From: Lebetimonas natsushimae
Lineage (GTDB): Bacteria; Campylobacterota; Campylobacteria; Campylobacterales; Nautiliaceae
Direction of reading: 5' to 3'
DNA: 64,000 nucleotides
NCBI RefSeq assembly: GCF_002335445.1
Contig: NZ_BDME01000002.1
Span: 248,001 to 312,000, forward strand
Numbering within the stretch: position 1 is the stretch's first letter; every line of letters starts with the position of its first letter. Below are positions 1-64,000 of the stretch, piece after piece. The notes under the pieces are model-generated. The model was given only the letters and a program-made list of their open reading frames with translations. It was not told the origin of the DNA and made no database searches. The position numbers and the translations under genes are program-made.

Positions 1-492
<492 letters not shown>

Positions 493-496
493 TATA

Positions 497-525
497 TTGA
501 CAAAAACAAAAAAAAGTAATATAAC
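497..525 (+). promoter_or_regulatory. Sigma70-type promoter for mrp
   Basis: TTGACA at 497-502 and TATAAC at 520-525 are separated by exactly 17 bp, between the thiC stop and the mrp start. The AAGGAG ribosome site at 544-549 follows and serves the GTG start at 555. Confidence 0.7.
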
Positions 526-554
526 CTATTTAAAAATTAATTTAAGGAGTTGAA

Positions 555-1673
555 GTGAAAGAAAAAATTAAAGAACTTTTGCAAAAAGTTGTATATCCTG
601 GATTTAAAAAATCAGTGGTTGATTTTGGATTTGTAAAAGATATTGAGGTAAGCGAAGATGGTAAAAAAACAATTATAACTTATCAAATCCCATCAAGCGA
701 TGATGAGGTGGCTCAAAGATTAAACGATACTACCGTAGAAACTTTAAAAGAAGCTGGAATTGAAGCAACTACTCAAATAATAAGACCTAAAAAACCAAGA
801 GAGACTTCAAGCAGAGGTGTTAATAAAATGCCAAGCGTTAAAAGTTTTGTAATGGTATCTTCCGGAAAAGGCGGGGTTGGTAAAACTACAACCGCCGTTA
901 ATTTAGCGCTAGCTCTTGCAAAAGAAGGTAAAAAAGTGGGAATTTTAGACGGAGACATTTACGGACCGAATGTTGCCAGAATGCTTGGAATGCAGGATAG
1001 AAAACCGGAAGTTGTGGGAAATAAAGTAAAAGCGTTTGAAGTTATGGGAATTAAATTTATGTCTATGGCAAATTTGCTGCCTGAGGGTAAAGCGCTTATG
1101 TGGAGAGGTGCTATGCTTGTAAAAGCGCTTCAACAATTTATGGAAGATGTGGACTGGGGAGAACTTGATATTTTAGTTATAGATATGCCTCCAGGAACCG
1201 GGGATGCTCAAATGACAATGGCACAGCAGGTACCGGTGACTGCAGGGGTGGCGGTAACTACCCCTCAAACAGTGGCAGTAGACGACGCAAAAAGAAGTTT
1301 TGATATGTTTAAACAGCTTCACATTCCGATTGCAGGTGTTATTGAAAATATGAGCGGATTTATCTGTCCAAATTGCGGAATGGAGTATGATATTTTTGGA
1401 AAAGGTGCTGCTGCGAAGTTGGCAAAAGATTATGATACAAAAGTACTTGCACAAATTCCAATTGAACCGGAAATCAGAGAAGGCGGAGATACAGGAAAAC
1501 CTATTGTTGTATCAAGACCCGAGAGTGAGAGTGCAAAAAGATTTTCTAAAGCCGCAAAAGAGTTGATTGAATTTATTGATTATGTGTTGGCTGAAGATTT
1601 GGCCGGAAATGAGATGATTCAGCCAATTTATGGGGTAAACGGCGCTCCTAGTGCTTGCAGCGTAAACAGATAA
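555..1673 (+). CDS. mrp: Mrp/ApbC family iron-sulfur cluster carrier ATPase
   Basis: This 372-residue P-loop ATPase starts at GTG 555, with AAGGAG six bases upstream. The first ~85 residues form a MIP18/DUF59 domain. The deviant Walker A GKGGVGKT follows at about residue 103. The FICPNCG stretch near residue 270 is the CxxC that binds a bridging 4Fe-4S cluster in Mrp/NBP35 proteins. The family carries and delivers Fe-S clusters in the cytosol. It sits just after thiC, itself an Fe-S enzyme; ApbC was first found through thiamine phenotypes, so the adjacency fits. The gene has its own promoter. Domain order and length are normal for the family. Confidence 0.95.
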   Translation: MKEKIKELLQKVVYPGFKKSVVDFGFVKDIEVSEDGKKTIITYQIPSSDDEVAQRLNDTTVETLKEAGIEATTQIIRPKKPRETSSRGVNKMPSVKSFVMVSSGKGGVGKTTTAVNLALALAKEGKKVGILDGDIYGPNVARMLGMQDRKPEVVGNKVKAFEVMGIKFMSMANLLPEGKALMWRGAMLVKALQQFMEDVDWGELDILVIDMPPGTGDAQMTMAQQVPVTAGVAVTTPQTVAVDDAKRSFDMFKQLHIPIAGVIENMSGFICPNCGMEYDIFGKGAAAKLAKDYDTKVLAQIPIEPEIREGGDTGKPIVVSRPESESAKRFSKAAKELIEFIDYVLAEDLAGNEMIQPIYGVNGAPSACSVNR

Positions 1674-1736
1674 CTCTTCTTTTTTCTTCTTTTTATATTT
1701 TTAAAAATATGCTATATTAATAAAAAAAGGCTTTAA

Positions 1737-2504
1737 ATGCTTGAAAAAATCAGAAAAATATATGAATCTAAAAATTTAACAACTCCTTTTGAAAAAGCAC
1801 TTGAGATTTATAATTCTACGCCTTGTTTTAAAATAAATGAAAATGTTTATGATAAAAATCCAAACTGGAATGATGATGTGCATTTTCTAATGCGTCTTAT
1901 TGCAACAGAAAAAATGAAAAAAGTTTTTAAAGCTCTTAAAATTGATATGGACGATCCTAATGTTGCTGAAAATTTAGAAGAGGGGAATATCGGAACCGCC
2001 GGCAGGATTGTAAAAATGTGGAGCGGGAGAGATACAAAAGATGACAGGGAACTTATGGGGGGCAGGTTTAATAAACCTGTAAGACTTGCAAAATTTCCAA
2101 ATGAAATAAGCAGGGATTTTGATAATCCGATAATAAAAGAAGTCGATTTAACGGCGGTTTGTTCTCACCATTTTGCACCTTTTTCCACAAAATTTTCTGA
2201 TAAAGCAAAAATTGTAATCGCTTATATTCCCAAAGATTATGTTTTGGGTATTTCAAAACTTCAAAGGGTGGTTAGATTTATCGCCCAGCGCGGATGGCTT
2301 CAGGAAGATTTGACAAAGGCTATTTATAAAGAAATTTCAAAAACCGCAGAAACCGATGATGTATATGTAAAACTTAAAAACATTAAGCATTCGTGTGAGT
2401 TTCTAAGAGGTGCTTTGAGTGAGAGCGATGGATTTACAACGGAATATTTTGGTGGAAAGTTCAGGAAAAACAGGGATTTGCTTGATTTTGTAAGGAATTA
2501 TTAA
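1737..2504 (+). CDS. folE: GTP cyclohydrolase I
   Basis: A 255-residue protein of the type I GTP cyclohydrolase fold, which makes dihydroneopterin triphosphate from GTP for folate and queuosine-type pathways. The zinc-site CSHHFAPF replaces the classical CEHH; it is followed by AYIPKDYVLGISKLQRVVRFIAQR, the canonical pterin-site helix, and by HSCEFLRGA carrying the second zinc cysteine. The N-terminal ~70 residues are longer than in E. coli FolE (about 220 residues). Its TAA overlaps the addB ATG (TAATG), so the two are co-transcribed. The other pterin gene in the window, folK, lies far away at 60.7 kb. An extended -10-like TGCTATATT lies upstream at about 1710. Confidence 0.88.
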   Translation: MLEKIRKIYESKNLTTPFEKALEIYNSTPCFKINENVYDKNPNWNDDVHFLMRLIATEKMKKVFKALKIDMDDPNVAENLEEGNIGTAGRIVKMWSGRDTKDDRELMGGRFNKPVRLAKFPNEISRDFDNPIIKEVDLTAVCSHHFAPFSTKFSDKAKIVIAYIPKDYVLGISKLQRVVRFIAQRGWLQEDLTKAIYKEISKTAETDDVYVKLKNIKHSCEFLRGALSESDGFTTEYFGGKFRKNRDLLDFVRNY

Positions 2505-4747
2505 TGAATTTAAAAATTTTCACCACATCACGTCAGATAAAAAAATGGTTGGAGAATAAGGATAATCAGTTTCTTGATAAATTTTATACGTTAGGGGAGT
2601 TTTTAGGAAAAATTGTTGTGGTTGATGGTAAAAAGTTTATTGACGAGGATTTAAGGAAAAAGTATCTTTTTGATGCCATTAAAAATATAGATGTTGAGAA
2701 GCTTGGAATCAGCAGGGATTTTGTAAATTTTTTTAATGATTCTAATTTTATTTTTTCTTTTTTTAATGAACTTTTTTTAGAAGATGTGGATATTGATGAT
2801 GTAATTTTGAGTGATGTTTATCTGGATTATGAAAAACACTTGGAAATTTTAAAAGAAATTAGAAAAAATTATGAAAAATTGCTGGACGTTGACGGTTATA
2901 TTGATAAATTTTTAATTAAAGATTTCAGGATTAATGACGGATTGCTTGATGGAATTGATAAGATTGAGATGGTGTTAGACGGATATTTGAGCAAGTTTGA
3001 TTTAAAAGTGCTTGAAAAAATAGATAAACCAATTGAAATAACTTTCAGTGTGGATAAATTTAATAAATCGCTTATTGAGAAATCTTTAAAAGTTGCCGTG
3101 GATGAAGGATATAAATATAAATATGATTTTAAAAATCAAAAACTAGAAAAAATTAAAGAAATTAAAAACAAGCCGGATATTGAAATAGCGTATTTTAGTG
3201 ACAGGATAAATCAGGTAAATTTTGTTTTTGGGCAGATTGCGAAAATGGTGGATGAAGGAATAAGCCCTGAGAAAATAGCGGTAATTCTGCCTGAAGAGGA
3301 ATTTAGTGAATTTTTAGGACTTTTTGATAAATACGAAAACTTAAATTTTGCAATGGGGGAAAGTTTTATAAAAAGCAATCTTTTTATCAAATTAAAAGCA
3401 ATTTATGATTATCTGATAAGCAATGATGAAATGTCGTACAAAAAATGTGAAGATGTGATTGAAGATTTTAAAAATTATGATTTAATCGGTTTTATTGAAA
3501 AAACAGCCAGCAATAAAGAGAGAAAAGTTATAGATGAAGAGCTTTTTAAACTTAAAAAATTTGAAAATTTATTTAATGATAAAAAAGAGTTTTTATATTT
3601 TGTGCTTGAGAGGTTTAAAAATTTAACTTTTGATGATGTTTACAGCGGAAAAGTTACCTGTATGGGTGTGCTTGAAAGCAGAGGAATGGAGTTTGACGGG
3701 GTAATTATTATTGATTTTAATGAGGATATAGTCCCAAGGGTAAGTGAGAGTGATTTGTTTTTGAATACATTTATTAGAAAAACGGCAAAACTTCCAACAA
3801 GGTTTGATAGGGAAAATCTCCAAAAGCATTATTATTACCAGCTTATATACAATGCCAAAAAAGTAGCACTTAGTTATGTAAAAAATGAAGAAAAAGCTCC
3901 AAGCAGATTTTTATACGAACTAGGATTTGATCTGGGAAAAAGTTCAGACGAAATATATAAGGAAGTGGTTTATAAATATTCTCGAGAAAAAGAAGTAGCA
4001 AAATATGATGATGAATTTGAAATAAAATATCCTCTTTATCCAACCACTTTAAAAACACTGCTTGAATGCCCTAAAAAATACTATTTTTCTAAAATTTTAA
4101 AAATTGAAAATGAAATTGAAAGTGAAGATGAATTTTTTGGAAATATTTTTCACGAAGCGGTGGCCGAGGCTGTAAAAAATAAAGATAAAATAGACAGTTC
4201 CGATGGGTATTTTAAGTTTTTAATGGAAGAAACAACCAAAAGAATAAGTAATAAAAAGCTTCTTTTTGATGTATTGGTAGAGTGGGAAGATAAAATTAAA
4301 GTTTTTTGTGAGAGCGATTTTGAAGAGATGAAATACAGTGATAATTTGGTAGAAGAAAATATAAAGTTTGTTTTTGAAATAAAAGAGCTTGCGGCAAGAG
4401 CTGATAGGATAGATATCAAAGATAATGAAGTGGTATTGATTGATTATAAAACATCTAAAAATGCTAAGAAAACAGAAGAGTATATTTATGATTTTCAAAC
4501 AACTTTTTATTATTTATGGGCTAAAGAAAAATTTCCTGAAAAAAATATAAAAACTTTTATTTGGGATATAGCAAATGCTAAAAAAATTCCCGGTGTTTTG
4601 AAAGTTGAAGGCTTAAAAGAAATATTAAATAATTTGCCTAAAAAAATAAAAATGGCAGAAGATATAATGATGGATGATAAATTAATAAAAAAAGCCAGTG
4701 ATATTTGCAGGTGGTGTGATTATAAAACTGCATGTGGGAGAGACTGA
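2504..4747 (+). CDS. addB: AddB-like subunit of the AddAB helicase-nuclease (PD-(D/E)XK, Fe-S)
   Basis: 747 residues, much shorter than Firmicute AddB, as is usual in Campylobacterota. No Walker A is visible near the N-terminus, so helicase activity probably resides in AddA. Around residue 380 the CMGVLESRGMEFDGVIIIDF stretch matches the helicase-like VI region. The C-terminal nuclease is intact: one cysteine in LLECPKKYYF (about residue 522), the nuclease core VVLIDYKTSK (about residue 645), and the last three cysteines in CRWCDYKTAC at the very end, together forming the 4Fe-4S clamp of AddB-type nucleases. It starts by one-base overlap with folE and is followed directly by addA. The complex processes double-strand breaks for RecA loading. 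Confidence 0.9.
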   Translation: MNLKIFTTSRQIKKWLENKDNQFLDKFYTLGEFLGKIVVVDGKKFIDEDLRKKYLFDAIKNIDVEKLGISRDFVNFFNDSNFIFSFFNELFLEDVDIDDVILSDVYLDYEKHLEILKEIRKNYEKLLDVDGYIDKFLIKDFRINDGLLDGIDKIEMVLDGYLSKFDLKVLEKIDKPIEITFSVDKFNKSLIEKSLKVAVDEGYKYKYDFKNQKLEKIKEIKNKPDIEIAYFSDRINQVNFVFGQIAKMVDEGISPEKIAVILPEEEFSEFLGLFDKYENLNFAMGESFIKSNLFIKLKAIYDYLISNDEMSYKKCEDVIEDFKNYDLIGFIEKTASNKERKVIDEELFKLKKFENLFNDKKEFLYFVLERFKNLTFDDVYSGKVTCMGVLESRGMEFDGVIIIDFNEDIVPRVSESDLFLNTFIRKTAKLPTRFDRENLQKHYYYQLIYNAKKVALSYVKNEEKAPSRFLYELGFDLGKSSDEIYKEVVYKYSREKEVAKYDDEFEIKYPLYPTTLKTLLECPKKYYFSKILKIENEIESEDEFFGNIFHEAVAEAVKNKDKIDSSDGYFKFLMEETTKRISNKKLLFDVLVEWEDKIKVFCESDFEEMKYSDNLVEENIKFVFEIKELAARADRIDIKDNEVVLIDYKTSKNAKKTEEYIYDFQTTFYYLWAKEKFPEKNIKTFIWDIANAKKIPGVLKVEGLKEILNNLPKKIKMAEDIMMDDKLIKKASDICRWCDYKTACGRD

Positions 4748-4800
4748 GTTAATGTAAAATGGATAATGAAAAATGAAGAGTGAAAAACTGATAGATGAAA
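4748..4800 (+). repeat. Degenerate heptamer array between addB and addA
   Basis: Period-7 units of the type taaaatg/gataatg/aaaaatg/aagagtg run from just after the addB stop across the first annotated codons of addA. The array supplies the ATG at 4773, which makes the true addA start uncertain. Confidence 0.7.
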
Positions 4801-7478
4801 AAAGGAATATGATGAAGAAATTATTAAGCGTTGAGGCAAGTGCGGGGAGCGGAAAAACATTCAGGCTTGCAAACAGATACATTTCACTTTTAAATTTGGA
4901 TAATCCTGTAAATATTGTTGCCATTACTTTTACAAATAAAGCCGCAAATGAAATGAAAGAGAGAATTGTTAAATTTTTATTTCTGTTAAAAAAAAATGAT
5001 GAAGAGTTAGACGAAAAAGAAAGGAATGAAAAAAATAATATTATCAATATGGTTTGTAATGAATTAGGAATAAATAAAAAAGAATTATTATATAAAATTG
5101 ATTATTTGATTAAATTATTTTTGACAAACGATAATAATATTCAAACAATCGATTCATTTATTAATAAAATTTTGAGAAAATTTAGTTTTTATGCCGGAAT
5201 CAGGAGTAATTTTGATGTTGGAGATATAAATATAGATAATGTTTTTAACGAGTTTTTGAAAAGTTTAGATACTTATGAATTCAATAAATTGATTGAAATT
5301 GCAAAAAAAGAGGAAAAATTTACATCTCTTTTAGAGTTTTTTGAAAATTTGTATGAAAAAGATAAAGAAATTAAAAAAATAATGGAAAATGTAAAATGGA
5401 GAATAAAAAATGAAAATAATGTAATGGAAGAGATAGAGAAAATTAAAAATAGTTTTATTTTGGCTACGGCCGAATGTAAACAGGTTAATAATTTTTTTAA
5501 AAAAAACATATATGAAATGCTGAAAGTTAAAACAATTCCTTCTTTTTTGGAAAACGGGTCTTTGGAAAAAGTGAGGGGATTTAAAAAATGTTATGAACCC
5601 TGGATGGATAGAGAATTTGAAAAACTTATTGAATATATAAAAATTTATTTTAATTTCAAAGAAAAAATATTTTTTAAAAACCTGTTTTATTTTTATGAAA
5701 AATATAAAAATTTAAAATGGAAAATAAAAAATGAGGAAAATATTTTTTCTTTTAAGGATATTGAACATTTGGTTTATTATCTCTTGCGGGAAAATAAAAT
5801 AGATAAAGATTTTTTATATTTCAGACTCGATTCAAAAATAAATCATATTTTAATGGATGAGTTTCAGGATACTTCCATTACCCAGTGGGAAATATTTGAG
5901 CCTTTGGTGGATGAGATTGCAAGCGGAGTTGGTAGGAGTGAAGAGAGGAGTTTTTTTTATGTGGGTGATGTAAAACAGGCTATTTACAGATTCAGAGGAG
6001 GGAATAAAGAGCTTTTCAGCGAAGTTGCGAACAGGTATAAACCCTTTGGGCTTGAAGTTGAAAAGCTTGATACAAATTTCAGAAGTGCAAAAAATATAGT
6101 AAATTTTGTAAATGAAAAATTTGGTCTTAATGAAAAAGCACATTCTGATAAGAACGGCTATGTAGAAGTGGACGAAATAGAAAAAGAGAATGCATTTGAG
6201 AAGGTGTATGAAAAAATTGAATTTTTAAATAAAAACGGGGTAAAAGATAAAGATATTGCTGTTTTAGTTTTTACAAACGATGATATCTTAAATTTAGCCG
6301 AATTTTTGGAAAACAAAGGTAAAAAAGTGGTAACGGCTAAAAAAGCCGAGGTTAAAACCCAGCCAAGTGCAAAAGCAATTATTTCGCTTATGAAATATCT
6401 GCATAACAAAAAGTTAAAAATTGAAAAATTAAATTTTTTATCATTAATAGGTAAAAAATGGAACGAAGAAGAGTTTGATATAAAAATTCAGCGTCCTGTT
6501 AAAATGATAAAAGAGATAATGGATAAAAATGATTTAGTGGATGAAGCAAGTCTTAAACTATTATATTATTCAAGCAGATATGATACTTTAGAAGATTTTG
6601 TAAATGATATAGAAAATTTCAGTGAGGAACTTCCATATAAAGAGTTTGACGGGATTACTATTATTACCATTCATAAAAGCAAAGGGCTTGAGTTTGATAA
6701 TGTAATAGTGCTTGACAGGCTTACAAAAGAAATGTCGGATAGGGGTAATATTCTGTTTTATTATGAAAATGCCAGATTAAAAGAGATAAAACTTAAGATT
6801 CCAAACAGGGAAATAATAGATCCTGAATACAGGATAATAAAACAGAATGAAGAAAAATTAGTTCTTGAAGATAAAAAAAATGTGGAATATGTGGCTTTTA
6901 CAAGAGCTAAAAATTCTTTGATTATTTTAAAAAGAAATGATAAAAGCATATTTTTAACAGATCTTGAAAAAATCCAAATTGGAGAGGTTATCCCCTCAAG
7001 CGGTAATAAATATAATGTTATTTTAGAAAAAATAAAAGTTAAACTAAGAAATTACGGAAAACAGGAAGTTAAAGTTGATGAGGAAGAATACAAGCCAAAT
7101 GATTATGAAGCCATATTTTTAGGAAATGCACTTCATTATTCTTTTGAATGCGAAGATTTAGAGGCGGTTAGAAATATTTACGGTGATTTTTGTAATATAG
7201 AAGAAGTTAAAAAACTTTATAAAAAATCAAAAAATAAACTGCCAAACGGTAAAAAAGAAGTTCCTTTTATTTATAACAAAAAAGTGGGTAGGATAGATTT
7301 ACTTGTGGAAGAAGATGACGGATTTATCATAATTGATTATAAATCTACAAAACCTAATGATATAAGAGGATATGAAAAACAGGTAAGGCATTATATTGAG
7401 GTTGTGGAAAATTTAACCGCCAAAAAAGCAAAAGGATATCTGTTTTATATAGATATTCAAAAAAAAGAAAAGGTATAA
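4773..7478 (+). CDS. addA: AddA-like UvrD-family helicase-nuclease, RecBCD/AddAB pathway
   Basis: A superfamily 1 helicase with a C-terminal RecB-type nuclease, 901 residues. Motifs in order: Walker A ASAGSGKT (about residue 24), Walker B MDEFQDTS (about 360), LDTNFRSAKN, IHKSKGLEFDNV (about 633), YVAFTRAK (about 707), and the nuclease core GRIDLLVEEDDGFIIIDYKS near 850. With AddB it resects DNA ends. The start is ambiguous: ATG 4773 lies inside a heptamer repeat, while ATG 4809/4812 has AAAGGA just upstream and gives MKKLLSVEASAGSGKT, the more typical N-terminus. Two internal stretches (residues about 202-218 and 313-323) are encoded by the same heptamer repeat and read as near-identical peptides, VKWRIKNENN and LKWKIKNEEN. 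Confidence 0.92.
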   Translation: MKSEKLIDEKRNMMKKLLSVEASAGSGKTFRLANRYISLLNLDNPVNIVAITFTNKAANEMKERIVKFLFLLKKNDEELDEKERNEKNNIINMVCNELGINKKELLYKIDYLIKLFLTNDNNIQTIDSFINKILRKFSFYAGIRSNFDVGDINIDNVFNEFLKSLDTYEFNKLIEIAKKEEKFTSLLEFFENLYEKDKEIKKIMENVKWRIKNENNVMEEIEKIKNSFILATAECKQVNNFFKKNIYEMLKVKTIPSFLENGSLEKVRGFKKCYEPWMDREFEKLIEYIKIYFNFKEKIFFKNLFYFYEKYKNLKWKIKNEENIFSFKDIEHLVYYLLRENKIDKDFLYFRLDSKINHILMDEFQDTSITQWEIFEPLVDEIASGVGRSEERSFFYVGDVKQAIYRFRGGNKELFSEVANRYKPFGLEVEKLDTNFRSAKNIVNFVNEKFGLNEKAHSDKNGYVEVDEIEKENAFEKVYEKIEFLNKNGVKDKDIAVLVFTNDDILNLAEFLENKGKKVVTAKKAEVKTQPSAKAIISLMKYLHNKKLKIEKLNFLSLIGKKWNEEEFDIKIQRPVKMIKEIMDKNDLVDEASLKLLYYSSRYDTLEDFVNDIENFSEELPYKEFDGITIITIHKSKGLEFDNVIVLDRLTKEMSDRGNILFYYENARLKEIKLKIPNREIIDPEYRIIKQNEEKLVLEDKKNVEYVAFTRAKNSLIILKRNDKSIFLTDLEKIQIGEVIPSSGNKYNVILEKIKVKLRNYGKQEVKVDEEEYKPNDYEAIFLGNALHYSFECEDLEAVRNIYGDFCNIEEVKKLYKKSKNKLPNGKKEVPFIYNKKVGRIDLLVEEDDGFIIIDYKSTKPNDIRGYEKQVRHYIEVVENLTAKKAKGYLFYIDIQKKEKV
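5379..5427 (+). repeat. Heptamer array inside addA (first copy)
   Basis: Seven consecutive 7-base units (aataatg, gaaaatg, taaaatg, gagaata, aaaaatg, aaaataa, tgtaatg) lie in frame within addA and encode a lysine/asparagine-rich stretch around residues 202-218. They match the intergenic arrays. Confidence 0.65.
5711..5741 (+). repeat. Heptamer array inside addA (second copy)
   Basis: Units taaaatg, gaaaata, aaaaatg, aggaaaa give a second copy of the peptide seen 330 bp upstream (LKWKIKNEEN here, VKWRIKNENN there). It is shorter and more decayed than the first copy. Confidence 0.55.
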
Positions 7479-7479
7479 A

Positions 7480-7641
7480 ATGTGTATGCCGAGAATTTTT
7501 TGCGGGAAAAAACTCGTTGATGGAAAAGTTGAGAATAAAAAAAATAGAAAAAACCAATGTGATAATAAAAAGTTCAATAAAAAATATATAAACCAGGCAA
7601 GTGTGGAATTTGAAAATGAAGATACTTATAAGCGCGATTGA
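7480..7641 (+). CDS. Possible 53-residue Cys/Lys-rich small protein overlapping lpxB
   Basis: An ATG one base after the addA stop opens a 53-residue frame beginning MCMPRIFCGKK and ending in TGA at 7639-7641, inside the first codons of lpxB in another frame. It contains three cysteines and is rich in Lys and Asn. It fills the only gap of more than 100 bp between addA and lpxB. No clear ribosome site is present, although translational coupling to addA is possible. I do not recognise a family. It may be a real small gene or simply an open frame in AT-rich DNA; confidence is low. Confidence 0.3.
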   Translation: MCMPRIFCGKKLVDGKVENKKNRKNQCDNKKFNKKYINQASVEFENEDTYKRD

Positions 7642-8653
7642 ACCGAGTGCAAACCTGCATTTAAAAGAAGTTTTGAATAAATTGAAAATGAATAATGGAA
7701 AATGGGAAATTGAGGGAATTTTTGATAAAAATTTAGGAGAGCCCATAATTGACAGTAATGAATTTAATGTAATGGGATTTTTTGATGTGTTGCCTAAAAT
7801 TAAACTTGCAAAAAACACTATTGAAAAATTAACTGAAATGAGCAAAGATGCAGATAAAATTTTACTTATTGATGCACCTTCTTTTAATTTAAGACTTGCC
7901 AGATCAATTAAGAAGCACTGTCCGAATAAAGAAATAATTTATTATATTCTGCCAAAAGTTTGGGCATGGAAAAAAGGAAGAATTAAAGATGTCAATAAAT
8001 ATATAGATAAAAAGGCTTATATTTTTCCTTTTGAAAAAGAGTATTGGAAGGATGGAATATATGTGGGAAATCCCTTACTTGATGAAATAAAAGAATTTAG
8101 AGACAGCGAAGAAAAAGGAAATGTGGCTTTTCTGCCGGGCAGCAGGAAGAGTGAAATCAAATCTCTTATGCCAATTTTCAGGGAACTTGCAAAAAAAATA
8201 AATAAGAGGAAAATATTGGTTGTTCATCCTGTATATAAGGATAGAATCGAAGAAATTTACGGAGATGTCAGAGATTTTGAAATAGAATTTCATACAAAAG
8301 AGGTTTTACTTAAAAGTGATTTTGCCTATATCTGTTCCGGTACCGCAACACTTGAAGCTGCAATTATTGGCATTCCTTTTGTTTTAATGTATAAGGCGAG
8401 AGAAATAGAGTATCTGATAGCCAAAATGCTGGTTAAATTAAATTATGTTGGACTTGCGAATATAATATTTGAGAGGGAAAATTTAGGGGAGTTTCATAAG
8501 GAATATTTGCAAAAATTTGATATAAATTTACTTTTAAATGATTATAAAAAAGCAACTTTAAGCGAATTTAGAGAAAAATCTAAAAAATTAAGAGAAATTT
8601 TGAAATACGGTAGCAGCGAAAATATTGTAAAACTGTTAAATGGGGAAATTTGA
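7616..8653 (+). CDS. lpxB: Lipid-A-disaccharide synthase
   Basis: A GT19 glycosyltransferase that condenses UDP-2,3-diacylglucosamine with lipid X to form the tetra-acyl disaccharide of lipid A at the inner membrane. I chose ATG 7616 (MKILISAIEPSANLHL), which gives 345 residues with the canonical (S/A)xxEPSA(N/G) start; an in-frame ATG at 7601 adds five unlikely residues. Family blocks include YYILPKVWAWKKGRIKD, FLPGSRKSEI and YICSGTATLEAAIIGIPFVLMYKA. A heptamer repeat encodes residues about 22-33 (LKMNNGKWEIEG), where other LpxB proteins are shorter or different. It is followed by greA, a pairing I recall from other Campylobacterota. Confidence 0.93.
   Translation: MKILISAIEPSANLHLKEVLNKLKMNNGKWEIEGIFDKNLGEPIIDSNEFNVMGFFDVLPKIKLAKNTIEKLTEMSKDADKILLIDAPSFNLRLARSIKKHCPNKEIIYYILPKVWAWKKGRIKDVNKYIDKKAYIFPFEKEYWKDGIYVGNPLLDEIKEFRDSEEKGNVAFLPGSRKSEIKSLMPIFRELAKKINKRKILVVHPVYKDRIEEIYGDVRDFEIEFHTKEVLLKSDFAYICSGTATLEAAIIGIPFVLMYKAREIEYLIAKMLVKLNYVGLANIIFERENLGEFHKEYLQKFDINLLLNDYKKATLSEFREKSKKLREILKYGSSENIVKLLNGEI
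7681..7715 (+). repeat. Heptamer array inside lpxB
   Basis: The units ttgaaaa, tgaataa, tggaaaa, tgggaaa, ttgaggg keep period 7 and resemble the intergenic arrays (for example 9163-9195). They code for the segment KLKMNNGKWEIEG. Confidence 0.55.
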
Positions 8654-8659
8654 TATAAT
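8651..8659 (+). promoter_or_regulatory. Extended -10 promoter element for greA
   Basis: TGATATAAT (a TGN plus perfect TATAAT) overlaps the end of lpxB 21 bases before the greA ATG. No good -35 hexamer is visible at 17 bp, as is common for extended -10 promoters in this group. Confidence 0.45.
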
Positions 8660-8679
8660 TTTTACAAAAAAGGGTGTAG

Positions 8680-9165
8680 ATGAAAGAACCGATGACCAAA
8701 TATGGATATGAAAAGTTATCAAAGGAACTTGAATACTTAAAAACAGTGGCGAGACCCGAAGTTGCAAAAGAAATTGATGCAGCAAGGGAACTTGGGGATT
8801 TAAAAGAAAATGCAGAATATCATGCGGCAAGGGAAAAACAGGCTCATATTGAAAGAAGAATAGCGGAACTTAGCGATATATTAAGCAGAGCCGTAGTGGT
8901 AGACCCGACTGAACATGCTCATAACAGGGTGGCATTTGGGAGCACTGTGTATTTGATTGATTTGGACAGTGATGAAGAGATTAAATATACAATCGTTGGA
9001 GGACCTGAAGCAAATCCTGAAAAAGGGCTGATTTCTTATAATTCTCCGCTTGCGAAGGCTTTAATCGGAAAAGAAGTCGGAGATGAGGTTGAGGTTAATC
9101 TGCCAGGAGGTGAGAAAGTTTATGAAATAGATAAAATCTGTTATGAAGATATATGTTTTACTTAA
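8680..9165 (+). CDS. greA: Transcription elongation factor GreA
   Basis: 161 residues, the normal GreA length. The N-terminal coiled coil (residues 1-75) begins MTKYGYEKLSKELEYL and carries the tip acidic pair in AARELGDLKENAEYHAA, the signature that reaches into the RNA polymerase secondary channel to promote transcript cleavage. The C-terminal globular half includes YTIVGGPEANPEKGLISYNSPLAKALIGK, the FKBP-like fold conserved in the family. It has its own extended -10 element and is followed by a heptamer repeat and dut. The start ATG 8680 is preceded by AAGGGTG. Four extra residues precede the usual MTKYG start, so ATG 8692 is an alternative. Confidence 0.95.
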   Translation: MKEPMTKYGYEKLSKELEYLKTVARPEVAKEIDAARELGDLKENAEYHAAREKQAHIERRIAELSDILSRAVVVDPTEHAHNRVAFGSTVYLIDLDSDEEIKYTIVGGPEANPEKGLISYNSPLAKALIGKEVGDEVEVNLPGGEKVYEIDKICYEDICFT

Positions 9166-9195
9166 TGAAAAATGGATAATGGAAAATAAGGAATG
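9163..9195 (+). repeat. Heptamer array between greA and dut
   Basis: Units aatgaaa, aatggat, aatggaa, aataagg follow the greA stop at exact period 7 and run into the dut ribosome site (AAGGA). Confidence 0.7.
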
Positions 9196-9197
9196 AT

Positions 9198-9626
9198 ATG
9201 GTTTTAAAAGTTAAAAAATTAAATAAAGAGGCAATAATTCCGGCTTATCAGAGTGAAGAGGCCGCCGGATTTGATTTGCATTCGATTGAAAATGTGGTTA
9301 TTAAACCTGGAGAGAGAAAATTAATAGGCACAGGTTTGGCATTTGAGATTGAAAAAGGTTATGAAATACAAATTAGGCCAAGAAGCGGACTTGCATATAA
9401 GCACGGAATTACTGTGCTAAATACTCCCGGAACAATTGACAGTGATTACAGGGGAGAAATAAAAGTATTGCTCATAAATTTAGGAAGTGAAAATTTTGAA
9501 GTTAAAAAAGGCGAAAGGATTGCTCAGGCTGTAGTTGCACCTGTAGTTCAGGCCAAATTTGCAGAAGTAGAAGAACTCAGTGATACAAAAAGGGGCGGCG
9601 GCGGATTTGGAAGCACAGGAAAATAA
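9198..9626 (+). CDS. dut: Deoxyuridine 5'-triphosphate nucleotidohydrolase (dUTPase)
   Basis: 142 residues with all five trimeric dUTPase motifs: AAGFDLHS (motif 1), [12 protein letters not shown] (motif 2), [14 protein letters not shown] (motif 3, with the catalytic Asp and the uracil-site Tyr), [12 protein letters not shown] (motif 4) and the glycine-rich C-terminal arm [11 protein letters not shown] (motif 5). It hydrolyses dUTP to dUMP, preventing uracil incorporation and feeding dTMP synthesis. The ATG at 9198 lies six bases after AAGGA. It sits between greA and argC, with heptamer arrays on both sides, so its co-transcription with either is unclear. Confidence 0.96.
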
Positions 9627-9656
9627 TGGATAATGCAAAATTGGAAATTAAAGGAA
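9621..9656 (+). repeat. Heptamer array between dut and argC
   Basis: Units aaataat/ggataat/gcaaaat/tggaaat/taaagga run from the dut stop to the argC ribosome site. Confidence 0.6.
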
Positions 9657-9660
9657 ATGA

Positions 9661-10638
9661 ATGATTAAAACTGCAATTGTAGGTGCAAGCGGATATACGG
9701 GACTTGAACTTATAAAAATTTTATTGAATCACCCTTATTTTGAAATAAAAGGTCTTTTTGGAAGTGAGGGGGGTGAGAGGATTGAAAATATTTATCCTGC
9801 CTTGAAAGGTGTATTTGAAGCAGAAATTGAAAAATTAGATACTAATAAGTTAAAGAGTTTTGATTTAGTGTTTTTGGCAGTACCCCATAAAACCGCAATG
9901 GCGGTTGTAAAAGAAATATATGGATATACAAAAATAGTTGATTTTTCAGCGGATTACAGGCTTAATCAAAAAAATTATGAAGATTTTTACTGCCCTCATA
10001 TTAATCCTGAAAATTTGGAAAATTCAGCATACGGACTTCCTGAAATTTTTAGGGATTTTATTAAAAGAGTGAGTTTGGTTGCAAATCCAGGTTGCTATCC
10101 TACAGCCACAATATTAGGACTTTATCCGTTTTTGGAATATATCGAAAAAGATGTTTTTGTAGATGCAAAAAGCGGGGTAAGCGGAGCCGGAAAAGGGCTA
10201 AAAGCCACAACTCATTTTGTAAAAGACAATGAAAACTTTTTTGCATATAATCCTGTAAAACACCGCCACAGTATTGAAATAGCTGAAAAAACGGGACTTA
10301 ATGTAACGTTTGTACCACAGCTTTTACCCATTACCAGGGGAATGCAGATAAGTATTTATGCAAAGCTAAAAAAAGATATTGACCCTGTTGAAGTGCTGAA
10401 AGAAAAATATAAAAATGAAAAATTTATAAGAATAAAAGAAAATCCTGTAGAAATTAAAAATGTGGCAGGGACTCATTTTTGCGATATTTTTGCAATGAAA
10501 AACGGCAATATGCTTTTTATAAACAGTGTAATAGACAATTTACTCAGAGGCGCTTCTTCTCAGGCGGTAGCAAATGCAAATTTACTTTTTAATTTAGATG
10601 AAAGCTTGGCTCTTCCAAAAATTGCTTATGTTCCATAA
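9661..10638 (+). CDS. argC: N-acetyl-gamma-glutamyl-phosphate reductase
   Basis: 325 residues. The NADP-binding N-terminus is GASGYTGLELIKIL, and the active-site cysteine is in SLVANPGCYPTATILGL (about residue 145), the exact ArgC signature. The enzyme reduces N-acetylglutamyl phosphate in arginine synthesis. A downstream LPITRGMQISIYAKL block and the HRHSIEI stretch are also family-typical. Arginine made here can feed SpeA, encoded 5 kb downstream, though nothing in the layout links the two. It starts four bases after a heptamer array that supplies AAAGGA as the ribosome site, and its end abuts the phosphoesterase gene. Confidence 0.96.
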   Translation: MIKTAIVGASGYTGLELIKILLNHPYFEIKGLFGSEGGERIENIYPALKGVFEAEIEKLDTNKLKSFDLVFLAVPHKTAMAVVKEIYGYTKIVDFSADYRLNQKNYEDFYCPHINPENLENSAYGLPEIFRDFIKRVSLVANPGCYPTATILGLYPFLEYIEKDVFVDAKSGVSGAGKGLKATTHFVKDNENFFAYNPVKHRHSIEIAEKTGLNVTFVPQLLPITRGMQISIYAKLKKDIDPVEVLKEKYKNEKFIRIKENPVEIKNVAGTHFCDIFAMKNGNMLFINSVIDNLLRGASSQAVANANLLFNLDESLALPKIAYVP

Positions 10639-10639
10639 A

Positions 10640-11308
10640 ATGTTAATAAAAGAAGTTGAAGTTAAAAACGGTGCTGTTTTTGTAACAGATGTTCATTATA
10701 AAAAAGAAGACGAAAAATTTTTAAATTTATTAAAAAATTTTATAAAAAATCCCCCACCTCAGATTTTCTTTTTAGGTGATATTTTTCATCTTCTTTTGCC
10801 TTTTGAATTTTTATACGAATATAATAAAAGTGCGATTGAACTTATTAATGAATTATCCGCAAAAACCGAAATTTATTATATTTATGGTAATCATGATTTT
10901 TGCATTGATGAGTTTTTTCCTAAAATTAACTTTGCAGATGCGTTTGTTGATAAAAAGAATTCTATTTATTTATCACACGGAGATTTAGATACTGAAAATC
11001 TGTTTTACAGATTGTATTCTTTTTTTATCAGAAATAGATTTACACTTAATTTTTTAAATTTTATTACTTTTAATTTTATTAATAATTATCTTTTTAAAAA
11101 ACTGTTAAATAAAAAAATCAAATGTAATTATCATATTTCAAACATACAGATAAATAAACCGTTTAAACATGTAATTATCGGACATTATCACAATTTTAAA
11201 ATAATTAATAATGTTTTAATACTTTCTTCTTTTTATTGCAGTAAAAATTATTATATAATACAAATAGATAAAAAAATTAATTTTAAGGAAATAAATTATG
11301 GCCGATGA
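10640..11308 (+). CDS. Calcineurin-like metallophosphoesterase, LpxH-like
   Basis: A metallophosphoesterase with all metal-binding blocks: FVTDVHY (DxH), FLGDIFH (GDxxx), YGNHDF (GNHD), LSHGD and GHYHNF (GHxH). This arrangement fits UDP-2,3-diacylglucosamine pyrophosphatase (LpxH), which makes lipid X, the substrate of LpxB encoded 2 kb upstream; that role is inference. The frame is open from ATG 10598, inside argC, but ATG 10640, one base after the argC stop, gives 222 residues starting MLIKEVEVKNGAVFVTDVHY and is preferred. The 3' end overlaps cheV by 11 bases. Its base composition is markedly AT-rich, with many TTA/AAT codons. Confidence 0.8.
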   Translation: MLIKEVEVKNGAVFVTDVHYKKEDEKFLNLLKNFIKNPPPQIFFLGDIFHLLLPFEFLYEYNKSAIELINELSAKTEIYYIYGNHDFCIDEFFPKINFADAFVDKKNSIYLSHGDLDTENLFYRLYSFFIRNRFTLNFLNFITFNFINNYLFKKLLNKKIKCNYHISNIQINKPFKHVIIGHYHNFKIINNVLILSSFYCSKNYYIIQIDKKINFKEINYGR

Positions 11309-12251
11309 TAAAACGCTAAAAGTTGGGTCTAATGAACTAGAGCTTGTTGATTTTAGATTATTTAAAAAAGAACCAGATGGAAGTATATATGAAGGTATTT
11401 ATGGTATTAACGTGGCAAAGGTAAGGGAAATTATTAAAATGCCTGAACTTACAGAACTTCCAGGAAGTGAGGATTTTGTAGAGGGAATATTTGATTTAAG
11501 GGGGGTTGTTGTTCCGGTTATAGATTTGGCTAAATGGATGAAAATTCAGGTTCCAAGTGAAGACGAAGCCCCTATTAAAAAAAGAGTTATTATTGCTGAA
11601 TTTAACAATATGCTTATAGGATTTATCGTACACGATGCAAAGAGAATCAGAAGAATCTCATGGGCAGATATTGAACCGGCTAGTTTTGGTGTAGGACAGG
11701 GCAAGCTTGACAGAAGTAAAATAACAGGTATTACAAAACTTGAAAACGGTGAAATAATGCTGATTTTAGATTTAGAAAGTATAGTTGAAGAAATGGGACT
11801 TTTTGAGTCTAATCTTGATATTGAAGAAAATGAAATAGAAAAATTTTCAGGACTAGTTTTATTGGTGGATGATTCAGCAACTGCCAGAAAAATAGAAAAA
11901 GACGCTTTAGAAAAAATGGGATTTGAGGTGATTGAAGCTAAAAACGGAGAAGAGGGGCTTCAAAAACTTGAAGAACTGTATTCAATATATGGAAATAATT
12001 TAAATGATAAATTAAAGCTTATCCTAAGCGATGTTGAAATGCCAAAAATGGATGGGTATCATATGGCTGCCAAAATTCATAATGACCCGAGATTTAAAGA
12101 TATTCCTTTAATTTTCTCTTCTTCTATTTCAGATGCTTTTTCAGATGAAAGAGGCAAAGAGGTTGGAGCGGAAGGGTATCTTGTGAAATTTAACCCGCAA
12201 AAATTTTATCAGGCTATAGCTGAAGTAATTAAAAAATCAAATAAGGAATAA
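11298..12251 (+). CDS. cheV: Chemotaxis coupling protein CheV (CheW-REC)
   Basis: 317 residues: an N-terminal CheW domain (about 10-160, with FDLRGVVVPVIDLAKWM) and a C-terminal receiver domain (about 190-317) with VDDSATARK, the phospho-acceptor Asp in ILSDVEMPKMDGY, and a switch Ser and terminal Lys (FSSSISDAF, LVKFN). It couples chemoreceptors to CheA and probably acts as a phosphate sink. It is the first gene of cheV-cheA-cheW, with two- to nine-base gaps, a common Campylobacterota arrangement. The start ATG overlaps the end of the phosphoesterase gene and has AAGGAA upstream. A TATAAT at 11254-11259 may be a promoter, without a good -35. Confidence 0.95.
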   Translation: MADDKTLKVGSNELELVDFRLFKKEPDGSIYEGIYGINVAKVREIIKMPELTELPGSEDFVEGIFDLRGVVVPVIDLAKWMKIQVPSEDEAPIKKRVIIAEFNNMLIGFIVHDAKRIRRISWADIEPASFGVGQGKLDRSKITGITKLENGEIMLILDLESIVEEMGLFESNLDIEENEIEKFSGLVLLVDDSATARKIEKDALEKMGFEVIEAKNGEEGLQKLEELYSIYGNNLNDKLKLILSDVEMPKMDGYHMAAKIHNDPRFKDIPLIFSSSISDAFSDERGKEVGAEGYLVKFNPQKFYQAIAEVIKKSNKE

Positions 12252-12253
12252 AA

Positions 12254-14596
12254 ATGGATGAAATTCAAGAATTATTAGAGGATTTTTTAGTTGAAGCATT
12301 TGAAATGATTGAGGAGATGGACCAGGATTTGATCGAACTTGAAAATAACCCCGATGATTTGGATCTTTTAAATAAAATATTCAGGGTTGCACATACTATT
12401 AAAGGTAGCAGCGGATTTTTAAATTTTGAAAAATTAGCCCATCTCACTCATCATATGGAAGCGGTTCTTGATAAAGCCAGAAAAGGTGAGCTTAAAATCA
12501 CACCTGAGATTATGGATGTAATTTTGGAATCAGTGGATTTAATGAAAGCAATTTTAGAATATATTAGGGACAACGGAGATGACAGTTCTCCGGATGTAAA
12601 CATAGATGATATTGTAAAAAAACTTGATGCAATAGCCAACGGTGAAATTCCGGGTGATGAAAAAGGGAATAAAGAGGAAAAATCAGAAGAAAAAGAAGGA
12701 AATGTTGTTGGAAGAATAAATTTAGATGAAATAACACTTGAAAATGCCGATGAACTTGATTTGGATTCATTAACACCTGAGGAACTTGATGCAGTGCTTG
12801 AACATTTAGTAAAACTCAGAAATGAAGGTGAAAAAAAAGAAGAAACTGCAAAGAAAGAAAATAAAGAAGAATCTAAAGAAGAAAAACAGATACCTGAAAA
12901 ATCACAGGAAAGCACACCTGTTAAAAAGCAGGAAACCAAACCTGCAGCAGCTAAAAAAACTGAAATTAGAAAAATCAGTGCAGCGGAGCAGACTATCAGG
13001 GTTGATGTCAAAAGACTTGATCAGCTTATGAATTTAATCGGAGAACTTGTTCTTGCAAAAAACAGACTTATAAAAATATATAATGATGTGGAAGAAAGAT
13101 ATGAGGGTGAAAAATTTTTAGAAGAACTTAATCAGGTTGTTTCAAGTATTTCAATTGTAACAACTGATTTACAGATTGCCGTAATGAAGACAAGAATGCT
13201 TCCTATTGGGAAAGTGTTTAATAAATTTCCAAGACTTGTTAGAGATTTATCACGTGAACTTGGTAAAAAAGTTAAACTTATAATTGAAGGTGAGGATACT
13301 GAACTTGACAAATCAATAATCGAGGAAATAGGCGATCCGTTAGTTCATATGATTAGAAATTCAATAGACCACGGGATTGAACCTCCTGATGTAAGAAAAG
13401 CTAAAGGAAAACCGGAAGAAGGTACTGTATGGCTTAGGGCTTATAATGAAGGTAATATGATTGTAATTGAAATAAAAGATGACGGTGCCGGAATGGATCC
13501 GGAAAAATTAAAACAAAAAGCAATAGAAAAAGGGATTATTACCCCTGCAGAAGCTGAAAACATGAGTGATAAAGAAGCGTTTATGCTGATTTTCAAACCA
13601 GGGTTTTCAACCGCTGATAAAGTAACTTCCGTTTCAGGCCGTGGCGTCGGAATGGATGTTGTTAAAACCAATATTGAAAAATTAAACGGTATAATTGAGG
13701 TTGATTCTGTACCCGGACAGGGGACTACTTTTAAATTAAAAATTCCTTTAACGCTTGCAATTATTCAGGCACTTCTTGTGGCGAGTCAGGAAGAACTTTT
13801 TGCTGTGCCTCTTTCAAATGTAATTGAAACCGTCAGAATTGTGGAAGAAGATATTTACACAATTGAAGGTAAAAGTGTATTGAAACTCAGAGATGAAATT
13901 TTACCGCTTGTTAATATGGCGGACGTATTTAAAATAGAAAAGGTTTTAGAACCGGATAAATATCTCTATGTTGTTATTTTAGGATTAGGTGCTACCAAAA
14001 TTGGTTTAATAGTTGACAGTTTTATAGGTCAGGAAGAGATTGTTATTAAATCTCTTGGAGAATTTTTGAAAGGAATTCCCGGTATTGCAGGCGCTACAAT
14101 CAGAGGAGACGGTAGAGTGACATTAATTGTGGATGTTGCAAGTTTAATGAAATTGGCAAAAGAAACTCATAATAAAGTAAATGCTATTGAATCAGTCCAA
14201 GAAAACAAAAAGAAAAAAGAAAAACCAGAAGATTATGTGGTACTTATAGTAGATGATTCAAATATGGACAGGAAGATTATGAGACAGGCGCTTGAACCGT
14301 TAGGTGTTCAGGTTATTGAAGCAAAAGACGGAGTAGAAGCTTTAGAAATGCTTAAAAAGAATGCTGTAGATGCAATGCTTATAGATATTGAGATGCCTAG
14401 AATGGACGGGTATACACTGGCTCAGGAAATTAGAAAATATAATAAATACAGAAAACTTCCGTTAATTGCTGTTACAAGCAGAACCACAAAAGCGGATAGA
14501 GTCAGAGGGGTTGAAGTAGGTATGAATGAATATATAACTAAACCGTATACCCCTGAATATTTACAAAACGTAGTCAAAAGAAATTTAGGGTTATAA
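12254..14596 (+). CDS. cheA: Chemotaxis histidine kinase CheA with C-terminal receiver domain
   Basis: 780 residues. Domain order: Hpt (1-105; phospho-His in VAHTIKGSSGFL), a Glu/Lys-rich linker (130-240) in place of a recognisable P2, dimerisation helices (RVDVKRLDQLMNLIGELVLAK), HATPase (HMIRNSIDHGIE N-box, DDGAGMD G1, GRGVGMDVV G2), CheW-like P5, and a full receiver domain (about 660-780; VDDSNMDRK, IDIEMPRMDGY, TKPYTP). The CheA-REC fusion is the normal form in Campylobacter and Helicobacter relatives. It autophosphorylates in response to receptor arrays and passes phosphate to CheY. It lies two bases after cheV and nine before cheW. Confidence 0.97.
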   Translation: MDEIQELLEDFLVEAFEMIEEMDQDLIELENNPDDLDLLNKIFRVAHTIKGSSGFLNFEKLAHLTHHMEAVLDKARKGELKITPEIMDVILESVDLMKAILEYIRDNGDDSSPDVNIDDIVKKLDAIANGEIPGDEKGNKEEKSEEKEGNVVGRINLDEITLENADELDLDSLTPEELDAVLEHLVKLRNEGEKKEETAKKENKEESKEEKQIPEKSQESTPVKKQETKPAAAKKTEIRKISAAEQTIRVDVKRLDQLMNLIGELVLAKNRLIKIYNDVEERYEGEKFLEELNQVVSSISIVTTDLQIAVMKTRMLPIGKVFNKFPRLVRDLSRELGKKVKLIIEGEDTELDKSIIEEIGDPLVHMIRNSIDHGIEPPDVRKAKGKPEEGTVWLRAYNEGNMIVIEIKDDGAGMDPEKLKQKAIEKGIITPAEAENMSDKEAFMLIFKPGFSTADKVTSVSGRGVGMDVVKTNIEKLNGIIEVDSVPGQGTTFKLKIPLTLAIIQALLVASQEELFAVPLSNVIETVRIVEEDIYTIEGKSVLKLRDEILPLVNMADVFKIEKVLEPDKYLYVVILGLGATKIGLIVDSFIGQEEIVIKSLGEFLKGIPGIAGATIRGDGRVTLIVDVASLMKLAKETHNKVNAIESVQENKKKKEKPEDYVVLIVDDSNMDRKIMRQALEPLGVQVIEAKDGVEALEMLKKNAVDAMLIDIEMPRMDGYTLAQEIRKYNKYRKLPLIAVTSRTTKADRVRGVEVGMNEYITKPYTPEYLQNVVKRNLGL

Positions 14597-14605
14597 GGAT
14601 AAAAA

Positions 14606-15124
14606 ATGGGTAAATTAAATGAAGTTTTAAAACAGCAAAAAGAACTGCTAAATAAAGATGAGGAAGATAATATTATAGATGATTATGTACAGGTTGTAGG
14701 ATTTATTGTAGGAGATGAGGAATTTGCAGTACCTATATTGTCTATTCAGGAAATTATTAAACCTATTGAATGGACAAGGGTACCTTTTACTCCTCCGTAT
14801 GTTTTAGGAGTTTTTAATTTAAGGGGGAATGTATTGCCATTGATTGATTTAAGAATTAAATTCAATACTGCAACCGAACCGGAAATTGACCCTGACACTA
14901 CAAGATTTATTGTAATGAAAATAAAAGAAGAAAATGTAGCATTCATTATTGATAAATTGACTTCAGCCCTTAGAATACCTAAAAAAAACATAACTCCTCC
15001 GCCAAGTACTTATGAAAACGAAGATGATATGATTGAAGGTATTGGAAGAATGGATGACGGTAGAATTATTACAATCTTAAAAGTCGATAATTTAATAAAA
15101 AGAGAAGAAATAGTAGGAAATTAA
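14606..15124 (+). CDS. cheW: Chemotaxis adaptor protein CheW
   Basis: 172 residues, a single CheW domain from about residue 30 (VGFIVGDEEFAVPILSIQEIIKP, FNLRGNVLPLIDLR, a typical FNLRG core). It bridges receptors and CheA. The SD AAGGATAAAAA precedes the ATG. The stop codon shares the palindrome TTAA with the stop of the convergent speA gene (15121-15124), leaving no room for a conventional terminator between them. Confidence 0.96.
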   Translation: MGKLNEVLKQQKELLNKDEEDNIIDDYVQVVGFIVGDEEFAVPILSIQEIIKPIEWTRVPFTPPYVLGVFNLRGNVLPLIDLRIKFNTATEPEIDPDTTRFIVMKIKEENVAFIIDKLTSALRIPKKNITPPPSTYENEDDMIEGIGRMDDGRIITILKVDNLIKREEIVGN

Positions 15125-16947
15125 TCTTTTAGATAAACCATATCATTCAATAAAAGAAAAAGTTCCCCAAGTAATTCTTTTTTTTCTTCTTCATCTAATT
15201 TAGTGTTTTGAAGATTTTCTTTTAAAAGATTTTCTATTTCATCTATTTCATAATCCAAATCTATTAAAATATCCCTTATTTTTTGAGTTCTTTCTAAAAA
15301 TTCTATTTTATAGTCACCATTTTCATCAAATGTAATGATTGCTTCATTTGTATAACTGAAAAGATTGTGTTTCATGCCCAGAATTTCCTGATAAGCCCCT
15401 ACCAAAAAGAAAGCCAGATAATAACTTTCTTTGCTTAAATCTACTTCATGAAGGTATAAAGGTGTTTCTTTATTAAATGGAATTTCGCCGTCACTATCAC
15501 ATGTTATATCCCAAATAGTCGCACTTCTGTTTGGAGACATGTTTAATTTGGTAATTGGCATTATTGGAAAACGTTGTTTTAATCCCCAAAAATCAGGAAG
15601 ACTTTGAAAAATGGAAAAATTTGCCAAATATTTTTCCTGGGTTTTTTCATTTATTGCTTTTAGTTCTTTATTTTTAAATCCTTTATATGTTGCAAAAATA
15701 ATAGCTTTTTTTATTATTAAATTAACTAAAATTTCCGCATTGCTTCTGTCTATCAAATCAATCATACCAAGATCAAATAGAGTTAGCAAACTTTCAAAAT
15801 GATCAAGTGCATCATGAAAATATTCTATATAATTTGTTTCATTTATTAAATTATATAAATCGAAAAGCTCTTCTATTAAATCCGGATTTTTTTCTTTAAG
15901 ACGTAGAGCTTTTGCATTATATTCCTGAGAAAACAGTTCAATTACAGGTGCTATTAAAATAGTTGACGGTGATGCTATAAAACGCCCGCTTTCTGTAAAA
16001 ATATCCGGCATTGGGACATTTTTTTTAATGGCAATTTCTTTTAACAGATATACAACATCATTACTGAATTCCCTGATTGAATAGTTTCTGTCCCTTTTAT
16101 TTTCCCATTGTGAATATTCTATTGCAAGTCCGCCTCCGATATTAATCGCACTTAAATTTTTAGCACCGAGTTTTCTAAGGTCTGCGTATATATTCCCGGC
16201 TTCTCTTATAGCTTTTTTAAGAGGTCCTATATCATTTATCTGGCTTCCTATATGAAAATGAATCATTTTTAATTTATCGAGTATATTTTCTTTTTTTAAT
16301 ATTTCAATAGCTTCTATAATTTCCGTAGAGTTAAGACCAAATTTTGATTCATATCCGCCTGATTTTGCCCAAACTCCCACGCCGCTGGTATGAAGTCTTA
16401 TTCTGATTCCTATGAATACCGGGAATTTGTCATATTCACGGCTGACTTCTATAATTGAATTTAGTTCATTTAATCCTTCAATGGTTATGGTTACATTATA
16501 TCCCATAAACCCTGCAATAAATGCAAGGCGTATCATATCTTTGTCTTTAAATCCGTTTATTGTAATAGGGGCATTTTTATTGTTATAAGTCATAGCTAAA
16601 ATAAGCTCTGCTTTACTTCCCGCTTCAAGACCGTAATTGAAATTTTTGGCTATTTTTATTAAAGGTTTTACAAAGGTTGGAAACTGATTGACTTTTAATG
16701 GAAATACCGCTTTAAATTCTCCTTTGTAATCAAATTCTTTTATTGCCTGTTTGAAATTGGAATAAAGTGAATTTATCTGTTTTCTTATTAAATGAGGGAA
16801 ACGAAGAAGTAAAGGGCCTTTTATGCCCTGATCCTCAAGATCTTTTATTATATCTATAAGGGCGGGTTGGTTGGCGTAGTTTATTCTTAATCTGTCGTTA
16901 TCTATAAAAAAGTTGTTTTCTCCCCAGATATTTATTCCATAATCCAT
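15121..16947 (-). CDS. speA: Biosynthetic arginine decarboxylase
   Basis: 608 residues of the fold III PLP decarboxylase family (SpeA type). PLP lysine block: FPLKVNQFPTFV (about residue 83). The glycine loop is INIGGGLAIEYSQ, and the active-site cysteine block near the C-terminus reads IWDITCDSDGEI. The enzyme converts arginine to agmatine for putrescine and spermidine synthesis. The start is ATG 16945-16947, with AAAGGA upstream. It is somewhat shorter than E. coli SpeA (about 658). It lies downstream of hisS on the same strand, separated by an inverted pair of heptamer arrays, and converges on cheW with overlapping stop codons. Confidence 0.95.
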   Translation of the reverse strand: MDYGINIWGENNFFIDNDRLRINYANQPALIDIIKDLEDQGIKGPLLLRFPHLIRKQINSLYSNFKQAIKEFDYKGEFKAVFPLKVNQFPTFVKPLIKIAKNFNYGLEAGSKAELILAMTYNNKNAPITINGFKDKDMIRLAFIAGFMGYNVTITIEGLNELNSIIEVSREYDKFPVFIGIRIRLHTSGVGVWAKSGGYESKFGLNSTEIIEAIEILKKENILDKLKMIHFHIGSQINDIGPLKKAIREAGNIYADLRKLGAKNLSAINIGGGLAIEYSQWENKRDRNYSIREFSNDVVYLLKEIAIKKNVPMPDIFTESGRFIASPSTILIAPVIELFSQEYNAKALRLKEKNPDLIEELFDLYNLINETNYIEYFHDALDHFESLLTLFDLGMIDLIDRSNAEILVNLIIKKAIIFATYKGFKNKELKAINEKTQEKYLANFSIFQSLPDFWGLKQRFPIMPITKLNMSPNRSATIWDITCDSDGEIPFNKETPLYLHEVDLSKESYYLAFFLVGAYQEILGMKHNLFSYTNEAIITFDENGDYKIEFLERTQKIRDILIDLDYEIDEIENLLKENLQNTKLDEEEKKELLGELFLLLNDMVYLKD

Positions 16948-16954
16948 AATATTC

Positions 16955-17036
16955 CTTTAATGTAGAATGTATAATGGAGAATGGATAATAAATTAAAGCT
17001 TTTTAATTTTCCATTTTCCATTTTTAATTATCCATT
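16955..17036. repeat. Inverted pair of heptamer arrays between hisS and speA
   Basis: The left arm (16958-17002) has units of the type aatgtat, aatggag, aatggat; the right arm (about 17003-17036) has the reverse-complement units (ttccatt, ttccatt, ttatcca). They meet at attaaagctttttaat, so the RNA from hisS could form a long imperfect hairpin. The right arm abuts the hisS stop codon. Confidence 0.65.
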
Positions 17037-17039
17037 GTT

Positions 17040-18200
17040 TTAAAGGTTCTTTTCAAAAAATCTTCCCTCTTTTAATTCATCTTCACCTACAATCAATGCT
17101 TTTTTAAAATTTCCTTTATCAGCAGCTTTTAAATGTGCTTTGAGGGATTTTATTTTTGGTTCTACATAAACTTTTTGGGTTCTTATTTCATTCGCTTTTT
17201 TTAATATAAACGGAATCGCTTCTTCAACCAGTGCCCCCATATAAATACCCTCTCTTTCATTTTCAACTTTTACTAAATCAATAATTCTTTCAATTCCAAT
17301 TGCAAATCCGACTCCGGGTGTTGGTTTTCCTCCAAGCATTTCTACAAGTCTGTCATATCTTCCGCCTCCGCATATTGCGCTTTGTGCTCCTATTTCATTG
17401 CTTATAAATTCAAAAGTTGTTTTTGTATAATAATCAAGTCCCCTTACTAAGTGTTTATCTATTTCAAAAGGAATATTTAATGCTTTTAATCCCTCCTGTA
17501 GTTTTTCAAAATCTTTTTGACAAGTTTGGCATAAATTATCTGTAATTTTAGGGGCATCTTTTAAAATTGCCTGGCAGTTTTGATTTTTACAGTCAAGTGT
17601 TCTTATAGGGTTTTGGGTAATTCTTCTTTGACAGTCTTCACATAATGCTTCTTTATTTTTTTCAAGAAATGTTACTAATTTTTCTTTATATTCTGGCATA
17701 CATTTTTCACACCCAAGAGAATTTATTTTTAGGGTATAGTCAATATTTAATTTTTTAAAAATATCGCTTGCAATAGCTATAATCAAAACATCTTCCCATA
17801 CACTTTCTTCCCCGAAACTCTCAATTCCAAACTGGTGAAATTCTCTAAGTCTTCCTTTTTGGGGTCTTTCATACCTGAACATTGGGCCAAAATACCAAAA
17901 TCTTTTTGGAGTCCCTTGTCTATCAAATTTATGTTCTATAAAACTTCTGACAACTCCAGCAGTTCCTTCGGGTCTTAAGCATACATCATTTCCGCCTTTG
18001 TCGATAAATTCATACATTTCTTTATTTACAATATCACTGCTCTCGCCCACACTTCTTTTAAATAGTCTTGTTTCTTCCAAAATAGGGGTTTCAATATAAT
18101 TGTATCCGTAATTTTCAGCTACTTTTCTTGCGATGTCGTAAATTTTTAAAAATCTTTTATCTTCGATAATATCTTTCATACCTCTTAAAGCTTTAATCAT
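17040..18200 (-). CDS. hisS: Histidyl-tRNA synthetase
   Basis: 386 residues, class II aminoacyl-tRNA synthetase. Motif 1 region: TPILEETRLFKRSVGESSDIV. Motif 2: FRYERPQKGRLREFHQFG. Histidine-specific blocks: VRGLDYYTKTTFEF and SAICGGGRYDRL. Motif 3: GVGFAIGIERI. A C-terminal anticodon-binding domain follows from about residue 310. The protein is short for the family (usually 400-440) and ends at FFEKNL, a few residues before the usual conserved tail; the heptamer array begins right after the stop, so repeat insertion may have trimmed the terminus (inference). A zinc-like cysteine set (CEKC, CEDCQ, CQTC) lies in the insertion around residues 165-230. Confidence 0.96.
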   Translation of the reverse strand: MIKALRGMKDIIEDKRFLKIYDIARKVAENYGYNYIETPILEETRLFKRSVGESSDIVNKEMYEFIDKGGNDVCLRPEGTAGVVRSFIEHKFDRQGTPKRFWYFGPMFRYERPQKGRLREFHQFGIESFGEESVWEDVLIIAIASDIFKKLNIDYTLKINSLGCEKCMPEYKEKLVTFLEKNKEALCEDCQRRITQNPIRTLDCKNQNCQAILKDAPKITDNLCQTCQKDFEKLQEGLKALNIPFEIDKHLVRGLDYYTKTTFEFISNEIGAQSAICGGGRYDRLVEMLGGKPTPGVGFAIGIERIIDLVKVENEREGIYMGALVEEAIPFILKKANEIRTQKVYVEPKIKSLKAHLKAADKGNFKKALIVGEDELKEGRFFEKNL

Positions 18201-18226
18201 TTATAGCCTTTTTATTGAAATTTTAT

Positions 18227-19033
18227 CTAAAATTTTATATTTATAGAGGAAGATATGGCAGGTTTTATTTTATAGTTGTAGTCTTTGGATATTAAAATGT
18301 AAGGAGTGACTTCTAAAAAGATATATTTTCTGTTAAATAAAGCGTGTCTAAAATTAAAATAAATTTTATGATAATAGATAAAAGGCTTATCACCTGTATT
18401 TCCTCCCAGTGTATATCCAAAAGAACGGATAAATTTTTTAAATAAATTAGAAATAGAAAAATTAAGTGAATAATATTTTATGGGTAGGTTTTTTTTATTT
18501 ATAGAAATATTTAGATTAATTCCGAATGTATGTTTTAAATGTTTAAAAAATGCAAAATTAATAGATTCATTGTAATAATTGTCAAATGGATAAAAATTTA
18601 AATTGTTAGAAATTCCAAATTCATTATTTAAATAAGTTTTTTTGTATTCAATTATATTTTGTAAAAAGAAAATTCTGTTTTTTTTAAGTCTAATAAACGG
18701 TCTTAATTTAAATGTAAAATATGAGTTTTCAATTGTTTGTTTGTTATTTATTTTTTTAGGTTTGCTTTTAATTTTTTTTACAAAAAGTTCGGGTAATTTA
18801 ATATTTATATTAACGGATGCTGATGGATTTTTTTGAAATAATGTATCTTCATACAGTTTTATATTTATAAATGAAGTTTCTGTGGATATTTTTAAAAAAT
18901 TTGGAATAAAATAATTTACTTTGTCAATAAAAGATTTTTTGTAACCAACTATCATTCTGTGGGTTGAATTGGTATCATCAATACTTCCGGCAAATAAATT
19001 GATTATAATTACAAATAATATAAATTTTTTCAT
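18227..19033 (-). CDS. Predicted outer-membrane beta-barrel protein
   Basis: About 268 residues from ATG 19033 (MKKFILFVIIINLFAGS); the two codons before it use a TTG start and are unlikely. A signal peptide is clear (residues 1-17). The rest alternates polar and aromatic residues in short strands (FTFKLRPFIRL, YYSLNFSISNLF, KIYFNFRHALF) and ends in phenylalanine (SSINIKF), the classical outer-membrane insertion signal. No enzyme motif is seen and I do not recognise the family. TATAAT lies only about eight bases before the ATG and no SD is visible, so the mRNA may be nearly leaderless. hisS follows 27 bases downstream on the same strand. Confidence 0.6.
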   Translation of the reverse strand: MKKFILFVIIINLFAGSIDDTNSTHRMIVGYKKSFIDKVNYFIPNFLKISTETSFINIKLYEDTLFQKNPSASVNINIKLPELFVKKIKSKPKKINNKQTIENSYFTFKLRPFIRLKKNRIFFLQNIIEYKKTYLNNEFGISNNLNFYPFDNYYNESINFAFFKHLKHTFGINLNISINKKNLPIKYYSLNFSISNLFKKFIRSFGYTLGGNTGDKPFIYYHKIYFNFRHALFNRKYIFLEVTPYILISKDYNYKIKPAISSSINIKF

Positions 19034-19058
19034 AAGCAAATTATATCAAAGGAATTTA

Positions 19059-19856
19059 ATGAATATACTTTTTATAGGTGATATTGTAGGAAAACCCGGT
19101 AGGAAAATGGTAAAAAAATATCTGCCTGTTTTAAAAAAAAAGGAAAATATAGATTATGTAATAGCAAATTATGAGAATATTGCCCATGGTTTTGGTATAA
19201 CTGTTAAAACATATGAAGAAATGAAAAATGCAGGGGTGGATATTTTTACCGGTGGAAATCACACATTTGATAAGAAAAAAGATGCAATAGCGCTTCTTAG
19301 TGAAGAAAAAATTTTAAGGCCTCTTAATTATTTTGAAGCCCCGGGCAGATGGTATTATGAAGATGAAAATATAATTGTAATCAGTGCAATGGGAAATTTT
19401 ACAATGCCTTATGGAAAAAATCCTTTTATTGAAATTAAAAATTTTGTTGAAGAAAAAAGTAATAAATTTATATTTATAGATTTTCATGCTGAAGCCACAG
19501 CTGAGAAAAGAACACTTTTTCATTTACTAAAAGGAAAAGCGGGGGCAATTATAGGGACTCATACTCATATAGGTACTGATGATTTGGAAATAGATGAGGG
19601 AACATGTTATCTTACAGATATCGGACTTACAGGTTGCAGGGACAATGTAATCGGAATTGATGAAAATGCACCTATTATGAATTCACTTACAGGACTTAAA
19701 CATAATTTTGACGTGCCAAAAAAATGTAAGACTGTTTTTCAGGCTATAGTTATTAAAACAGATGGTATAAAATCAATTGAAGCTAAAAAATATAAAGCTT
19801 TTGATGACTCGGAATTAGAAATTACTCAAAATGCAACATTTAATAATGAAATTTGA
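19059..19856 (+). CDS. YmdB-family metallophosphoesterase (2',3'-cyclic nucleotide phosphodiesterase-like)
   Basis: 265 residues from ATG 19059 (MNILFIGDIVGKPGRKMV), eight bases after AAAGGA; the frame stays open back to 18969 inside the divergent gene, but this start fits the family exactly. Metal ligands: GDIVG, NYENIAHGFGIT, GGNHTFDKK, DFHAEATAEK and GTHTHIGTDD. Bacillus YmdB is a di-iron phosphodiesterase; the cellular role in this group is unknown. Only 25 bases separate it from the divergent barrel gene, so its promoter must lie within that gene. Its 3' end overlaps the upstream fragment of the EcsC-family gene by 11 bases. Confidence 0.9.
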   Translation: MNILFIGDIVGKPGRKMVKKYLPVLKKKENIDYVIANYENIAHGFGITVKTYEEMKNAGVDIFTGGNHTFDKKKDAIALLSEEKILRPLNYFEAPGRWYYEDENIIVISAMGNFTMPYGKNPFIEIKNFVEEKSNKFIFIDFHAEATAEKRTLFHLLKGKAGAIIGTHTHIGTDDLEIDEGTCYLTDIGLTGCRDNVIGIDENAPIMNSLTGLKHNFDVPKKCKTVFQAIVIKTDGIKSIEAKKYKAFDDSELEITQNATFNNEI

Positions 19857-19923
19857 AAAAGATATTAACAATATCATTAATAAAATTTATTTAAAAGCAA
19901 TAAATGGTTTTTTTGTTTTTTAA
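19846..19923 (+). other. N-terminal fragment of EcsC-family gene, out of frame with the main ORF
   Basis: ATG 19846 opens a 25-residue frame ending NKIYLKAINGFFVF, then TAA at 19921-19923. The NKIYxKAxNG pattern is the usual start of EcsC proteins. Removing one T from the T7-G-T6 run at 19908-19921 joins it to the ORF that follows (…FKSSHELAKKY). So this is either a slipped or sequencing-error frame, or an on/off switch. Confidence 0.55.
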
Positions 19924-20596
19924 AAGCAGTCATGAGCTTGCTAAAAAATATAATATAAATACATTAGACAGATTAATCAGAAACGAATCTTTAAAAGCTG
20001 GAGTATGGGGATTTATTACCGGCTTTGGGGGAATTGTTTTACTTCCTGTTACTCTTCCTTTAAATATTATTGCTGTTTTGTTTATACAGCTTAGAATGAT
20101 AAGTGCCATTGCTATAATCGGAAAATATGATTTAAATAATGAACATGTGGTAATATTGGTAAAGAGTTGCATACTTGGAGATACAATAAAAGAAATTTTG
20201 AAAAAATTTACGATAAAAGAAAGCGAAGTTATAGCAAAAGAAGTTTTGGAAAAACTTACAATTGTAATGATTTCAAAAATTAGTTCTAAGATGGAGTTTC
20301 GGTTAGCAGAAGATGTTACTAAAAAAATTACGTTTAGTGTAAGTAGATTTATTCCTTTTATTTCAGGTATTATAGGATTTATAATTGATAGTTTGGCTAC
20401 CTTTTCTGTCGGATATGTTGCTAAGGAAATTTTTATTTTAAAAGATATAGATGAAAATGAAAAAATAAGACATAAAAATAAATTTATACAATTGATTATA
20501 ATATTAAGTATAAATGCTGCTGTAGTAATTATGGCGATAATTATATATCTTTTTGCAAAAGGAAAATATTTTATGATTGAATTTTTTATAAAATAG
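19904..20596 (+). CDS. EcsC-family membrane-associated protein, 5' end frameshifted
   Basis: 230 residues in the open frame. It contains the EcsC-family block NTLDRLIRNESLKAGVWGFITGFGGIVLLPVTLP (about residues 20-53), hydrophobic helices around 40-75 and 140-170, and a terminal membrane helix (IIILSINAAVVIMAIIIYLF). EcsC family function is poorly known; in Bacillus it is encoded with an ABC transporter, but none is here. The ORF begins at ATG 19904 inside a poly-T run, with no ribosome site; the natural N-terminus lies in another frame from 19846 (see that entry). It is followed ten bases later by the split permease, so the three may form one unit. Confidence 0.7.
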   Translation: MVFLFFKSSHELAKKYNINTLDRLIRNESLKAGVWGFITGFGGIVLLPVTLPLNIIAVLFIQLRMISAIAIIGKYDLNNEHVVILVKSCILGDTIKEILKKFTIKESEVIAKEVLEKLTIVMISKISSKMEFRLAEDVTKKITFSVSRFIPFISGIIGFIIDSLATFSVGYVAKEIFILKDIDENEKIRHKNKFIQLIIILSINAAVVIMAIIIYLFAKGKYFMIEFFIK

Positions 20597-20606
20597 AGGA
20601 AATCAA

Positions 20607-21038
20607 ATGAAAGAAAAAATAAAAAATTCTTTAAAAAATTCATTTGTAAACTTATGTAGAATTATTCCTATGATTTTGGCAGTTGTCGGTCTTGTGGGGC
20701 TTTTTAAAGCATATATAACTCCACAAATATTGCAAAAGTTTTTTAACGGTAATGTAATTCACGATGTATTGATGGGAGTAATTGCAGGGGGTGTGTCTGT
20801 TGGTCAGCCTTTTTTAAGTTATATTATAGGGGGCGAGCTTTTAAAAGAGGGAGTCAGTTTATATGCAGTTACAGCTTTTATTCTTTCTTTTGTAACTCTT
20901 GGAGTTGTACAGCTTCCTCTTCAAATAGAAATTTTCGGCAAAAGATTTACAATTCTTTTTAATGTGTTGAGTTTTATTTTTACTATTATTGTGTCTATTG
21001 TTACAGTCTGGACATTGAAAATTTTGGGGCTTGTATGA
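20607..21038 (+). CDS. Half-size permease, DUF318/COG0701-like, first half
   Basis: 143 residues, four predicted membrane segments, with a polar loop GVSVGQPFLSYIIGGELLKEGVS between helices 2 and 3. It overlaps the next gene by four bases (ATGA). The two proteins look like the two homologous halves of the ~300-residue predicted permeases related to ArsP: the block here (IAGGVSVGQPFLSYIIGGEL…) aligns with IAGVLSHGSSYVWYPILQSL… in the partner. Together they probably make a heterodimeric transporter. The substrate is unknown; no arsenic genes are nearby. The SD AGAGGAAA precedes the ATG. Confidence 0.65.
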   Translation: MKEKIKNSLKNSFVNLCRIIPMILAVVGLVGLFKAYITPQILQKFFNGNVIHDVLMGVIAGGVSVGQPFLSYIIGGELLKEGVSLYAVTAFILSFVTLGVVQLPLQIEIFGKRFTILFNVLSFIFTIIVSIVTVWTLKILGLV

Positions 21039-21520
21039 AAAGCGGAATTATAATGTTAATACTTGTAATTTTAATTTATATAGGTTTATATTTATCAGGT
21101 TCGGATACTGTATTTTTGGCATTGAATTATAGTTTTAAATCTTTAAAAAAATTATCTTTTGTTTTTATAATGGTATTTGTTATGATGTTTTTGATTGATA
21201 TGTTTGTAAATGATAAAAAAATAGCTAAATATTTTGATAGTGCAAAAGGAATTAAAGCATATTTAATTGCAATGATTGCAGGTGTTTTATCTCACGGTTC
21301 TTCTTATGTATGGTATCCAATTTTGCAGTCTCTTAGAGAAAAAGGAGTGAAAGATAGTTTGATTATTACATTTTTGTATGCAAGAAGTATAAAAATCCCT
21401 TGGATTCCTATGATGATTGCATATTTTGGCACCGGTTTTACTGTGGGCTTAATAATTTATATTATGGTAGCTTCACTAATTCAGGGACTGATTGTGAGAA
21501 AATTTTTTGAAGGAGAGTAA
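21035..21520 (+). CDS. Half-size permease, DUF318/COG0701-like, second half
   Basis: 161 residues with four to five membrane segments, translationally coupled to the preceding half (ATGA overlap) and to magIII (TAATG). The loop GVLSHGSSYVWYPILQSLREKGVKD is the counterpart of the loop in the first half; helix 3 carries ARSIKIPWIPMM with charged residues inside the membrane region, suggestive of a transport path. The split is clean, with overlapping start and stop and no sign of a frameshift, so it is probably ancestral rather than decay. Confidence 0.65.
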   Translation: MKSGIIMLILVILIYIGLYLSGSDTVFLALNYSFKSLKKLSFVFIMVFVMMFLIDMFVNDKKIAKYFDSAKGIKAYLIAMIAGVLSHGSSYVWYPILQSLREKGVKDSLIITFLYARSIKIPWIPMMIAYFGTGFTVGLIIYIMVASLIQGLIVRKFFEGE

Positions 21521-22146
21521 TGGAATTTAGTAATTCTTGTGAATTGTTGTTAGAACTTAGAAAAAAGGATTTATTAAAAAATAGGCCAAAATATTGGTGG
21601 CCAAATGTTGGAACTTTTGAAGTAGTAATGGGAGCAATTCTTACGCAAAATACTAAATGGGACAATGTAGAAAAAGCACTGAATAACTGGAAAAGTGAAA
21701 ATAAAGAGTGGAGGTTAGAGGAGGTTGCTACATTTGAGCCATCTTTTTTAGCTGAAATAATAAAACCAGCCGGGTTTTATAATCAAAAGGCAAAAAGACT
21801 TATTGCACTTTCCCGTAATATTTTAAGGGATTTTGGAGATTTTGAAAACTTTAAAGAAAATGTTAGCCGTGAGTGGCTTTTAGCTCAAAAAGGAATAGGA
21901 TTTGAAACGGCTGACAGTATTTTGTGTTATGCATGTTTTAGAGATACTATGGTAATGGATGCATATACAAAAAGGCTTCTTAAGAAGAAGGGGTATGAAT
22001 TTGAAAGTTATGATGATATGAAAGATTGGTTTGAGCGGGGAGTGGAGGAAAACTGGGACAGGGTGGCTGAATTTTATGAAAATGATTTAAATTTGTGTTA
22101 TGCAAGATTTCACGGGAAAATAGTGGAGTTTATGAAACATGGATAA
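21520..22146 (+). CDS. magIII: 3-methyladenine DNA glycosylase, MagIII type (HhH-GPD)
   Basis: 208 residues, endonuclease III superfamily. The family block QNTKWDNVEKAL lies near residue 47; the helix-hairpin-helix is LLAQKGIGFETADSILCYA, followed by the catalytic Asp in MVMDAYTKRLL. The four-cysteine Fe-S cluster of endonuclease III is missing at the C-terminus, as in Helicobacter MagIII, which removes 3-methyladenine. The combination of QNTKW and no Fe-S loop favours MagIII over Nth. Function is inferred from that family. It overlaps the metallopeptidase gene by eight bases. Confidence 0.82.
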   Translation: MEFSNSCELLLELRKKDLLKNRPKYWWPNVGTFEVVMGAILTQNTKWDNVEKALNNWKSENKEWRLEEVATFEPSFLAEIIKPAGFYNQKAKRLIALSRNILRDFGDFENFKENVSREWLLAQKGIGFETADSILCYACFRDTMVMDAYTKRLLKKKGYEFESYDDMKDWFERGVEENWDRVAEFYENDLNLCYARFHGKIVEFMKHG

Positions 22147-22702
22147 GATATTTTTTAATGGAATTGAAATAAAATACAAAATAATTAAAAAGCCAATAAA
22201 ACATATTTATCTAAGAATTTATGATTCTCATGTAGAGGTTAGTGCAAATAGGTTTGTATCAAATGATTATATAAAAAAGTTTATTTTAAAGCATATTGAC
22301 CATATAATTGAAAGACAAAAGAGCGTAAATTATTACTATCTTTTCGGAAAAAAATATATAAAAAACGGAATTGACGAAAAAGATATTTATAAAAATAAAC
22401 TCCCCGAGGTTATTTTGCCGATACTTTATAAGTATTCAAATAAAATGAATCTGCATCCCAGTAAAATATCTTTTAGATTCAATAAAACAAGATGGGGAAG
22501 CTGCAGTTACAAAAATTCTATCAGTTTTAATTACTATCTTGCAAAACTGCCGGTTGAGTTGATTGAATATGTTGTGGTGCATGAACTAGCCCACATTAAA
22601 CATAAAAATCACGGTAAGGATTTTTGGGCTTTGGTGGAAGAGTATTTGCCGGATGTAAGAGAAAGACGCAAAAATTTAAGAAAATTTGAAAAAGTTATTT
22701 AA
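22139..22702 (+). CDS. YgjP/WLM-like zinc metallopeptidase domain protein (DUF45)
   Basis: 187 residues. The zinc motif HELAHIKHKNHGKDFW (HExxH plus a downstream His) is near residue 142, with the upstream block TRWGSCSYKNSISFNYYLAKLP that defines the YgjP-like/DUF45 family. Members are found beside type I restriction genes or alone; the substrate is unknown. Here it overlaps magIII and precedes rmuC, which suggests a DNA-maintenance context, but that is inference. Confidence 0.85.
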   Translation: MDKIFFNGIEIKYKIIKKPIKHIYLRIYDSHVEVSANRFVSNDYIKKFILKHIDHIIERQKSVNYYYLFGKKYIKNGIDEKDIYKNKLPEVILPILYKYSNKMNLHPSKISFRFNKTRWGSCSYKNSISFNYYLAKLPVELIEYVVVHELAHIKHKNHGKDFWALVEEYLPDVRERRKNLRKFEKVI

Positions 22703-22711
22703 GGAGAAAAA

Positions 22712-24175
22712 ATGAAAGAAATTTATTTGGTTGTAATTTTGGCAGTTTTATTGGCTGTAGTTATTGCGGGGTTTATGTATTATTTAATGAAGAAAACAAA
22801 ATTAGAGAGTGAAAAATTAAAATCAGAATTTGAAGAATTAAATAAAATTTACGAAGAAACTAAAAATAAGTTTCAGTATCATATGGCTCAGGAAGCTGTT
22901 ATGCAAAAAGAAATTGAAAATTTGAATGAAAAAATTACAGATTATGAAGAATTAAAAAAAGAATATGAAAATCTGAATAATGAAAAAAATAATATTTTAA
23001 ATGAAAATTCAGCATTAAAAGAGAAACTTTCATTTTTAGAAAAAATTGAAGAAAAATATCAAAATTTATTAGAAGAAAATCAAAAAGACAAAGCTTTGAT
23101 AAAAGAACTTCAGACAAAGATTGAAGAAGAACAAAAATCTTTTGAAGAAAAACTCTCTATTATTAAAAAAAGTGAGGAAGAGCTAAAAACAGCATTTGAA
23201 AATGTAGCAAATAAAATTTTAGAAGAAAATGCCAAAAAACTATCAAATGAAGGAATTAAAAATTTTGAAAATATTTTAATGCCTCTTAATAATAACCTTA
23301 ATGAATTTAAACAAAAAGTGGATAAATTGTATGAAAGTGAGATTAAAAATATCTCTTCTCTTTTTAACGAACTTAAAAATTTAAAAGAGTTAAATCAGCA
23401 ACTAAGCCAAGAAGCAAATAATCTTACAAAAGCCCTAAAAGGTGATGTTAAAAAAGTAGGAAACTGGGGGGAAGTGGTGCTTGAGAGGATTCTTGAAATG
23501 AGTGGGCTAAGAGAGGGAGAAGAATTTAAAAGAGAAGTTGTTTTTAAGGGAGAAAAAACATACAGGCCAGATGTGGTTGTATATATGCCAAATGATAGGA
23601 TTGTAATAATTGATTCAAAAGTTTCTCTCAATGCTTATGATGAATATGTTTCAGGCAATGAAGATGCCCTTAAAAATCATCTTTTATCAATTAAAAGCCA
23701 TATTGATAAACTGGCAGAGAAAAAATATGAGGCATTGGTCCATAATTCCCTTGATTTTGTTTTAATGTTCGTACCGATTGAAGGTGCTTTGATGCTGGCG
23801 CTTGAAAGTGACCCGGGACTTTTTGAATATGCATTTAAAAAAAGAATTATTCTAACTTCCCCAACTACACTTTTAGCAACTTTAAGAAGTATAGAAGTTT
23901 CATGGAGATATGAAAAACAGGCAAAAAATATTGCTGAAATTGTAAAAATGGCTGAAAACCTTTATGATAAAGTCAGGGGATTTGTGGATGATTTTGAAAA
24001 AGTAGGCGATAATCTTGCTAAAGCTCAAAAATCATACGAAGGGGCTAAGAATAAATTAATTACAGGCAGAGGGAATGTTATTTCTCAAATCAGCAAACTA
24101 AAAGATAAATCAGGCATAAAACCTAAAAAAGAACTTCCAAACGAACTTGTGGAAATTGCAAAGGCTGAAGAATGA
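22712..24175 (+). CDS. rmuC: DNA recombination protein RmuC
   Basis: 487 residues: an N-terminal membrane helix (6-26), a long coiled coil (27-240, Glu/Lys-rich), then the conserved RmuC core with a PD-(D/E)XK-like nuclease signature: NWGEVVLERILEMSGLREGEEF, YRPDVVVYMPNDRIVIIDSKVSLNAY and FVPIEGALMLALESDP. E. coli RmuC limits DNA inversion at short inverted repeats, which is interesting in a genome full of inverted heptamer arrays. The SD AAGGAG precedes ATG 22712. It overlaps the next gene by four bases (ATGA). Confidence 0.93.
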   Translation: MKEIYLVVILAVLLAVVIAGFMYYLMKKTKLESEKLKSEFEELNKIYEETKNKFQYHMAQEAVMQKEIENLNEKITDYEELKKEYENLNNEKNNILNENSALKEKLSFLEKIEEKYQNLLEENQKDKALIKELQTKIEEEQKSFEEKLSIIKKSEEELKTAFENVANKILEENAKKLSNEGIKNFENILMPLNNNLNEFKQKVDKLYESEIKNISSLFNELKNLKELNQQLSQEANNLTKALKGDVKKVGNWGEVVLERILEMSGLREGEEFKREVVFKGEKTYRPDVVVYMPNDRIVIIDSKVSLNAYDEYVSGNEDALKNHLLSIKSHIDKLAEKKYEALVHNSLDFVLMFVPIEGALMLALESDPGLFEYAFKKRIILTSPTTLLATLRSIEVSWRYEKQAKNIAEIVKMAENLYDKVRGFVDDFEKVGDNLAKAQKSYEGAKNKLITGRGNVISQISKLKDKSGIKPKKELPNELVEIAKAEE

Positions 24176-24663
24176 AAAAAAGATTTGCTTATTGGATAGC
24201 TTTGTTTTTAGTTGATATTTTGGTAGCTATTTTTGCACCAAGACTTACTAATCAAAATATTTTTTTAGAAATTTTGGGTGTTTTATTTATAGTTTATGCA
24301 ATAGTTTTAAATTCCATTGCAGGAAGAACACTTAAACTTTATGGACATAGAGAAAAAAAAGATAAATTCTCACCTCCCGATAAATTTGTAAATATCGGTA
24401 TTTTTAGCTGTATGAGACATCCTGGGCAGTTTGGGAATATGTTTTTCCTTGTAGGAATTGCTTTTTTAAGTTCAAAAATAATTGCCATTTTATTTTCAGG
24501 CTGGCTGGTGTTTTTAGGGGCTATGTTTATTTTATTTGTTGAAGAGAGCGAAGCTATTAAAAAATTTGGAAATGATTATTGCAAATATATAACCACTACA
24601 CCTCCATTTAAATTTTCCTTTAAATGTTTAAGAGAGGGGATTGAGGCTATAAAGGATAAATAA
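24172..24663 (+). CDS. Isoprenylcysteine carboxyl methyltransferase/PEMT-like membrane protein
   Basis: 163 residues with four to five membrane helices. It carries the ICMT/PEMT signature: LKLYGHREKKD, then SCMRHPGQFGNMFFLVG (the RHPxxxG/Y SAM-binding motif) and a downstream EEsEAIKKFGNDYCKY, the paired-Glu motif of the family. Members methylate lipids or prenyl cysteines; the bacterial substrate here is unknown. It is translationally coupled to rmuC (ATGA). Eighteen bases later comes the reverse transcriptase gene. Confidence 0.75.
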   Translation: MKKRFAYWIALFLVDILVAIFAPRLTNQNIFLEILGVLFIVYAIVLNSIAGRTLKLYGHREKKDKFSPPDKFVNIGIFSCMRHPGQFGNMFFLVGIAFLSSKIIAILFSGWLVFLGAMFILFVEESEAIKKFGNDYCKYITTTPPFKFSFKCLREGIEAIKDK

Positions 24664-24681
24664 TTTTTTAAAAGGAAAAGA

Positions 24682-26169
24682 ATGAAAAATATATTAGAAT
24701 TATCAGCTAATGAAGTTAAAGAATTTTTTTTAAAATCCGAATCTTATTTTAATGTGGATTTACCTCCATATTTTAATTTTAATAATTTATTAAGTAAAAT
24801 TAATGATGTCTTGTCTAATTCTAATTTATCTGATTTTTTTAAAGAAAAACCTTGGAATTATGATGATATAAATTATCATTTATTCAGTAATAAAGATGGA
24901 AAATATTCTTGGAGACCCTTTCAAATTGTTAATCCAGCTATATATGTAGAGATGGTAAATATAATAGCAGACAATGATAATTGGGAATATATTAAAAGTA
25001 AATTTCAAGATTTTCAAAGTCCAATAAATATAAAATGTATGAGTATACCTGTACAAAGTACATCCAAGAAAAAAGATAAAGCCGTACAGATATTAGCATG
25101 GTGGAAAAAAATTGAACAAGAATCTTTGAAATCAGCTTTAAAATATAACTATGTAATTCATACTGATATTACTAATTGTTATGGCAATATATATACTCAT
25201 ACTATTTCATGGGCATTACATGGAAAAGAAATAGCAAAAATTGAGCGTGGAAATAAAAATTTATTGGGGAATAAGTTAGATAAAAATTTTCAAAATATGA
25301 ATTATGGGCAAACTAATGGTATTCCTCAAGGAAATATTTTATCGGATTTTATAGCAGAAATAATTTTGGGATATACTGATTTAAAATTGTATGAAGCTAT
25401 AGAAAAAAATAATATTAAAGATTATGAAATTTTGCGATACAGAGATGATTATAGAATTTTCACAAAGGAATTAAGTACAGGAGAAAAAATTTTAAAATTA
25501 TTATCAGAGATACTTCTTGAATTTAATTTTAAATTAAATGATAAAAAAACTTTTGTTGAAAATGATTTAATTCTTTCATCTTTAAAAAAAGATAAATTAC
25601 AATTTATTGAATTAAATATATTTTCATTATCAATTCAGGATGAGTTATTAATGTTATATAAATTTTCTATAGATTATCCGAATAGTGGTACTTTAGCAAA
25701 ATGGTTAGAGATGATATATGAAAAATTAGTTAATGATGAATATAATCTAAAAAAATCAGATAAGATTGTATTAATTTCAATTTTAGTAGAAATTATGTAT
25801 AAAAATCCTAAAGTTATTTCTGCTTGTATTGCTATTATAAGTATTTTTGTTAAAGATTTATCTGAGAATAAACAAAAAGAAATTTTTGAAAATATTATAA
25901 ATAAATTTTCTACTATTCCTAATATAGGTTTATTAGAAATTTGGTTACAAAGATTAATTGTTCCCTTTGGAGTTAATGATTTATACAATAAATTTAATGA
26001 TAAATTATGTAAAAAAGTAGAAAATCCAGAATATGATATTTGGAATATAGAATGGTTATCTGGAAAGTTAAAAAATATAATAAAAACAATTGATATTATT
26101 GAAAGAAATAAATTAAGTAATTTAAAGAAAGTTATTGAAGAAAAAGAATTTAATATGTTTTTTTATTAA
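24682..26169 (+). CDS. Stand-alone reverse transcriptase with helical C-terminal extension (defence-type RT candidate)
   Basis: 495 residues. RT palm motifs are intact: HTDITNCYGNIYTHTISWAL (motif A, catalytic Asp162), NYGQTNGIPQGNILSDF (207-223), RYRDDYRIF (252-260, the YxDD box) and FNFKLNDKKTFV (281-292). Residues about 293-495 are predicted all-helical with no maturase or endonuclease domain, like the alpha-repeat tails of Abi and 'unknown group' (UG/DRT) RTs. Retron msr/msd DNA and group II intron domains are absent, and no partner gene is present: the next gene converges two bases after the stop. The SD AAAGGAAAAG precedes the ATG. Base composition is lower in GC than the flanks (9 of 60 at 25741-25800 against 20 of 60 at 24001-24060), suggesting transfer. 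Phage defence is inference. Confidence 0.85.
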   Translation: MKNILELSANEVKEFFLKSESYFNVDLPPYFNFNNLLSKINDVLSNSNLSDFFKEKPWNYDDINYHLFSNKDGKYSWRPFQIVNPAIYVEMVNIIADNDNWEYIKSKFQDFQSPINIKCMSIPVQSTSKKKDKAVQILAWWKKIEQESLKSALKYNYVIHTDITNCYGNIYTHTISWALHGKEIAKIERGNKNLLGNKLDKNFQNMNYGQTNGIPQGNILSDFIAEIILGYTDLKLYEAIEKNNIKDYEILRYRDDYRIFTKELSTGEKILKLLSEILLEFNFKLNDKKTFVENDLILSSLKKDKLQFIELNIFSLSIQDELLMLYKFSIDYPNSGTLAKWLEMIYEKLVNDEYNLKKSDKIVLISILVEIMYKNPKVISACIAIISIFVKDLSENKQKEIFENIINKFSTIPNIGLLEIWLQRLIVPFGVNDLYNKFNDKLCKKVENPEYDIWNIEWLSGKLKNIIKTIDIIERNKLSNLKKVIEEKEFNMFFY

Positions 26170-26171
26170 TT

Positions 26172-27266
26172 TTAAAAATAAATTCTCTCTAAAATATTAA
26201 TTAATCTCTCTCTTTCTTTTTGAATATTCTCGTTACAATTGTTAAGCTGCAAAAGTAAATTTTTAGCTTTTTGGTAATTTTTAATTTTCATATACATTAC
26301 TGCTAAATCATATTTTATTATGCAGCTGTTTGGATATTTATTTGCTAATTGTTGCATTTCATCGATTAAATTTTTTGAATTTTGAGGATTTTTTGTTATT
26401 TCATTAATTATATTTTCAAATCTTTTTTTGTCTTTAAAATCAGCTTTTACATCCAAATCATCAAAAAGTTTTGCATTAAATGTAATATTATGAGGCGCTA
26501 TATCTTCTATAAATTCAGAAGCAATAAGATATGCAAGTTCATCTGCTTTTTGGTTAAAGTTTAAATAAGCTTTATATTTTTTTGGGTCATTTGGATAAAT
26601 TTCTTTTATATCTGCGCAGGGGTCATCAATAGAGAGTTTTTTATAAGTTTTTGAAAAAAGTAGATTGTTATTTTTATCTTTTATATTTAGTTTGGCTTTT
26701 AGTGAAATTTCTTTTTTTTCACATGTAATAGTTGCAAATTCCGGTTTACAAGATATGTTTTTTTTATAAATCTGATTGTTTATTAAAATGTAATTCCCAT
26801 TTTGATAACTCTTTTTTTGAAGTAAATTAAAATCTTTTAAAGAATAATGGATGGGATTTGAAAAATTACAAAAGAACATTCCTCCTACTTCTTTACATGG
26901 ATAAAGAGTTACCATACATCTTGGTTTTTTATAAATAATTTTTGCTTTTTTGTGATAAAAAGTGTCTTTTTTATTTATTTTTTCAGTTCCACTTAAGACA
27001 GATTGATAATTTTTGGGATTTATGTGAAAATAATTTGGAATAATATTATTTACTTCTTTCATTTTTTGAATAATTTTTTCTTTTAGATTAGCTTTATCAT
27101 TTTGAATATTGTCTATTTTTATGAATTTTATTTTTTCATTTTGTATTTCTTTTGGTTTTTCTACAGTATAAATATTTATTTCCTTATTACTACAGCCTGT
27201 AAAAAATATTATAAAAAATAAAATAATTACTAATTTTCCATTTTCCATTATCCATTTTCTATTCAT
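26172..27266 (-). CDS. Predicted lipoprotein with C-terminal TPR-like segment
   Basis: 364 residues. The signal peptide ends in the lipobox FFTGC (about residue 25), so it is a lipoprotein. The N-terminus (MNRKWIMENGKLV) is encoded by a heptamer array. Middle part: six or more cysteines in short pairs (CMVTLYPC, FFCNF, ISCKPEFATITC), which could form periplasmic disulfides. The C-terminal ~70 residues (YPNSCIIKYDLAVMYMKIKNYQKAKNLLL) look like one tetratricopeptide-type repeat. I do not recognise the family. The start overlaps the polA stop by four bases, so it is read from the polA transcript. Confidence 0.65.
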   Translation of the reverse strand: MNRKWIMENGKLVIILFFIIFFTGCSNKEINIYTVEKPKEIQNEKIKFIKIDNIQNDKANLKEKIIQKMKEVNNIIPNYFHINPKNYQSVLSGTEKINKKDTFYHKKAKIIYKKPRCMVTLYPCKEVGGMFFCNFSNPIHYSLKDFNLLQKKSYQNGNYILINNQIYKKNISCKPEFATITCEKKEISLKAKLNIKDKNNNLLFSKTYKKLSIDDPCADIKEIYPNDPKKYKAYLNFNQKADELAYLIASEFIEDIAPHNITFNAKLFDDLDVKADFKDKKRFENIINEITKNPQNSKNLIDEMQQLANKYPNSCIIKYDLAVMYMKIKNYQKAKNLLLQLNNCNENIQKERERLINILERIYF

Positions 27267-27270
27267 TTAA
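27237..27270 (-). repeat. Heptamer array encoding the lipoprotein N-terminus
   Basis: On the minus strand the units aatagaa, aatggat, aatggaa, aatggaa, aattagt make up the first codons of the lipoprotein gene and reach the end of polA. The array supplies the positively charged start of the signal peptide. Confidence 0.6.
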
Positions 27271-29869
27271 GCTCCCCCCATCTTTTTCCAAAGCTAATTC
27301 CAACTTTTAAAGGTACATTTAATTTTACAACGTTTTCCATTATTTTTTTGTATTCTTTGGCTTCTTTTTCATTTTCTATTTCAAAAATAAGTTCATCATG
27401 AATTTGGAGTATCATTTTGACTTTAGGATTATAATTTTTGATATCAATCATTGCTTTTTTTATAATATCTGCCGCACTTCCCTGAAAAATAGTATTTACA
27501 GCTTCCCTTTCGAATGCAGCAATATTTCTGGCATTTGCAGCTGCAAAATCAAAAAATCTTCTTCTTTTAAATAGAGTTTCAACATAGCCTCTCTCTCTTG
27601 CTTCGGCTTTTGTTTTTTCCAGGAAATTTTTAACAGTAGGAAATGAATCAAAATATCTTTTTATAAATTCTTTTGCTTCTTTCATGGAAATATTGATTGT
27701 CTCACTTAGTTTTTTAGGCCCCATTCCATAAATCAGACCAAAATTTATAGATTTTGCGATACTTCTTGTTGTTCCTATAATATCCGCAGTTTTTTGGTGA
27801 ATGTCACTGTTTTCAAGAAATGCTTTTACAAGTTCCGGGTCTTGACTGAAGTGAGCAAGTAAGCGAAGTTCTATTTGGGAATAATCCAAACTTACAAAAA
27901 GTTTTTCGGCAATAAATGCGTTTCTTATATTAATTTCTGTTGATGTTGGAATATTTTGTAAATTTGGATTTTTACTTGAAAGTCTACCTGTAGCTGTACC
28001 GGTTTGTAGAAAGTTTGTATAAATTTTGTGGTTTTTATCTTTTTTTGCACGTTCTTTTAAAGGGATTATATAAGTTGAAAAAAGTTTATCAAGTTTTCTG
28101 TATTCAAGCAGTTTTTCAATAATGGGATGGGCATTTTTTAGTGAATTTAAAACTTTTTCATCTGTTGAATATCCTGTTTTTGTTTTTCTTTTTGCAGGTA
28201 GTTTAAGCACTTCAAAAAGTATGTATCCAAGTTGTTTAGGACTTTTTATATTGAATTCATTTCCGGCTAAATTATAAATTTCTTGTGTTAGGTTTTGAAG
28301 TTTTTGGGATATTTTTATTTCAAGTTTCTCCAAATATTCAATATCCACTTTTATACCTTCGTTTTCCATATCGATTAACAGATTTATAAAAGGCCATTCG
28401 ATGTTTTCCAAATCCCATTTAACCTCATCCCATATTTTTTCTTTTAATTTTTCATAAAGTTTTAAAGTAATAAAAGCATCTTCGGCTGCATATTTTGCGG
28501 CTGTAATTAAATCAATATTTGAGAAATTTTGATTTTTTCCTACAATTTCTCTAAATTTTATATTTTCATGGTTTAAATATCTTTTGGCCACACTGTCAAG
28601 CCCTACTGCGGAATCAGGATCTGTTATCCATGCAAGTATCATCGTATCGGCAAATGGAATAGGGGTGTTGATTCCGTATTTTCTTAACATTTTAAAATCA
28701 AATTTTAGATTGTGTCCAATAACTTTTTTTTGCAAAATTTTTTCTATGGCTTTTAGTGCTGCATCTTGCGGTATTTGTTTTTCTACTCCCAGATAATTAT
28801 GGTTTATAGGTACATAATAAGCCCTTTTCTCTTCAAAACAGAAACTAAATCCCACAATGTTTGGATTTTCAATACTGTCTGTTTCTGTATCAAAAGCCAC
28901 AATTTTATCACCAATTTTATCTATTGTCTCAAACAACTCTTTTTCATTATCTAATAAAACGGCGTCAAATTCTATATTTTTACTTTCAGGCTCTTTTGTT
29001 TTTATAAAAAGCCCGTCTTTTTTGACTCTGTCAACTATACTTTTTATATCCAAATCAATTAATTTATCAGCTACTTTTAAAACAGGGTTTATTTCAGGAT
29101 ATTTAAACTCTTCCAAGTTTATACTATCAAACAAATCTGTTTTTAAAGTTACAAGTTTTCTGCTTAAAAATGCATTTTCCCTGCCTTCAAGGAGTCTTTT
29201 TTTTACAGCCCCTTTTATTTCATCAATATGAGCGTATATATTTTCAAGGGTGTGATATTGATTTATAAGTTTTGCTGCCGTTTTTACACCGATTCCCCTA
29301 ACTCCCGGGATATTATCGCTTGAATCCCCCACTAATGCCTGAAAATCCCTGAAATCTTTAGGATGGACACCAAATTTTTTAAAACACTCTTCTTCATTTA
29401 TTTCTATTTTTTTTATAGGGTCGAATATTACTATTTTATCATCGTCAATTAACTGATACATATCTTTGTCATGGCTTACTATTTTTACTTTTATACCGTT
29501 TTCAGAAGCTACAGTGGCAAGGCTTGCTATTAAATCATCACTTTCAAACCCCGGACTTTCAAGCATTTTAAATCCCATTTCTTTGATTAAATCAATAGCA
29601 ATTGGAAGTTGGGTTTTTAAATCTTCGGGGGCTTCGGGACGGTTTGCCTTATAATCTTTATATATTTCTTTTCTAAAAGTCTCTTTTTCTTTGCTGTCCA
29701 ATGTAAATACCACATAATCGGTTGGAAAATCACGGCCAAGTGAAACTATAAAATTCATAAATCCTGTAATCATTCCTGTGGGAATTCCTTTTTTACTTTT
29801 TAGAGGTGGCAGGGCATAGAAATTTCTAAATAAAAATCCAAAAGTGTCAATTATCGTAAGAGTAGCCAT
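27263..29869 (-). CDS. polA: DNA polymerase I
   Basis: 868 residues with all three domains. 5'-nuclease (1-290): SHDKDMYQLIDD and GDSSDNIPGVRGIGVKTAAKL. 3'-5' exonuclease (about 310-490), active-site acids intact: VAFDTETDS, GHNLKFDFKML, YAAEDAFITL. Polymerase (500-868): motif A SLDYSQIELRLLA, motif B SINFGLIYGMGPKKL, motif C QIHDELIFE. Many bacterial PolA proteins have a dead exonuclease; here it looks active. It starts at ATG 29869 with AAGG upstream, divergent from the WD40 gene with a 48-bp gap, and overlaps the lipoprotein gene. Confidence 0.97.
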   Translation of the reverse strand: MATLTIIDTFGFLFRNFYALPPLKSKKGIPTGMITGFMNFIVSLGRDFPTDYVVFTLDSKEKETFRKEIYKDYKANRPEAPEDLKTQLPIAIDLIKEMGFKMLESPGFESDDLIASLATVASENGIKVKIVSHDKDMYQLIDDDKIVIFDPIKKIEINEEECFKKFGVHPKDFRDFQALVGDSSDNIPGVRGIGVKTAAKLINQYHTLENIYAHIDEIKGAVKKRLLEGRENAFLSRKLVTLKTDLFDSINLEEFKYPEINPVLKVADKLIDLDIKSIVDRVKKDGLFIKTKEPESKNIEFDAVLLDNEKELFETIDKIGDKIVAFDTETDSIENPNIVGFSFCFEEKRAYYVPINHNYLGVEKQIPQDAALKAIEKILQKKVIGHNLKFDFKMLRKYGINTPIPFADTMILAWITDPDSAVGLDSVAKRYLNHENIKFREIVGKNQNFSNIDLITAAKYAAEDAFITLKLYEKLKEKIWDEVKWDLENIEWPFINLLIDMENEGIKVDIEYLEKLEIKISQKLQNLTQEIYNLAGNEFNIKSPKQLGYILFEVLKLPAKRKTKTGYSTDEKVLNSLKNAHPIIEKLLEYRKLDKLFSTYIIPLKERAKKDKNHKIYTNFLQTGTATGRLSSKNPNLQNIPTSTEINIRNAFIAEKLFVSLDYSQIELRLLAHFSQDPELVKAFLENSDIHQKTADIIGTTRSIAKSINFGLIYGMGPKKLSETINISMKEAKEFIKRYFDSFPTVKNFLEKTKAEARERGYVETLFKRRRFFDFAAANARNIAAFEREAVNTIFQGSAADIIKKAMIDIKNYNPKVKMILQIHDELIFEIENEKEAKEYKKIMENVVKLNVPLKVGISFGKRWGELK

Positions 29870-29917
29870 TAAAAACCTTTTTTGTTAAAATATTAACATA
29901 TTTTTAAAGGATGGAAA

Positions 29918-32050
29918 GTGGAGCCTATAAAGCGTATAACAATAAAAACACCTATAAGTAAAATTAAATATATTGGAAATAATAAATTTTGTGTAGTTGA
30001 TGAAGAAAATACATTAAGGATATATTCATTAAAAGATTATAAATTAATAGACGGATTTAGAGTTAAACTTCCTAAAAACAGGCCTTTAGAAAACGGAGTA
30101 GATATATCACAAAGAGGTAAATATTTGGCAGTTGCCGTTGACGGAAAGAAAAAAACATCTGTTTGGGATATTGAAAATAAAAAACATATTTTTACTCTCG
30201 GATGGCATAAAGGGAATGTTTTAAGTGTAAGTTTTGATAAAGAGGAAAAATATATTTTAACAGGAGGTGAGGACGGCAGGGCATATTTATGGTCACTTGC
30301 TACCGGTAAAATGATTGGAGCATTGCCTCCTAATGCTGATTATATCCTTTCGACAGATTTTAGTTTGAATTCCCTTTGGGCTGCTACCGGTAGTTATGAC
30401 AGGTCTATTACAATTACTAATATTACTTCATTGGATTTTTCATATAGAAAAAAATCGCATAGAGGCGCGGTTACAAAATTGAAATTCATATCAAATCAAA
30501 GAATGATAAGCGGAGATAAAACAGGTGAACTTATTGTTTGGAATTATGCAAAAGGGAGTGTTTTAAAAAGACTTCCTAATATGATAGATCAAATTGTAGA
30601 TGTATGTGTTGATGAAAATAGTAAATTTTTATTTGTAATTTCAACTTATTCAAAAGTGGTGTTATATTCATTAGAAAATTATGAGCAGATAACAGATGAA
30701 TTCATAAAACTTGTTTCAAATCCAAGTTCTTTGGAGTATATAGTTGACAAGCATTATTTAATTGTTGGTACTCTCGATGGAGATATTTGTATATATGATT
30801 TACTTTCGGATGAAAGGGAATTAAAAGCTTTAATAAAATCAAAAAAATATACTTTAGCTTATGAACTTTTAAATAAAAATCCGTTTTTGCAGGCTACAGA
30901 AGCTTATAAAATTTTAGAAAATGAATGGAACAAAACATTAAATGTCGCTCATAAATTTTTGGAAAAAGGAGATATAGAAAATGCAAAAGAAGTTTTGAAA
31001 CCTTTTATGGATGTTTCTGTAAAAAGAATAATAATACAAAATTTATTAAAAGATTTTAAAGAATTTGATAAATTTAAAAATGCCGTGCTTAATTTAAAAT
31101 ATCCTCTTGCATATTCTTTAGCTAATCAATACCCTTCTTTTAAAGATACGATTTATTATAAAAAAATGGAAGAAGACTGGAAAAAAGTGTTTAATTTGGC
31201 AAAAGAAGCTGTTTTAAAAGAAGACAATATAGAAAAAGCCAGAGAAATTCTTAAACCGTTTAGAGGAGTTCCGCAAAAGACCCCTCTTATGCAAGCACTT
31301 TTTAATGAAAAGCAATTATACAATTTATTAAAAGAAAAATTAGCAAAAAAAGATTTTAAAGAATTTTTTATTTTGGTAAAAAGGTTTCCGTTTTTAGCCG
31401 AAACAGAAGAATACAAAACAGCAATAAATTTTGCAAAAATACTTGATAATAAAATCCAACTTTTATTAAAAAAAGGAGATTATAAAAAAGTAATTGAATA
31501 TGCCAAAATTCTTGAACAGTTTCCCGGATATGAAGAAAAAGCAAAGGAATATAAAGAACAGGCTCGAGTCTTAATGGATTTTCAAAGATTGCTTGCTATG
31601 AAAGATTATCATGCTGTTTTTGAAAATGTAAAAATGTACCCGTTTTTAGAAGAAACGAGTGATTATAAATTATTTCAGCAGGAAATAAACGCTAAATTAA
31701 TAAAAGCTGAAAAATACGCTGCGAAAGGGGATATTGAGGGAATATTGAAAAGTGTGGGGGATTTGGTGAAAATAAAAGAATATTCAATAAGAATAGCAAA
31801 TTTAATTAAAAGTGCTTATCTGCAACAGATTATTTCACTTTTAGGTAAAAAAATAAAAGGTGAAAAAACCGATGCATTAATTCAAAAGGGTATTAAAAAC
31901 TATATCAATTTATTCGGATTTGATTTGGAAATCGGGGATTTAATTGAAAAAGCCAAAAAATTAAAAGTGAATATTAATTTAGAAAATATCAGTGAAGGAA
32001 ATATTGCTAATCTGCTTAACAGAAAATTACCTGTTAAAATTTACGGATAA
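29918..32050 (+). CDS. WD40-propeller protein with C-terminal helical repeats
   Basis: 710 residues from GTG 29918, with AAAGG upstream. Residues 1-300 contain WD40-type blades (DVSQRGKYLAVAVDG, WHKGNVLSVSFDKEEKYILTGGEDGRAYLWSLATG, SGDKTGELIVWN). From residue 305 to the end come helical repeats of about 100 residues: LAYELLNKNPFLQATEAYKILENEWNK… and LAYSLANQYPSFKDTIYYKKMEEDWKK… are clearly two copies, followed by more divergent ones (FFILVKRFPFLAETEEY, VFENVKMYPFLEETSDY). No signal peptide and no enzyme motif are seen, so it is probably a cytoplasmic scaffold. I recall similar WD40 proteins in other Campylobacterota; function unknown. It ends in a 17-base convergent overlap with mobA. Confidence 0.75.
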   Translation: MEPIKRITIKTPISKIKYIGNNKFCVVDEENTLRIYSLKDYKLIDGFRVKLPKNRPLENGVDISQRGKYLAVAVDGKKKTSVWDIENKKHIFTLGWHKGNVLSVSFDKEEKYILTGGEDGRAYLWSLATGKMIGALPPNADYILSTDFSLNSLWAATGSYDRSITITNITSLDFSYRKKSHRGAVTKLKFISNQRMISGDKTGELIVWNYAKGSVLKRLPNMIDQIVDVCVDENSKFLFVISTYSKVVLYSLENYEQITDEFIKLVSNPSSLEYIVDKHYLIVGTLDGDICIYDLLSDERELKALIKSKKYTLAYELLNKNPFLQATEAYKILENEWNKTLNVAHKFLEKGDIENAKEVLKPFMDVSVKRIIIQNLLKDFKEFDKFKNAVLNLKYPLAYSLANQYPSFKDTIYYKKMEEDWKKVFNLAKEAVLKEDNIEKAREILKPFRGVPQKTPLMQALFNEKQLYNLLKEKLAKKDFKEFFILVKRFPFLAETEEYKTAINFAKILDNKIQLLLKKGDYKKVIEYAKILEQFPGYEEKAKEYKEQARVLMDFQRLLAMKDYHAVFENVKMYPFLEETSDYKLFQQEINAKLIKAEKYAAKGDIEGILKSVGDLVKIKEYSIRIANLIKSAYLQQIISLLGKKIKGEKTDALIQKGIKNYINLFGFDLEIGDLIEKAKKLKVNINLENISEGNIANLLNRKLPVKIYG

Positions 32051-32519
32051 GTTTTAAATCCTCTTTTTTATTTATGTTAATTAGTTCTTTGTTGTTGATT
32101 CTGATTTTTTTAGGATTTATGTGAAAAAGTCTTAAATCAGTTTTTGTCGATTCTTTTATTTTTTTAAGCATTGTGTAATCATAATAACCGATTAAAGGAT
32201 TTTTAGAGGCGGTGGCTTTATTATTTAAAAGTTTTTTTATAGATTTTTCGGAAATTAAAGGTGTATCCACGCTTAAGACAAAAATTTTTTTTTCTTTTTT
32301 TATAATTTCTTCCAAAGCAAAAATGGGAGCAAAAATTTTAGATTTTTCAATAAAAAAAGGATATTTTTTGAATTTTTTTTCTTTTGCCACAAAAAATACA
32401 TTTTTAAATATTTTTTTGCATTTGTCAAATTGGATTTTATAAAACAGTTTTGATTTATCGTCTCCAAATCTGCTAGATTTACCACCTACAAGAATAAAAC
32501 AGGGAATTTTATTTTCCAT
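32034..32519 (-). CDS. mobA: Molybdenum cofactor guanylyltransferase MobA-like
   Basis: About 161 residues from ATG 32519 ([24 protein letters not shown]); an in-frame ATG at 32546 adds nine residues. The N-terminal [12 protein letters not shown] is the GTP-binding G-loop; [11 protein letters not shown] carries the metal-binding Asp. MobA attaches GMP to molybdopterin, giving the MGD cofactor of enzymes such as periplasmic nitrate reductase. The protein is shorter than E. coli MobA (about 194). It overlaps the end of moaC, so the two are coupled; moaA lies 10 kb away. Confidence 0.85.
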
Positions 32520-32982
32520 CTCTTCTAAATTCTCCTGATTTTCCACCCGCTTTGTAATCCAAATGTATATTTGTTATTTCCATACTTCTGTCTATTGCTT
32601 TTGCCATATCGTAAATAGTAAGAAGACCGATACTTACGGCGGTTAATGCTTCCATTTCAATACCTGTTTTTGAAGTTGTTTTTGCTGTAACTATTAACTT
32701 AAATCCGTTTTCAATTTCTTCAACATCCACATCTATTCCGTCTATTAAAATATTGTGACACATTGGAATTAATTCGCTTGTTTTTTTGCCTCCCATTATC
32801 GCTGCAACTATTGCTGTTTGTAAAACCGCACCTTTTTTTGTTTTTTCTTCTAAAATAGCTTTTTTTGTGCTTTTTTGCATATGAATTTCACCACTTGCCA
32901 CTGCAATTCTTTTTGTAACAGCTTTTTCTCCTACATCCACCATTTTAGGATTGTGTTTTTCATTTATATGAGTCAGTTTCAT
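32509..32982 (-). CDS. moaC: Cyclic pyranopterin monophosphate synthase MoaC
   Basis: 157 residues with the full MoaC pattern: [63 protein letters not shown] and the terminal [12 protein letters not shown]. It converts the MoaA product into cyclic pyranopterin monophosphate. The enzyme is a cytosolic hexamer. Its start lies two bases after the stop of the 49-residue membrane protein, and it overlaps mobA, forming a small Moco unit. Confidence 0.97.
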
Positions 32983-32984
32983 AA

Positions 32985-33134
32985 CTAGCCTTTTAAAAAT
33001 TTTTTAATATTATAATGTAAAATTGACCAAATTATACTGCCTAAAATAAAACCGGGAAGAAAAGAAAGTTTTAAAATATTTAAAATTATTAATGTTATCA
33101 ATAAAGATATTATAAGAGGTAATAAATCTTTCAT
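32985..33134 (-). CDS. 49-residue single- or double-span membrane protein
   Basis: A frame starting [17 protein letters not shown] and ending KKFLKG, with AAGGCTGAT before the ATG. It is almost entirely hydrophobic (residues 4-41 with a Pro-Gly break), so it has one or two membrane spans. It stops two bases before the moaC start, so it is co-translated with moaC-mobA. I do not recognise it; its size and position argue that it is real. A TATAAT on the minus strand at 33151-33156 may be the promoter for this small protein and the Moco genes. Confidence 0.6.
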
Positions 33135-33162
33135 ATCAGCCTTTTTGAGAATTATAGTATAT

Positions 33163-33405
33163 TTATTTTTTTATTTCACATTTTTTGGCCCGGATTTCTT
33201 TGATATGGGTAACTTTTTTAATTAAATCATTAAGCATTTCATATTCCTCAGAATCGGTGTCTCCTTCTTTTTTAAGATGTTCTCTTCTTGTTTTTAAAAT
33301 ATCAAGCCATTCATCTATCACTTCATCCGGAATATCGCAACGTTCTGCTTCTTTTTCTTCCTTTTCTATTAACCAGTCTGCAAGTTTTGACAAAATTCTA
33401 TGCAT
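33163..33405 (-). CDS. Small charged helical protein of unknown function
   Basis: 80 residues, about half charged, predicted all-helical (LADWLIEKEEKEAERCDIPDEVIDEWLDILKTRREHLKKEGD…EYEMLNDLIKKVTHIKEIRAKK). Two cysteines. No signal peptide. It lies nine bases after the TSUP permease gene, as the apparent last gene of the rhodanese operon, with AAGGAG before the ATG. I do not recognise the family. Confidence 0.7.
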   Translation of the reverse strand: MHRILSKLADWLIEKEEKEAERCDIPDEVIDEWLDILKTRREHLKKEGDTDSEEYEMLNDLIKKVTHIKEIRAKKCEIKK

Positions 33406-33414
33406 ACTTTCTCC

Positions 33415-34176
33415 TTAAATCAAATGATAATAATGCAAAATAGAATAAATAATTTTAATATCAAGCAAGATTAAAATAACGGCGATAAATTTTTTGACCT
33501 GCTGTGGGGTTAAGCGGTAATGCATTATTTTATCTCCCAAATATCCTCCAAGAATTGCTGCAATACTTACATCTAAAAGCATTAAATAATCTATTTTGGT
33601 GATGGTTAAATATGTAAAAAATCCACTGAGTGTTGAAAACGGCAATACAAAACTTACCATATAGGCAGATGTTTTTGCGTCGAATCCAAGCAGAATCAAA
33701 GCCGGTAAAATCAAACTTCCACCGCCCACTCCCATTAGTCCTGATAAAAAACCGACACCGAGTCCTAATGCCACCATTACCCACTGTTTTGTGTAGTGAA
33801 ATTTGGCCTCTTTTTTCTTTTTAAACATTAAAAATACGGCTAATATGATGAACATAGCCAAAAGTATTTTTACATAAACCGGTGGGATAAACTTACTTGA
33901 ATAAGCCCCGAGAGGTGCTCCTATAATTGAGGAAATTGCAAGCGGAAGAGTTGCCCTTATATCAAGAACCCCTCTTAAAAAGTTCATAATACTTGCAGTA
34001 ATTGTGCTCATTGAATTGATAAAAAGTCCAAATGCTTTTGCCACATTTAAAGGTAATCCCAGGGAGTTGAAAAGAGGGACCAGGACTATGGCCGAACCGA
34101 CTCCTCCCATTGCAAATATTGTTGAAAAAATTAGGGTTAAGACAAAAAATTCTCCATAATAGAGCAATTCATTCAT
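33415..34176 (-). CDS. TSUP (TauE/SafE) family sulfur-compound permease
   Basis: 253 residues with seven to eight membrane helices. Two family glycine motifs are seen, FAMGGVGSAIVLVPLFNSLG near the N-terminus and GFLSGLMGVGGGSLILPALILLG in the second half, the inverted-repeat halves of TSUP transporters. The family exports or imports sulfite, sulfoacetate, thiosulfate and related anions. Overlap by four bases with the preceding rhodanese gene, in an operon of three rhodaneses, makes a sulfur compound the likely substrate here (inference). Confidence 0.88.
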   Translation of the reverse strand: MNELLYYGEFFVLTLIFSTIFAMGGVGSAIVLVPLFNSLGLPLNVAKAFGLFINSMSTITASIMNFLRGVLDIRATLPLAISSIIGAPLGAYSSKFIPPVYVKILLAMFIILAVFLMFKKKKEAKFHYTKQWVMVALGLGVGFLSGLMGVGGGSLILPALILLGFDAKTSAYMVSFVLPFSTLSGFFTYLTITKIDYLMLLDVSIAAILGGYLGDKIMHYRLTPQQVKKFIAVILILLDIKIIYSILHYYHLI

Positions 34177-34568
34177 TCGGCTTCTCCTATTTTTAATAAA
34201 TAATCTCTGGCTTTATTTCCTCTTAAGTAATCAACAAGTTTAAGTAATCCGTCGGTTAAATATCTGGCTTTATATCCTTTTAGTGTTAAAAATAACCTTG
34301 CCATTTCAGATCTGTCATAATGAGGGCATACTGTAACAATTGTTTTATTTTTATCAAGTTCATTTAATCTGTTAGGTAATTCATTTAAAGGAATGTTTTT
34401 TATAAACCCAATATGCCATGCTTTATATTCTTCTTTAAATCTGATGTCAATTATTTCACATTCATCTTTTTCGTATAATTCAAGCATTTCTGGAATTTGG
34501 ATTTTCATTTTTTTTCTTTCATTATAATCAAAATTTTTCAAATATTCATCAAAAGTGATTTCATTCAT
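34173..34568 (-). CDS. Rhodanese-domain protein (third in operon)
   Basis: 131 residues, single rhodanese domain. The active loop is VCPHYDRSEMA: catalytic Cys followed by a CxxxxR-type six-residue loop. IIDIRFKEEYKAWHIGFIKNIPLNEL is the standard entry strand. Family members carry persulfide sulfur to acceptors. Like its two paralogues in the operon it has Pro right after the catalytic Cys and Arg-Ser at the end of the loop. It overlaps the thioredoxin-like gene and the permease gene. Confidence 0.88.
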   Translation of the reverse strand: MNEITFDEYLKNFDYNERKKMKIQIPEMLELYEKDECEIIDIRFKEEYKAWHIGFIKNIPLNELPNRLNELDKNKTIVTVCPHYDRSEMARLFLTLKGYKARYLTDGLLKLVDYLRGNKARDYLLKIGEAE

Positions 34569-34878
34569 TTTTTTCCTTTAACAGTTTTTCAAAAATTTCT
34601 TTTATTTCTTCAGCCTGGATAAGCCCTTCAAATAAGATTTTTCCATTCATTTTAATACATGGGTCTTTCCCACATCCTTCATCTATTGCTTTAAGTGTGT
34701 CATGGTTATAAAAAACCTTTATTCTTAAGGGCAAATGTTTTAAAGTGCACATAATTCTTTTTGAAATTTTTAAACATTCCAGTTTACTGCCGTAAATATA
34801 TAAAACAAATAAAGGCCACTCAGGGTGGCTTCCATTTAATATTTCACCTTCTTTAAGCGGATGACATGCATCATACAT
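34561..34878 (-). CDS. Thioredoxin-fold-like protein, rhodanese operon
   Basis: 105 residues. A beta-alpha core with FVLYIYGSKLECLKISKRIM near the start and DPCIKMNGKILFEGLIQAEEIKEIFEKLL at the end resembles thioredoxin-fold proteins (the 'P-x-x-x-x-N-G-K-x-x-x-E' strand pattern), but no CxxC is at the usual place; single cysteines are at C5, C35, C44, C69 and C74. It could pass sulfur or interact with the rhodaneses. The fold assignment is tentative. The TAA abuts the next gene. Confidence 0.5.
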   Translation of the reverse strand: MYDACHPLKEGEILNGSHPEWPLFVLYIYGSKLECLKISKRIMCTLKHLPLRIKVFYNHDTLKAIDEGCGKDPCIKMNGKILFEGLIQAEEIKEIFEKLLKEKNE

Positions 34879-35235
34879 TTAATCTACTTTAAGTTCTTTT
34901 GCTTTTCCGCCTTTAAAAGCTTTCATAAGTTCAAGAAGTCCTTCTGTTAAAAATTTTGCATTAAAACCTTTATCCACTAAAAAAGCCGCTGCAAATGAAG
35001 ATCGGCTATTACCCGGACATGCGGTTACAATCAGTTTATCTTTTGGCAGTTCGTTAAATCTGTTTTCAAGTTCATTTGCCGGGATGTCAATCGCAAAAGG
35101 CAGATTCCATACTTTTTTTTCAAAAGCCATTCTGATATCAAGTAAAACAGCTTCACCTGCATTAAATTTTTTGGTAAATTCTTCTAAAGATATTTTTAAT
35201 TCATTGTTGCCTTTTGGTGTTGCGTATTTAATCAT
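34879..35235 (-). CDS. Rhodanese-domain protein (second in operon)
   Basis: 118 residues, single rhodanese domain with catalytic loop ACPGNSRSSFAAAFL and entry strand VLLDIRMAFEKKVWNLPFAIDIPANEL. Probably a cytosolic sulfurtransferase acting on sulfane sulfur. It overlaps the upstream rhodanese gene by four bases. The three rhodaneses are clearly paralogues (same size, same N-terminal ~20-residue helix before the domain) but have diverged strongly in the loop, suggesting different acceptors. Confidence 0.88.
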   Translation of the reverse strand: MIKYATPKGNNELKISLEEFTKKFNAGEAVLLDIRMAFEKKVWNLPFAIDIPANELENRFNELPKDKLIVTACPGNSRSSFAAAFLVDKGFNAKFLTEGLLELMKAFKGGKAKELKVD

Positions 35236-35615
35236 TTATTCTCCTTTTTTTCTTTAAATTTTTTTGCTTCCCCTCCGCTTATTTCAAATAATAATTCTTT
35301 AAATCCACCTGTTAAATTTTTAGCTTTAAAGCCTTTATATCTTAAATATTCAGTTGCTTTGTTGCTTCTAAAACCGGCTGGACATGCACATATTATAATT
35401 TTATTTTTATCGAGTTTGTCTAAATTCTCAGGCAATTTATTAAAAGGTATATGAATTGCAATTTTAAATTCAACCAAATCATTTTCAAAATCTTCCCTCA
35501 CATCAATCATTATCGCTTTATCATTTAAAAGCAGTTCTACTGCCTCTTTAGGAGATATTTTACTTTCTCCCATATCTTTTAATGTGGTGTTTTTTACAAA
35601 TTCGTCATAAGTCAT
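35232..35615 (-). CDS. Rhodanese-domain protein (first in operon)
   Basis: 127 residues, single rhodanese domain. IMIDVREDFENDLVEFKIAIHIPFNKL leads to the loop CACPAGFRSNKA with the catalytic cysteine. It begins MTYDEFVKNTTLKDMGES, similar to the third copy (MNEITFDEYLKNFDYNE). The perfect ribosome site AAGGAGG overlaps the operator-like palindrome, so repression would block both transcription and translation. It is the first gene of a six-gene run on the minus strand: three rhodaneses, a thioredoxin-like protein, the TSUP permease and an 80-residue protein. Confidence 0.9.
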   Translation of the reverse strand: MTYDEFVKNTTLKDMGESKISPKEAVELLLNDKAIMIDVREDFENDLVEFKIAIHIPFNKLPENLDKLDKNKIIICACPAGFRSNKATEYLRYKGFKAKNLTGGFKELLFEISGGEAKKFKEKKENK

Positions 35616-35625
35616 GATTTCCTCC

Positions 35626-35647
35626 TTACTTAACGTTTAGTAAGTAA
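35626..35647 (-). promoter_or_regulatory. Operator-like palindrome in front of the rhodanese operon
   Basis: TACTTAACGTTTAGTA (35627-35642) matches its own reverse complement at 7 of 8 paired positions; outer arms TTACTTA and TAAGTAA (35626-35647) extend it. It begins one base after the -10 and overlaps the SD. It resembles TetR-family operators and the site in front of tetR at 41731. Confidence 0.6.
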
Positions 35648-35676
35648 ATTATACCACACAGTTTTTTTTGTGTCAA
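35648..35676 (-). promoter_or_regulatory. Consensus sigma70 promoter of the rhodanese operon
   Basis: On the minus strand TTGACA (35671-35676) and TATAAT (35648-35653) are separated by exactly 17 bp: both hexamers perfect. The promoter lies in the 72-bp gap after the RND gene, so the operon does not depend on efflux transcription. Confidence 0.8.
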
Positions 35677-35687
35677 GAGAAGAAGAA

Positions 35688-38600
35688 TTATTTTTCTAAT
35701 TCTTCTTCCATTTTTTCAAAAATATTTGTTTTTTTATTGTCCGGGTCAGTTGCATAAGCAATCATTGGAACATACACAAGGGTTAGAAGTGTACCGATTA
35801 AAAGGCCTCCGATTGCAACATCTGCAAGAGGTGAGAGTCTCTCAAGCCCTACTGCCTGTTCAAGTGCGATAGGAATCATACCAGCAATTGTACCAAATGC
35901 TGTCATCATAACAGGCCTGAACCTGACTTTAATAGCCTGAAGTGCCGCATCAAATGGTCTGTTGCCTTCTTTTTTATATTCTTTATAAAAGTCAATAAGC
36001 AGTACCGCATTTTTAATAATGATACCGAAAAGTAGTAAAATACCAACAAGGCTTGGCATACATGAAGGTTTGTGCATAATAAGCATTCCCCAGGCTGCTC
36101 CAATCATAGAAAGCGGTAATACCAAAATCATAATAAAAGCAAGTCTGAAAGATTCATAAACAACGCTTAATGTTAAAATCAATACAACAATTCCTATTGC
36201 AATTGCTTTTAACATTCTTGAAAACGAATCTTTCATTTCAGAAATATCCCCTGCCTGGTCGTAATTTGTTATACCGGTTTTATGCAATAATTTTTCAGCA
36301 TCTGCTGTGATTTTGCTGACAGGTCTAGTTGCCCTGTATCCTTCTACATCGATTGAATAAAGCAGTCCGTCCCTTGTAATTTTATTGTAAGTTAAATTTG
36401 GTTTAATGTTCGCAATTTCTTTTAACGGAATTACGCCTTTTGGAGTGTTGATAAGTATATATTTTAAACTTTCGGGATTTTCGTATTTTTTATTGAATCT
36501 TACTCTCACAAACTGAACATTCATGCTGCTAAGGTCTGAATTAATTGTAACTACTTTATCATTTAATGCAATTTGAGATATTACTTGAAAAGGAGTTATT
36601 CCGTAACTTAGGGCTTTGTTTTTGTCTATTTTGATGACAGCCTCCTGCATATCTTTATCCCAGCTTATTTTTATAGTTGTAAGCCCTTTTATGTGATATA
36701 AAAGTTTTTCAATTTTATGGGCAATATCTGGTAAATGCTCATAATTTTCATCTCTTATTTCAATATCAAGCGGTGCGCTGATAGTGGATAAGGCTGTTGC
36801 ACCAAAATCAAACACTGCAAGTTTTTTAACACCCTGTAGGTTTGCTAAATGATTTCTAACTTCGTTTTCAAGCTGCCAGATTGTTTTATTTCTTTTAAAT
36901 CTGTTTACAGCGGTAATTGTCATGGTCACACTATTTCCGGCACCTCCACCGCCCAGAGATAAAACACCTTTTTCAGTTCCGATTGAAACAGAACTTCTCT
37001 CAAGCCACGGCTGCTTATCCAACCATGCAAAAAATGGTGCAAGTCTTTTTTTTGTTTCGTCTGCATTGATATTGTTAGAAAATTCCAAACTGACTTTCAT
37101 AATACCTGTATCCATTGGAGGCATTACATCCCTTCCGATTGTCGGCATAATATTTTTTAGACTTAACATTAAAGTTAATATTGCAGCAGCCATAATCAGC
37201 ATTCTTCTTAAAGGATAAAATTTTCCATTTGAAAATTTAATAATTCCAAGATAAGGAATAATTAATTTTCCTATAGTTTTTTGATAAAGTGCTTCAAAAA
37301 ATTTTTCTATTTTTGTTTTTGAAAAGCCGTTTTTATAAAGCAAAAGTGAAAGTTTTGGAATAAATGTAATAGATAAAAACCAGCTTATAAGCAGTGCAAT
37401 AATCAGTGTTTCAATTAGAGGTCTGAATATTTTCTGCGGGAATCCTCCTACAAACATTAATGGAAATGTAATTGCTATGGTTGAAATAGTACCTGCAAAA
37501 ATTGGGCTTAATACTTCTTTTGTCCCGTTATAAATGGCATCTTTTAAATTTTCGTTTTCTTCCAGGTGTCTTTCAATGTTTTCAAGCACTACGACAGCAT
37601 CATCTGTGAGCATTCCAAGAGCTAAAATAATGGCTGTATAAATTACGATATTTAAACCTTGTCCTGTAAGATAAAGAAAAGCGATTGTTCCAAAAAACAC
37701 CATAGGAATAGAAACTGCCGCAGCAACGATTGCCCTAAAGTTTCCAAGGAAAAAGAGCAATACTAAAAGTGTATAAATAATAGCGTCACGCAAAGCTTCC
37801 AACATATTAGTATTCGCTGTTTCTACAAGTTCTACCTGGGTGTCTGCAATTTTTACTCCGATATTCGGATATTCTTTTTGAATAACTTTCATAATAGCTC
37901 TTGCAGCTTTTGCTGTATCAAGGACGCTGCCTCCTGGAGCCCTCTGAACGGATACGGCAATTGATGATTTATTGTCTCCGATATAACCACTGTTGTTTGT
38001 CTGATAAATCCATTTTATATCTGCTATATCTTTTAGTTTTACATTTGGCAGAATAAAACTCTCTTTAAGTTTTTTAACGTCATCTTTTTCACCGTAAAAA
38101 CTGAGTGTCAAAAATCCGTCTTTACTTTTGATAAATCCAATTGGTAAATCTTTATTCGATGCTCTTATTATATTTATAAACGAATCAAGAGATAAATTGT
38201 ATTTTTTTAATTTTTTAGGGTCTATTTTAACCATTACCGCACTCTGGTATCCTCCGAAAATTTCCACGTTTCCAATATCAGGAGAAGATAAAAGTTTCGG
38301 TTTTATATAACTTTCTGCAATTTTTCTTATTTCGGCCAAATTGATTGAATTATTTTTTGGATAAAGCGAAAAAACATCAACAGGTAAAGTAAAATCACCC
38401 ACTAAATAAATTGCAGGTATTGCGTTTGCCGGAAGTTTATCTTTAATACGGTTTAGGGCATTATTAACATCAACCGCTGCCGCCTGAAGTCCTTTTTTAT
38501 AATCAAAAACCACATGGACTATTGAAAAGTTTGGAACATTTGTAGATTTTATCTCATATACATTGCTAAGAGTTCCCATTTCTTCTTCAATAGGTTTTGA

Positions 38601-38783
38601 TACCATTGAAGCAACTACACTCGGTGTAGCCCCCGGCACAGTGGTAAATATTACAACTTCAGGTCTGTTTGCATCAGGAAAAAGATTTTTTGGCATTTTA
38701 ATAAGTCCAAGCACTCCAAATACAAACATACCAATAATAATTGCGGTTAATAAATAACCTCTTTTATAAAAAAATTCAAACAT
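35688..38783 (-). CDS. RND-family efflux transporter permease
   Basis: 1031 residues, the standard length of HAE-1-type RND pumps, with a first helix at 12-30 and two large periplasmic loops. The proton relay residues are present: GMLTDDAVVVLENIERHL (paired Asp in helix 4) and GIIIKNAVLLIDFYKEY (Lys in helix 10). It sits last in tetR-tolC-mfp-rnd on the minus strand, with a 39-bp gap partly filled by a heptamer array after the mfp gene. Substrate unknown: the sequence is closer to the multidrug type than to heavy-metal CusA type because the methionine ladder is not seen. Confidence 0.93.
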   Translation of the reverse strand: MFEFFYKRGYLLTAIIIGMFVFGVLGLIKMPKNLFPDANRPEVVIFTTVPGATPSVVASMVSKPIEEEMGTLSNVYEIKSTNVPNFSIVHVVFDYKKGLQAAAVDVNNALNRIKDKLPANAIPAIYLVGDFTLPVDVFSLYPKNNSINLAEIRKIAESYIKPKLLSSPDIGNVEIFGGYQSAVMVKIDPKKLKKYNLSLDSFINIIRASNKDLPIGFIKSKDGFLTLSFYGEKDDVKKLKESFILPNVKLKDIADIKWIYQTNNSGYIGDNKSSIAVSVQRAPGGSVLDTAKAARAIMKVIQKEYPNIGVKIADTQVELVETANTNMLEALRDAIIYTLLVLLFFLGNFRAIVAAAVSIPMVFFGTIAFLYLTGQGLNIVIYTAIILALGMLTDDAVVVLENIERHLEENENLKDAIYNGTKEVLSPIFAGTISTIAITFPLMFVGGFPQKIFRPLIETLIIALLISWFLSITFIPKLSLLLYKNGFSKTKIEKFFEALYQKTIGKLIIPYLGIIKFSNGKFYPLRRMLIMAAAILTLMLSLKNIMPTIGRDVMPPMDTGIMKVSLEFSNNINADETKKRLAPFFAWLDKQPWLERSSVSIGTEKGVLSLGGGGAGNSVTMTITAVNRFKRNKTIWQLENEVRNHLANLQGVKKLAVFDFGATALSTISAPLDIEIRDENYEHLPDIAHKIEKLLYHIKGLTTIKISWDKDMQEAVIKIDKNKALSYGITPFQVISQIALNDKVVTINSDLSSMNVQFVRVRFNKKYENPESLKYILINTPKGVIPLKEIANIKPNLTYNKITRDGLLYSIDVEGYRATRPVSKITADAEKLLHKTGITNYDQAGDISEMKDSFSRMLKAIAIGIVVLILTLSVVYESFRLAFIMILVLPLSMIGAAWGMLIMHKPSCMPSLVGILLLFGIIIKNAVLLIDFYKEYKKEGNRPFDAALQAIKVRFRPVMMTAFGTIAGMIPIALEQAVGLERLSPLADVAIGGLLIGTLLTLVYVPMIAYATDPDNKKTNIFEKMEEELEK

Positions 38784-38784
38784 T

Positions 38785-38835
38785 TCCTGTCCTTTTAAAT
38801 TTCAATTTTTCATTTTCCATTTTCAATTTTCCATT
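38785..38835 (-). repeat. Heptamer array between the RND pump and its adaptor gene
   Basis: Read on the minus strand: aatggaa, aattgaa, aatggaa, aatgaaa, aattgaa. It covers the gap between the two genes and the last codons of the adaptor gene, whose terminal residues (IMEN) come from it. Confidence 0.6.
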
Positions 38836-39905
38836 ATTTTTATAGGATATCCTGCTTTAATTCTAAGTAAAATATCAGGTTTAGAAATTATTACAGGGGA
38901 ATTTATTTTTTCTTTTACCGCTACACCTTCGGTTCCTTTTGCCAAAATATGAACTTCTTTAATTTGAGCATGCTTTCCGTTTGGAATAAATACATAGTTT
39001 TTACCATTTATTGTTAGAATTGAATTATAAGGTAAGATTGTGGCATTACCATTAAAACTTACTAATTTAATTTTTACTTTTTCTCCTAAGATTAAATTTT
39101 TGTCATTTACATTTATTTTATAGCTAGGTATGCCGTTAAATGTGGAATTTAGAGCAATTAAATTATACATTTTGTTTTTGTAAATAGCCTTTTTAAAATT
39201 ATCAGGCACTGCTACAAACAGATAATTTCCTTTATTTGTTGCAATAGTTAAAAGAGGTTTTCCAGGAAATGCATTATCTCCTTTGTTTACAAATTTTTGA
39301 GCAATTACTCCGTCAATCGGAGATTTGATTTCTGTATATTTCAAATCATTTAAGATAGCTGTTTTTTGAGCTTTTAAAGAATGCAGGGTATTTTTATCGG
39401 CTTGAATTTGTGCTTTTAGACTAGCAAGTTTACTCTCTTCTGCCTGATACTGCTCGATACTTGCCATTTTTACTTTTAAAAGAGCAGCGGTTCTTTTGTG
39501 GGTTGCGATTAAATTTTTTAGTGTAATGTTTTCTGCATTAAGTTTTTCTCTAAGAGATTTAATTTTTTCATTTGTTGCTTTGAGGTTTGCTTTTAAATTT
39601 GTATCGTCAATTTTTGCAACTATAACGCCTTTATGTACCACTTCTCCCGCATTTACAATACATGTAACTTTACCTGTAAATTTTGTTGTAACTGTAATTT
39701 GGGAATCGTTTTTAACAAGCGCTAAATACGGATATGTTAAAGTCGCCTGTGTTTTTGGCTGTATAGTTTTTACAACAATCGGATATATTTTTGCTGCTGC
39801 TAATTTTGCCTCTTCTGCTTTTCTTTTTTTAACCAATTTTACTCCACCTATTACTAAACCTATGGCAATCAGTATTACAATACTCCAAGCGATTAATTTT
39901 TTCAT
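38823..39905 (-). CDS. RND efflux periplasmic adaptor subunit (membrane fusion protein)
   Basis: 360 residues. Signal-anchor helix (4-24), then the split lipoyl domain (CIVNAGEVVHKGVIVAKIDD … IKSPIDGVIAQKFVNKGDNAFPG) around a coiled-coil hairpin (residues ~110-190), followed by beta-barrel segments. It bridges the inner-membrane pump and the outer-membrane channel. It overlaps the TolC-like gene by four bases. The end of the coding region runs into a heptamer array. Confidence 0.92.
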   Translation of the reverse strand: MKKLIAWSIVILIAIGLVIGGVKLVKKRKAEEAKLAAAKIYPIVVKTIQPKTQATLTYPYLALVKNDSQITVTTKFTGKVTCIVNAGEVVHKGVIVAKIDDTNLKANLKATNEKIKSLREKLNAENITLKNLIATHKRTAALLKVKMASIEQYQAEESKLASLKAQIQADKNTLHSLKAQKTAILNDLKYTEIKSPIDGVIAQKFVNKGDNAFPGKPLLTIATNKGNYLFVAVPDNFKKAIYKNKMYNLIALNSTFNGIPSYKINVNDKNLILGEKVKIKLVSFNGNATILPYNSILTINGKNYVFIPNGKHAQIKEVHILAKGTEGVAVKEKINSPVIISKPDILLRIKAGYPIKIMEN

Positions 39906-41170
39906 TTGAATATCCTTTCTAAGTTATTTCCATAAATAAATGCAAGATTTGCGATTAATGAATTTTTACTAGCAATTAAATTTGCCAAATTTGCTTTGGC
40001 AAGTGCTAAATCATCTTCATATTTTAAATAATCATCCACTGTCATTCTGTTTAATTTAAATGCCACTTTTGCTCCTTTTAGCAGTTCTTGTTTTATTTCA
40101 ATTGAATTTTGAGCTAAAACTATTGATTTTTTAAGTTCTTTTAAAGTATCTGTTATTTTCATAACTTCTGCGTTTAAATCCTTTATTGTTTTCTGAATTT
40201 CTAGGGAATTTTGAAGTTTTTCTATTTTAGCTTTTTGAATTTCTGCGCTGTTTTTTCTGTTAAATATATTCCAGTTTAAATAAATACCGGCACTTGCATA
40301 ATTTAATGCCAGTTTGTCGTCATTATTGTATGCATTTGCAAAGGCTCTGTATCCTTTTATCTGAAGTGTTAATTTTGGCCAGAATGAATCTTTTGCAATT
40401 TTTACGTCATAATTACTTGCCGTTAAATTTTCTTTCAGTGGTTTAACGGCTAAAAATTCTTTTTTTTCAATATTTGAATTTGCAGTGATTTGAACAGGAG
40501 AAGATAATTTTATTTTTGTAAGTTTGTAAATTTCCGAAACGACAGAATCTATTTGTGTATTAATATTAGATATTTTTATATCTATCTGGTTTAGGGCGTC
40601 TTTAAGCCTTAAAGCGTTAAATTCAGGAATTCTTCCGACTTTTACACCAACTTCTATTGCTTTTAATGTAGTGCTGATTGATTTTCTTTCTTTAATTAAA
40701 GCTTCTTTTAATTTTATTAAATAATTGTATTTGCTAAGAAGCGTTATTAATAAACTTTCCCTTTTTAAAAGATTGATTTTTGCCTTATATTCAGTTGCTT
40801 TAAGTAAATGGGACATTTTATTTTTGGTATCGTAAATATTTTTTACAAAAACAGGCATTGATGCGGAAAAGCCGATTTTTTCAATATTTTGGGAAAACGG
40901 ATAACCTCCGTGTTCCATTCCTATTTTTGCTGACACTGTAGGAGGAAGCGGTCTTAGATTGGTTGGGGTTGAAAAATGCTCTGCACTTGCAAAAAGAGAA
41001 ATGCTAGGATATAAACTGTTTACTATCTCTTTTTTTATTGTTTTGGTTTTTTTAATTAGTACCGAATCAATTTGCGTATCAGGTGTTTTTTTAATGGCAT
41101 TAAACAGCTCGCTTAAATTTGCAGCGTTTAGTGAGATTGCCGCTATTAGTGCAATAGATAGTTTTTTCAT
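39902..41170 (-). CDS. TolC-family outer-membrane efflux channel
   Basis: 422 residues: signal peptide (MKKLSIALIAAISLNAANL), then long amphipathic helices with two duplicated halves typical of TolC/OprM (VGRIPEFNALRLKDALNQID in half one; AKVAFKLNRMTVDDYLKYEDDLALAKANL in half two). It provides the exit duct of the RND pump encoded downstream. It overlaps both neighbours by four bases, so tetR, tolC, mfp form one translation-coupled unit. Confidence 0.92.
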   Translation of the reverse strand: MKKLSIALIAAISLNAANLSELFNAIKKTPDTQIDSVLIKKTKTIKKEIVNSLYPSISLFASAEHFSTPTNLRPLPPTVSAKIGMEHGGYPFSQNIEKIGFSASMPVFVKNIYDTKNKMSHLLKATEYKAKINLLKRESLLITLLSKYNYLIKLKEALIKERKSISTTLKAIEVGVKVGRIPEFNALRLKDALNQIDIKISNINTQIDSVVSEIYKLTKIKLSSPVQITANSNIEKKEFLAVKPLKENLTASNYDVKIAKDSFWPKLTLQIKGYRAFANAYNNDDKLALNYASAGIYLNWNIFNRKNSAEIQKAKIEKLQNSLEIQKTIKDLNAEVMKITDTLKELKKSIVLAQNSIEIKQELLKGAKVAFKLNRMTVDDYLKYEDDLALAKANLANLIASKNSLIANLAFIYGNNLERIFK

Positions 41171-41721
41171 TGTTTCGCCTTTATGTAATTTGTTATTGTC
41201 AACATCAATTCTTCCTTTAAATTAAATTCGCTTGAAATTTTGCAGCATGTAATAAGAGATGTTATTTTTTTTCTTATTTCCATTGTATTTAAATATGTTG
41301 TAAAAGATGAAATTATCATATTTTGAATAAAGAATGGGTTTATATTTGTTTTTTTTAATATTTTGTTTAGAGTCTGGATCATTTTGGTAATTATTGAAAC
41401 TGCCTCTTCATTTAAATTTCTAAATTCACATGAAATTTCTTTTGAAAGCAGTTTTGATAGCAAGGGTTCTTTTGTAAAAAAAGCGTGCAAAGAATCGATA
41501 TAATTTTCCAAATCTTTAAAAATATTTCCTGAAATTTTAAATTCAAGTGAGATAAAATAATTGATGAAAATGGCATTGTATAAATCATTTTTGTTTTTGA
41601 AATGATAATAAAGCGCCGGTTTTGTAATATTTAGTTCTTTTGCAATTTTTTCTAAACTTGTGTTTTTGTATCCTTCGATTGCAAAATGTTTTAAAGCTGT
41701 TTTAATGATTTTTTGTTTCAT
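41167..41721 (-). CDS. TetR-family transcriptional regulator of the RND efflux operon
   Basis: 184 residues. The N-terminal helix-turn-helix is TSLEKIAKELNITKPALYYHFKNKNDLYNAIF (about 20-52), the TetR signature; the C-terminal ligand domain is divergent. It is the first gene of tetR-tolC-mfp-rnd, so autoregulation is expected. The SD AAGGA lies downstream of an inverted repeat at 41731. A related repeat in front of the rhodanese operon suggests a second target. Confidence 0.93.
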   Translation of the reverse strand: MKQKIIKTALKHFAIEGYKNTSLEKIAKELNITKPALYYHFKNKNDLYNAIFINYFISLEFKISGNIFKDLENYIDSLHAFFTKEPLLSKLLSKEISCEFRNLNEEAVSIITKMIQTLNKILKKTNINPFFIQNMIISSFTTYLNTMEIRKKITSLITCCKISSEFNLKEELMLTITNYIKAKQ

Positions 41722-41730
41722 TTTTATCCT

Positions 41731-41746
41731 TACTTATCAGTAGGTA
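41731..41746 (-). promoter_or_regulatory. Operator-like inverted repeat in front of tetR
   Basis: TACTTATCAGTAGGTA, arms TACTTA/TAGGTA. Read on the minus strand it gives TACCTACT, GA, TAAGTAAGGA; the rhodanese leader reads TACTTACT, AAACGT, TAAGTAAGGA. The arms are shared but the spacer differs by four bases. It lies between the -10 and the SD of tetR. Confidence 0.5.
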
Positions 41747-41752
41747 GATTGA

Positions 41753-41781
41753 ATTATAAAATTTTTTTGTTAAAATGTCAA
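41753..41781 (-). promoter_or_regulatory. Consensus sigma70 promoter of tetR-tolC-mfp-rnd
   Basis: On the minus strand TTGACA (41776-41781) and TATAAT (41753-41758), spacer 17 bp, both perfect. Confidence 0.8.
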
Positions 41782-41797
41782 TAAAAAAAGGAAAGAA

Positions 41798-42406
41798 ATG
41801 AAAAAATTAATTTCTATAATTGCAATTTCTTCAATAATGTTTGCGGCAAACACTAACAATAACGATGAATTAAATAAAAAGCTTGATTTAATACTTCAAA
41901 AAATGAACGAACTTGAAAAAAAAGTTGAACAAAGAGACGAGCAGATTAAAGAATTAAAAAAAGAATTGAAACAGGAACAAAAGAAAATTCAATTACAGGT
42001 AAAAAAACAGCAGGAAACTCAAAAAAAAGAAATTGAAAATAAATTGATACTTAGCAGTTGTAAAAATATAGGAGTAAGCAATTTTTCTTATAAATATCAT
42101 GATGATGTAATCCCTTATTATACATTAACTTATACATTGACAAATAAATATCCTAAAAAAATTGTTCATTTAAAAGGCGATTTGATTGTTGAGGATAAAG
42201 ATGAAGTTAAAATACTGCAGGATTATATAGACAGGGATGTGGATTTAGCTCCTGGCCAAAGTGTTACAATTAAAAAGGTCCATACAGTAACAAGCGATAT
42301 GGAAAAAGAGCTGGCAAATGAAAAATCTGAAAATTTAAAAGTAATTTTTGAAGTAATCAGGGCTGATCTGGCTGATGGCGGAAGGGTTGAGTGCGGAATT
42401 TTTTAA
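41798..42406 (+). CDS. Predicted periplasmic protein with coiled-coil N-terminus
   Basis: 202 residues. Signal peptide MKKLISIIAISSIMFAAN. Residues 22-85 form a strongly charged coiled coil (Lys/Glu/Gln heptads). The C-terminal ~110 residues look like a beta-sandwich (ISVSNFSYKYHDDVIPYYTLTYTLTN…VHLKGDLIVED), with one cysteine at each end (SSCKN, VECGIF). I do not recognise a family. It is divergent from tetR (77 bp between the starts), so its promoter region overlaps the tetR promoter. The stop shares TTAA with the stop of the convergent DUF455 gene. Confidence 0.65.
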   Translation: MKKLISIIAISSIMFAANTNNNDELNKKLDLILQKMNELEKKVEQRDEQIKELKKELKQEQKKIQLQVKKQQETQKKEIENKLILSSCKNIGVSNFSYKYHDDVIPYYTLTYTLTNKYPKKIVHLKGDLIVEDKDEVKILQDYIDRDVDLAPGQSVTIKKVHTVTSDMEKELANEKSENLKVIFEVIRADLADGGRVECGIF

Positions 42407-43185
42407 CATACCTTTTTTCCGCTGAGTATATTCAGTTCATCACAGCTAAAACCTGCTTTTAATCTTGCCGCCACATTTAAATCTTTCTTTTTCCAGTCTT
42501 TAAAGAAATTGTCAACTATTTGAAAATATGTTTCAATTGGATTTAAATTTTCTTTTTCACAAGCCCATTTAAACCATTTATCACCTTTTTTTACGTGAGG
42601 AATTTCCTCTTTTAAAATAATTTCAAGTGTATTGATAACTTCATTTGCAAAAGGGTCGTTATATTTTTGCAGTCTGTTTATTATCTTTTCGTTTGCATCA
42701 AGTCCGTTTGCCTCATACCATCTTGGAATTATTGCCATACGGGAAAGTAAATCCTGAGTTTTCTGGCTCGCTTCAAAAAGTGAATTATGAACAGGAAAAT
42801 CCCCATGTTTGTATCCTGTTTTTTCAAGAAGATTATTTATCAGTTTAAAATGTCTTATTTCATCTTCTGCTACTTCCAGCCAGTCTTTGTAAAATTCAAC
42901 CGGCATATTTCTAAAACGATATGCAGCATCAAGTGCTAAATCTATTGCTGAATATTCAATATGAACTATAGCGTGAAGTAAAACGGCTTTTTTTTCATTT
43001 GTTTCAAAGCCCCTGCGTCTCGGAACTTTTGCAGGCGGGACAATTTTGCAAAAAGATGTATAGCTTGGTTTTTCAAAAAATTTTGCTTTTTTGTCTGTAG
43101 CAGGGATGATTTTAATTTTTTTGATTATGTTTTCTTTTTCATTCACATCAGTGGAATTTATGGCTTTTTCTAAAAGTTCATACAT
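42403..43185 (-). CDS. DUF455 family ferritin-like protein
   Basis: 260 residues. Ferritin-like iron-ligand helices are seen: LLHAIVHIEYSAIDLALDAAYRF and FYKDWLEVAEDEIRHFKLI (ExxH), with a third Glu/His pair in ILKEEIPHVKKGDKWFKWAC. The block FCKIVPPAKVPRRRGF is typical of DUF455. The family is related to MiaE-type diiron proteins; its function is not established. It is divergent from moaA with an 82-bp gap. Confidence 0.85.
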   Translation of the reverse strand: MYELLEKAINSTDVNEKENIIKKIKIIPATDKKAKFFEKPSYTSFCKIVPPAKVPRRRGFETNEKKAVLLHAIVHIEYSAIDLALDAAYRFRNMPVEFYKDWLEVAEDEIRHFKLINNLLEKTGYKHGDFPVHNSLFEASQKTQDLLSRMAIIPRWYEANGLDANEKIINRLQKYNDPFANEVINTLEIILKEEIPHVKKGDKWFKWACEKENLNPIETYFQIVDNFFKDWKKKDLNVAARLKAGFSCDELNILSGKKVC

Positions 43186-43226
43186 AAAAAACCTTTTTAT
43201 TTAATTATAACATTTTTCTTTTTTTA

Positions 43227-43258
43227 TGCTACAATCCGTTATATAAAAATTTATATAA
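43227..43258 (+). promoter_or_regulatory. Extended -10 and A+T palindrome in front of moaA
   Basis: TGCTACAAT (43227-43235) is an extended -10. Three bases later TTATATAAAA/ATTTATATAA (43239-43258) forms a palindrome matching at 9 of 10 pairs, ending at the SD AAGG. An operator for moaA is possible, but AT-rich palindromes also arise by chance. Confidence 0.4.
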
Positions 43259-43267
43259 GGTAGAAAA

Positions 43268-44224
43268 ATGTTAGTTGATCCGTTTAACAGGGTGATAGAT
43301 TATATTAGGGTTTCTGTTACAAGCAGATGTAATTTCAGGTGTTTATATTGTATGCCAAATACTCCGTTTGAGTGGGAACCTAAAGAAAACGTGTTAAGTT
43401 ATGAGGAGATGTTTGAATTTTTACGTTTGGCAATTGATGAGGGAATTAAAAAAATAAGATTGACAGGCGGAGAACCGTTAGTCAGGAAAGATTTGGACAA
43501 GTTTGTAAAAATGCTGCATGATTATAAACCGGAACTTGATTTGGCACTTACCACAAATGGTTATTATTTAAAAAAATATGCCAAAAAGTTAAGAGATGCA
43601 GGGCTTAAAAGGGTGAATATCTCTCTGGATTCACTTAAAAAAGATGTGGCTAAAAAAATTGCCCAAAGGGACTGTCTGGATAATGTATTAGAAGGGATTG
43701 ATGAGGCTATAAAGGTCGGATTTAGGGTAAAATTAAATACTGTTGTTATGAGAGGAATAAACGATAATGAAATTTTGGATTTACTGGAATTTGCAAAAAA
43801 TAAAGGTGTTCAGATAAGATTTATTGAATTTATGGAAAATGAAAGGGCATATCCCGGAATTAAAAGGGTCGATTCCAAAGAAGTTTTGGAAAAAATAGGC
43901 AGCAGATATTCTTTTAAAGAACTACCTAAGAAAAATGAGGCAAGTAAAAATTTTGTATTGGATGACGGCAGTGTTTTTGGTATTATAGAACCTCACAATG
44001 AAGAGTTTTGCAAAAGTTGTAATAGAATAAGGTTGACGGCTGAAGGGTATTTGATACCTTGTTTGTTTTTTACGGAAAGTTATAATATAAAAGAGGCTAT
44101 AAGAGAGGGTAATATACAAAAAGCCGCTGAAATTTTAAGGGATGTTGTAAAAAATAAACCTGAAAAAAACGACTGGCAGGAAGAGAAAATAAGTGATAGG
44201 GCTTTTTGGGAGACTGGGGGATAA
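43268..44224 (+). CDS. moaA: GTP 3',8-cyclase MoaA
   Basis: 318 residues, radical-SAM enzyme. N-terminal cluster CNFRCLYC (C-x3-C-x2-C) with IRLTGGEPLVRKDL; C-terminal 4Fe-4S cluster in EEFCKSCNRIRLTAEGYLIPCLF (C-x2-C-x13-C). It turns GTP into 3',8-cyclo-GTP, first step of molybdopterin synthesis; MoaC, encoded at 32.5 kb, takes the next. The C-terminal end lacks the usual GG tail (ends FWETGG: a double Gly is present, as required for activity in MoaA). Confidence 0.96.
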   Translation: MLVDPFNRVIDYIRVSVTSRCNFRCLYCMPNTPFEWEPKENVLSYEEMFEFLRLAIDEGIKKIRLTGGEPLVRKDLDKFVKMLHDYKPELDLALTTNGYYLKKYAKKLRDAGLKRVNISLDSLKKDVAKKIAQRDCLDNVLEGIDEAIKVGFRVKLNTVVMRGINDNEILDLLEFAKNKGVQIRFIEFMENERAYPGIKRVDSKEVLEKIGSRYSFKELPKKNEASKNFVLDDGSVFGIIEPHNEEFCKSCNRIRLTAEGYLIPCLFFTESYNIKEAIREGNIQKAAEILRDVVKNKPEKNDWQEEKISDRAFWETGG

Positions 44225-44290
44225 TTTTAATGTATAATGGAAAATGGATAATGTAAAATTAAAAGTTAAAAGTGAAAAATTAAATAGGTG
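44225..44290 (+). repeat. Long heptamer array between moaA and the sirtuin gene
   Basis: The clearest array: aatgtat, aatggaa, aatggat, aatgtaa, aattaaa, agttaaa, agtgaaa, aattaaa, taggtga. It starts just after the moaA stop and shows the drift from AATGGAA-type to AATTAAA-type units also seen in other copies. Confidence 0.75.
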
Positions 44291-44295
44291 AAAAA

Positions 44296-45087
44296 ATGGA
44301 GAATATAAGAAAGGCGGCTGAAGCGATAAAAAAAGCCAGTCATATTTTAATAACTGCCGGGGCCGGGATTGGTGTTGATAGTGGACTTCCCGATTTCAGG
44401 GGAAGAGATGGGTTTTGGAGGGCATATCCGGTTGCAAAAAAACTTGGACTTTCTTTTGAGGCCTTGGCAAATCCGAAATGGTTTGAAATTAATCCTGGAC
44501 TTGCATGGGCATTTTACGGCCACAGGTTGAAAATATATAGGGAGACCACCCCTCATGGGGGTTTTAATATTTTGCTTAATTTACCCCAGGATAAATTTGT
44601 TTTTACCTCAAATGTTGACGGACATTTTCAAAAAGCCGGTTTTAGTGAATTAAAAATTGTGGAAATTCACGGAAGTATCCATTATTTGCAATGTACCAAG
44701 CCCTGTAGTGGCGATATTTGGGAAAATAGGGAAAATATTGAAATTGACGAGAAAAAATTTAAGGCTTTAAATTTTCCTAAATGCAAAAATTGTGGCATAA
44801 TTGCAAGACCTAATATTTTGATGTTTAGTGATTTTAGGTTTGTGGACAAAAGGGTTAAGCTTCAGCTTGCTCGCTTTGAATACTGGCTTCAAAGAGTGGA
44901 TAATCTAGTGATTATTGAAATAGGAGCCGGCACTGCGGTACCGACTGTCAGAAATATGAGTGAAAGAATCAGGAATTCTTTTGGAAGCACTCTTATTAGA
45001 ATTAATCCACTTGAGAGTTTTGGAGCCGATATTCAAATAAAACTTGGAGCATATGAGGCATTAAAAGAAATTCAAAAATATTTATAA
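44296..45087 (+). CDS. Sir2-family NAD-dependent protein deacylase
   Basis: 263 residues. NAD-binding GAGIGVDSGLPDFRGRDGFWRAYP (residues ~20-43), FTSNVDGHFQKAGF, and the catalytic His in EIHGSIHYLQC. Four zinc cysteines: CTKPC and CKNC. The NVDG in place of the usual QNID/QNVD places it among divergent bacterial sirtuins. It removes acyl groups from lysine using NAD. It is followed nine bases later by a small secreted protein. The heptamer array upstream supplies AGGTGA as SD. Confidence 0.88.
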   Translation: MENIRKAAEAIKKASHILITAGAGIGVDSGLPDFRGRDGFWRAYPVAKKLGLSFEALANPKWFEINPGLAWAFYGHRLKIYRETTPHGGFNILLNLPQDKFVFTSNVDGHFQKAGFSELKIVEIHGSIHYLQCTKPCSGDIWENRENIEIDEKKFKALNFPKCKNCGIIARPNILMFSDFRFVDKRVKLQLARFEYWLQRVDNLVIIEIGAGTAVPTVRNMSERIRNSFGSTLIRINPLESFGADIQIKLGAYEALKEIQKYL

Positions 45088-45096
45088 AGGTAAAAA

Positions 45097-45480
45097 ATGA
45101 AAAAATTGTTACTTGTTTTAATTTCAATTTATTTATTTGCATTTAATTTAAATCAAAATTATAAGTGTGAAACACTTGGTTTTTCTTTTAAAAAAGACGG
45201 GAAAATTTACAATGTGCCAAATGATGTAAAAACGAATAAACAGTTGCAAAAAGATTTGGGAAAATTATACAAAATCAGTTTTATACCGGTAAAAAATGCA
45301 ATTAAATTAACTGTCGGCGATAAAAATGACACATTGCCTTACATTCAGACTATAAAAAACAAATTAGACGTATATGTTACAAGAGATAGACAAGTTATAG
45401 TCTTTTTAGATAAAAATGTATCACAGGTGGCTGTTAAAATACCATCTCAGCAAATGGTAATTTTTTATCAGTGTAAATAA
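45097..45480 (+). CDS. Small secreted protein of unknown function
   Basis: 127 residues; signal peptide MKKLLLVLISIYLFAFNL. Mature part ~110 residues with two cysteines (YKCETLGF near the start, FYQC two residues before the stop), which could form a disulfide linking the termini. No motif recognised. Nine bases after the sirtuin gene, SD AAAGGT. Confidence 0.6.
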   Translation: MKKLLLVLISIYLFAFNLNQNYKCETLGFSFKKDGKIYNVPNDVKTNKQLQKDLGKLYKISFIPVKNAIKLTVGDKNDTLPYIQTIKNKLDVYVTRDRQVIVFLDKNVSQVAVKIPSQQMVIFYQCK

Positions 45481-45524
45481 ATTTTTAAATTATTTTTGTT
45501 TAAATATTAAATTTATTTTAAATT

Positions 45525-45548
45525 TGTTGTATAATATCCCAAGGGGAT
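45525..45548 (+). promoter_or_regulatory. Extended -10 and inverted repeat before the ClC pair
   Basis: TGTTGTATAAT: TATAAT at 45530-45535. ATCCC-AAG-GGGAT (45536-45548) is a perfect 5-bp inverted repeat covering the SD, so it could act as an operator or mask the ribosome site. Confidence 0.4.
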
Positions 45549-45551
45549 AAA

Positions 45552-46940
45552 ATGAAAGAAAAATTGGAAAATTTTTTTGCACGGCTTATTCTTGGGAAAA
45601 ATGAACACTTAGATGTTATCGATTATATTAAAAAAACGTTTAGATATATAATACATTCCCAGGTTATGAAAGTAGATTTACTTTCAATTTTCTTTTTTAT
45701 AGGCAAATGGCTTCCTTTTGCCGTTGCCATTGGAATTACCACGGGGGTGATTGCCTCTTTAATGGATTTATTAATTGTCCATATAAATAAACATTTAAAT
45801 TCCAATATAATTTATTTATTTATTTATCCTTTGTTAATTTCCGTTATTACGGGTTTTGCTTTAAAACAGGATGCAAAAATCGGAGGTCCGGGAATCGGTT
45901 TTGCGGTTTTACATTTAAAAACCCCCTTTTTTTTAAAAGCTAAAACACTTTTATTTAAATTAATAATTTCTATTTTTGTACTTTCAGGAGGATTCATAGC
46001 GGGAAGGGAAGGACCGTCTTTTTTCTTGGGAGTCGGTCTTGGTGAATGGCTTGGCAAGGCATATGGATTTTCAAGAAAGTTTAAAAATATGCTGGGTCTT
46101 ATAGGCGGTGGCGCTTTTACAGGTGCTTTGCTTAAAGCCCCTCTTGGAAGTTCTATTTTTGCAATGGAACTTGAAAATACTTATGATTTTGATTACAGAC
46201 CTTTTGTGCCTATGATTGTTGCATCTATTACCAGTTATTTGACTTTTTCATTTTTTAGGGGAAACCACGCCTTTATTAATTTGGTAAAAAAGCCTGTTTG
46301 GTATTTGAATGATATTCCGTATATTATTTTAATGGGTATAGTTATTTCAGTAATTATATATATTTATACTATAACTTTTCATTTTCTTCAGAAATCTTCA
46401 AGAATTATTCCGGTAAACAGACGACCTGTAATAGGTACAATTATTTCAATTCCTTTTTTAATCGGGATTTATTATACAACTCACAATATTGATATTTTAT
46501 CAGCTCCGGCGAACATGGAAATACTTTCAAATTTAGCCCAGCATCAGTTTAGTATAGAAATGGATATTGCTTTTATTTTATATACAATAGTAATTACATC
46601 TTTTACTTTGGCTTTCGGTATTCCGGGAGGTCTTGTTTTACCCGTTTTGATAATCGGGGCGGCTGTCGGTAATATTTTTGGAAATTATTTTCCTGACGAA
46701 ATTGCAATGTTTACATTAGCCGGGATGGGAGCGGCTTTGAGTGCGGCTGCAAAAACTCCTCTTGCGGCAATAGTCATGATTACTGAAATGAGCCATGACG
46801 ATGTGGTGATTCCTATGACCGCCGCTGTTATTACCAGCTATCTTACAAGTTTTGGATACAGCCTCTATCTTGGACTTGAAAATCCTTTTAGAGGCGATTT
46901 AAAATCCCTTCATTCACATATGAAAAATAAAAATGATTAA
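45552..46940 (+). CDS. ClC-family chloride channel/transporter (no CBS domains)
   Basis: 462 residues with ten or more membrane helices. Selectivity-filter blocks: GGFIAGREGPSFFLGVGLGEW (gating Glu in GREGP) and AFGIPGGLVLPVLIIGAAVGNIFG. The block KAPLGSSIFAMELE aligns with NAPLAGILFIIEEM of E. coli ClC; the second Glu (the inner proton glutamate) is replaced by Leu, hinting at a channel or altered coupling (inference). The C-terminus lacks CBS domains. It overlaps the second ClC gene by eight bases. Its N-terminal ~60 residues are cytoplasmic. Confidence 0.9.
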   Translation: MKEKLENFFARLILGKNEHLDVIDYIKKTFRYIIHSQVMKVDLLSIFFFIGKWLPFAVAIGITTGVIASLMDLLIVHINKHLNSNIIYLFIYPLLISVITGFALKQDAKIGGPGIGFAVLHLKTPFFLKAKTLLFKLIISIFVLSGGFIAGREGPSFFLGVGLGEWLGKAYGFSRKFKNMLGLIGGGAFTGALLKAPLGSSIFAMELENTYDFDYRPFVPMIVASITSYLTFSFFRGNHAFINLVKKPVWYLNDIPYIILMGIVISVIIYIYTITFHFLQKSSRIIPVNRRPVIGTIISIPFLIGIYYTTHNIDILSAPANMEILSNLAQHQFSIEMDIAFILYTIVITSFTLAFGIPGGLVLPVLIIGAAVGNIFGNYFPDEIAMFTLAGMGAALSAAAKTPLAAIVMITEMSHDDVVIPMTAAVITSYLTSFGYSLYLGLENPFRGDLKSLHSHMKNKND

Positions 46941-48591
46941 AAATATTGTTCATTTTTTTATAATACCTTTTTTTTTAGGTGTAATAGGTGGATTTTCTGC
47001 CATTATATTCAGATGGCTTATAAAAATTTTCACTATGTTTAATGAAAAATTAAATATTTTCCAATCAAATTATTTTTATTTAATTTCAATTCCTGTTATT
47101 TTTTTATTATCAGACTGGCTGATAAAAAAATTAAAAATTTCATCTGAAAATGTGACACTTGATTTAATAGCAAAAAAAGTTATTTTATTAAAGGGAAAAT
47201 TTTCTAAAATTAAAGGATTTTTGGTTCTGTTTTTAACGAGTCTTAGCATTGGTTTTGGTATTCCTGTGGGTAGGGAAGGTCCGATTGCTAAACTAGGGGG
47301 GCTTTTAAGTGAGATTTTTTTAGAAAAATTAAAAATAGAAAAAATAAATTTTCCAATTTATCTTGGTGCTGGTATTGCATCTGCAATTGCAGCCACCTTT
47401 AACGCACCGGTTGCCGGGGCAATACTGGGACTTGAAATAATAATTGGTAAAATAAATTCTTATATAATTATCCCTTTAATTATTTCTATAGTCACGGCAA
47501 CATTTATATCAAGAGAATTTATCGGTAATTTTGCTGCATTCATTGTGCCGCATCTGAGCTGGAACGAGGAATATGTTTTTTTTATACCTTTTGAGGCATT
47601 GTTTATTTCCGTTCTTTGTCTGATTGTAATAGAAGGATTGGAATATTTAAGAGTTTTAAAAGTAAAAAACCGTCATTATTGGCATAAATATATTGTTATT
47701 TTGGGATTATTCGCTGGTGTAATAATTTCATTGGTACCTGAAAGTGCCGGGATCGGATATGAACATATTACAACTATTTTAAATGACAATTCTTATTCTG
47801 TATCATATATTTTTATAATTTTGGCGGCTAAAATCATCGGTTTGATTTTAAGTATTGGAAGCGGGCTTTTTGGAGGAATTATGTCTCCTAGTATTTTTAT
47901 AGGCTCGTTTGGAGGATACTGGTTTGGAAGTGTTTTTGATTTTTTAGGAATAGATCCGAGGGTGTTTGCGGTTGTAGGGGCTGCATCAATGCTTGCGGGA
48001 ATTACAAAAACACCTCTTAGAAGTTCAGTTATTATTACAGAGCTCACACATTCTTATCAGTTGGTTTTACCTATTTTAGTGGCTTCAAGTTTAACCGTTT
48101 TTTTAATTTCTTTAATAAAAAGGGATACATTTTTTAAACGTTCTCTTCTTCAAAAGGGTATTGATATTGAAAATAAAGAAATTTACAAATTTTTAAAAAA
48201 CTGTAATTTAGAAAAATATTTGGTAAAAATTCCGGCAATAAAAGAAAAATTTTCAGTTTACAGGGCTTCGCTTTTAATTAAAAAAAATAAATTTAATATT
48301 TTAGCTGTTGTTGATGATAACGGAAAATTAATCGGACTAATTACACTTACCGATATAAGAAAAAGCTTTTTACTAAATAAAAAACATTTAGAAATAAAAG
48401 ATATTATGACGAAAAATCCTTTTGTAATAAAAACCAATTCCTCTTTGGAGGATATAATAAGGGCGATTGGTCTTATTGAAAACAGATTTGTACCATATAC
48501 AGATGAAAAAGGAAATTATTTGGGGTTTATAGATTTGAGATCTCTTGTAAAAGATTTGTCTATAACTTACAATTCGTTTTATTTGAAATAA
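46933..48591 (+). CDS. ClC-family chloride channel/transporter with C-terminal CBS pair
   Basis: 552 residues. Membrane part 1-400: GIPVGREGPIAKLGGLLSEIF and GSGLFGGIMSPSIFIGSFGGYWFG; a NAPVAGAILGLEIIIG block where the inner proton Glu is Ile. C-terminal ~125 residues form two CBS domains (FNILAVVDDNGKLIGLITLTDIRKSF, DIMTKNPFVIKTNSSLEDI…RFVPYTDEKGNYLGFIDLRSLV), probably nucleotide-binding. Coupled to the first ClC, so a heterodimer is possible. Its last two codons carry the -35 element of the rpsF promoter. Confidence 0.9.
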   Translation: MIKNIVHFFIIPFFLGVIGGFSAIIFRWLIKIFTMFNEKLNIFQSNYFYLISIPVIFLLSDWLIKKLKISSENVTLDLIAKKVILLKGKFSKIKGFLVLFLTSLSIGFGIPVGREGPIAKLGGLLSEIFLEKLKIEKINFPIYLGAGIASAIAATFNAPVAGAILGLEIIIGKINSYIIIPLIISIVTATFISREFIGNFAAFIVPHLSWNEEYVFFIPFEALFISVLCLIVIEGLEYLRVLKVKNRHYWHKYIVILGLFAGVIISLVPESAGIGYEHITTILNDNSYSVSYIFIILAAKIIGLILSIGSGLFGGIMSPSIFIGSFGGYWFGSVFDFLGIDPRVFAVVGAASMLAGITKTPLRSSVIITELTHSYQLVLPILVASSLTVFLISLIKRDTFFKRSLLQKGIDIENKEIYKFLKNCNLEKYLVKIPAIKEKFSVYRASLLIKKNKFNILAVVDDNGKLIGLITLTDIRKSFLLNKKHLEIKDIMTKNPFVIKTNSSLEDIIRAIGLIENRFVPYTDEKGNYLGFIDLRSLVKDLSITYNSFYLK

Positions 48592-48611
48592 AAAGATTTT
48601 TTTAGTATAAT
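48583..48611 (+). promoter_or_regulatory. Promoter of the rpsF-ssb-rpsR operon
   Basis: TTGAAA (48583-48588) is made of the last two codons of the ClC gene and is 17 bp from a perfect TATAAT at 48606-48611. Confidence 0.75.
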
Positions 48612-48619
48612 TCCACTTC

Positions 48620-48656
48620 AATGCCTCCTTGCTCCGGCATGGGGCTATAAAAACAG
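48620..48656 (+). promoter_or_regulatory. S6:S18-type autoregulatory leader RNA motif
   Basis: AATGCC pairs with GGCAT(T), closing a loop that contains CTCCG, the CCG-type sequence recognised by the S6:S18 complex in other bacterial rpsF leaders. A second hairpin GGCT/AGCC follows at 48643-48657, just before AAGGAG. Position directly upstream of rpsF fits feedback regulation by S6:S18. Confidence 0.55.
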
Positions 48657-48673
48657 CCATAAGGAGAGATCTA

Positions 48674-49009
48674 ATGATTAGACATTATGAAACAATGTTT
48701 ATTTTAAAACCGACATTAACGGATGAAGAAAAGGAAAAAAACCTTCAAAACATGCAAGAACTTATTGCAAAAGAAGGTGGTGAAGTAGTTGCGCTTGATA
48801 AAATAGGTATTAGAGAACTAGCATATCCTATTAAAAAATTTGAGAGAGGAGATTACTATATAATTTATTACAAAGCTCCGTCAAATGCAATGTTAGAACT
48901 TGAAAGACAGATGAGATACAACGAAGATTTATTAAGATTTATGACAGTAAAATACGAAAATAAAAAAGAAATCAAACGCTGGGAAGAGATGGCAAAAAAT
49001 GTACAATAA
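48674..49009 (+). CDS. rpsF: 30S ribosomal protein S6
   Basis: 111 residues from ATG 48674 (MIRHYETMFILKPTLTDEE), with AAGGAGAGATCTA before it; the frame is open upstream to 48629 but that part belongs to the leader RNA. The block RELAYPIKKFERGDYYIIYYKA is typical of S6. It binds S18 and 16S rRNA in the small subunit platform. First gene of rpsF-ssb-rpsR; overlaps ssb by 11 bases. Confidence 0.96.
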   Translation: MIRHYETMFILKPTLTDEEKEKNLQNMQELIAKEGGEVVALDKIGIRELAYPIKKFERGDYYIIYYKAPSNAMLELERQMRYNEDLLRFMTVKYENKKEIKRWEEMAKNVQ

Positions 49010-49469
49010 AATTATCCTTGTAGGAAATTTAACAAGAGACGTAGAATTAAGATATTCGCCTGCAGGGACAGCTATTGCAAAATTTGGAATTGCTACAAAC
49101 AGAACGTATAAAGATACAGTTACAGGTGAAAATAAACAGGAAGTTATGTTTATAGATGTAACAGTTTTTGGTAGAAGCGCGGAAATTGCCAATCAGTATT
49201 TAAGAAAAGGCTCAAAAGTTTTAGTTGAGGGTAGATTAGTATTAGACCAATGGGTAGACAGCAGTGGTCAGAAAAGAAGCAAGCATTCAGTTGTAGCTGA
49301 AAAAGTGCAGTTTATGGAAACAAAAGCTGAGGCTGAAAGAAACAGAAGTTATGAAAATTCTTATGAAGCACCTCAGCCTCAATCTCAAGCACCTAGAGGA
49401 CAAACACAACCTAAACAAAATAATGAAATTCCATCAATTGATATTGATGAAGACGAAATACCATTTTAA
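48999..49469 (+). CDS. ssb: Single-stranded DNA-binding protein
   Basis: 156 residues. OB fold (1-105: YNKIILVGNLTRDVELRYSPAGTAIAKFGIATNR), Gln/Pro-rich linker (115-140), and the acidic tip DEDEIPF, which recruits repair and replication partners. ATG 48999 lies within the end of rpsF. Middle gene of rpsF-ssb-rpsR, the widespread order. Confidence 0.97.
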   Translation: MYNKIILVGNLTRDVELRYSPAGTAIAKFGIATNRTYKDTVTGENKQEVMFIDVTVFGRSAEIANQYLRKGSKVLVEGRLVLDQWVDSSGQKRSKHSVVAEKVQFMETKAEAERNRSYENSYEAPQPQSQAPRGQTQPKQNNEIPSIDIDEDEIPF

Positions 49470-49479
49470 AGGATAGATA

Positions 49480-49764
49480 ATGGCACAAGATCCAAAGAAA
49501 AAATACGGAAAAAAAAGATGTAAATATTGTGAAATGAAAGTTGATTATATCGGATACAAAGATATTGATCTTATTAAATATTCATTGTCTGAAAGATATA
49601 AAATTATGCCAAGAAGATTAACTGGTACTTGTAAAAAACACCAAGATATGGTTCAAAAAGCTATTAAAAGAGCAAGACAGGTGGCATTAATCCCTTATGT
49701 AGTAGACAGAAAAAGAGTTGTTGAAAATCCTTTTGAGGCTATTAAACCTCTTAAATCTAAATAA
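49480..49764 (+). CDS. rpsR: 30S ribosomal protein S18
   Basis: 94 residues. N-terminal [42 protein letters not shown] retains the paired cysteines CxxC and C-x2-H, so it is a zinc-binding (C+) type of S18. Conserved core [11 protein letters not shown] and [14 protein letters not shown]. Ten bases after ssb, SD AAGGA. Hairpin CCCC…GGGG follows at 49768-49782, without a U run. Confidence 0.97.
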
Positions 49765-49790
49765 TTCTCCCCTTTTTATGGGGCTAATTT

Positions 49791-50762
49791 ATGGCTACAA
49801 TTTATCTTAATAAAAAAAATCTTTTTTATAATCTAGATAAAATTTCACAAGTTAATCCGAATATACTTGCAGTAATTAAAGACAACGCTTACGGACATGG
49901 AATAATTACTTTTTCAAAAATGTTAAGGGAATACGGAATTAAAAAAGTATGTCTCAGAAATAATTTTGAAGCCGAACTGGTAAAAGACATTTTTGAAGAA
50001 GTAATAATTTTTTATCCAGGAACTAACAGAAATGCCAAAAACATATCTTATTCTATAAATTCACTGATTCAACTTAAAAAAAACCGACACCCTTATATTC
50101 ATTTAAAAATAGATACCGGAATGCACAGAAACGGTATTTTAATGGAAGAATTGGAAGAAGCTTTAGAAATTATTAAGAAAAAAGAATTAGAACTCAGAGG
50201 TGTTTTTTCTCATTTTTGTTGTGCTGATGAAACTACTCCAGATACTTTTATTCAATATAAAAGATTTGAAGAAGTTAGAAATAGAGTTATTGAATTTTGC
50301 AAAAAAAATAATTTAAATATTCCTTATTTTCATTTAGCAAATTCCGAAGCCCTTCTTAAGCTTCCAAAAACTTTTGATTATGTGCGCCCAGGTATTGCAA
50401 TGTACGGTGGAATTGACGGATTTAAGCCTGTTATGAAACTTGTGGCAAAAACCATTTCAAAAAGAAAAATAACTTCTCTTCAGGGAGTTGGATATAACAA
50501 AAAATTTATAAGTAGCAAAGATATGACCGTTTCAACTGTTGATGTGGGATACGGTGATGGAATCCCTTATTTTACAAACGGCTGCGAATTAAAAGAAACT
50601 CAGGCTCTTGGTAAAATTTCTATGGATTCAATGATAGTTGAGGGCGATTTTGATGAAGTTATCATTTTTGATGATGTAAAGGAGTTTGTTAAAAATTTTA
50701 ACACCATAACTTATGATATTTTAGTAAAAATGTCTCCTAAAATAAAAAGGATAATAAATTGA
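49791..50762 (+). CDS. alr: Alanine racemase
   Basis: 323 residues, shorter than the usual 350-370. PLP lysine in LAVIKDNAYGHGI (about residue 33). The second catalytic residue, Tyr, is in VSTVDVGYGDGIP. HLANSEALLKLPKTFDYVRPGIAMYGG is the conserved phosphate-binding region. It makes D-alanine for peptidoglycan. Ends in KRIIN, where the stop merges with a heptamer array, and lacks the last ~20 residues of longer homologues. Confidence 0.92.
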   Translation: MATIYLNKKNLFYNLDKISQVNPNILAVIKDNAYGHGIITFSKMLREYGIKKVCLRNNFEAELVKDIFEEVIIFYPGTNRNAKNISYSINSLIQLKKNRHPYIHLKIDTGMHRNGILMEELEEALEIIKKKELELRGVFSHFCCADETTPDTFIQYKRFEEVRNRVIEFCKKNNLNIPYFHLANSEALLKLPKTFDYVRPGIAMYGGIDGFKPVMKLVAKTISKRKITSLQGVGYNKKFISSKDMTVSTVDVGYGDGIPYFTNGCELKETQALGKISMDSMIVEGDFDEVIIFDDVKEFVKNFNTITYDILVKMSPKIKRIIN

Positions 50763-50805
50763 AAATGAAAAATGTAAAATGTAAAATTAAAAGGTAAAGT
50801 TAAAA
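50763..50805 (+). repeat. Heptamer array between alr and xseA
   Basis: Units aaatgaa, aaatgta, aaatgta, aaattaa, aaggtaa, agttaaa: period 7. It reaches the xseA start region, where no strong SD remains. Confidence 0.65.
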
Positions 50806-50809
50806 ATTT

Positions 50810-52147
50810 ATGAAGGCAATAACAGTAACCCAGCTTAATAATCAAATAAAATCAATTGTTGATTCCCATTTTGAAATAGTTTATGTAGAGGGGGAAGTTA
50901 GTAAAGTAGTTTATCATAATTCCGGACATCTTTATTTTACCTTAAAAGATGAAAGTTCATCTATAAGCTGTGCTATGTGGAGAAGCAATCTTGCAAAAAT
51001 GAAATTTAAGCTGCGTGAGGGTGAAAAAGTTTTGGTTTACGGGGCTGTAAATGTCTACACTCCAAGAGGTGAATACAAGCTTATCGCCCAGACCATTACC
51101 CCAAGCGGAATAGGTGCATTGCAAAAAGCTTATGAGCAGTTAAAAGAAGAGCTTTCAAAACTTGGATATTTTGATGAAAAAAATAAAAAACCTCTTCCAA
51201 AATTCCCTAAAAGAATTGCAATTATAACTTCAAGAACGGCAGCAGCCTTGCAGGATATGTTAAGAATTGCAAAAAAAAGATGGCTTTTAGCTGAATTTTA
51301 TTTATTTAATGCGTTAGTGCAAGGGGAAAATGCTGCCGATGATATTGCTTTAAAGATAAAGTTGGCTGATGAATATGTTTTTGAAGATGGAAAAGGTTTT
51401 GATTTAATAATTGTAGGACGCGGAGGCGGAAGCAAAGAGGATTTGTGGGCTTTTAATGAAAGGGTAGTAGCGGATGCAATATATCAGGCAAAAACTCCAA
51501 TAATTTCTGCGGTAGGCCATGAAATAGATTATTTAATAAGTGATTTTGTAGCGGACAGACGTGCTGCCACCCCGTCAAATGCAATGGAAATCGCCCTGCC
51601 TGATAAAAATGAAATACTTTTGACCATCGATGATATGATTGAAAACTTTAGATTTAAATTCTTAAACATACTTCAAAAAAAAGAAAAAAATTTAATCCAT
51701 TTAAAAGAACTTTTTGTTTCGCATTCCCCTGTTAAAAAACTTGATATGAAACTTGATGAAATTAACGTTTTAAAAAAGAATTTTTATATTTTAATGGACG
51801 GAATCTTAAGAAAAAAAGAAAATGATTTTACAAATATTAAAAAAAGTATAGAACTCGCCTCTCCTCTTAGAAAAATTGAAGAATATGAAAAAGAGATAGA
51901 TTTATTAAAAAATCAATTTACAAGAAAAATAAATGAAATAATTTATTTTAAGGAAAAAGAGCTCAATTCTTTAAAAGAGGCATTTAAAAGAATGAATCCA
52001 AAAAACAGAGAAAAAGAAGGATTTGCACAACTTAGAATAAAAGATAAAAAAGTTTCTTTAAATGATATAAAAATTGGAGATGAATTTTTTGTAGAAAATG
52101 CTACCATTTCCATTCTTTCAAAAGCGCTTAAAGTAATGGAAAATTGA
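50810..52147 (+). CDS. xseA: Exodeoxyribonuclease VII large subunit
   Basis: 445 residues. N-terminal OB fold (ITVTQLNNQIKSIVDSHFEIVYVEGEVSK…YFTLKDESSSISCAMWRSN), then the catalytic core FPKRIAIITSRTAAALQDML, IIVGRGGGSKEDLWAFNERVVADAI and SAVGHEIDYLISDFVADRRAATPSNA, and a coiled-coil C-terminus. It degrades single-stranded DNA together with XseB, which is not in the window. The last codon merges with a heptamer array. Confidence 0.95.
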   Translation: MKAITVTQLNNQIKSIVDSHFEIVYVEGEVSKVVYHNSGHLYFTLKDESSSISCAMWRSNLAKMKFKLREGEKVLVYGAVNVYTPRGEYKLIAQTITPSGIGALQKAYEQLKEELSKLGYFDEKNKKPLPKFPKRIAIITSRTAAALQDMLRIAKKRWLLAEFYLFNALVQGENAADDIALKIKLADEYVFEDGKGFDLIIVGRGGGSKEDLWAFNERVVADAIYQAKTPIISAVGHEIDYLISDFVADRRAATPSNAMEIALPDKNEILLTIDDMIENFRFKFLNILQKKEKNLIHLKELFVSHSPVKKLDMKLDEINVLKKNFYILMDGILRKKENDFTNIKKSIELASPLRKIEEYEKEIDLLKNQFTRKINEIIYFKEKELNSLKEAFKRMNPKNREKEGFAQLRIKDKKVSLNDIKIGDEFFVENATISILSKALKVMEN

Positions 52148-52215
52148 GAATTGATAATGCATAATTAATTTTTTACTGATTTTACATTTAACATTATCCA
52201 TTATACATTTTTTTA
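52148..52215. repeat. Inverted pair of heptamer arrays upstream of flgL
   Basis: Left arm ttgagaa/ttgataa/tgcataa/ttaattt; right arm attttac/atttaac/attatcc/attatac/attttt, the reverse orientation. Same arrangement as between hisS and speA, so the RNA can fold back; it could serve as terminator for xseA. Confidence 0.55.
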
Positions 52216-52220
52216 TTTTT

Positions 52221-52243
52221 GCCGATATGGAATAAATATTGCT
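52221..52243 (+). promoter_or_regulatory. RpoN (sigma54) promoter of flgL, overlapping a sigma28-like -10
   Basis: TGGAATAAATATTGCT at 52228-52243: the -24 GG and -12 GC are separated by 10 bp, the invariant sigma54 spacing. GCCGATAT at 52221-52228 resembles the FliA (sigma28) -10 box (GCCGATAA; CGATWT in Campylobacter), though no convincing -35 (TAAA) is seen. Confidence 0.65.
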
Positions 52244-52271
52244 TGATATTTAAAACCATGGAAGGTTGGCA

Positions 52272-54860
52272 ATGAGAATTACTCAATTTACAATGTATAA
52301 TAATTTTTTAATAAATCAACAGCGAACTTTAAATGAACTTAATAAAACCACAACGGAACTCTCTACCGGTAAAAAAATTCAAAATATGTATGATAGCCCC
52401 ACCGTTTTTGTAAATGATTTGAAGTTTCAGGAAAAGATAAATACATTTACCCAGATAAAAAATTCTGCCAATTTTGCAAAAATATTTGCGAATGAAACTG
52501 ATACCACTTTAAATGATATTGTTACCACCCTTAATTCTTTTAAAACAAAATTATTGAATGCAGCAAACGATACAAATAATAAAACAAGCCGAGAGGCTAT
52601 TGCTAAAGAATTAGAAGGAGAACTTAATCATTTAAAAGATTTGGCAAATACTTCTATTGGTGGAAAATATATTTTTAGCGGAAGTATGTTTAATACAAAA
52701 CCTATTAATAATGAACTTAAATATCAGGGAAACGGGGAAACAGTTAAAGCATTTTTGGGTGCAGGTGTTGAGAGGGAATATAATATCGACGGAAAGAGTC
52801 TTTTTTTAGGCAGGGATAATGATTATAAAAAACATTTGAGTTTAAATATTCCGCAGTTTGATAAAATGAAAGCAAATCCAGAATATGTAGTTAGAGGAAG
52901 TGATGGGAAACTTTATATCGATAAGCATTTAAAAGATCATAATAAAATACCGGATTCCAATGATGTACCAAAAAATGAACCTGTTACCCCTGATAGTGAA
53001 ATCAGAATGTTAACAGGTGTTGAAGATATTTATGATTCTAATACGGATACATATTCAGATGGTACAAGTTATTTTTATATAAAAGGTAAAACTTCAAATG
53101 GTATTACAATTAATACTAAAATATCTTTAAAAAACAGTGAAAAGGTTTCTGCTCTTTTAGATAAAATCGGAGAACTTTATGGAAATACTCTAACGGCTAA
53201 AAAGGTAAATGTAAGTATCAATGATATGGGTGAAATTCAGATAAAAGATGTGGAGAGTGGAAAATTAATTACGGATTTTTATATAGTTGCAAGCGATAAG
53301 AATGAAAATTCTTTAGAAGATGTAATTAAAAACGGGGATTATATAGTTGAATTTCAAAAAAGTAATTTTAATTCAGTCAGAAATCTTGATACTATCAAAG
53401 CAAATAACGGATATTTTGATAACAGGATTTATACATTTGGCAGTATTTTCAGATTAATGGATAACAGCAGAGATGCTTTGCCAAGCGATAAAATCCAAGA
53501 TGTAATAGGTAAAAAAGCTCTTAATGGCTATGGAAATTTCATATTAATAGACCATTTAACATTATCGGGGACTGATACTGACGGCAATAATGTAAATGTT
53601 ACATTATCTGTTGGTCCAAACACGACAATGCAAGATCTGATTGATAAAATAAAAAGCGACTTCGGGGATGTGAATGTAAAATTAGAAAACGGTGAATTAA
53701 AAATCATAGATAATTCTTTGTCAGATAAAACTGATACTTCAAAACTTTCAATTTCAATAGATGCCGAAGATATAAACGGAAATAAATTATTAGCATTTAA
53801 AAGTAAAGATTCAATTAATTTTGATAGACTTTTTATGGACAAAAAAGGAAACTTAATTCAAAGCAATGTTACTCAAATTATAAAAGATTATAAAACATAT
53901 ATAAAAGACGGAAAAACATACACAATTAAAAACCCTGACTCTCAAAAAATTGCAACGGATAATATTAATTTAACTGATGTTATGGGTACTGATTCTATGC
54001 CACAAACTTTAAAGATAAGGTTTAAAGACAAAGATGGAAATTTTAATGTAGCCAAAATTGTATTACAGGATGAAGAAGACAGTGACGGACATTTATGTTA
54101 TTTTAAAATAAATGGAAATAAATATGATATTTATGATAGTAAAGGTAATAAAACGCCTGCTCACGATGTTATTAAAACAATTTCTCAAATAGATGAAACA
54201 ACATGCAAAATATGTCAGAAAGAAGAAAAAACAAAAGGTCTTACATTCAGACAGCTTGGAGATGTTATTGCAATGATTGTTAGTAATAACATACCTGCGA
54301 CTAATTCTGAAAAAGATTATAAAAATGCATTGGAAAATGCCAAAAAAGAAGTGAAAACCGGAATGGACAATGGACATTTTTATTTAAAAGATTTAAATAA
54401 TAATCCGTCCAAAATAGACATTGCTATTTATAATAAAAATAATAATCACATTTCATTTGAAGAAAATAATGCTGTTACAATAGATAGCGCTAAAGTAGAT
54501 TTTTTTAGAATTTTGGAAAAATCGATTGAGGCTGTAAAAAGTGGAAATAACTTTCCAAATGGAAATTCTGATAATCCAAGAAATTTTGGCATTCAAGGGG
54601 CGATTGAATCCATTGATCATTTGAATGACCATGTAAGAAAAATGCACGCAAAAATCGGAGCTGTTAGTAATGAATTTGAAATGAGTATTGAAAGGGTTGA
54701 AACACTTACAATTCATACAAAAACCCTTCAATCAGAAAATATTGACACAGATATCGGAGAAGCTACTATGAGGCTTAATTCTTTAAAAACTTCATATCAG
54801 GCTCTTTTAGCATCTATTGCAAAAGTTAACGATTTGACGCTTCTTAACTATTTAAGGTAA
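52272..54860 (+). CDS. flgL: Flagellar hook-associated protein 3 (FlgL), long Campylobacterota form
   Basis: About 862 residues from ATG 52272 (MRITQFTMYNNFLINQQRTLNELNKTTTELSTGKKIQ), with GGAAGG upstream; a TTG at 52266 is in frame but unlikely. Flagellin-like N-terminus (1-150, ending in GGKYIFSGSMFNTKPI) and C-terminus (760-862, IGAVSNEFEMSIERVETLT…LNSLKTSYQALLASIAKVNDLTLLNYL). The ~600-residue middle part is the surface insertion usual in this phylum; it contains repeated 'KDGKTYTI/DGKLYI'-like strands and a CKICQKEE motif. The promoter is sigma54 type. Confidence 0.93.
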   Translation: MRITQFTMYNNFLINQQRTLNELNKTTTELSTGKKIQNMYDSPTVFVNDLKFQEKINTFTQIKNSANFAKIFANETDTTLNDIVTTLNSFKTKLLNAANDTNNKTSREAIAKELEGELNHLKDLANTSIGGKYIFSGSMFNTKPINNELKYQGNGETVKAFLGAGVEREYNIDGKSLFLGRDNDYKKHLSLNIPQFDKMKANPEYVVRGSDGKLYIDKHLKDHNKIPDSNDVPKNEPVTPDSEIRMLTGVEDIYDSNTDTYSDGTSYFYIKGKTSNGITINTKISLKNSEKVSALLDKIGELYGNTLTAKKVNVSINDMGEIQIKDVESGKLITDFYIVASDKNENSLEDVIKNGDYIVEFQKSNFNSVRNLDTIKANNGYFDNRIYTFGSIFRLMDNSRDALPSDKIQDVIGKKALNGYGNFILIDHLTLSGTDTDGNNVNVTLSVGPNTTMQDLIDKIKSDFGDVNVKLENGELKIIDNSLSDKTDTSKLSISIDAEDINGNKLLAFKSKDSINFDRLFMDKKGNLIQSNVTQIIKDYKTYIKDGKTYTIKNPDSQKIATDNINLTDVMGTDSMPQTLKIRFKDKDGNFNVAKIVLQDEEDSDGHLCYFKINGNKYDIYDSKGNKTPAHDVIKTISQIDETTCKICQKEEKTKGLTFRQLGDVIAMIVSNNIPATNSEKDYKNALENAKKEVKTGMDNGHFYLKDLNNNPSKIDIAIYNKNNNHISFEENNAVTIDSAKVDFFRILEKSIEAVKSGNNFPNGNSDNPRNFGIQGAIESIDHLNDHVRKMHAKIGAVSNEFEMSIERVETLTIHTKTLQSENIDTDIGEATMRLNSLKTSYQALLASIAKVNDLTLLNYLR

Positions 54861-54884
54861 AATTGCATTAAAAAAAGGTCTGTT

Positions 54885-57044
54885 TTGCGTAAAAGCTTTT
54901 ATATTTTTCTTTTTGCTTTGTCAATTTATTTTTTTATTTCCACTATATTGCCTTCATTTTCCTATGTAGGTAGATTCGGGACGTTTTTGGGAAAAACAAA
55001 TTTATTATTATTTGGATATTTAGGTTATGTTTTTCCGTTTTTATTAATGTGTTTGATTTATTTTTTTTACAAAGAAAAATTTGATTTTGATTTTTCTGTT
55101 AAAATATTGGGCGGTGTTTTTGCTTTTTTTGCATTTCTTCTGATACAATATGAAATCTTTCACGAAGGTGTTATTGCAAAACTTTTTGCGGAGTTTTTAA
55201 AAAAATATATAGGTGTTTTAGGTGTTTGGATTTTTATATTGCTTTTGTTAACATGGTCATGTTTTTTAATTTTTGAAGAAAAATTGTTCAATTTGTTTGG
55301 TAAGACTAAAAATTATAATGAAATTGATAACACTGAAAATTCAAATAAAAAAAATGATGAAATAAAAACAGAAAACGGTTTACTGGATGGAGAGATAAAT
55401 GAAAATAAAGAAAATATAATTGAAACAGATAAAAATAAAGAAAGTTATAATCACCGAGATTTTAATGAAGAAAATTATAATAATGAAAATGAAAACAGTG
55501 AAAAAAACGGTAATAAAAAAAATGAAAACTTAAAAATATTTACAAAAAAAGATAAAAATATTGATAATTCAAATGAACATAATATAGAAAAAGTTGAAGT
55601 TTTAGAAGATACAAAAAAACTTCTCTCACAGATTGAAACCGGAAAAAGAGATTTACCAAAAAACTGGAAATTTCCTCCTATTGAATTTTTAACTAAACCT
55701 AAAAATGAGAAAAAAATAGTGAATGAGGCTGAAATTGATAAAAAAATTAAAATATTGCTTGAAAAATTAAAACAGTTTAAAATTGAGGGAGATGTTGTAA
55801 GATATTATGTGGGTCCCGTTGTCACCACTTTTGAATTTAAACCTCTTCCGCATATAAAGGTAAGTAAAATTTTATCGCTTCAAGATGATTTGGCAATGGC
55901 GCTGAAAGCCCAGTCGATCAGGATTCAGGCTCCAATTCCCGGAAAAGATGTCGTTGGAATTGAAATACCGAATGAAAAAATGCAGACAATATATTTAAGA
56001 GAAATTTTAGAAAGTGATATTTTTAAAAAGGCCAAATCCCCTTTAACCATTGCTATTGGTAAAGATATCGTCGGAGCCCCCTTTGTCACTGATTTAAAAA
56101 AACTTCCTCATTTATTAATTGCCGGGACCACCGGAAGTGGTAAAAGTGTCGGTATAAATGCAATGATTCTTTCATTATTGTATAGAAATTCTCCGGATCA
56201 GCTTAAATTTGTAATGATAGATCCAAAAATGCTTGAATTTTCTATTTACAATGATATTCCACATTTACTCACTCCTGTAATTACTGAACCCAAAAAAGCT
56301 ATTGTCGCTCTTAATGCAATGGTAAAAGAGATGGAGAGACGCTACAAACTAATGGCAAAAATGAGGGTTAAGAATATAGAAGGGTATAATCAAAAAGTTG
56401 ATGAAAAATTACCTTATATTGTTATAATAATTGATGAATTGGCCGATTTAATGATGACAAGCGGTAAAGATGTTGAATATTCAATTGCAAGACTTGCACA
56501 AATGGCAAGGGCAAGCGGTATTCATTTAATAGTGGCAACACAAAGGCCGAGTGTGGATGTGGTTACAGGTCTTATTAAAGCTAATCTTCCAAGTAGGATT
56601 AGTTTTAAAGTGGGTCAAAAAATTGACAGCAAAGTTATTTTAGATCAATTCGGTGCAGAAAGTCTTTTGGGACGGGGGGATATGCTTTTTACACCTCCCG
56701 GAATTACCGGACTTATAAGACTTCATGCACCATATACCTCTGAAGAGGAAATAGAAAAAGTGGTTGAATTTTTAAAAAAAGAAAGATCCCCTTCTTATGA
56801 TTTAATTTTTTTAAATACTCTTGATGAGGAAACTCAAAATTTAGAAAAAATTGATGAAGATTTGGATGAATTGTTTGAAGAAGCTAAAAAAATTATTTTG
56901 ACTGAAAAAAGAACAAGTATCAGTTATCTTCAAAGAAGGTTAAATATTGGATATAATAGAGCAGCCAATATTATTGAACAGATGGAAAGAATGGGGATTC
57001 TTTCAAAACCTAACTCAAAAGGTCAAAGAGAAATATTAATGTAA
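54885..57044 (+). CDS. ftsK: FtsK/SpoIIIE family DNA translocase
   Basis: 719 residues from TTG 54885, with AAAGG upstream. Four membrane helices (1-135), a low-complexity Asn/Glu/Lys linker (140-240), then the motor: Walker A HLLIAGTTGSGKSVGINAM (about 407), Walker B YIVIIIDELADLMM, ATQRPSVDVVTGLIKAN. C-terminal gamma winged-helix: SISYLQRRLNIGYNRAANIIEQMERMGIL. It moves chromosome ends at the septum for dimer resolution. It starts 24 bases after flgL. The linker is shorter than in E. coli FtsK, as in the SpoIIIE type. Confidence 0.96.
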   Translation: MRKSFYIFLFALSIYFFISTILPSFSYVGRFGTFLGKTNLLLFGYLGYVFPFLLMCLIYFFYKEKFDFDFSVKILGGVFAFFAFLLIQYEIFHEGVIAKLFAEFLKKYIGVLGVWIFILLLLTWSCFLIFEEKLFNLFGKTKNYNEIDNTENSNKKNDEIKTENGLLDGEINENKENIIETDKNKESYNHRDFNEENYNNENENSEKNGNKKNENLKIFTKKDKNIDNSNEHNIEKVEVLEDTKKLLSQIETGKRDLPKNWKFPPIEFLTKPKNEKKIVNEAEIDKKIKILLEKLKQFKIEGDVVRYYVGPVVTTFEFKPLPHIKVSKILSLQDDLAMALKAQSIRIQAPIPGKDVVGIEIPNEKMQTIYLREILESDIFKKAKSPLTIAIGKDIVGAPFVTDLKKLPHLLIAGTTGSGKSVGINAMILSLLYRNSPDQLKFVMIDPKMLEFSIYNDIPHLLTPVITEPKKAIVALNAMVKEMERRYKLMAKMRVKNIEGYNQKVDEKLPYIVIIIDELADLMMTSGKDVEYSIARLAQMARASGIHLIVATQRPSVDVVTGLIKANLPSRISFKVGQKIDSKVILDQFGAESLLGRGDMLFTPPGITGLIRLHAPYTSEEEIEKVVEFLKKERSPSYDLIFLNTLDEETQNLEKIDEDLDELFEEAKKIILTEKRTSISYLQRRLNIGYNRAANIIEQMERMGILSKPNSKGQREILM

Positions 57045-57054
57045 GGGGTTTAAT

Positions 57055-57678
57055 ATGAAGAAATTATTGGTATTAGGAAGTTTGGTATTTTTATGTATCG
57101 GATGTGCAGAAAAACCGATAGCAACAAGTGTGGTAGATTTAGCTGGTAATCAACAAATAGCCGGATGGAAAGATAAAAACAGCACTGAAAAAGTAAAAAC
57201 AGTCTGTAAAGAAAAAGTTATTTATAAAAAAGTAGAAGAAAAAGTAAAAGACACTGACGGAGACGGAGTTATAGATAAATTAGACAAGTGTCCGAATACT
57301 CCTAAGGGAATGCCGGTAGATCATAACGGATGTCCGATAATAGCCACATTAAGAATAAATTTTGATTTTAATAAGGCAGATGTTAAAAAAATATATTACA
57401 ATGATATACAAAAAGTGGCTCTCGCAATAAAATCCAATCCAAATATTAAAAAAATTGAAGTTGCAGGACATACTGACAACATAGGTAGCAAAGAATATAA
57501 TAAAAAATTGTCTTTAAAAAGAGCAAAAGCAGTAGCAGATTTATTAATTAAATTTGGGGTTAATCCTAAAATGATTGTAATAAAAGGTTATGGAGAGGAT
57601 TATCCGTTAGTACCAAATACCACATTAACAAACAGAGCATTAAACAGAAGAGTTGAAATTATTAATATTACAAATTAA
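57055..57678 (+). CDS. OmpA-family lipoprotein with thrombospondin-3-type repeat
   Basis: 207 residues. Lipobox FLCIGCAEKP (Cys17). One calcium-binding type-3 repeat, DTDGDGVIDKLDKCPNTPKGMPVDHNGC (about 63-90), then an OmpA/Pal peptidoglycan-binding domain (INFDFNKADVKK, VAGHTDNIGSKEYNKKLSLKRAKAVADLL, VIKGYGEDYPLVPN, NRRVEI). Anchors the outer membrane to peptidoglycan. Overlaps the convergent amidohydrolase gene by 11 bases. Confidence 0.9.
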   Translation: MKKLLVLGSLVFLCIGCAEKPIATSVVDLAGNQQIAGWKDKNSTEKVKTVCKEKVIYKKVEEKVKDTDGDGVIDKLDKCPNTPKGMPVDHNGCPIIATLRINFDFNKADVKKIYYNDIQKVALAIKSNPNIKKIEVAGHTDNIGSKEYNKKLSLKRAKAVADLLIKFGVNPKMIVIKGYGEDYPLVPNTTLTNRALNRRVEIINITN

Positions 57679-58879
57679 TCTCTTCTCCGTTTATATATAA
57701 ATAATTTACTTCATTTGTATGTAAAATTATTTGAAGAGGTAGATTTTCTATATCTTTAATTTTATCAGGCAATTTAAAACTTATTAAGTCTGCATCTTTT
57801 CCGGTTTCGATACTGCCGTTATTAAGTCCTAATGATTTTGCTGCATTTATTGTTACGGATTTTAACAAATCTTTTGCCAGATATTTTGGATGGAGTTCAG
57901 TTTGCATAAGCAAAGCCGCTCTTATTTCTTTAAATAAATTGAGGGAATAATTTGAACTTTTTCCATCTGTTGCAACAGTATAGTCTATATATTTATTTTT
58001 TACTTTTTCAAGATTGAGAAGCCCGGTATTTAGAAGTCTGTTTGAAACAGGGCAATGAGATATATATCCGTTTATTTTACTTATTTCTTCCAATTCTTTT
58101 TCATTGGCATGTACGCAGTGGACAAATGTAGTTTTTGTGTCTTTAAATTTTCGGATGAATTCAACAGGTTTTATCAAAGGTTTGGATAATTTAAAGTTTT
58201 GTTCAAAAAACAGTTTAAACTCACCTTTGCCTTCATCCAACCATTTCCTCTCGGCTTTGCTTTCCATAAAATGAGTCTGAATTATATAATTTTCTTTTTT
58301 TGCAATTTCAATTACTTTATCCATTAATATAGGATGGACTGAATATGGAGAATGTATAGAAATAGCTACTTTGAATTTTTCATTTTCATATTTTTTACTT
58401 TCTTCAATTCTTGCAAGAAAATCCTGATATAACATATCAACAACTGCAGGGTTTGAGCCGATTATTTCATTAAAATATATTACTTTTAAAGGTTGTTTTG
58501 TTAAATATTTTAAGTCATTTCCGCTTGAACTTATTTCTCCAAAAGCACAAATGCCGCTTTTTTTCATTTCATCAACGGCATTTTTAAAACATTTTCCACT
58601 GCATTCTAAAAACAGATCTTCCCTGTTTTCCAGTACACTATTTAGCCAAGATATAAAATCACCGTAATTTAAAGTCGTTGTGTTTGCCGAAAATTCTAAA
58701 TGAGTGTGATTATTAATAAGGGCCGGCATTAAGACAGAATTTTTGCCTAAATAAACAGCAGGGGAATCATCTAAATTATAACCCACTTTTAATATTTTTT
58801 TATCAAAAATCACTTCAGCATTTAAAAGAATTTCGTTTTTTTCATTCATAGTTACGATATAATCGGCTTTTAGTTTCAA
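57668..58879 (-). CDS. Amidohydrolase, probable aminofutalosine deaminase
   Basis: 403 residues from TTG 58879, six bases after AAGGA; the open frame runs on to 58975 but that region is hydrophobic nonsense and overlaps aroQ. Metal ligands: INNHTHLEFSA (HxH), HSPYSVHP, FVHCVHANEKELEEI, ATDGKSSNYSLN (Asp). Most similar in pattern to MTA/SAH-deaminase-like enzymes, which in Campylobacterota act as aminofutalosine deaminases of the futalosine menaquinone route. The specific substrate is inference; guanine or cytosine deaminase is possible. Confidence 0.8.
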   Translation of the reverse strand: MKLKADYIVTMNEKNEILLNAEVIFDKKILKVGYNLDDSPAVYLGKNSVLMPALINNHTHLEFSANTTTLNYGDFISWLNSVLENREDLFLECSGKCFKNAVDEMKKSGICAFGEISSSGNDLKYLTKQPLKVIYFNEIIGSNPAVVDMLYQDFLARIEESKKYENEKFKVAISIHSPYSVHPILMDKVIEIAKKENYIIQTHFMESKAERKWLDEGKGEFKLFFEQNFKLSKPLIKPVEFIRKFKDTKTTFVHCVHANEKELEEISKINGYISHCPVSNRLLNTGLLNLEKVKNKYIDYTVATDGKSSNYSLNLFKEIRAALLMQTELHPKYLAKDLLKSVTINAAKSLGLNNGSIETGKDADLISFKLPDKIKDIENLPLQIILHTNEVNYLYINGEEINL

Positions 58880-58954
58880 AATTATTCCTTTTTCTAAAAA
58901 GAAAGCAAATAATATGCCAAAATTTACTATAATTACAATAAAAAAGGAGAAATT

Positions 58955-59443
58955 GTGAAAATTAAAGTAATACACGGACCAAACATGAATATGTTAGGAA
59001 TTAGGGAAGTAAATATTTACGGACCTATGAAACTTGAAGATGTTAATAAAAATATGGAAGTGGTAGCTAAACAAAATGGATTTGAAATTGAATTTTATCA
59101 GTCAAATCATGAAGGTGATATTGTTGATGCAATTCAGGAATCAATCACTGATAAAACTGACGGAATAATCATAAATCCGGCGGCCTTAACACATTATTCA
59201 ATTGCCATAAGAGATGCTATAGCGGCTCTGAGAAATATTCCTATTCCTGTCGTTGAAGTTCATATGAGCAATATTGCGGCAAGAGAGGAATTTAGACAAA
59301 AATCTTTAATTTCACCCGTTGTGGCCGGTACAATCAGCGGTTTTGGACCTTTTAGTTACCATTTGGGACTTTTATCTATGATGCAAATTTTAAATGAATT
59401 TAAAATGGCAAAAGAAGCTCAGAATAATCAACAAAAACAATGA
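58955..59443 (+). CDS. aroQ: 3-dehydroquinate dehydratase, type II
   Basis: 162 residues from GTG 58955, with AAAAGGAG upstream. [18 protein letters not shown] (catalytic Tyr), [63 protein letters not shown]: the full type II pattern. It dehydrates 3-dehydroquinate in the shikimate route as a dodecamer. A perfect TATAAT at 58928-58933 is a likely -10. Overlaps the peptidase gene by four bases. Confidence 0.97.
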
Positions 59444-60459
59444 ATTGTTTTATTTTAAATAGAGAAAACGAAGTTTATTATGAATGCGGTTATTCAAATG
59501 ATAACTGCATTTTCCTTTCAATTGATGGTGAAAAATATTTAATAACAGATGGCCGCTATACTCTTGAGGCTAAAGAAGAGGCTAATGCCGAGGTTGTTGA
59601 AGAAAAAAACATATTGAAAAAAGCAAGGGAAATTATTTTAAAAAAAAGGGTTAAAAAATTAATTATTGATCCTCTTAACTGGTCAAAAGAAGAATATGAT
59701 TTTTTAAAAAAAGCAGTAACACTTAAAGATGTTAAAAATTATTCCCATAAAAAAAGAATGATTAAAAAAGAAAATGAGCTGGAAATTATAAAAGAGGCTG
59801 CAAAGCTTGGGGCCGAGGCATTTAATAAATTTGCAAAAAATATTGAAACAGGTATTGACGAATACGAGTTATCCTACAGATTTAAAGAGAAACTTACAAT
59901 GAGGTGTAGAAGAGAGCTCAGTTTCGAACCGATTGTGGCAATTAATGAAAATGCTGCAAAACCTCATGCAAAACTTACTGATAAAATTCTTCATAAAAAT
60001 GATTTGCTATTACTTGATGCAGGAATTAAATATAAAAGATATTGCTCTGACAGAACAAGGACCGTTGCTATAAATGAGAATATTTCTATGAGTAAATTTC
60101 AAAAATTTAAAAATAAAGAAATGCAAAAAATTTATGATATTGTATTAAAAGCCCAGCTTGAAGCCATTAAAAAAATAAAAATAGGAGAAAAAATTTCCAC
60201 TTTAGATAAAACAGCAAGGGAAATAATAGAAAAAGCCGGATACGGTAAATATTTTGTCCATTCATTGGGTCATGGGGTAGGGCTTGATATTCATGAATGG
60301 CCGTATGTAAATTCAAAAAATGATATATTAATTCAAGAAGGTATGGTCTTTACTGTTGAGCCCGGAATTTATCTACCAGGAGTTTTTGGTGTCAGGATTG
60401 AGGATATGGTGTTGATTGATTATGATGGACAAGTACATGTATTAAGCGAGGAGATTTAA
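59440..60459 (+). CDS. pepQ: M24-family metallopeptidase (Xaa-Pro aminopeptidase/prolidase-like)
   Basis: 339 residues. N-terminal creatinase-like domain (1-115) and the pita-bread catalytic domain with the dinuclear metal ligands: [20 protein letters not shown] (two Asp), [15 protein letters not shown] (His), [10 protein letters not shown] (Glu), VRIEDMVLI (Glu). It cleaves Xaa-Pro bonds in the cytosol. It commonly follows aroQ in Campylobacterota, as here (ATGA overlap). Its stop overlaps the next ATG (TAATG). Confidence 0.93.
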
Positions 60460-60623
60460 TGAGTATAGGTAAAATAAGGACCATTCTTTATAAAATTGCC
60501 AAATATTTGGGTGATATTAATGCAGTTAAAAGGGCAATAAAGAAAGGAGATTTTACTCCTATTTTAAAAAGGATAATCAGAAGAATATACGGATATATCA
60601 CAGGCAGGGGAATGCCTAAATAA
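60459..60623 (+). CDS. 54-residue basic protein coupled to pepQ
   Basis: Starts at the ATG within TAATG of the pepQ stop; GCGAGGAG a few bases upstream is a good ribosome site. Sequence pattern: KIRTILYKIAKYLGDINAVKRAIKKG…ILKRIIRRIYGYITGRGMPK. About 17 Lys/Arg and three acidic residues, predicted as amphipathic helices. I have an impression of similar small basic proteins (LYKxxKxLGDxxAV…KRxxRR…GRxxG) in thermophilic bacteria and archaea, but cannot confirm. RNA or membrane binding is possible. Confidence 0.7.
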   Translation: MSIGKIRTILYKIAKYLGDINAVKRAIKKGDFTPILKRIIRRIYGYITGRGMPK

Positions 60624-60657
60624 TGAATAATGGAAAATATAAAATGGAAAATTAAAA
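60624..60657 (+). repeat. Heptamer array between the 54-residue gene and folK
   Basis: Units tgaataa, tggaaaa, tataaaa, tggaaaa, ttaaaag: period 7. It runs directly into the GTG start of folK. Confidence 0.65.
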
Positions 60658-61152
60658 GTGATAACCGCAAAAGTAAGATTTAAATTTAAAGATACCAGAA
60701 AAATAATAAAAACTACATTTTACCCGGATACTTATAAAAATAGTGATAAGAAAAATATTGCTTTAATAGGTATAGGCTGTAATATAGGTAACTGTATAAG
60801 AAGATTTAAAAAACTTTATCTTTTTTTATCATCTCATCCCAAAATAGATATTGTTAAAACTTCAATAATTTATAAAAATCCCCCTTTTGGTTATTTAAAT
60901 CAAAATGATTTTTATAATACCATAATGATTATAAAAACAGATTTTTCACCAATGGAACTTCTTAATTTTTTACTTTTTACAGAAAAACAATTTGGCAGAA
61001 AGAGAAGTTTTAAAAATGCACCAAGAACCTTAGATTTAGATATAATTATATTTAATGAAGTAAAAATGAATTTAAAAAGGTTAATTTTGCCGCATCCATT
61101 TTTTAAAGAAAGAGATTCAGTTTTGATTCCATTAATATTAAAGGATTATTAA
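60658..61152 (+). CDS. folK: 2-amino-4-hydroxy-6-hydroxymethyldihydropteridine pyrophosphokinase
   Basis: 164 residues from GTG 60658 in a poor ribosome context (heptamer array). HPPK pattern after an unusual ~35-residue N-terminal extension: IALIGIGCNIGN, SIIYKNPPFGYLNQNDFYNTIMII, FGRKRSFKNAPRTLDLDIIIF (the R-x-x-R and DLDI catalytic part), LPHPFFKERDSVLIPL. It pyrophosphorylates hydroxymethyl-dihydropterin in folate synthesis. Followed by one base then flhF, a linkage conserved in Helicobacter/Campylobacter relatives. Confidence 0.92.
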   Translation: MITAKVRFKFKDTRKIIKTTFYPDTYKNSDKKNIALIGIGCNIGNCIRRFKKLYLFLSSHPKIDIVKTSIIYKNPPFGYLNQNDFYNTIMIIKTDFSPMELLNFLLFTEKQFGRKRSFKNAPRTLDLDIIIFNEVKMNLKRLILPHPFFKERDSVLIPLILKDY

Positions 61153-61153
61153 A

Positions 61154-62371
61154 TTGAAATTAAAAACATATACGGCTGAAAGTTATACAGAAGCGCTGAA
61201 TAAAGTAAAAGAAGAAGTCGGAGATGATGCTGTAATTGTATCAAGTAAAGAAATAAAGAAAAAAACACTCACTTCTCCGGGATTGTATGAAATTGTAGTT
61301 GCTGTGGAGGAAGAAAATATAAAACCCAGAAAACCTATGAGTGATAAAAAACATGTTGAAGAGGTAATGCTTAAACTTTCAAATGCGGCAAAAGAGATTT
61401 CTTCCACAATAGAACCCAAAAAGGAGATAATTAATAAAAATAATTTAAATCCTGCAAAAAATGATGAAATTGTTGAATTAAAAAAAGAAATAGCAAAAAT
61501 AAGTGACACCTTAAAATTTTTGCAGGCTAGCATGTGGGAGATAGCCAATAAAAATGAATTGGAACTGCCTCCTGAATTTAGTGAAATATATGCTCTTTCA
61601 CGTGCGAGTGGAATGGATGAGAAACATTTGGATGAAATTATGAAACTGACCATTAAATATATGCCTCTTAAAATGAGAAAAAATTCACAGACGATAAAAA
61701 GATATTTTTATACCCTTCTTAAAAAAATGATACCTATTAGGATTGAGCGTGAAATTACCTCACCGCATAAAAAAATAATGATGTTTGTAGGGCCTACGGG
61801 GGTAGGAAAAACTACAACGATTGCAAAACTTGCCGCCCGTTATGCCTATAAACTTTCTCGCAGACATAAAGTAGGCATTATTACTCTCGATACTTATAGG
61901 ATTGGAGCTGTTGAACAGTTGATGACGTATGCTAAAATGATGAGACTTCCAATAGAAACAGTGGTGGATCCCAGTGATTTTTCTGTTGCTCTTAACAGCC
62001 TAAGGCATAATGAATACATATTGATTGATACTGTAGGAAGCTCTCAGCATGATAAGGAAAAAATTGAAAAACTTTCACAGTTTTTAAAAGTTGACACATT
62101 TGCAGAAATTAATATAAATCTGGTTCTCTCAGCTGTAACAAAATATGAAGATTTAATGGATATTTATAAAAATTTTTCCATTTTACCTATTGATACGTTT
62201 GTGTTTACTAAACTTGATGAAACTAAAAATTACGGTAATATATTTTCTTTACTGCTTGAGACTAAAAAGCCTGTCAGTTATTTTTCAATAGGCCAGGAAG
62301 TTCCGGATGATTTAATAGAGGCGGGGGCGGATTATTTATTAAAAGGTATCCTACACAAGGAGATTCATTGA
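61154..62371 (+). CDS. flhF: Flagellar biosynthesis GTPase FlhF
   Basis: 405 residues from TTG 61154. N-terminal region with [32 protein letters not shown], a middle N domain, and the SRP-type GTPase: [19 protein letters not shown] (G1), [12 protein letters not shown] (G2), LIDTVGSS (G3: Gly-to-Ser changes around DTxG), [11 protein letters not shown] (G4). It sets the pole and number of flagella. Overlaps flhG by four bases. Confidence 0.96.
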
Positions 62372-63234
62372 AAACCCAGGCAGATAAATTAAAGGAACTC
62401 GTTAAAACTGAAACAACTAAATCAAAAAACATCCATTTTATTGCTATTACCAGCGGTAAAGGTGGAGTTGGTAAAACGACAATAACGGCCAATTTAGGGT
62501 ATGCCCTCCATAAACTCGGTTTTAAGGTAGCGCTTTTTGATGCTGATATCGGTCTTGCCAATCTTGATGTAATATTAAAAGTAAAAACAGATAAAAATAT
62601 TTATAATGTATTAAAAAACGAATGTAGTTTGAAAGATATTTTAGTGGAGATAGAAAAAGATTTTGTTTTAATACCCGGTAAAAGCGGTGATGAAATAATT
62701 GATTTTGCCGATGAAGTGGCTCTTAGTAAATTTTTTTCAGAATTCGATATTTTGGAAGATTATGATTTTTTTATTATAGATACAGGTGCCGGAATAGATA
62801 AAAGGGTTCAACTGTTTCTTGAAGCAAGTGATGATATTGTAGTGGTAACGGTCCCGGAACCTGCAGCAATAACTGATGCATATGCAATGGTTAAATTAAT
62901 AAGTGAAAAAAAAGATAAAGCTTTTATGGTTTTAAATGAAGTAAATTCTGAAAAAGAGGCTTTAAATATATTTTCCAAAATTAACAATGTAGCAAGACAA
63001 AACTTAAAGAATGAATTCAGACTTCAAATGATAGGATTTTTGAAAAAAGACAGATTAATTACAAATTCTTCGATAAATAGGGAATTGTTTGTAAAAAAAG
63101 ACCCTTATTCAGCTTCTGCGGAGCAAATTTTCAATATTGCAAAAAAACTGGCAAAAATTTCGGAACGAAAAGTGCTTGAACCTGAAAATAGAGGAATTAG
63201 CAGATTTTTCAAAAAAATATTTTCAGGTTTTTAA
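62368..63234 (+). CDS. flhG: MinD-like ATPase FlhG (FleN)
   Basis: 288 residues from TTG 62368. Deviant Walker [20 protein letters not shown] (about 28-46), [33 protein letters not shown], and the C-terminal amphipathic FFKKIFSGF (membrane targeting). It counteracts FlhF to set flagellar number. Overlaps flhF. Confidence 0.96.
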
Positions 63235-63244
63235 AGGGAATTGA

Positions 63245-63583
63245 ATGAGGGCAGAAAATTTTATTTATTTTTCCACTGTTAGCGGTTTTTTTATTTCAAT
63301 AATTTTTGGAATTTTAAAAGGATTTGATGCTTTTAATTTTCTGTGGTTCGTTTTTATAATCACTTCTATCTTTTATATTATATCTCTTGGCAGTGTCGCT
63401 TTTTTTATAAAATATTCTTCTATTTCTAAATTTATATTATTAAATAAACATGAAATTGAAGAAATAGCTGATTCTCAGATAAAAGAGCTTGAAAAAAAAG
63501 AAAATGTTATTTATGAAAATTATGAATTTATCAAACAATTTGAAGAAGAAGAATTAAAAATAATAAAGAATAAAAATGTGTAA
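63245..63583 (+). CDS. Small membrane protein between flhG and fliA
   Basis: 112 residues with two membrane helices (10-25 and 32-57), followed by a charged coiled C-terminal helix (65-112, Glu/Lys-rich). It is located between flhG and fliA; I recall a small membrane gene at this position in other Campylobacterota, which suggests a flagellar link. No family recognised. Overlaps fliA by eight bases. Confidence 0.75.
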   Translation: MRAENFIYFSTVSGFFISIIFGILKGFDAFNFLWFVFIITSIFYIISLGSVAFFIKYSSISKFILLNKHEIEEIADSQIKELEKKENVIYENYEFIKQFEEEELKIIKNKNV

Positions 63584-64000
63584 TCCATATGAGCAAACTT
63601 TAAAAGAATATAGAAATTCTTTAGCTGTTGATTATATGCCGGCAGTCAAAGCAATGGCTGCAAGGCTCAAAGAAAGACTTCCTAGCAGTATAGATTTTAA
63701 TGACTTAGTCTCAATTGGATTAGAAGAACTTGTAAAACTTTCCAAAAGATACGATCCAAAACAAAATGATAATTTTTGGGGATATGCCCAAAAAAGAGTA
63801 TACGGGGCAATGTTAGATTTCTTAAGGAGCCTTGATACAATAAGCAGGGCAGATAGAAAACTTGTAAAAGAAATAGATAAAATAACAGAAGAATATATGG
63901 TAACAAACGGGGTTGCTCCTAGTGATGAATATTTAGCTAAAATGCTGGATGAAGATATTGAAAAAATAAAAAAAGCAAAAACTGCGGGAGAAATATATAA
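63576..64000 (+). CDS. fliA: Flagellar sigma factor FliA (sigma28), N-terminal part (3' end outside window)
   Basis: ATG 63576 opens a frame that runs to the end of the window (141 codons). It encodes region 2 of a sigma70-family protein: SLAVDYMPAVKAMAARLKERLPSSIDFNDLVSIGLEELVKLSKRYD, then FWGYAQKRVYGAMLDFLRSLD, and the start of region 3 (VTNGVAPSDEYLAKML). The MLDFLRS-type block is typical of FliA. Last gene of folK-flhF-flhG-(small)-fliA, an order conserved in this phylum. Confidence 0.94.
   Translation, partial: MCNPYEQTLKEYRNSLAVDYMPAVKAMAARLKERLPSSIDFNDLVSIGLEELVKLSKRYDPKQNDNFWGYAQKRVYGAMLDFLRSLDTISRADRKLVKEIDKITEEYMVTNGVAPSDEYLAKMLDEDIEKIKKAKTAGEIY

Follow-up and report, generated by a model that had tools for sequence, protein, structure and literature searches.

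The open reading frame at 24682-26169 (+) of the window, the whole 64,000-nucleotide stretch of Lebetimonas natsushimae DNA analysed here, encodes a reverse transcriptase (RT) that is a full-length member of AbiP2, a named anti-phage family, and is a known kind of gene. We consider it, with a probability of about 0.93, to be a single-gene abortive-infection polymerase that arrived by horizontal transfer and came to lie between two resident genes in convergent orientation. The features on which this reading is built are as follows:

24172..24663 (+), left flank: resident PEMT-type methyltransferase (Pfam PF04191), whose copy at the empty site of the same-genus genome G001 is 79% identical
24682..26169 (+), abiP2 gene, 495 aa, intact (PADLOC AbiP2 profile; phmmer and fold matches to 7R08)
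24769..24771 (+), codon of Tyr30 (in LPPYFNF), counterpart of the Abi-P2 priming Tyr61 by alignment to P2-EC30 ORF570; invariant in 116/116 sequences
25165..25167 (+), codon of Asp162, the motif A catalytic aspartate; invariant in 116/116
25435..25449 (+), codons of RYRDD (residues 252-256), the motif C box with catalytic D255 and D256; R254, D255 and D256 invariant in 116/116
25588..26166 (+), C-terminal helical domain (approximately residues 303-495), which stands in place of the RT thumb in Abi polymerases (AlphaFold2 model, 7R08 fold match)
26172..27266 (-), right flank: resident putative lipoprotein, without a Pfam family, with a 73% identical copy at the G001 empty site

The 495-aa frame starts with ATG, preceded by an AAAGGA-like ribosome site, contains no internal stop codon and accounts for the genome's single RVT_1 match. 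It is separated by 18 bp from the methyltransferase stop (24663) and by 2 bp from the stop of the convergent lipoprotein gene (26172), exactly as measured in the first-pass annotation, which had also correctly reported intact RT motifs, with D162 inside HTDITNCYGNIYTHTISWALHGK and RYRDDYRIF at residues 252-260. The neighbourhood, described there as housekeeping, indeed comprises RmuC, the methyltransferase and PolA; we recognised no defence gene beside the RT, nor any partner gene, in line with the original description. The low GC content that had been pointed out is real with respect to the 64-kb window (21.0% versus 29.7%), but the adjoining lipoprotein gene is equally low (21.8%), so that this composition is not peculiar to the RT gene and was rejected as proof of foreign origin.

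Assignment to the family is based on a full-length profile match clearly above those of the sister UG/Abi profiles: the PADLOC AbiP2 model (PDLC03744) scored 630 bits over residues 1-494, compared with 202 bits for the runner-up RT_UG14 and 100 bits for AbiK. Among solved chains, the closest in sequence is that of Abi-P2 (7R08; phmmer E = 1.2e-77, residues 1-483). Among the NCBIfam models, none passes its cut-off, including Drt4 (148 versus 450 bits) and Drt3b (128.5 versus 350 bits), which places the protein outside DRT4 and Drt3b. The AlphaFold2 model, for which 65 relatives were used (mean pLDDT 94.3), shows the same affiliation, its six best PDB matches being the six chains of 7R08, all aligned over the whole chain (TM 0.83-0.87); the best of these has a TM of 0.87/0.89 and an rmsd of 2.7 Å, helical tail included. 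The predicted fold thus consists of RT-like palm and fingers, no thumb and an alpha-helical C-terminal domain, and the full-chain match identifies the tail, already noted as all-helical in the first-pass annotation (helices from approximately residue 303 to 490 in the model), as the Abi helical domain. AbiK, DRT4, DRT6 and UG15, defence polymerases of the broad Abi/UG group, likewise combine RT-like and helical domains but differ by much lower sequence and fold scores (TM 0.67 or less for their structures). The proposal of an acquired, single-gene, defence-type RT of the Abi/UG class is therefore supported by profile, fold and an empty site (see below), whereas its description as undescribed or rare is not: AbiP2 is a named family with a solved structure and reported activity against phage T5.

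Abi-P2 proteins are encoded by P2-like prophages of E. coli, with ORF570 of P2-EC30 as one example, and the protein described here shares with them homology over the full length, the fold including the helical tail, the catalytic and priming residues and the single-gene organisation. Its identity to the E. coli proteins that have been tested is, however, only ~32-35%; it does not have the 31-residue N-terminal extension annotated for ORF570, and there is no prophage context around its gene. The 7R08 alignment is offset by 31 residues, indicating that 7R08 and ORF570 are numbered in the same way. Residues 46 and 61 of ORF570 (in LSYFL and LPAYINF) align with Phe15 and Tyr30, respectively. In an alignment of 116 sequences (the RT protein and 115 relatives), Y30, D162, R254, D255, D256, Y257, K289, W421 and Q423 are invariant, so that the catalytic aspartates of motifs A and C and the equivalent of the priming tyrosine are all in place, whereas position 15, the counterpart of the dispensable Tyr46, varies among F, Y, H and L. 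DNA synthesis by Abi-P2 is template-independent and is abolished by Y61F but not by Y46F (Figiel et al. 2022, PMC9508834). At the sequence level, the conserved tyrosine directly supports protein priming by this enzyme, the chemistry itself being extrapolated from Abi-P2. The choice between protein-primed and ncRNA-templated synthesis, left open in the first-pass annotation, receives a strong answer by homology with Abi-P2, according to which the enzyme would be protein-primed and template-independent.

By analogy with this solved relative, the protein would form trimers or hexamers that prime synthesis from the Tyr30 hydroxyl and build single-stranded DNA with no template, the product running between the RT-like lobe and the helical lobe. 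This activity would become consequential upon phage infection and stop phage multiplication. For E. coli Abi-P2, restriction of phage T5 has been reported (PMC11077055).

The position of the gene is an acquired one. In the same-genus genome G001, the methyltransferase and lipoprotein genes are convergent, their stop ends overlap by ~8 bp and there is no RT, and in a genome of another genus (G006) the same pair lies ~340 bp apart, again with no RT between them. Comparison of the locus among relatives, as proposed at the outset, thus revealed an empty site rather than the conserved synteny that would have argued against acquisition. The AbiP2 gene of a third genome (G002, another genus of the same family; L008:6719-8209) is 47% identical over the full length and also sits between housekeeping genes, but at a different locus, between hemD-like and acpS-like genes (names from reading of the ORFs), so that it either was inserted independently or has moved. 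A single insertion of one gene in the lineage of the RT-bearing genome would be the simplest history. Inspection of the insertion site by eye for a target-site duplication revealed only AT-rich AAATAAA-like microhomology, which is meaningless at such a GC content. In the family tree, a long branch of 0.99 changes per site leads to the protein, whose neighbours are three sequences of the same order and four of Bacteroidota; owing to this weak placement (support of 89 at the nearest fork), we claim no donor.

Searching 397 sampled genomes of the phylum with the AbiP2 model (threshold E 1e-30) yielded 14 genomes with a match, of which five (G000, G002, G120, G144 and G077) carry a strong full-length AbiP2. 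In a sixth (G366:C1:235872-237066; L027, L036) the gene is broken by several stop codons, showing that AbiP2 genes decay in this phylum. The remaining genomes contain only partial profile matches (107-119 bits), probably to other UG/Abi RTs.

An intact gene could nevertheless be silent cargo, unexpressed or unprotective in its present host. Consistent with this reading, the gene stands alone without a recognisable promoter, and a related one in the same phylum, that of G366, is broken. Scans for promoters and terminators around the gene gave matches no better than in shuffled sequences, and the gene may be expressed by read-through from the preceding rmuC-methyltransferase genes. Against it, the reading frame is full-length and has kept all checked family-invariant residues despite the long branch, which argues for selection over the history of the protein. 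We regard silent cargo as unlikely.

Relatives proved numerous when the genome and viral contigs were queried with an alignment, unlike scans of the same contigs with a single-sequence pattern, which found none. The 383 candidate genome loci (80 kept) are spread across many phyla, further contradicting the notion of a rare protein, and members occur on P2-like E. coli phages, on plasmids of Enterococcus, Pediococcus and others, and in viral contigs. After removal of near-identical RTs, the commonest neighbour cluster (30 loci) contains type I restriction subunits, and relatives are often located in type I restriction-modification operons of the hsdM-hsdS-RT-hsdR type; Pfam analysis of nine neighbours identified HsdR, HsdS or HsdM in eight cases and, beside a Neisseria copy, Cas4 in the ninth. 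Such neighbours support a defence role of the AbiP2 family. AbiP2-like RTs have also been noted near type I-C CRISPR loci by the authors of myRT (PMC8934634).

Within the type I restriction operons of unrelated phyla (L106, L113, L124, L126), the AbiP2 gene lies between hsdS and hsdR wherever both were checked; our literature search found no paper describing this arrangement. On an Enterococcus faecium plasmid (L041:2067-4473), an adjoining IS30 transposase gene overlaps the AbiP2 gene and marks the point at which the latter has lost its N-terminus, priming tyrosine included, a truncation present on many plasmids.

Away from the usual prophage, plasmid or restriction operon, a divergent AbiP2 might serve the host besides or instead of defence, for example by modifying DNA ends under genome stress in a low-GC host, behind the rmuC-methyltransferase genes, although we judge such a role highly improbable.

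Equally doubtful is an ncRNA-templated defence RT resembling DRT2, DRT9 or DRT10, with its template RNA overlapping coding DNA. Some defence RTs are described as requiring an adjacent ncRNA (PMC12039810, PMC12489045). Yet the window contains no Rfam match at or above the gathering score, and the flanks of 18 and 2 bp leave little space, as remarked in the first-pass annotation, which had also seen no retron msr/msd; none is found beside the RT, Rfam covering described retron RNAs only. Moreover, in 31 of 100 relatives an ORF on the same strand ends no more than 50 bp before the RT, so that in about a third of them there is no room for a conserved upstream RNA. By family and fold the protein belongs with the untemplated polymerases AbiK and Abi-P2, whereas structures of DRT9 and DRT2 match the predicted model with a TM of 0.37 or less, and the known Abi-P2 mechanism needs neither an ncRNA nor a partner gene. 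Finally, derivation from a group II intron, retron or DGR reverse transcriptase, to which the shared RVT_1 domain and a weak match to the group II maturase model TIGR04416 might point, can be dismissed given that this match reaches 57.6 bits against a cut-off of 300, that the Rfam scan contains no intron or retron RNA and that the structural matches are partial (query-normalised TM 0.40 or less); no assignment to group II intron or retron RTs, which the first-pass annotation had named as refuting its proposal, could be made.

Two further observations concern the window at large. A heptad, AATGGAN, forms short arrays of 2-5 units, most of them where genes adjoin and close to start codons (4751-4770, 5381-5400, 7687-7706, 9164-9183, 16966-17022, 27237-27263, 38809-38835, 44229-44255 and others), and with its period of 7 bp ATG falls successively into each of the three reading frames. 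AATGGANAATGGA has 25 matches in the window versus 1.3 expected when up to one mismatch is allowed, and exact matches number 101 in the genome versus 1 for the reversed control. Many members of the same family show this enrichment (0-103 per genome), unlike other families of the order (0-3), and a literature search for AATGGAN heptad arrays found no paper. In addition, the C-terminal two thirds of a 719-aa protein (54885-57041, +) match the PADLOC models SspH (251 bits) and mad8 (141 bits), probably reflecting helicase-domain resemblance rather than a defence system.

The AbiP2 gene of L. natsushimae adds a lineage in which such genes are sparse, with about half a dozen of AbiP2 type in 397 genomes, to the range of a characterised abortive-infection polymerase, and the comparison with G001 provides a clean empty-site case of single-gene movement. 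For the family as a whole, the 116-sequence alignment independently supports, on evolutionary grounds, Tyr61 rather than Tyr46 as the residue used for priming.
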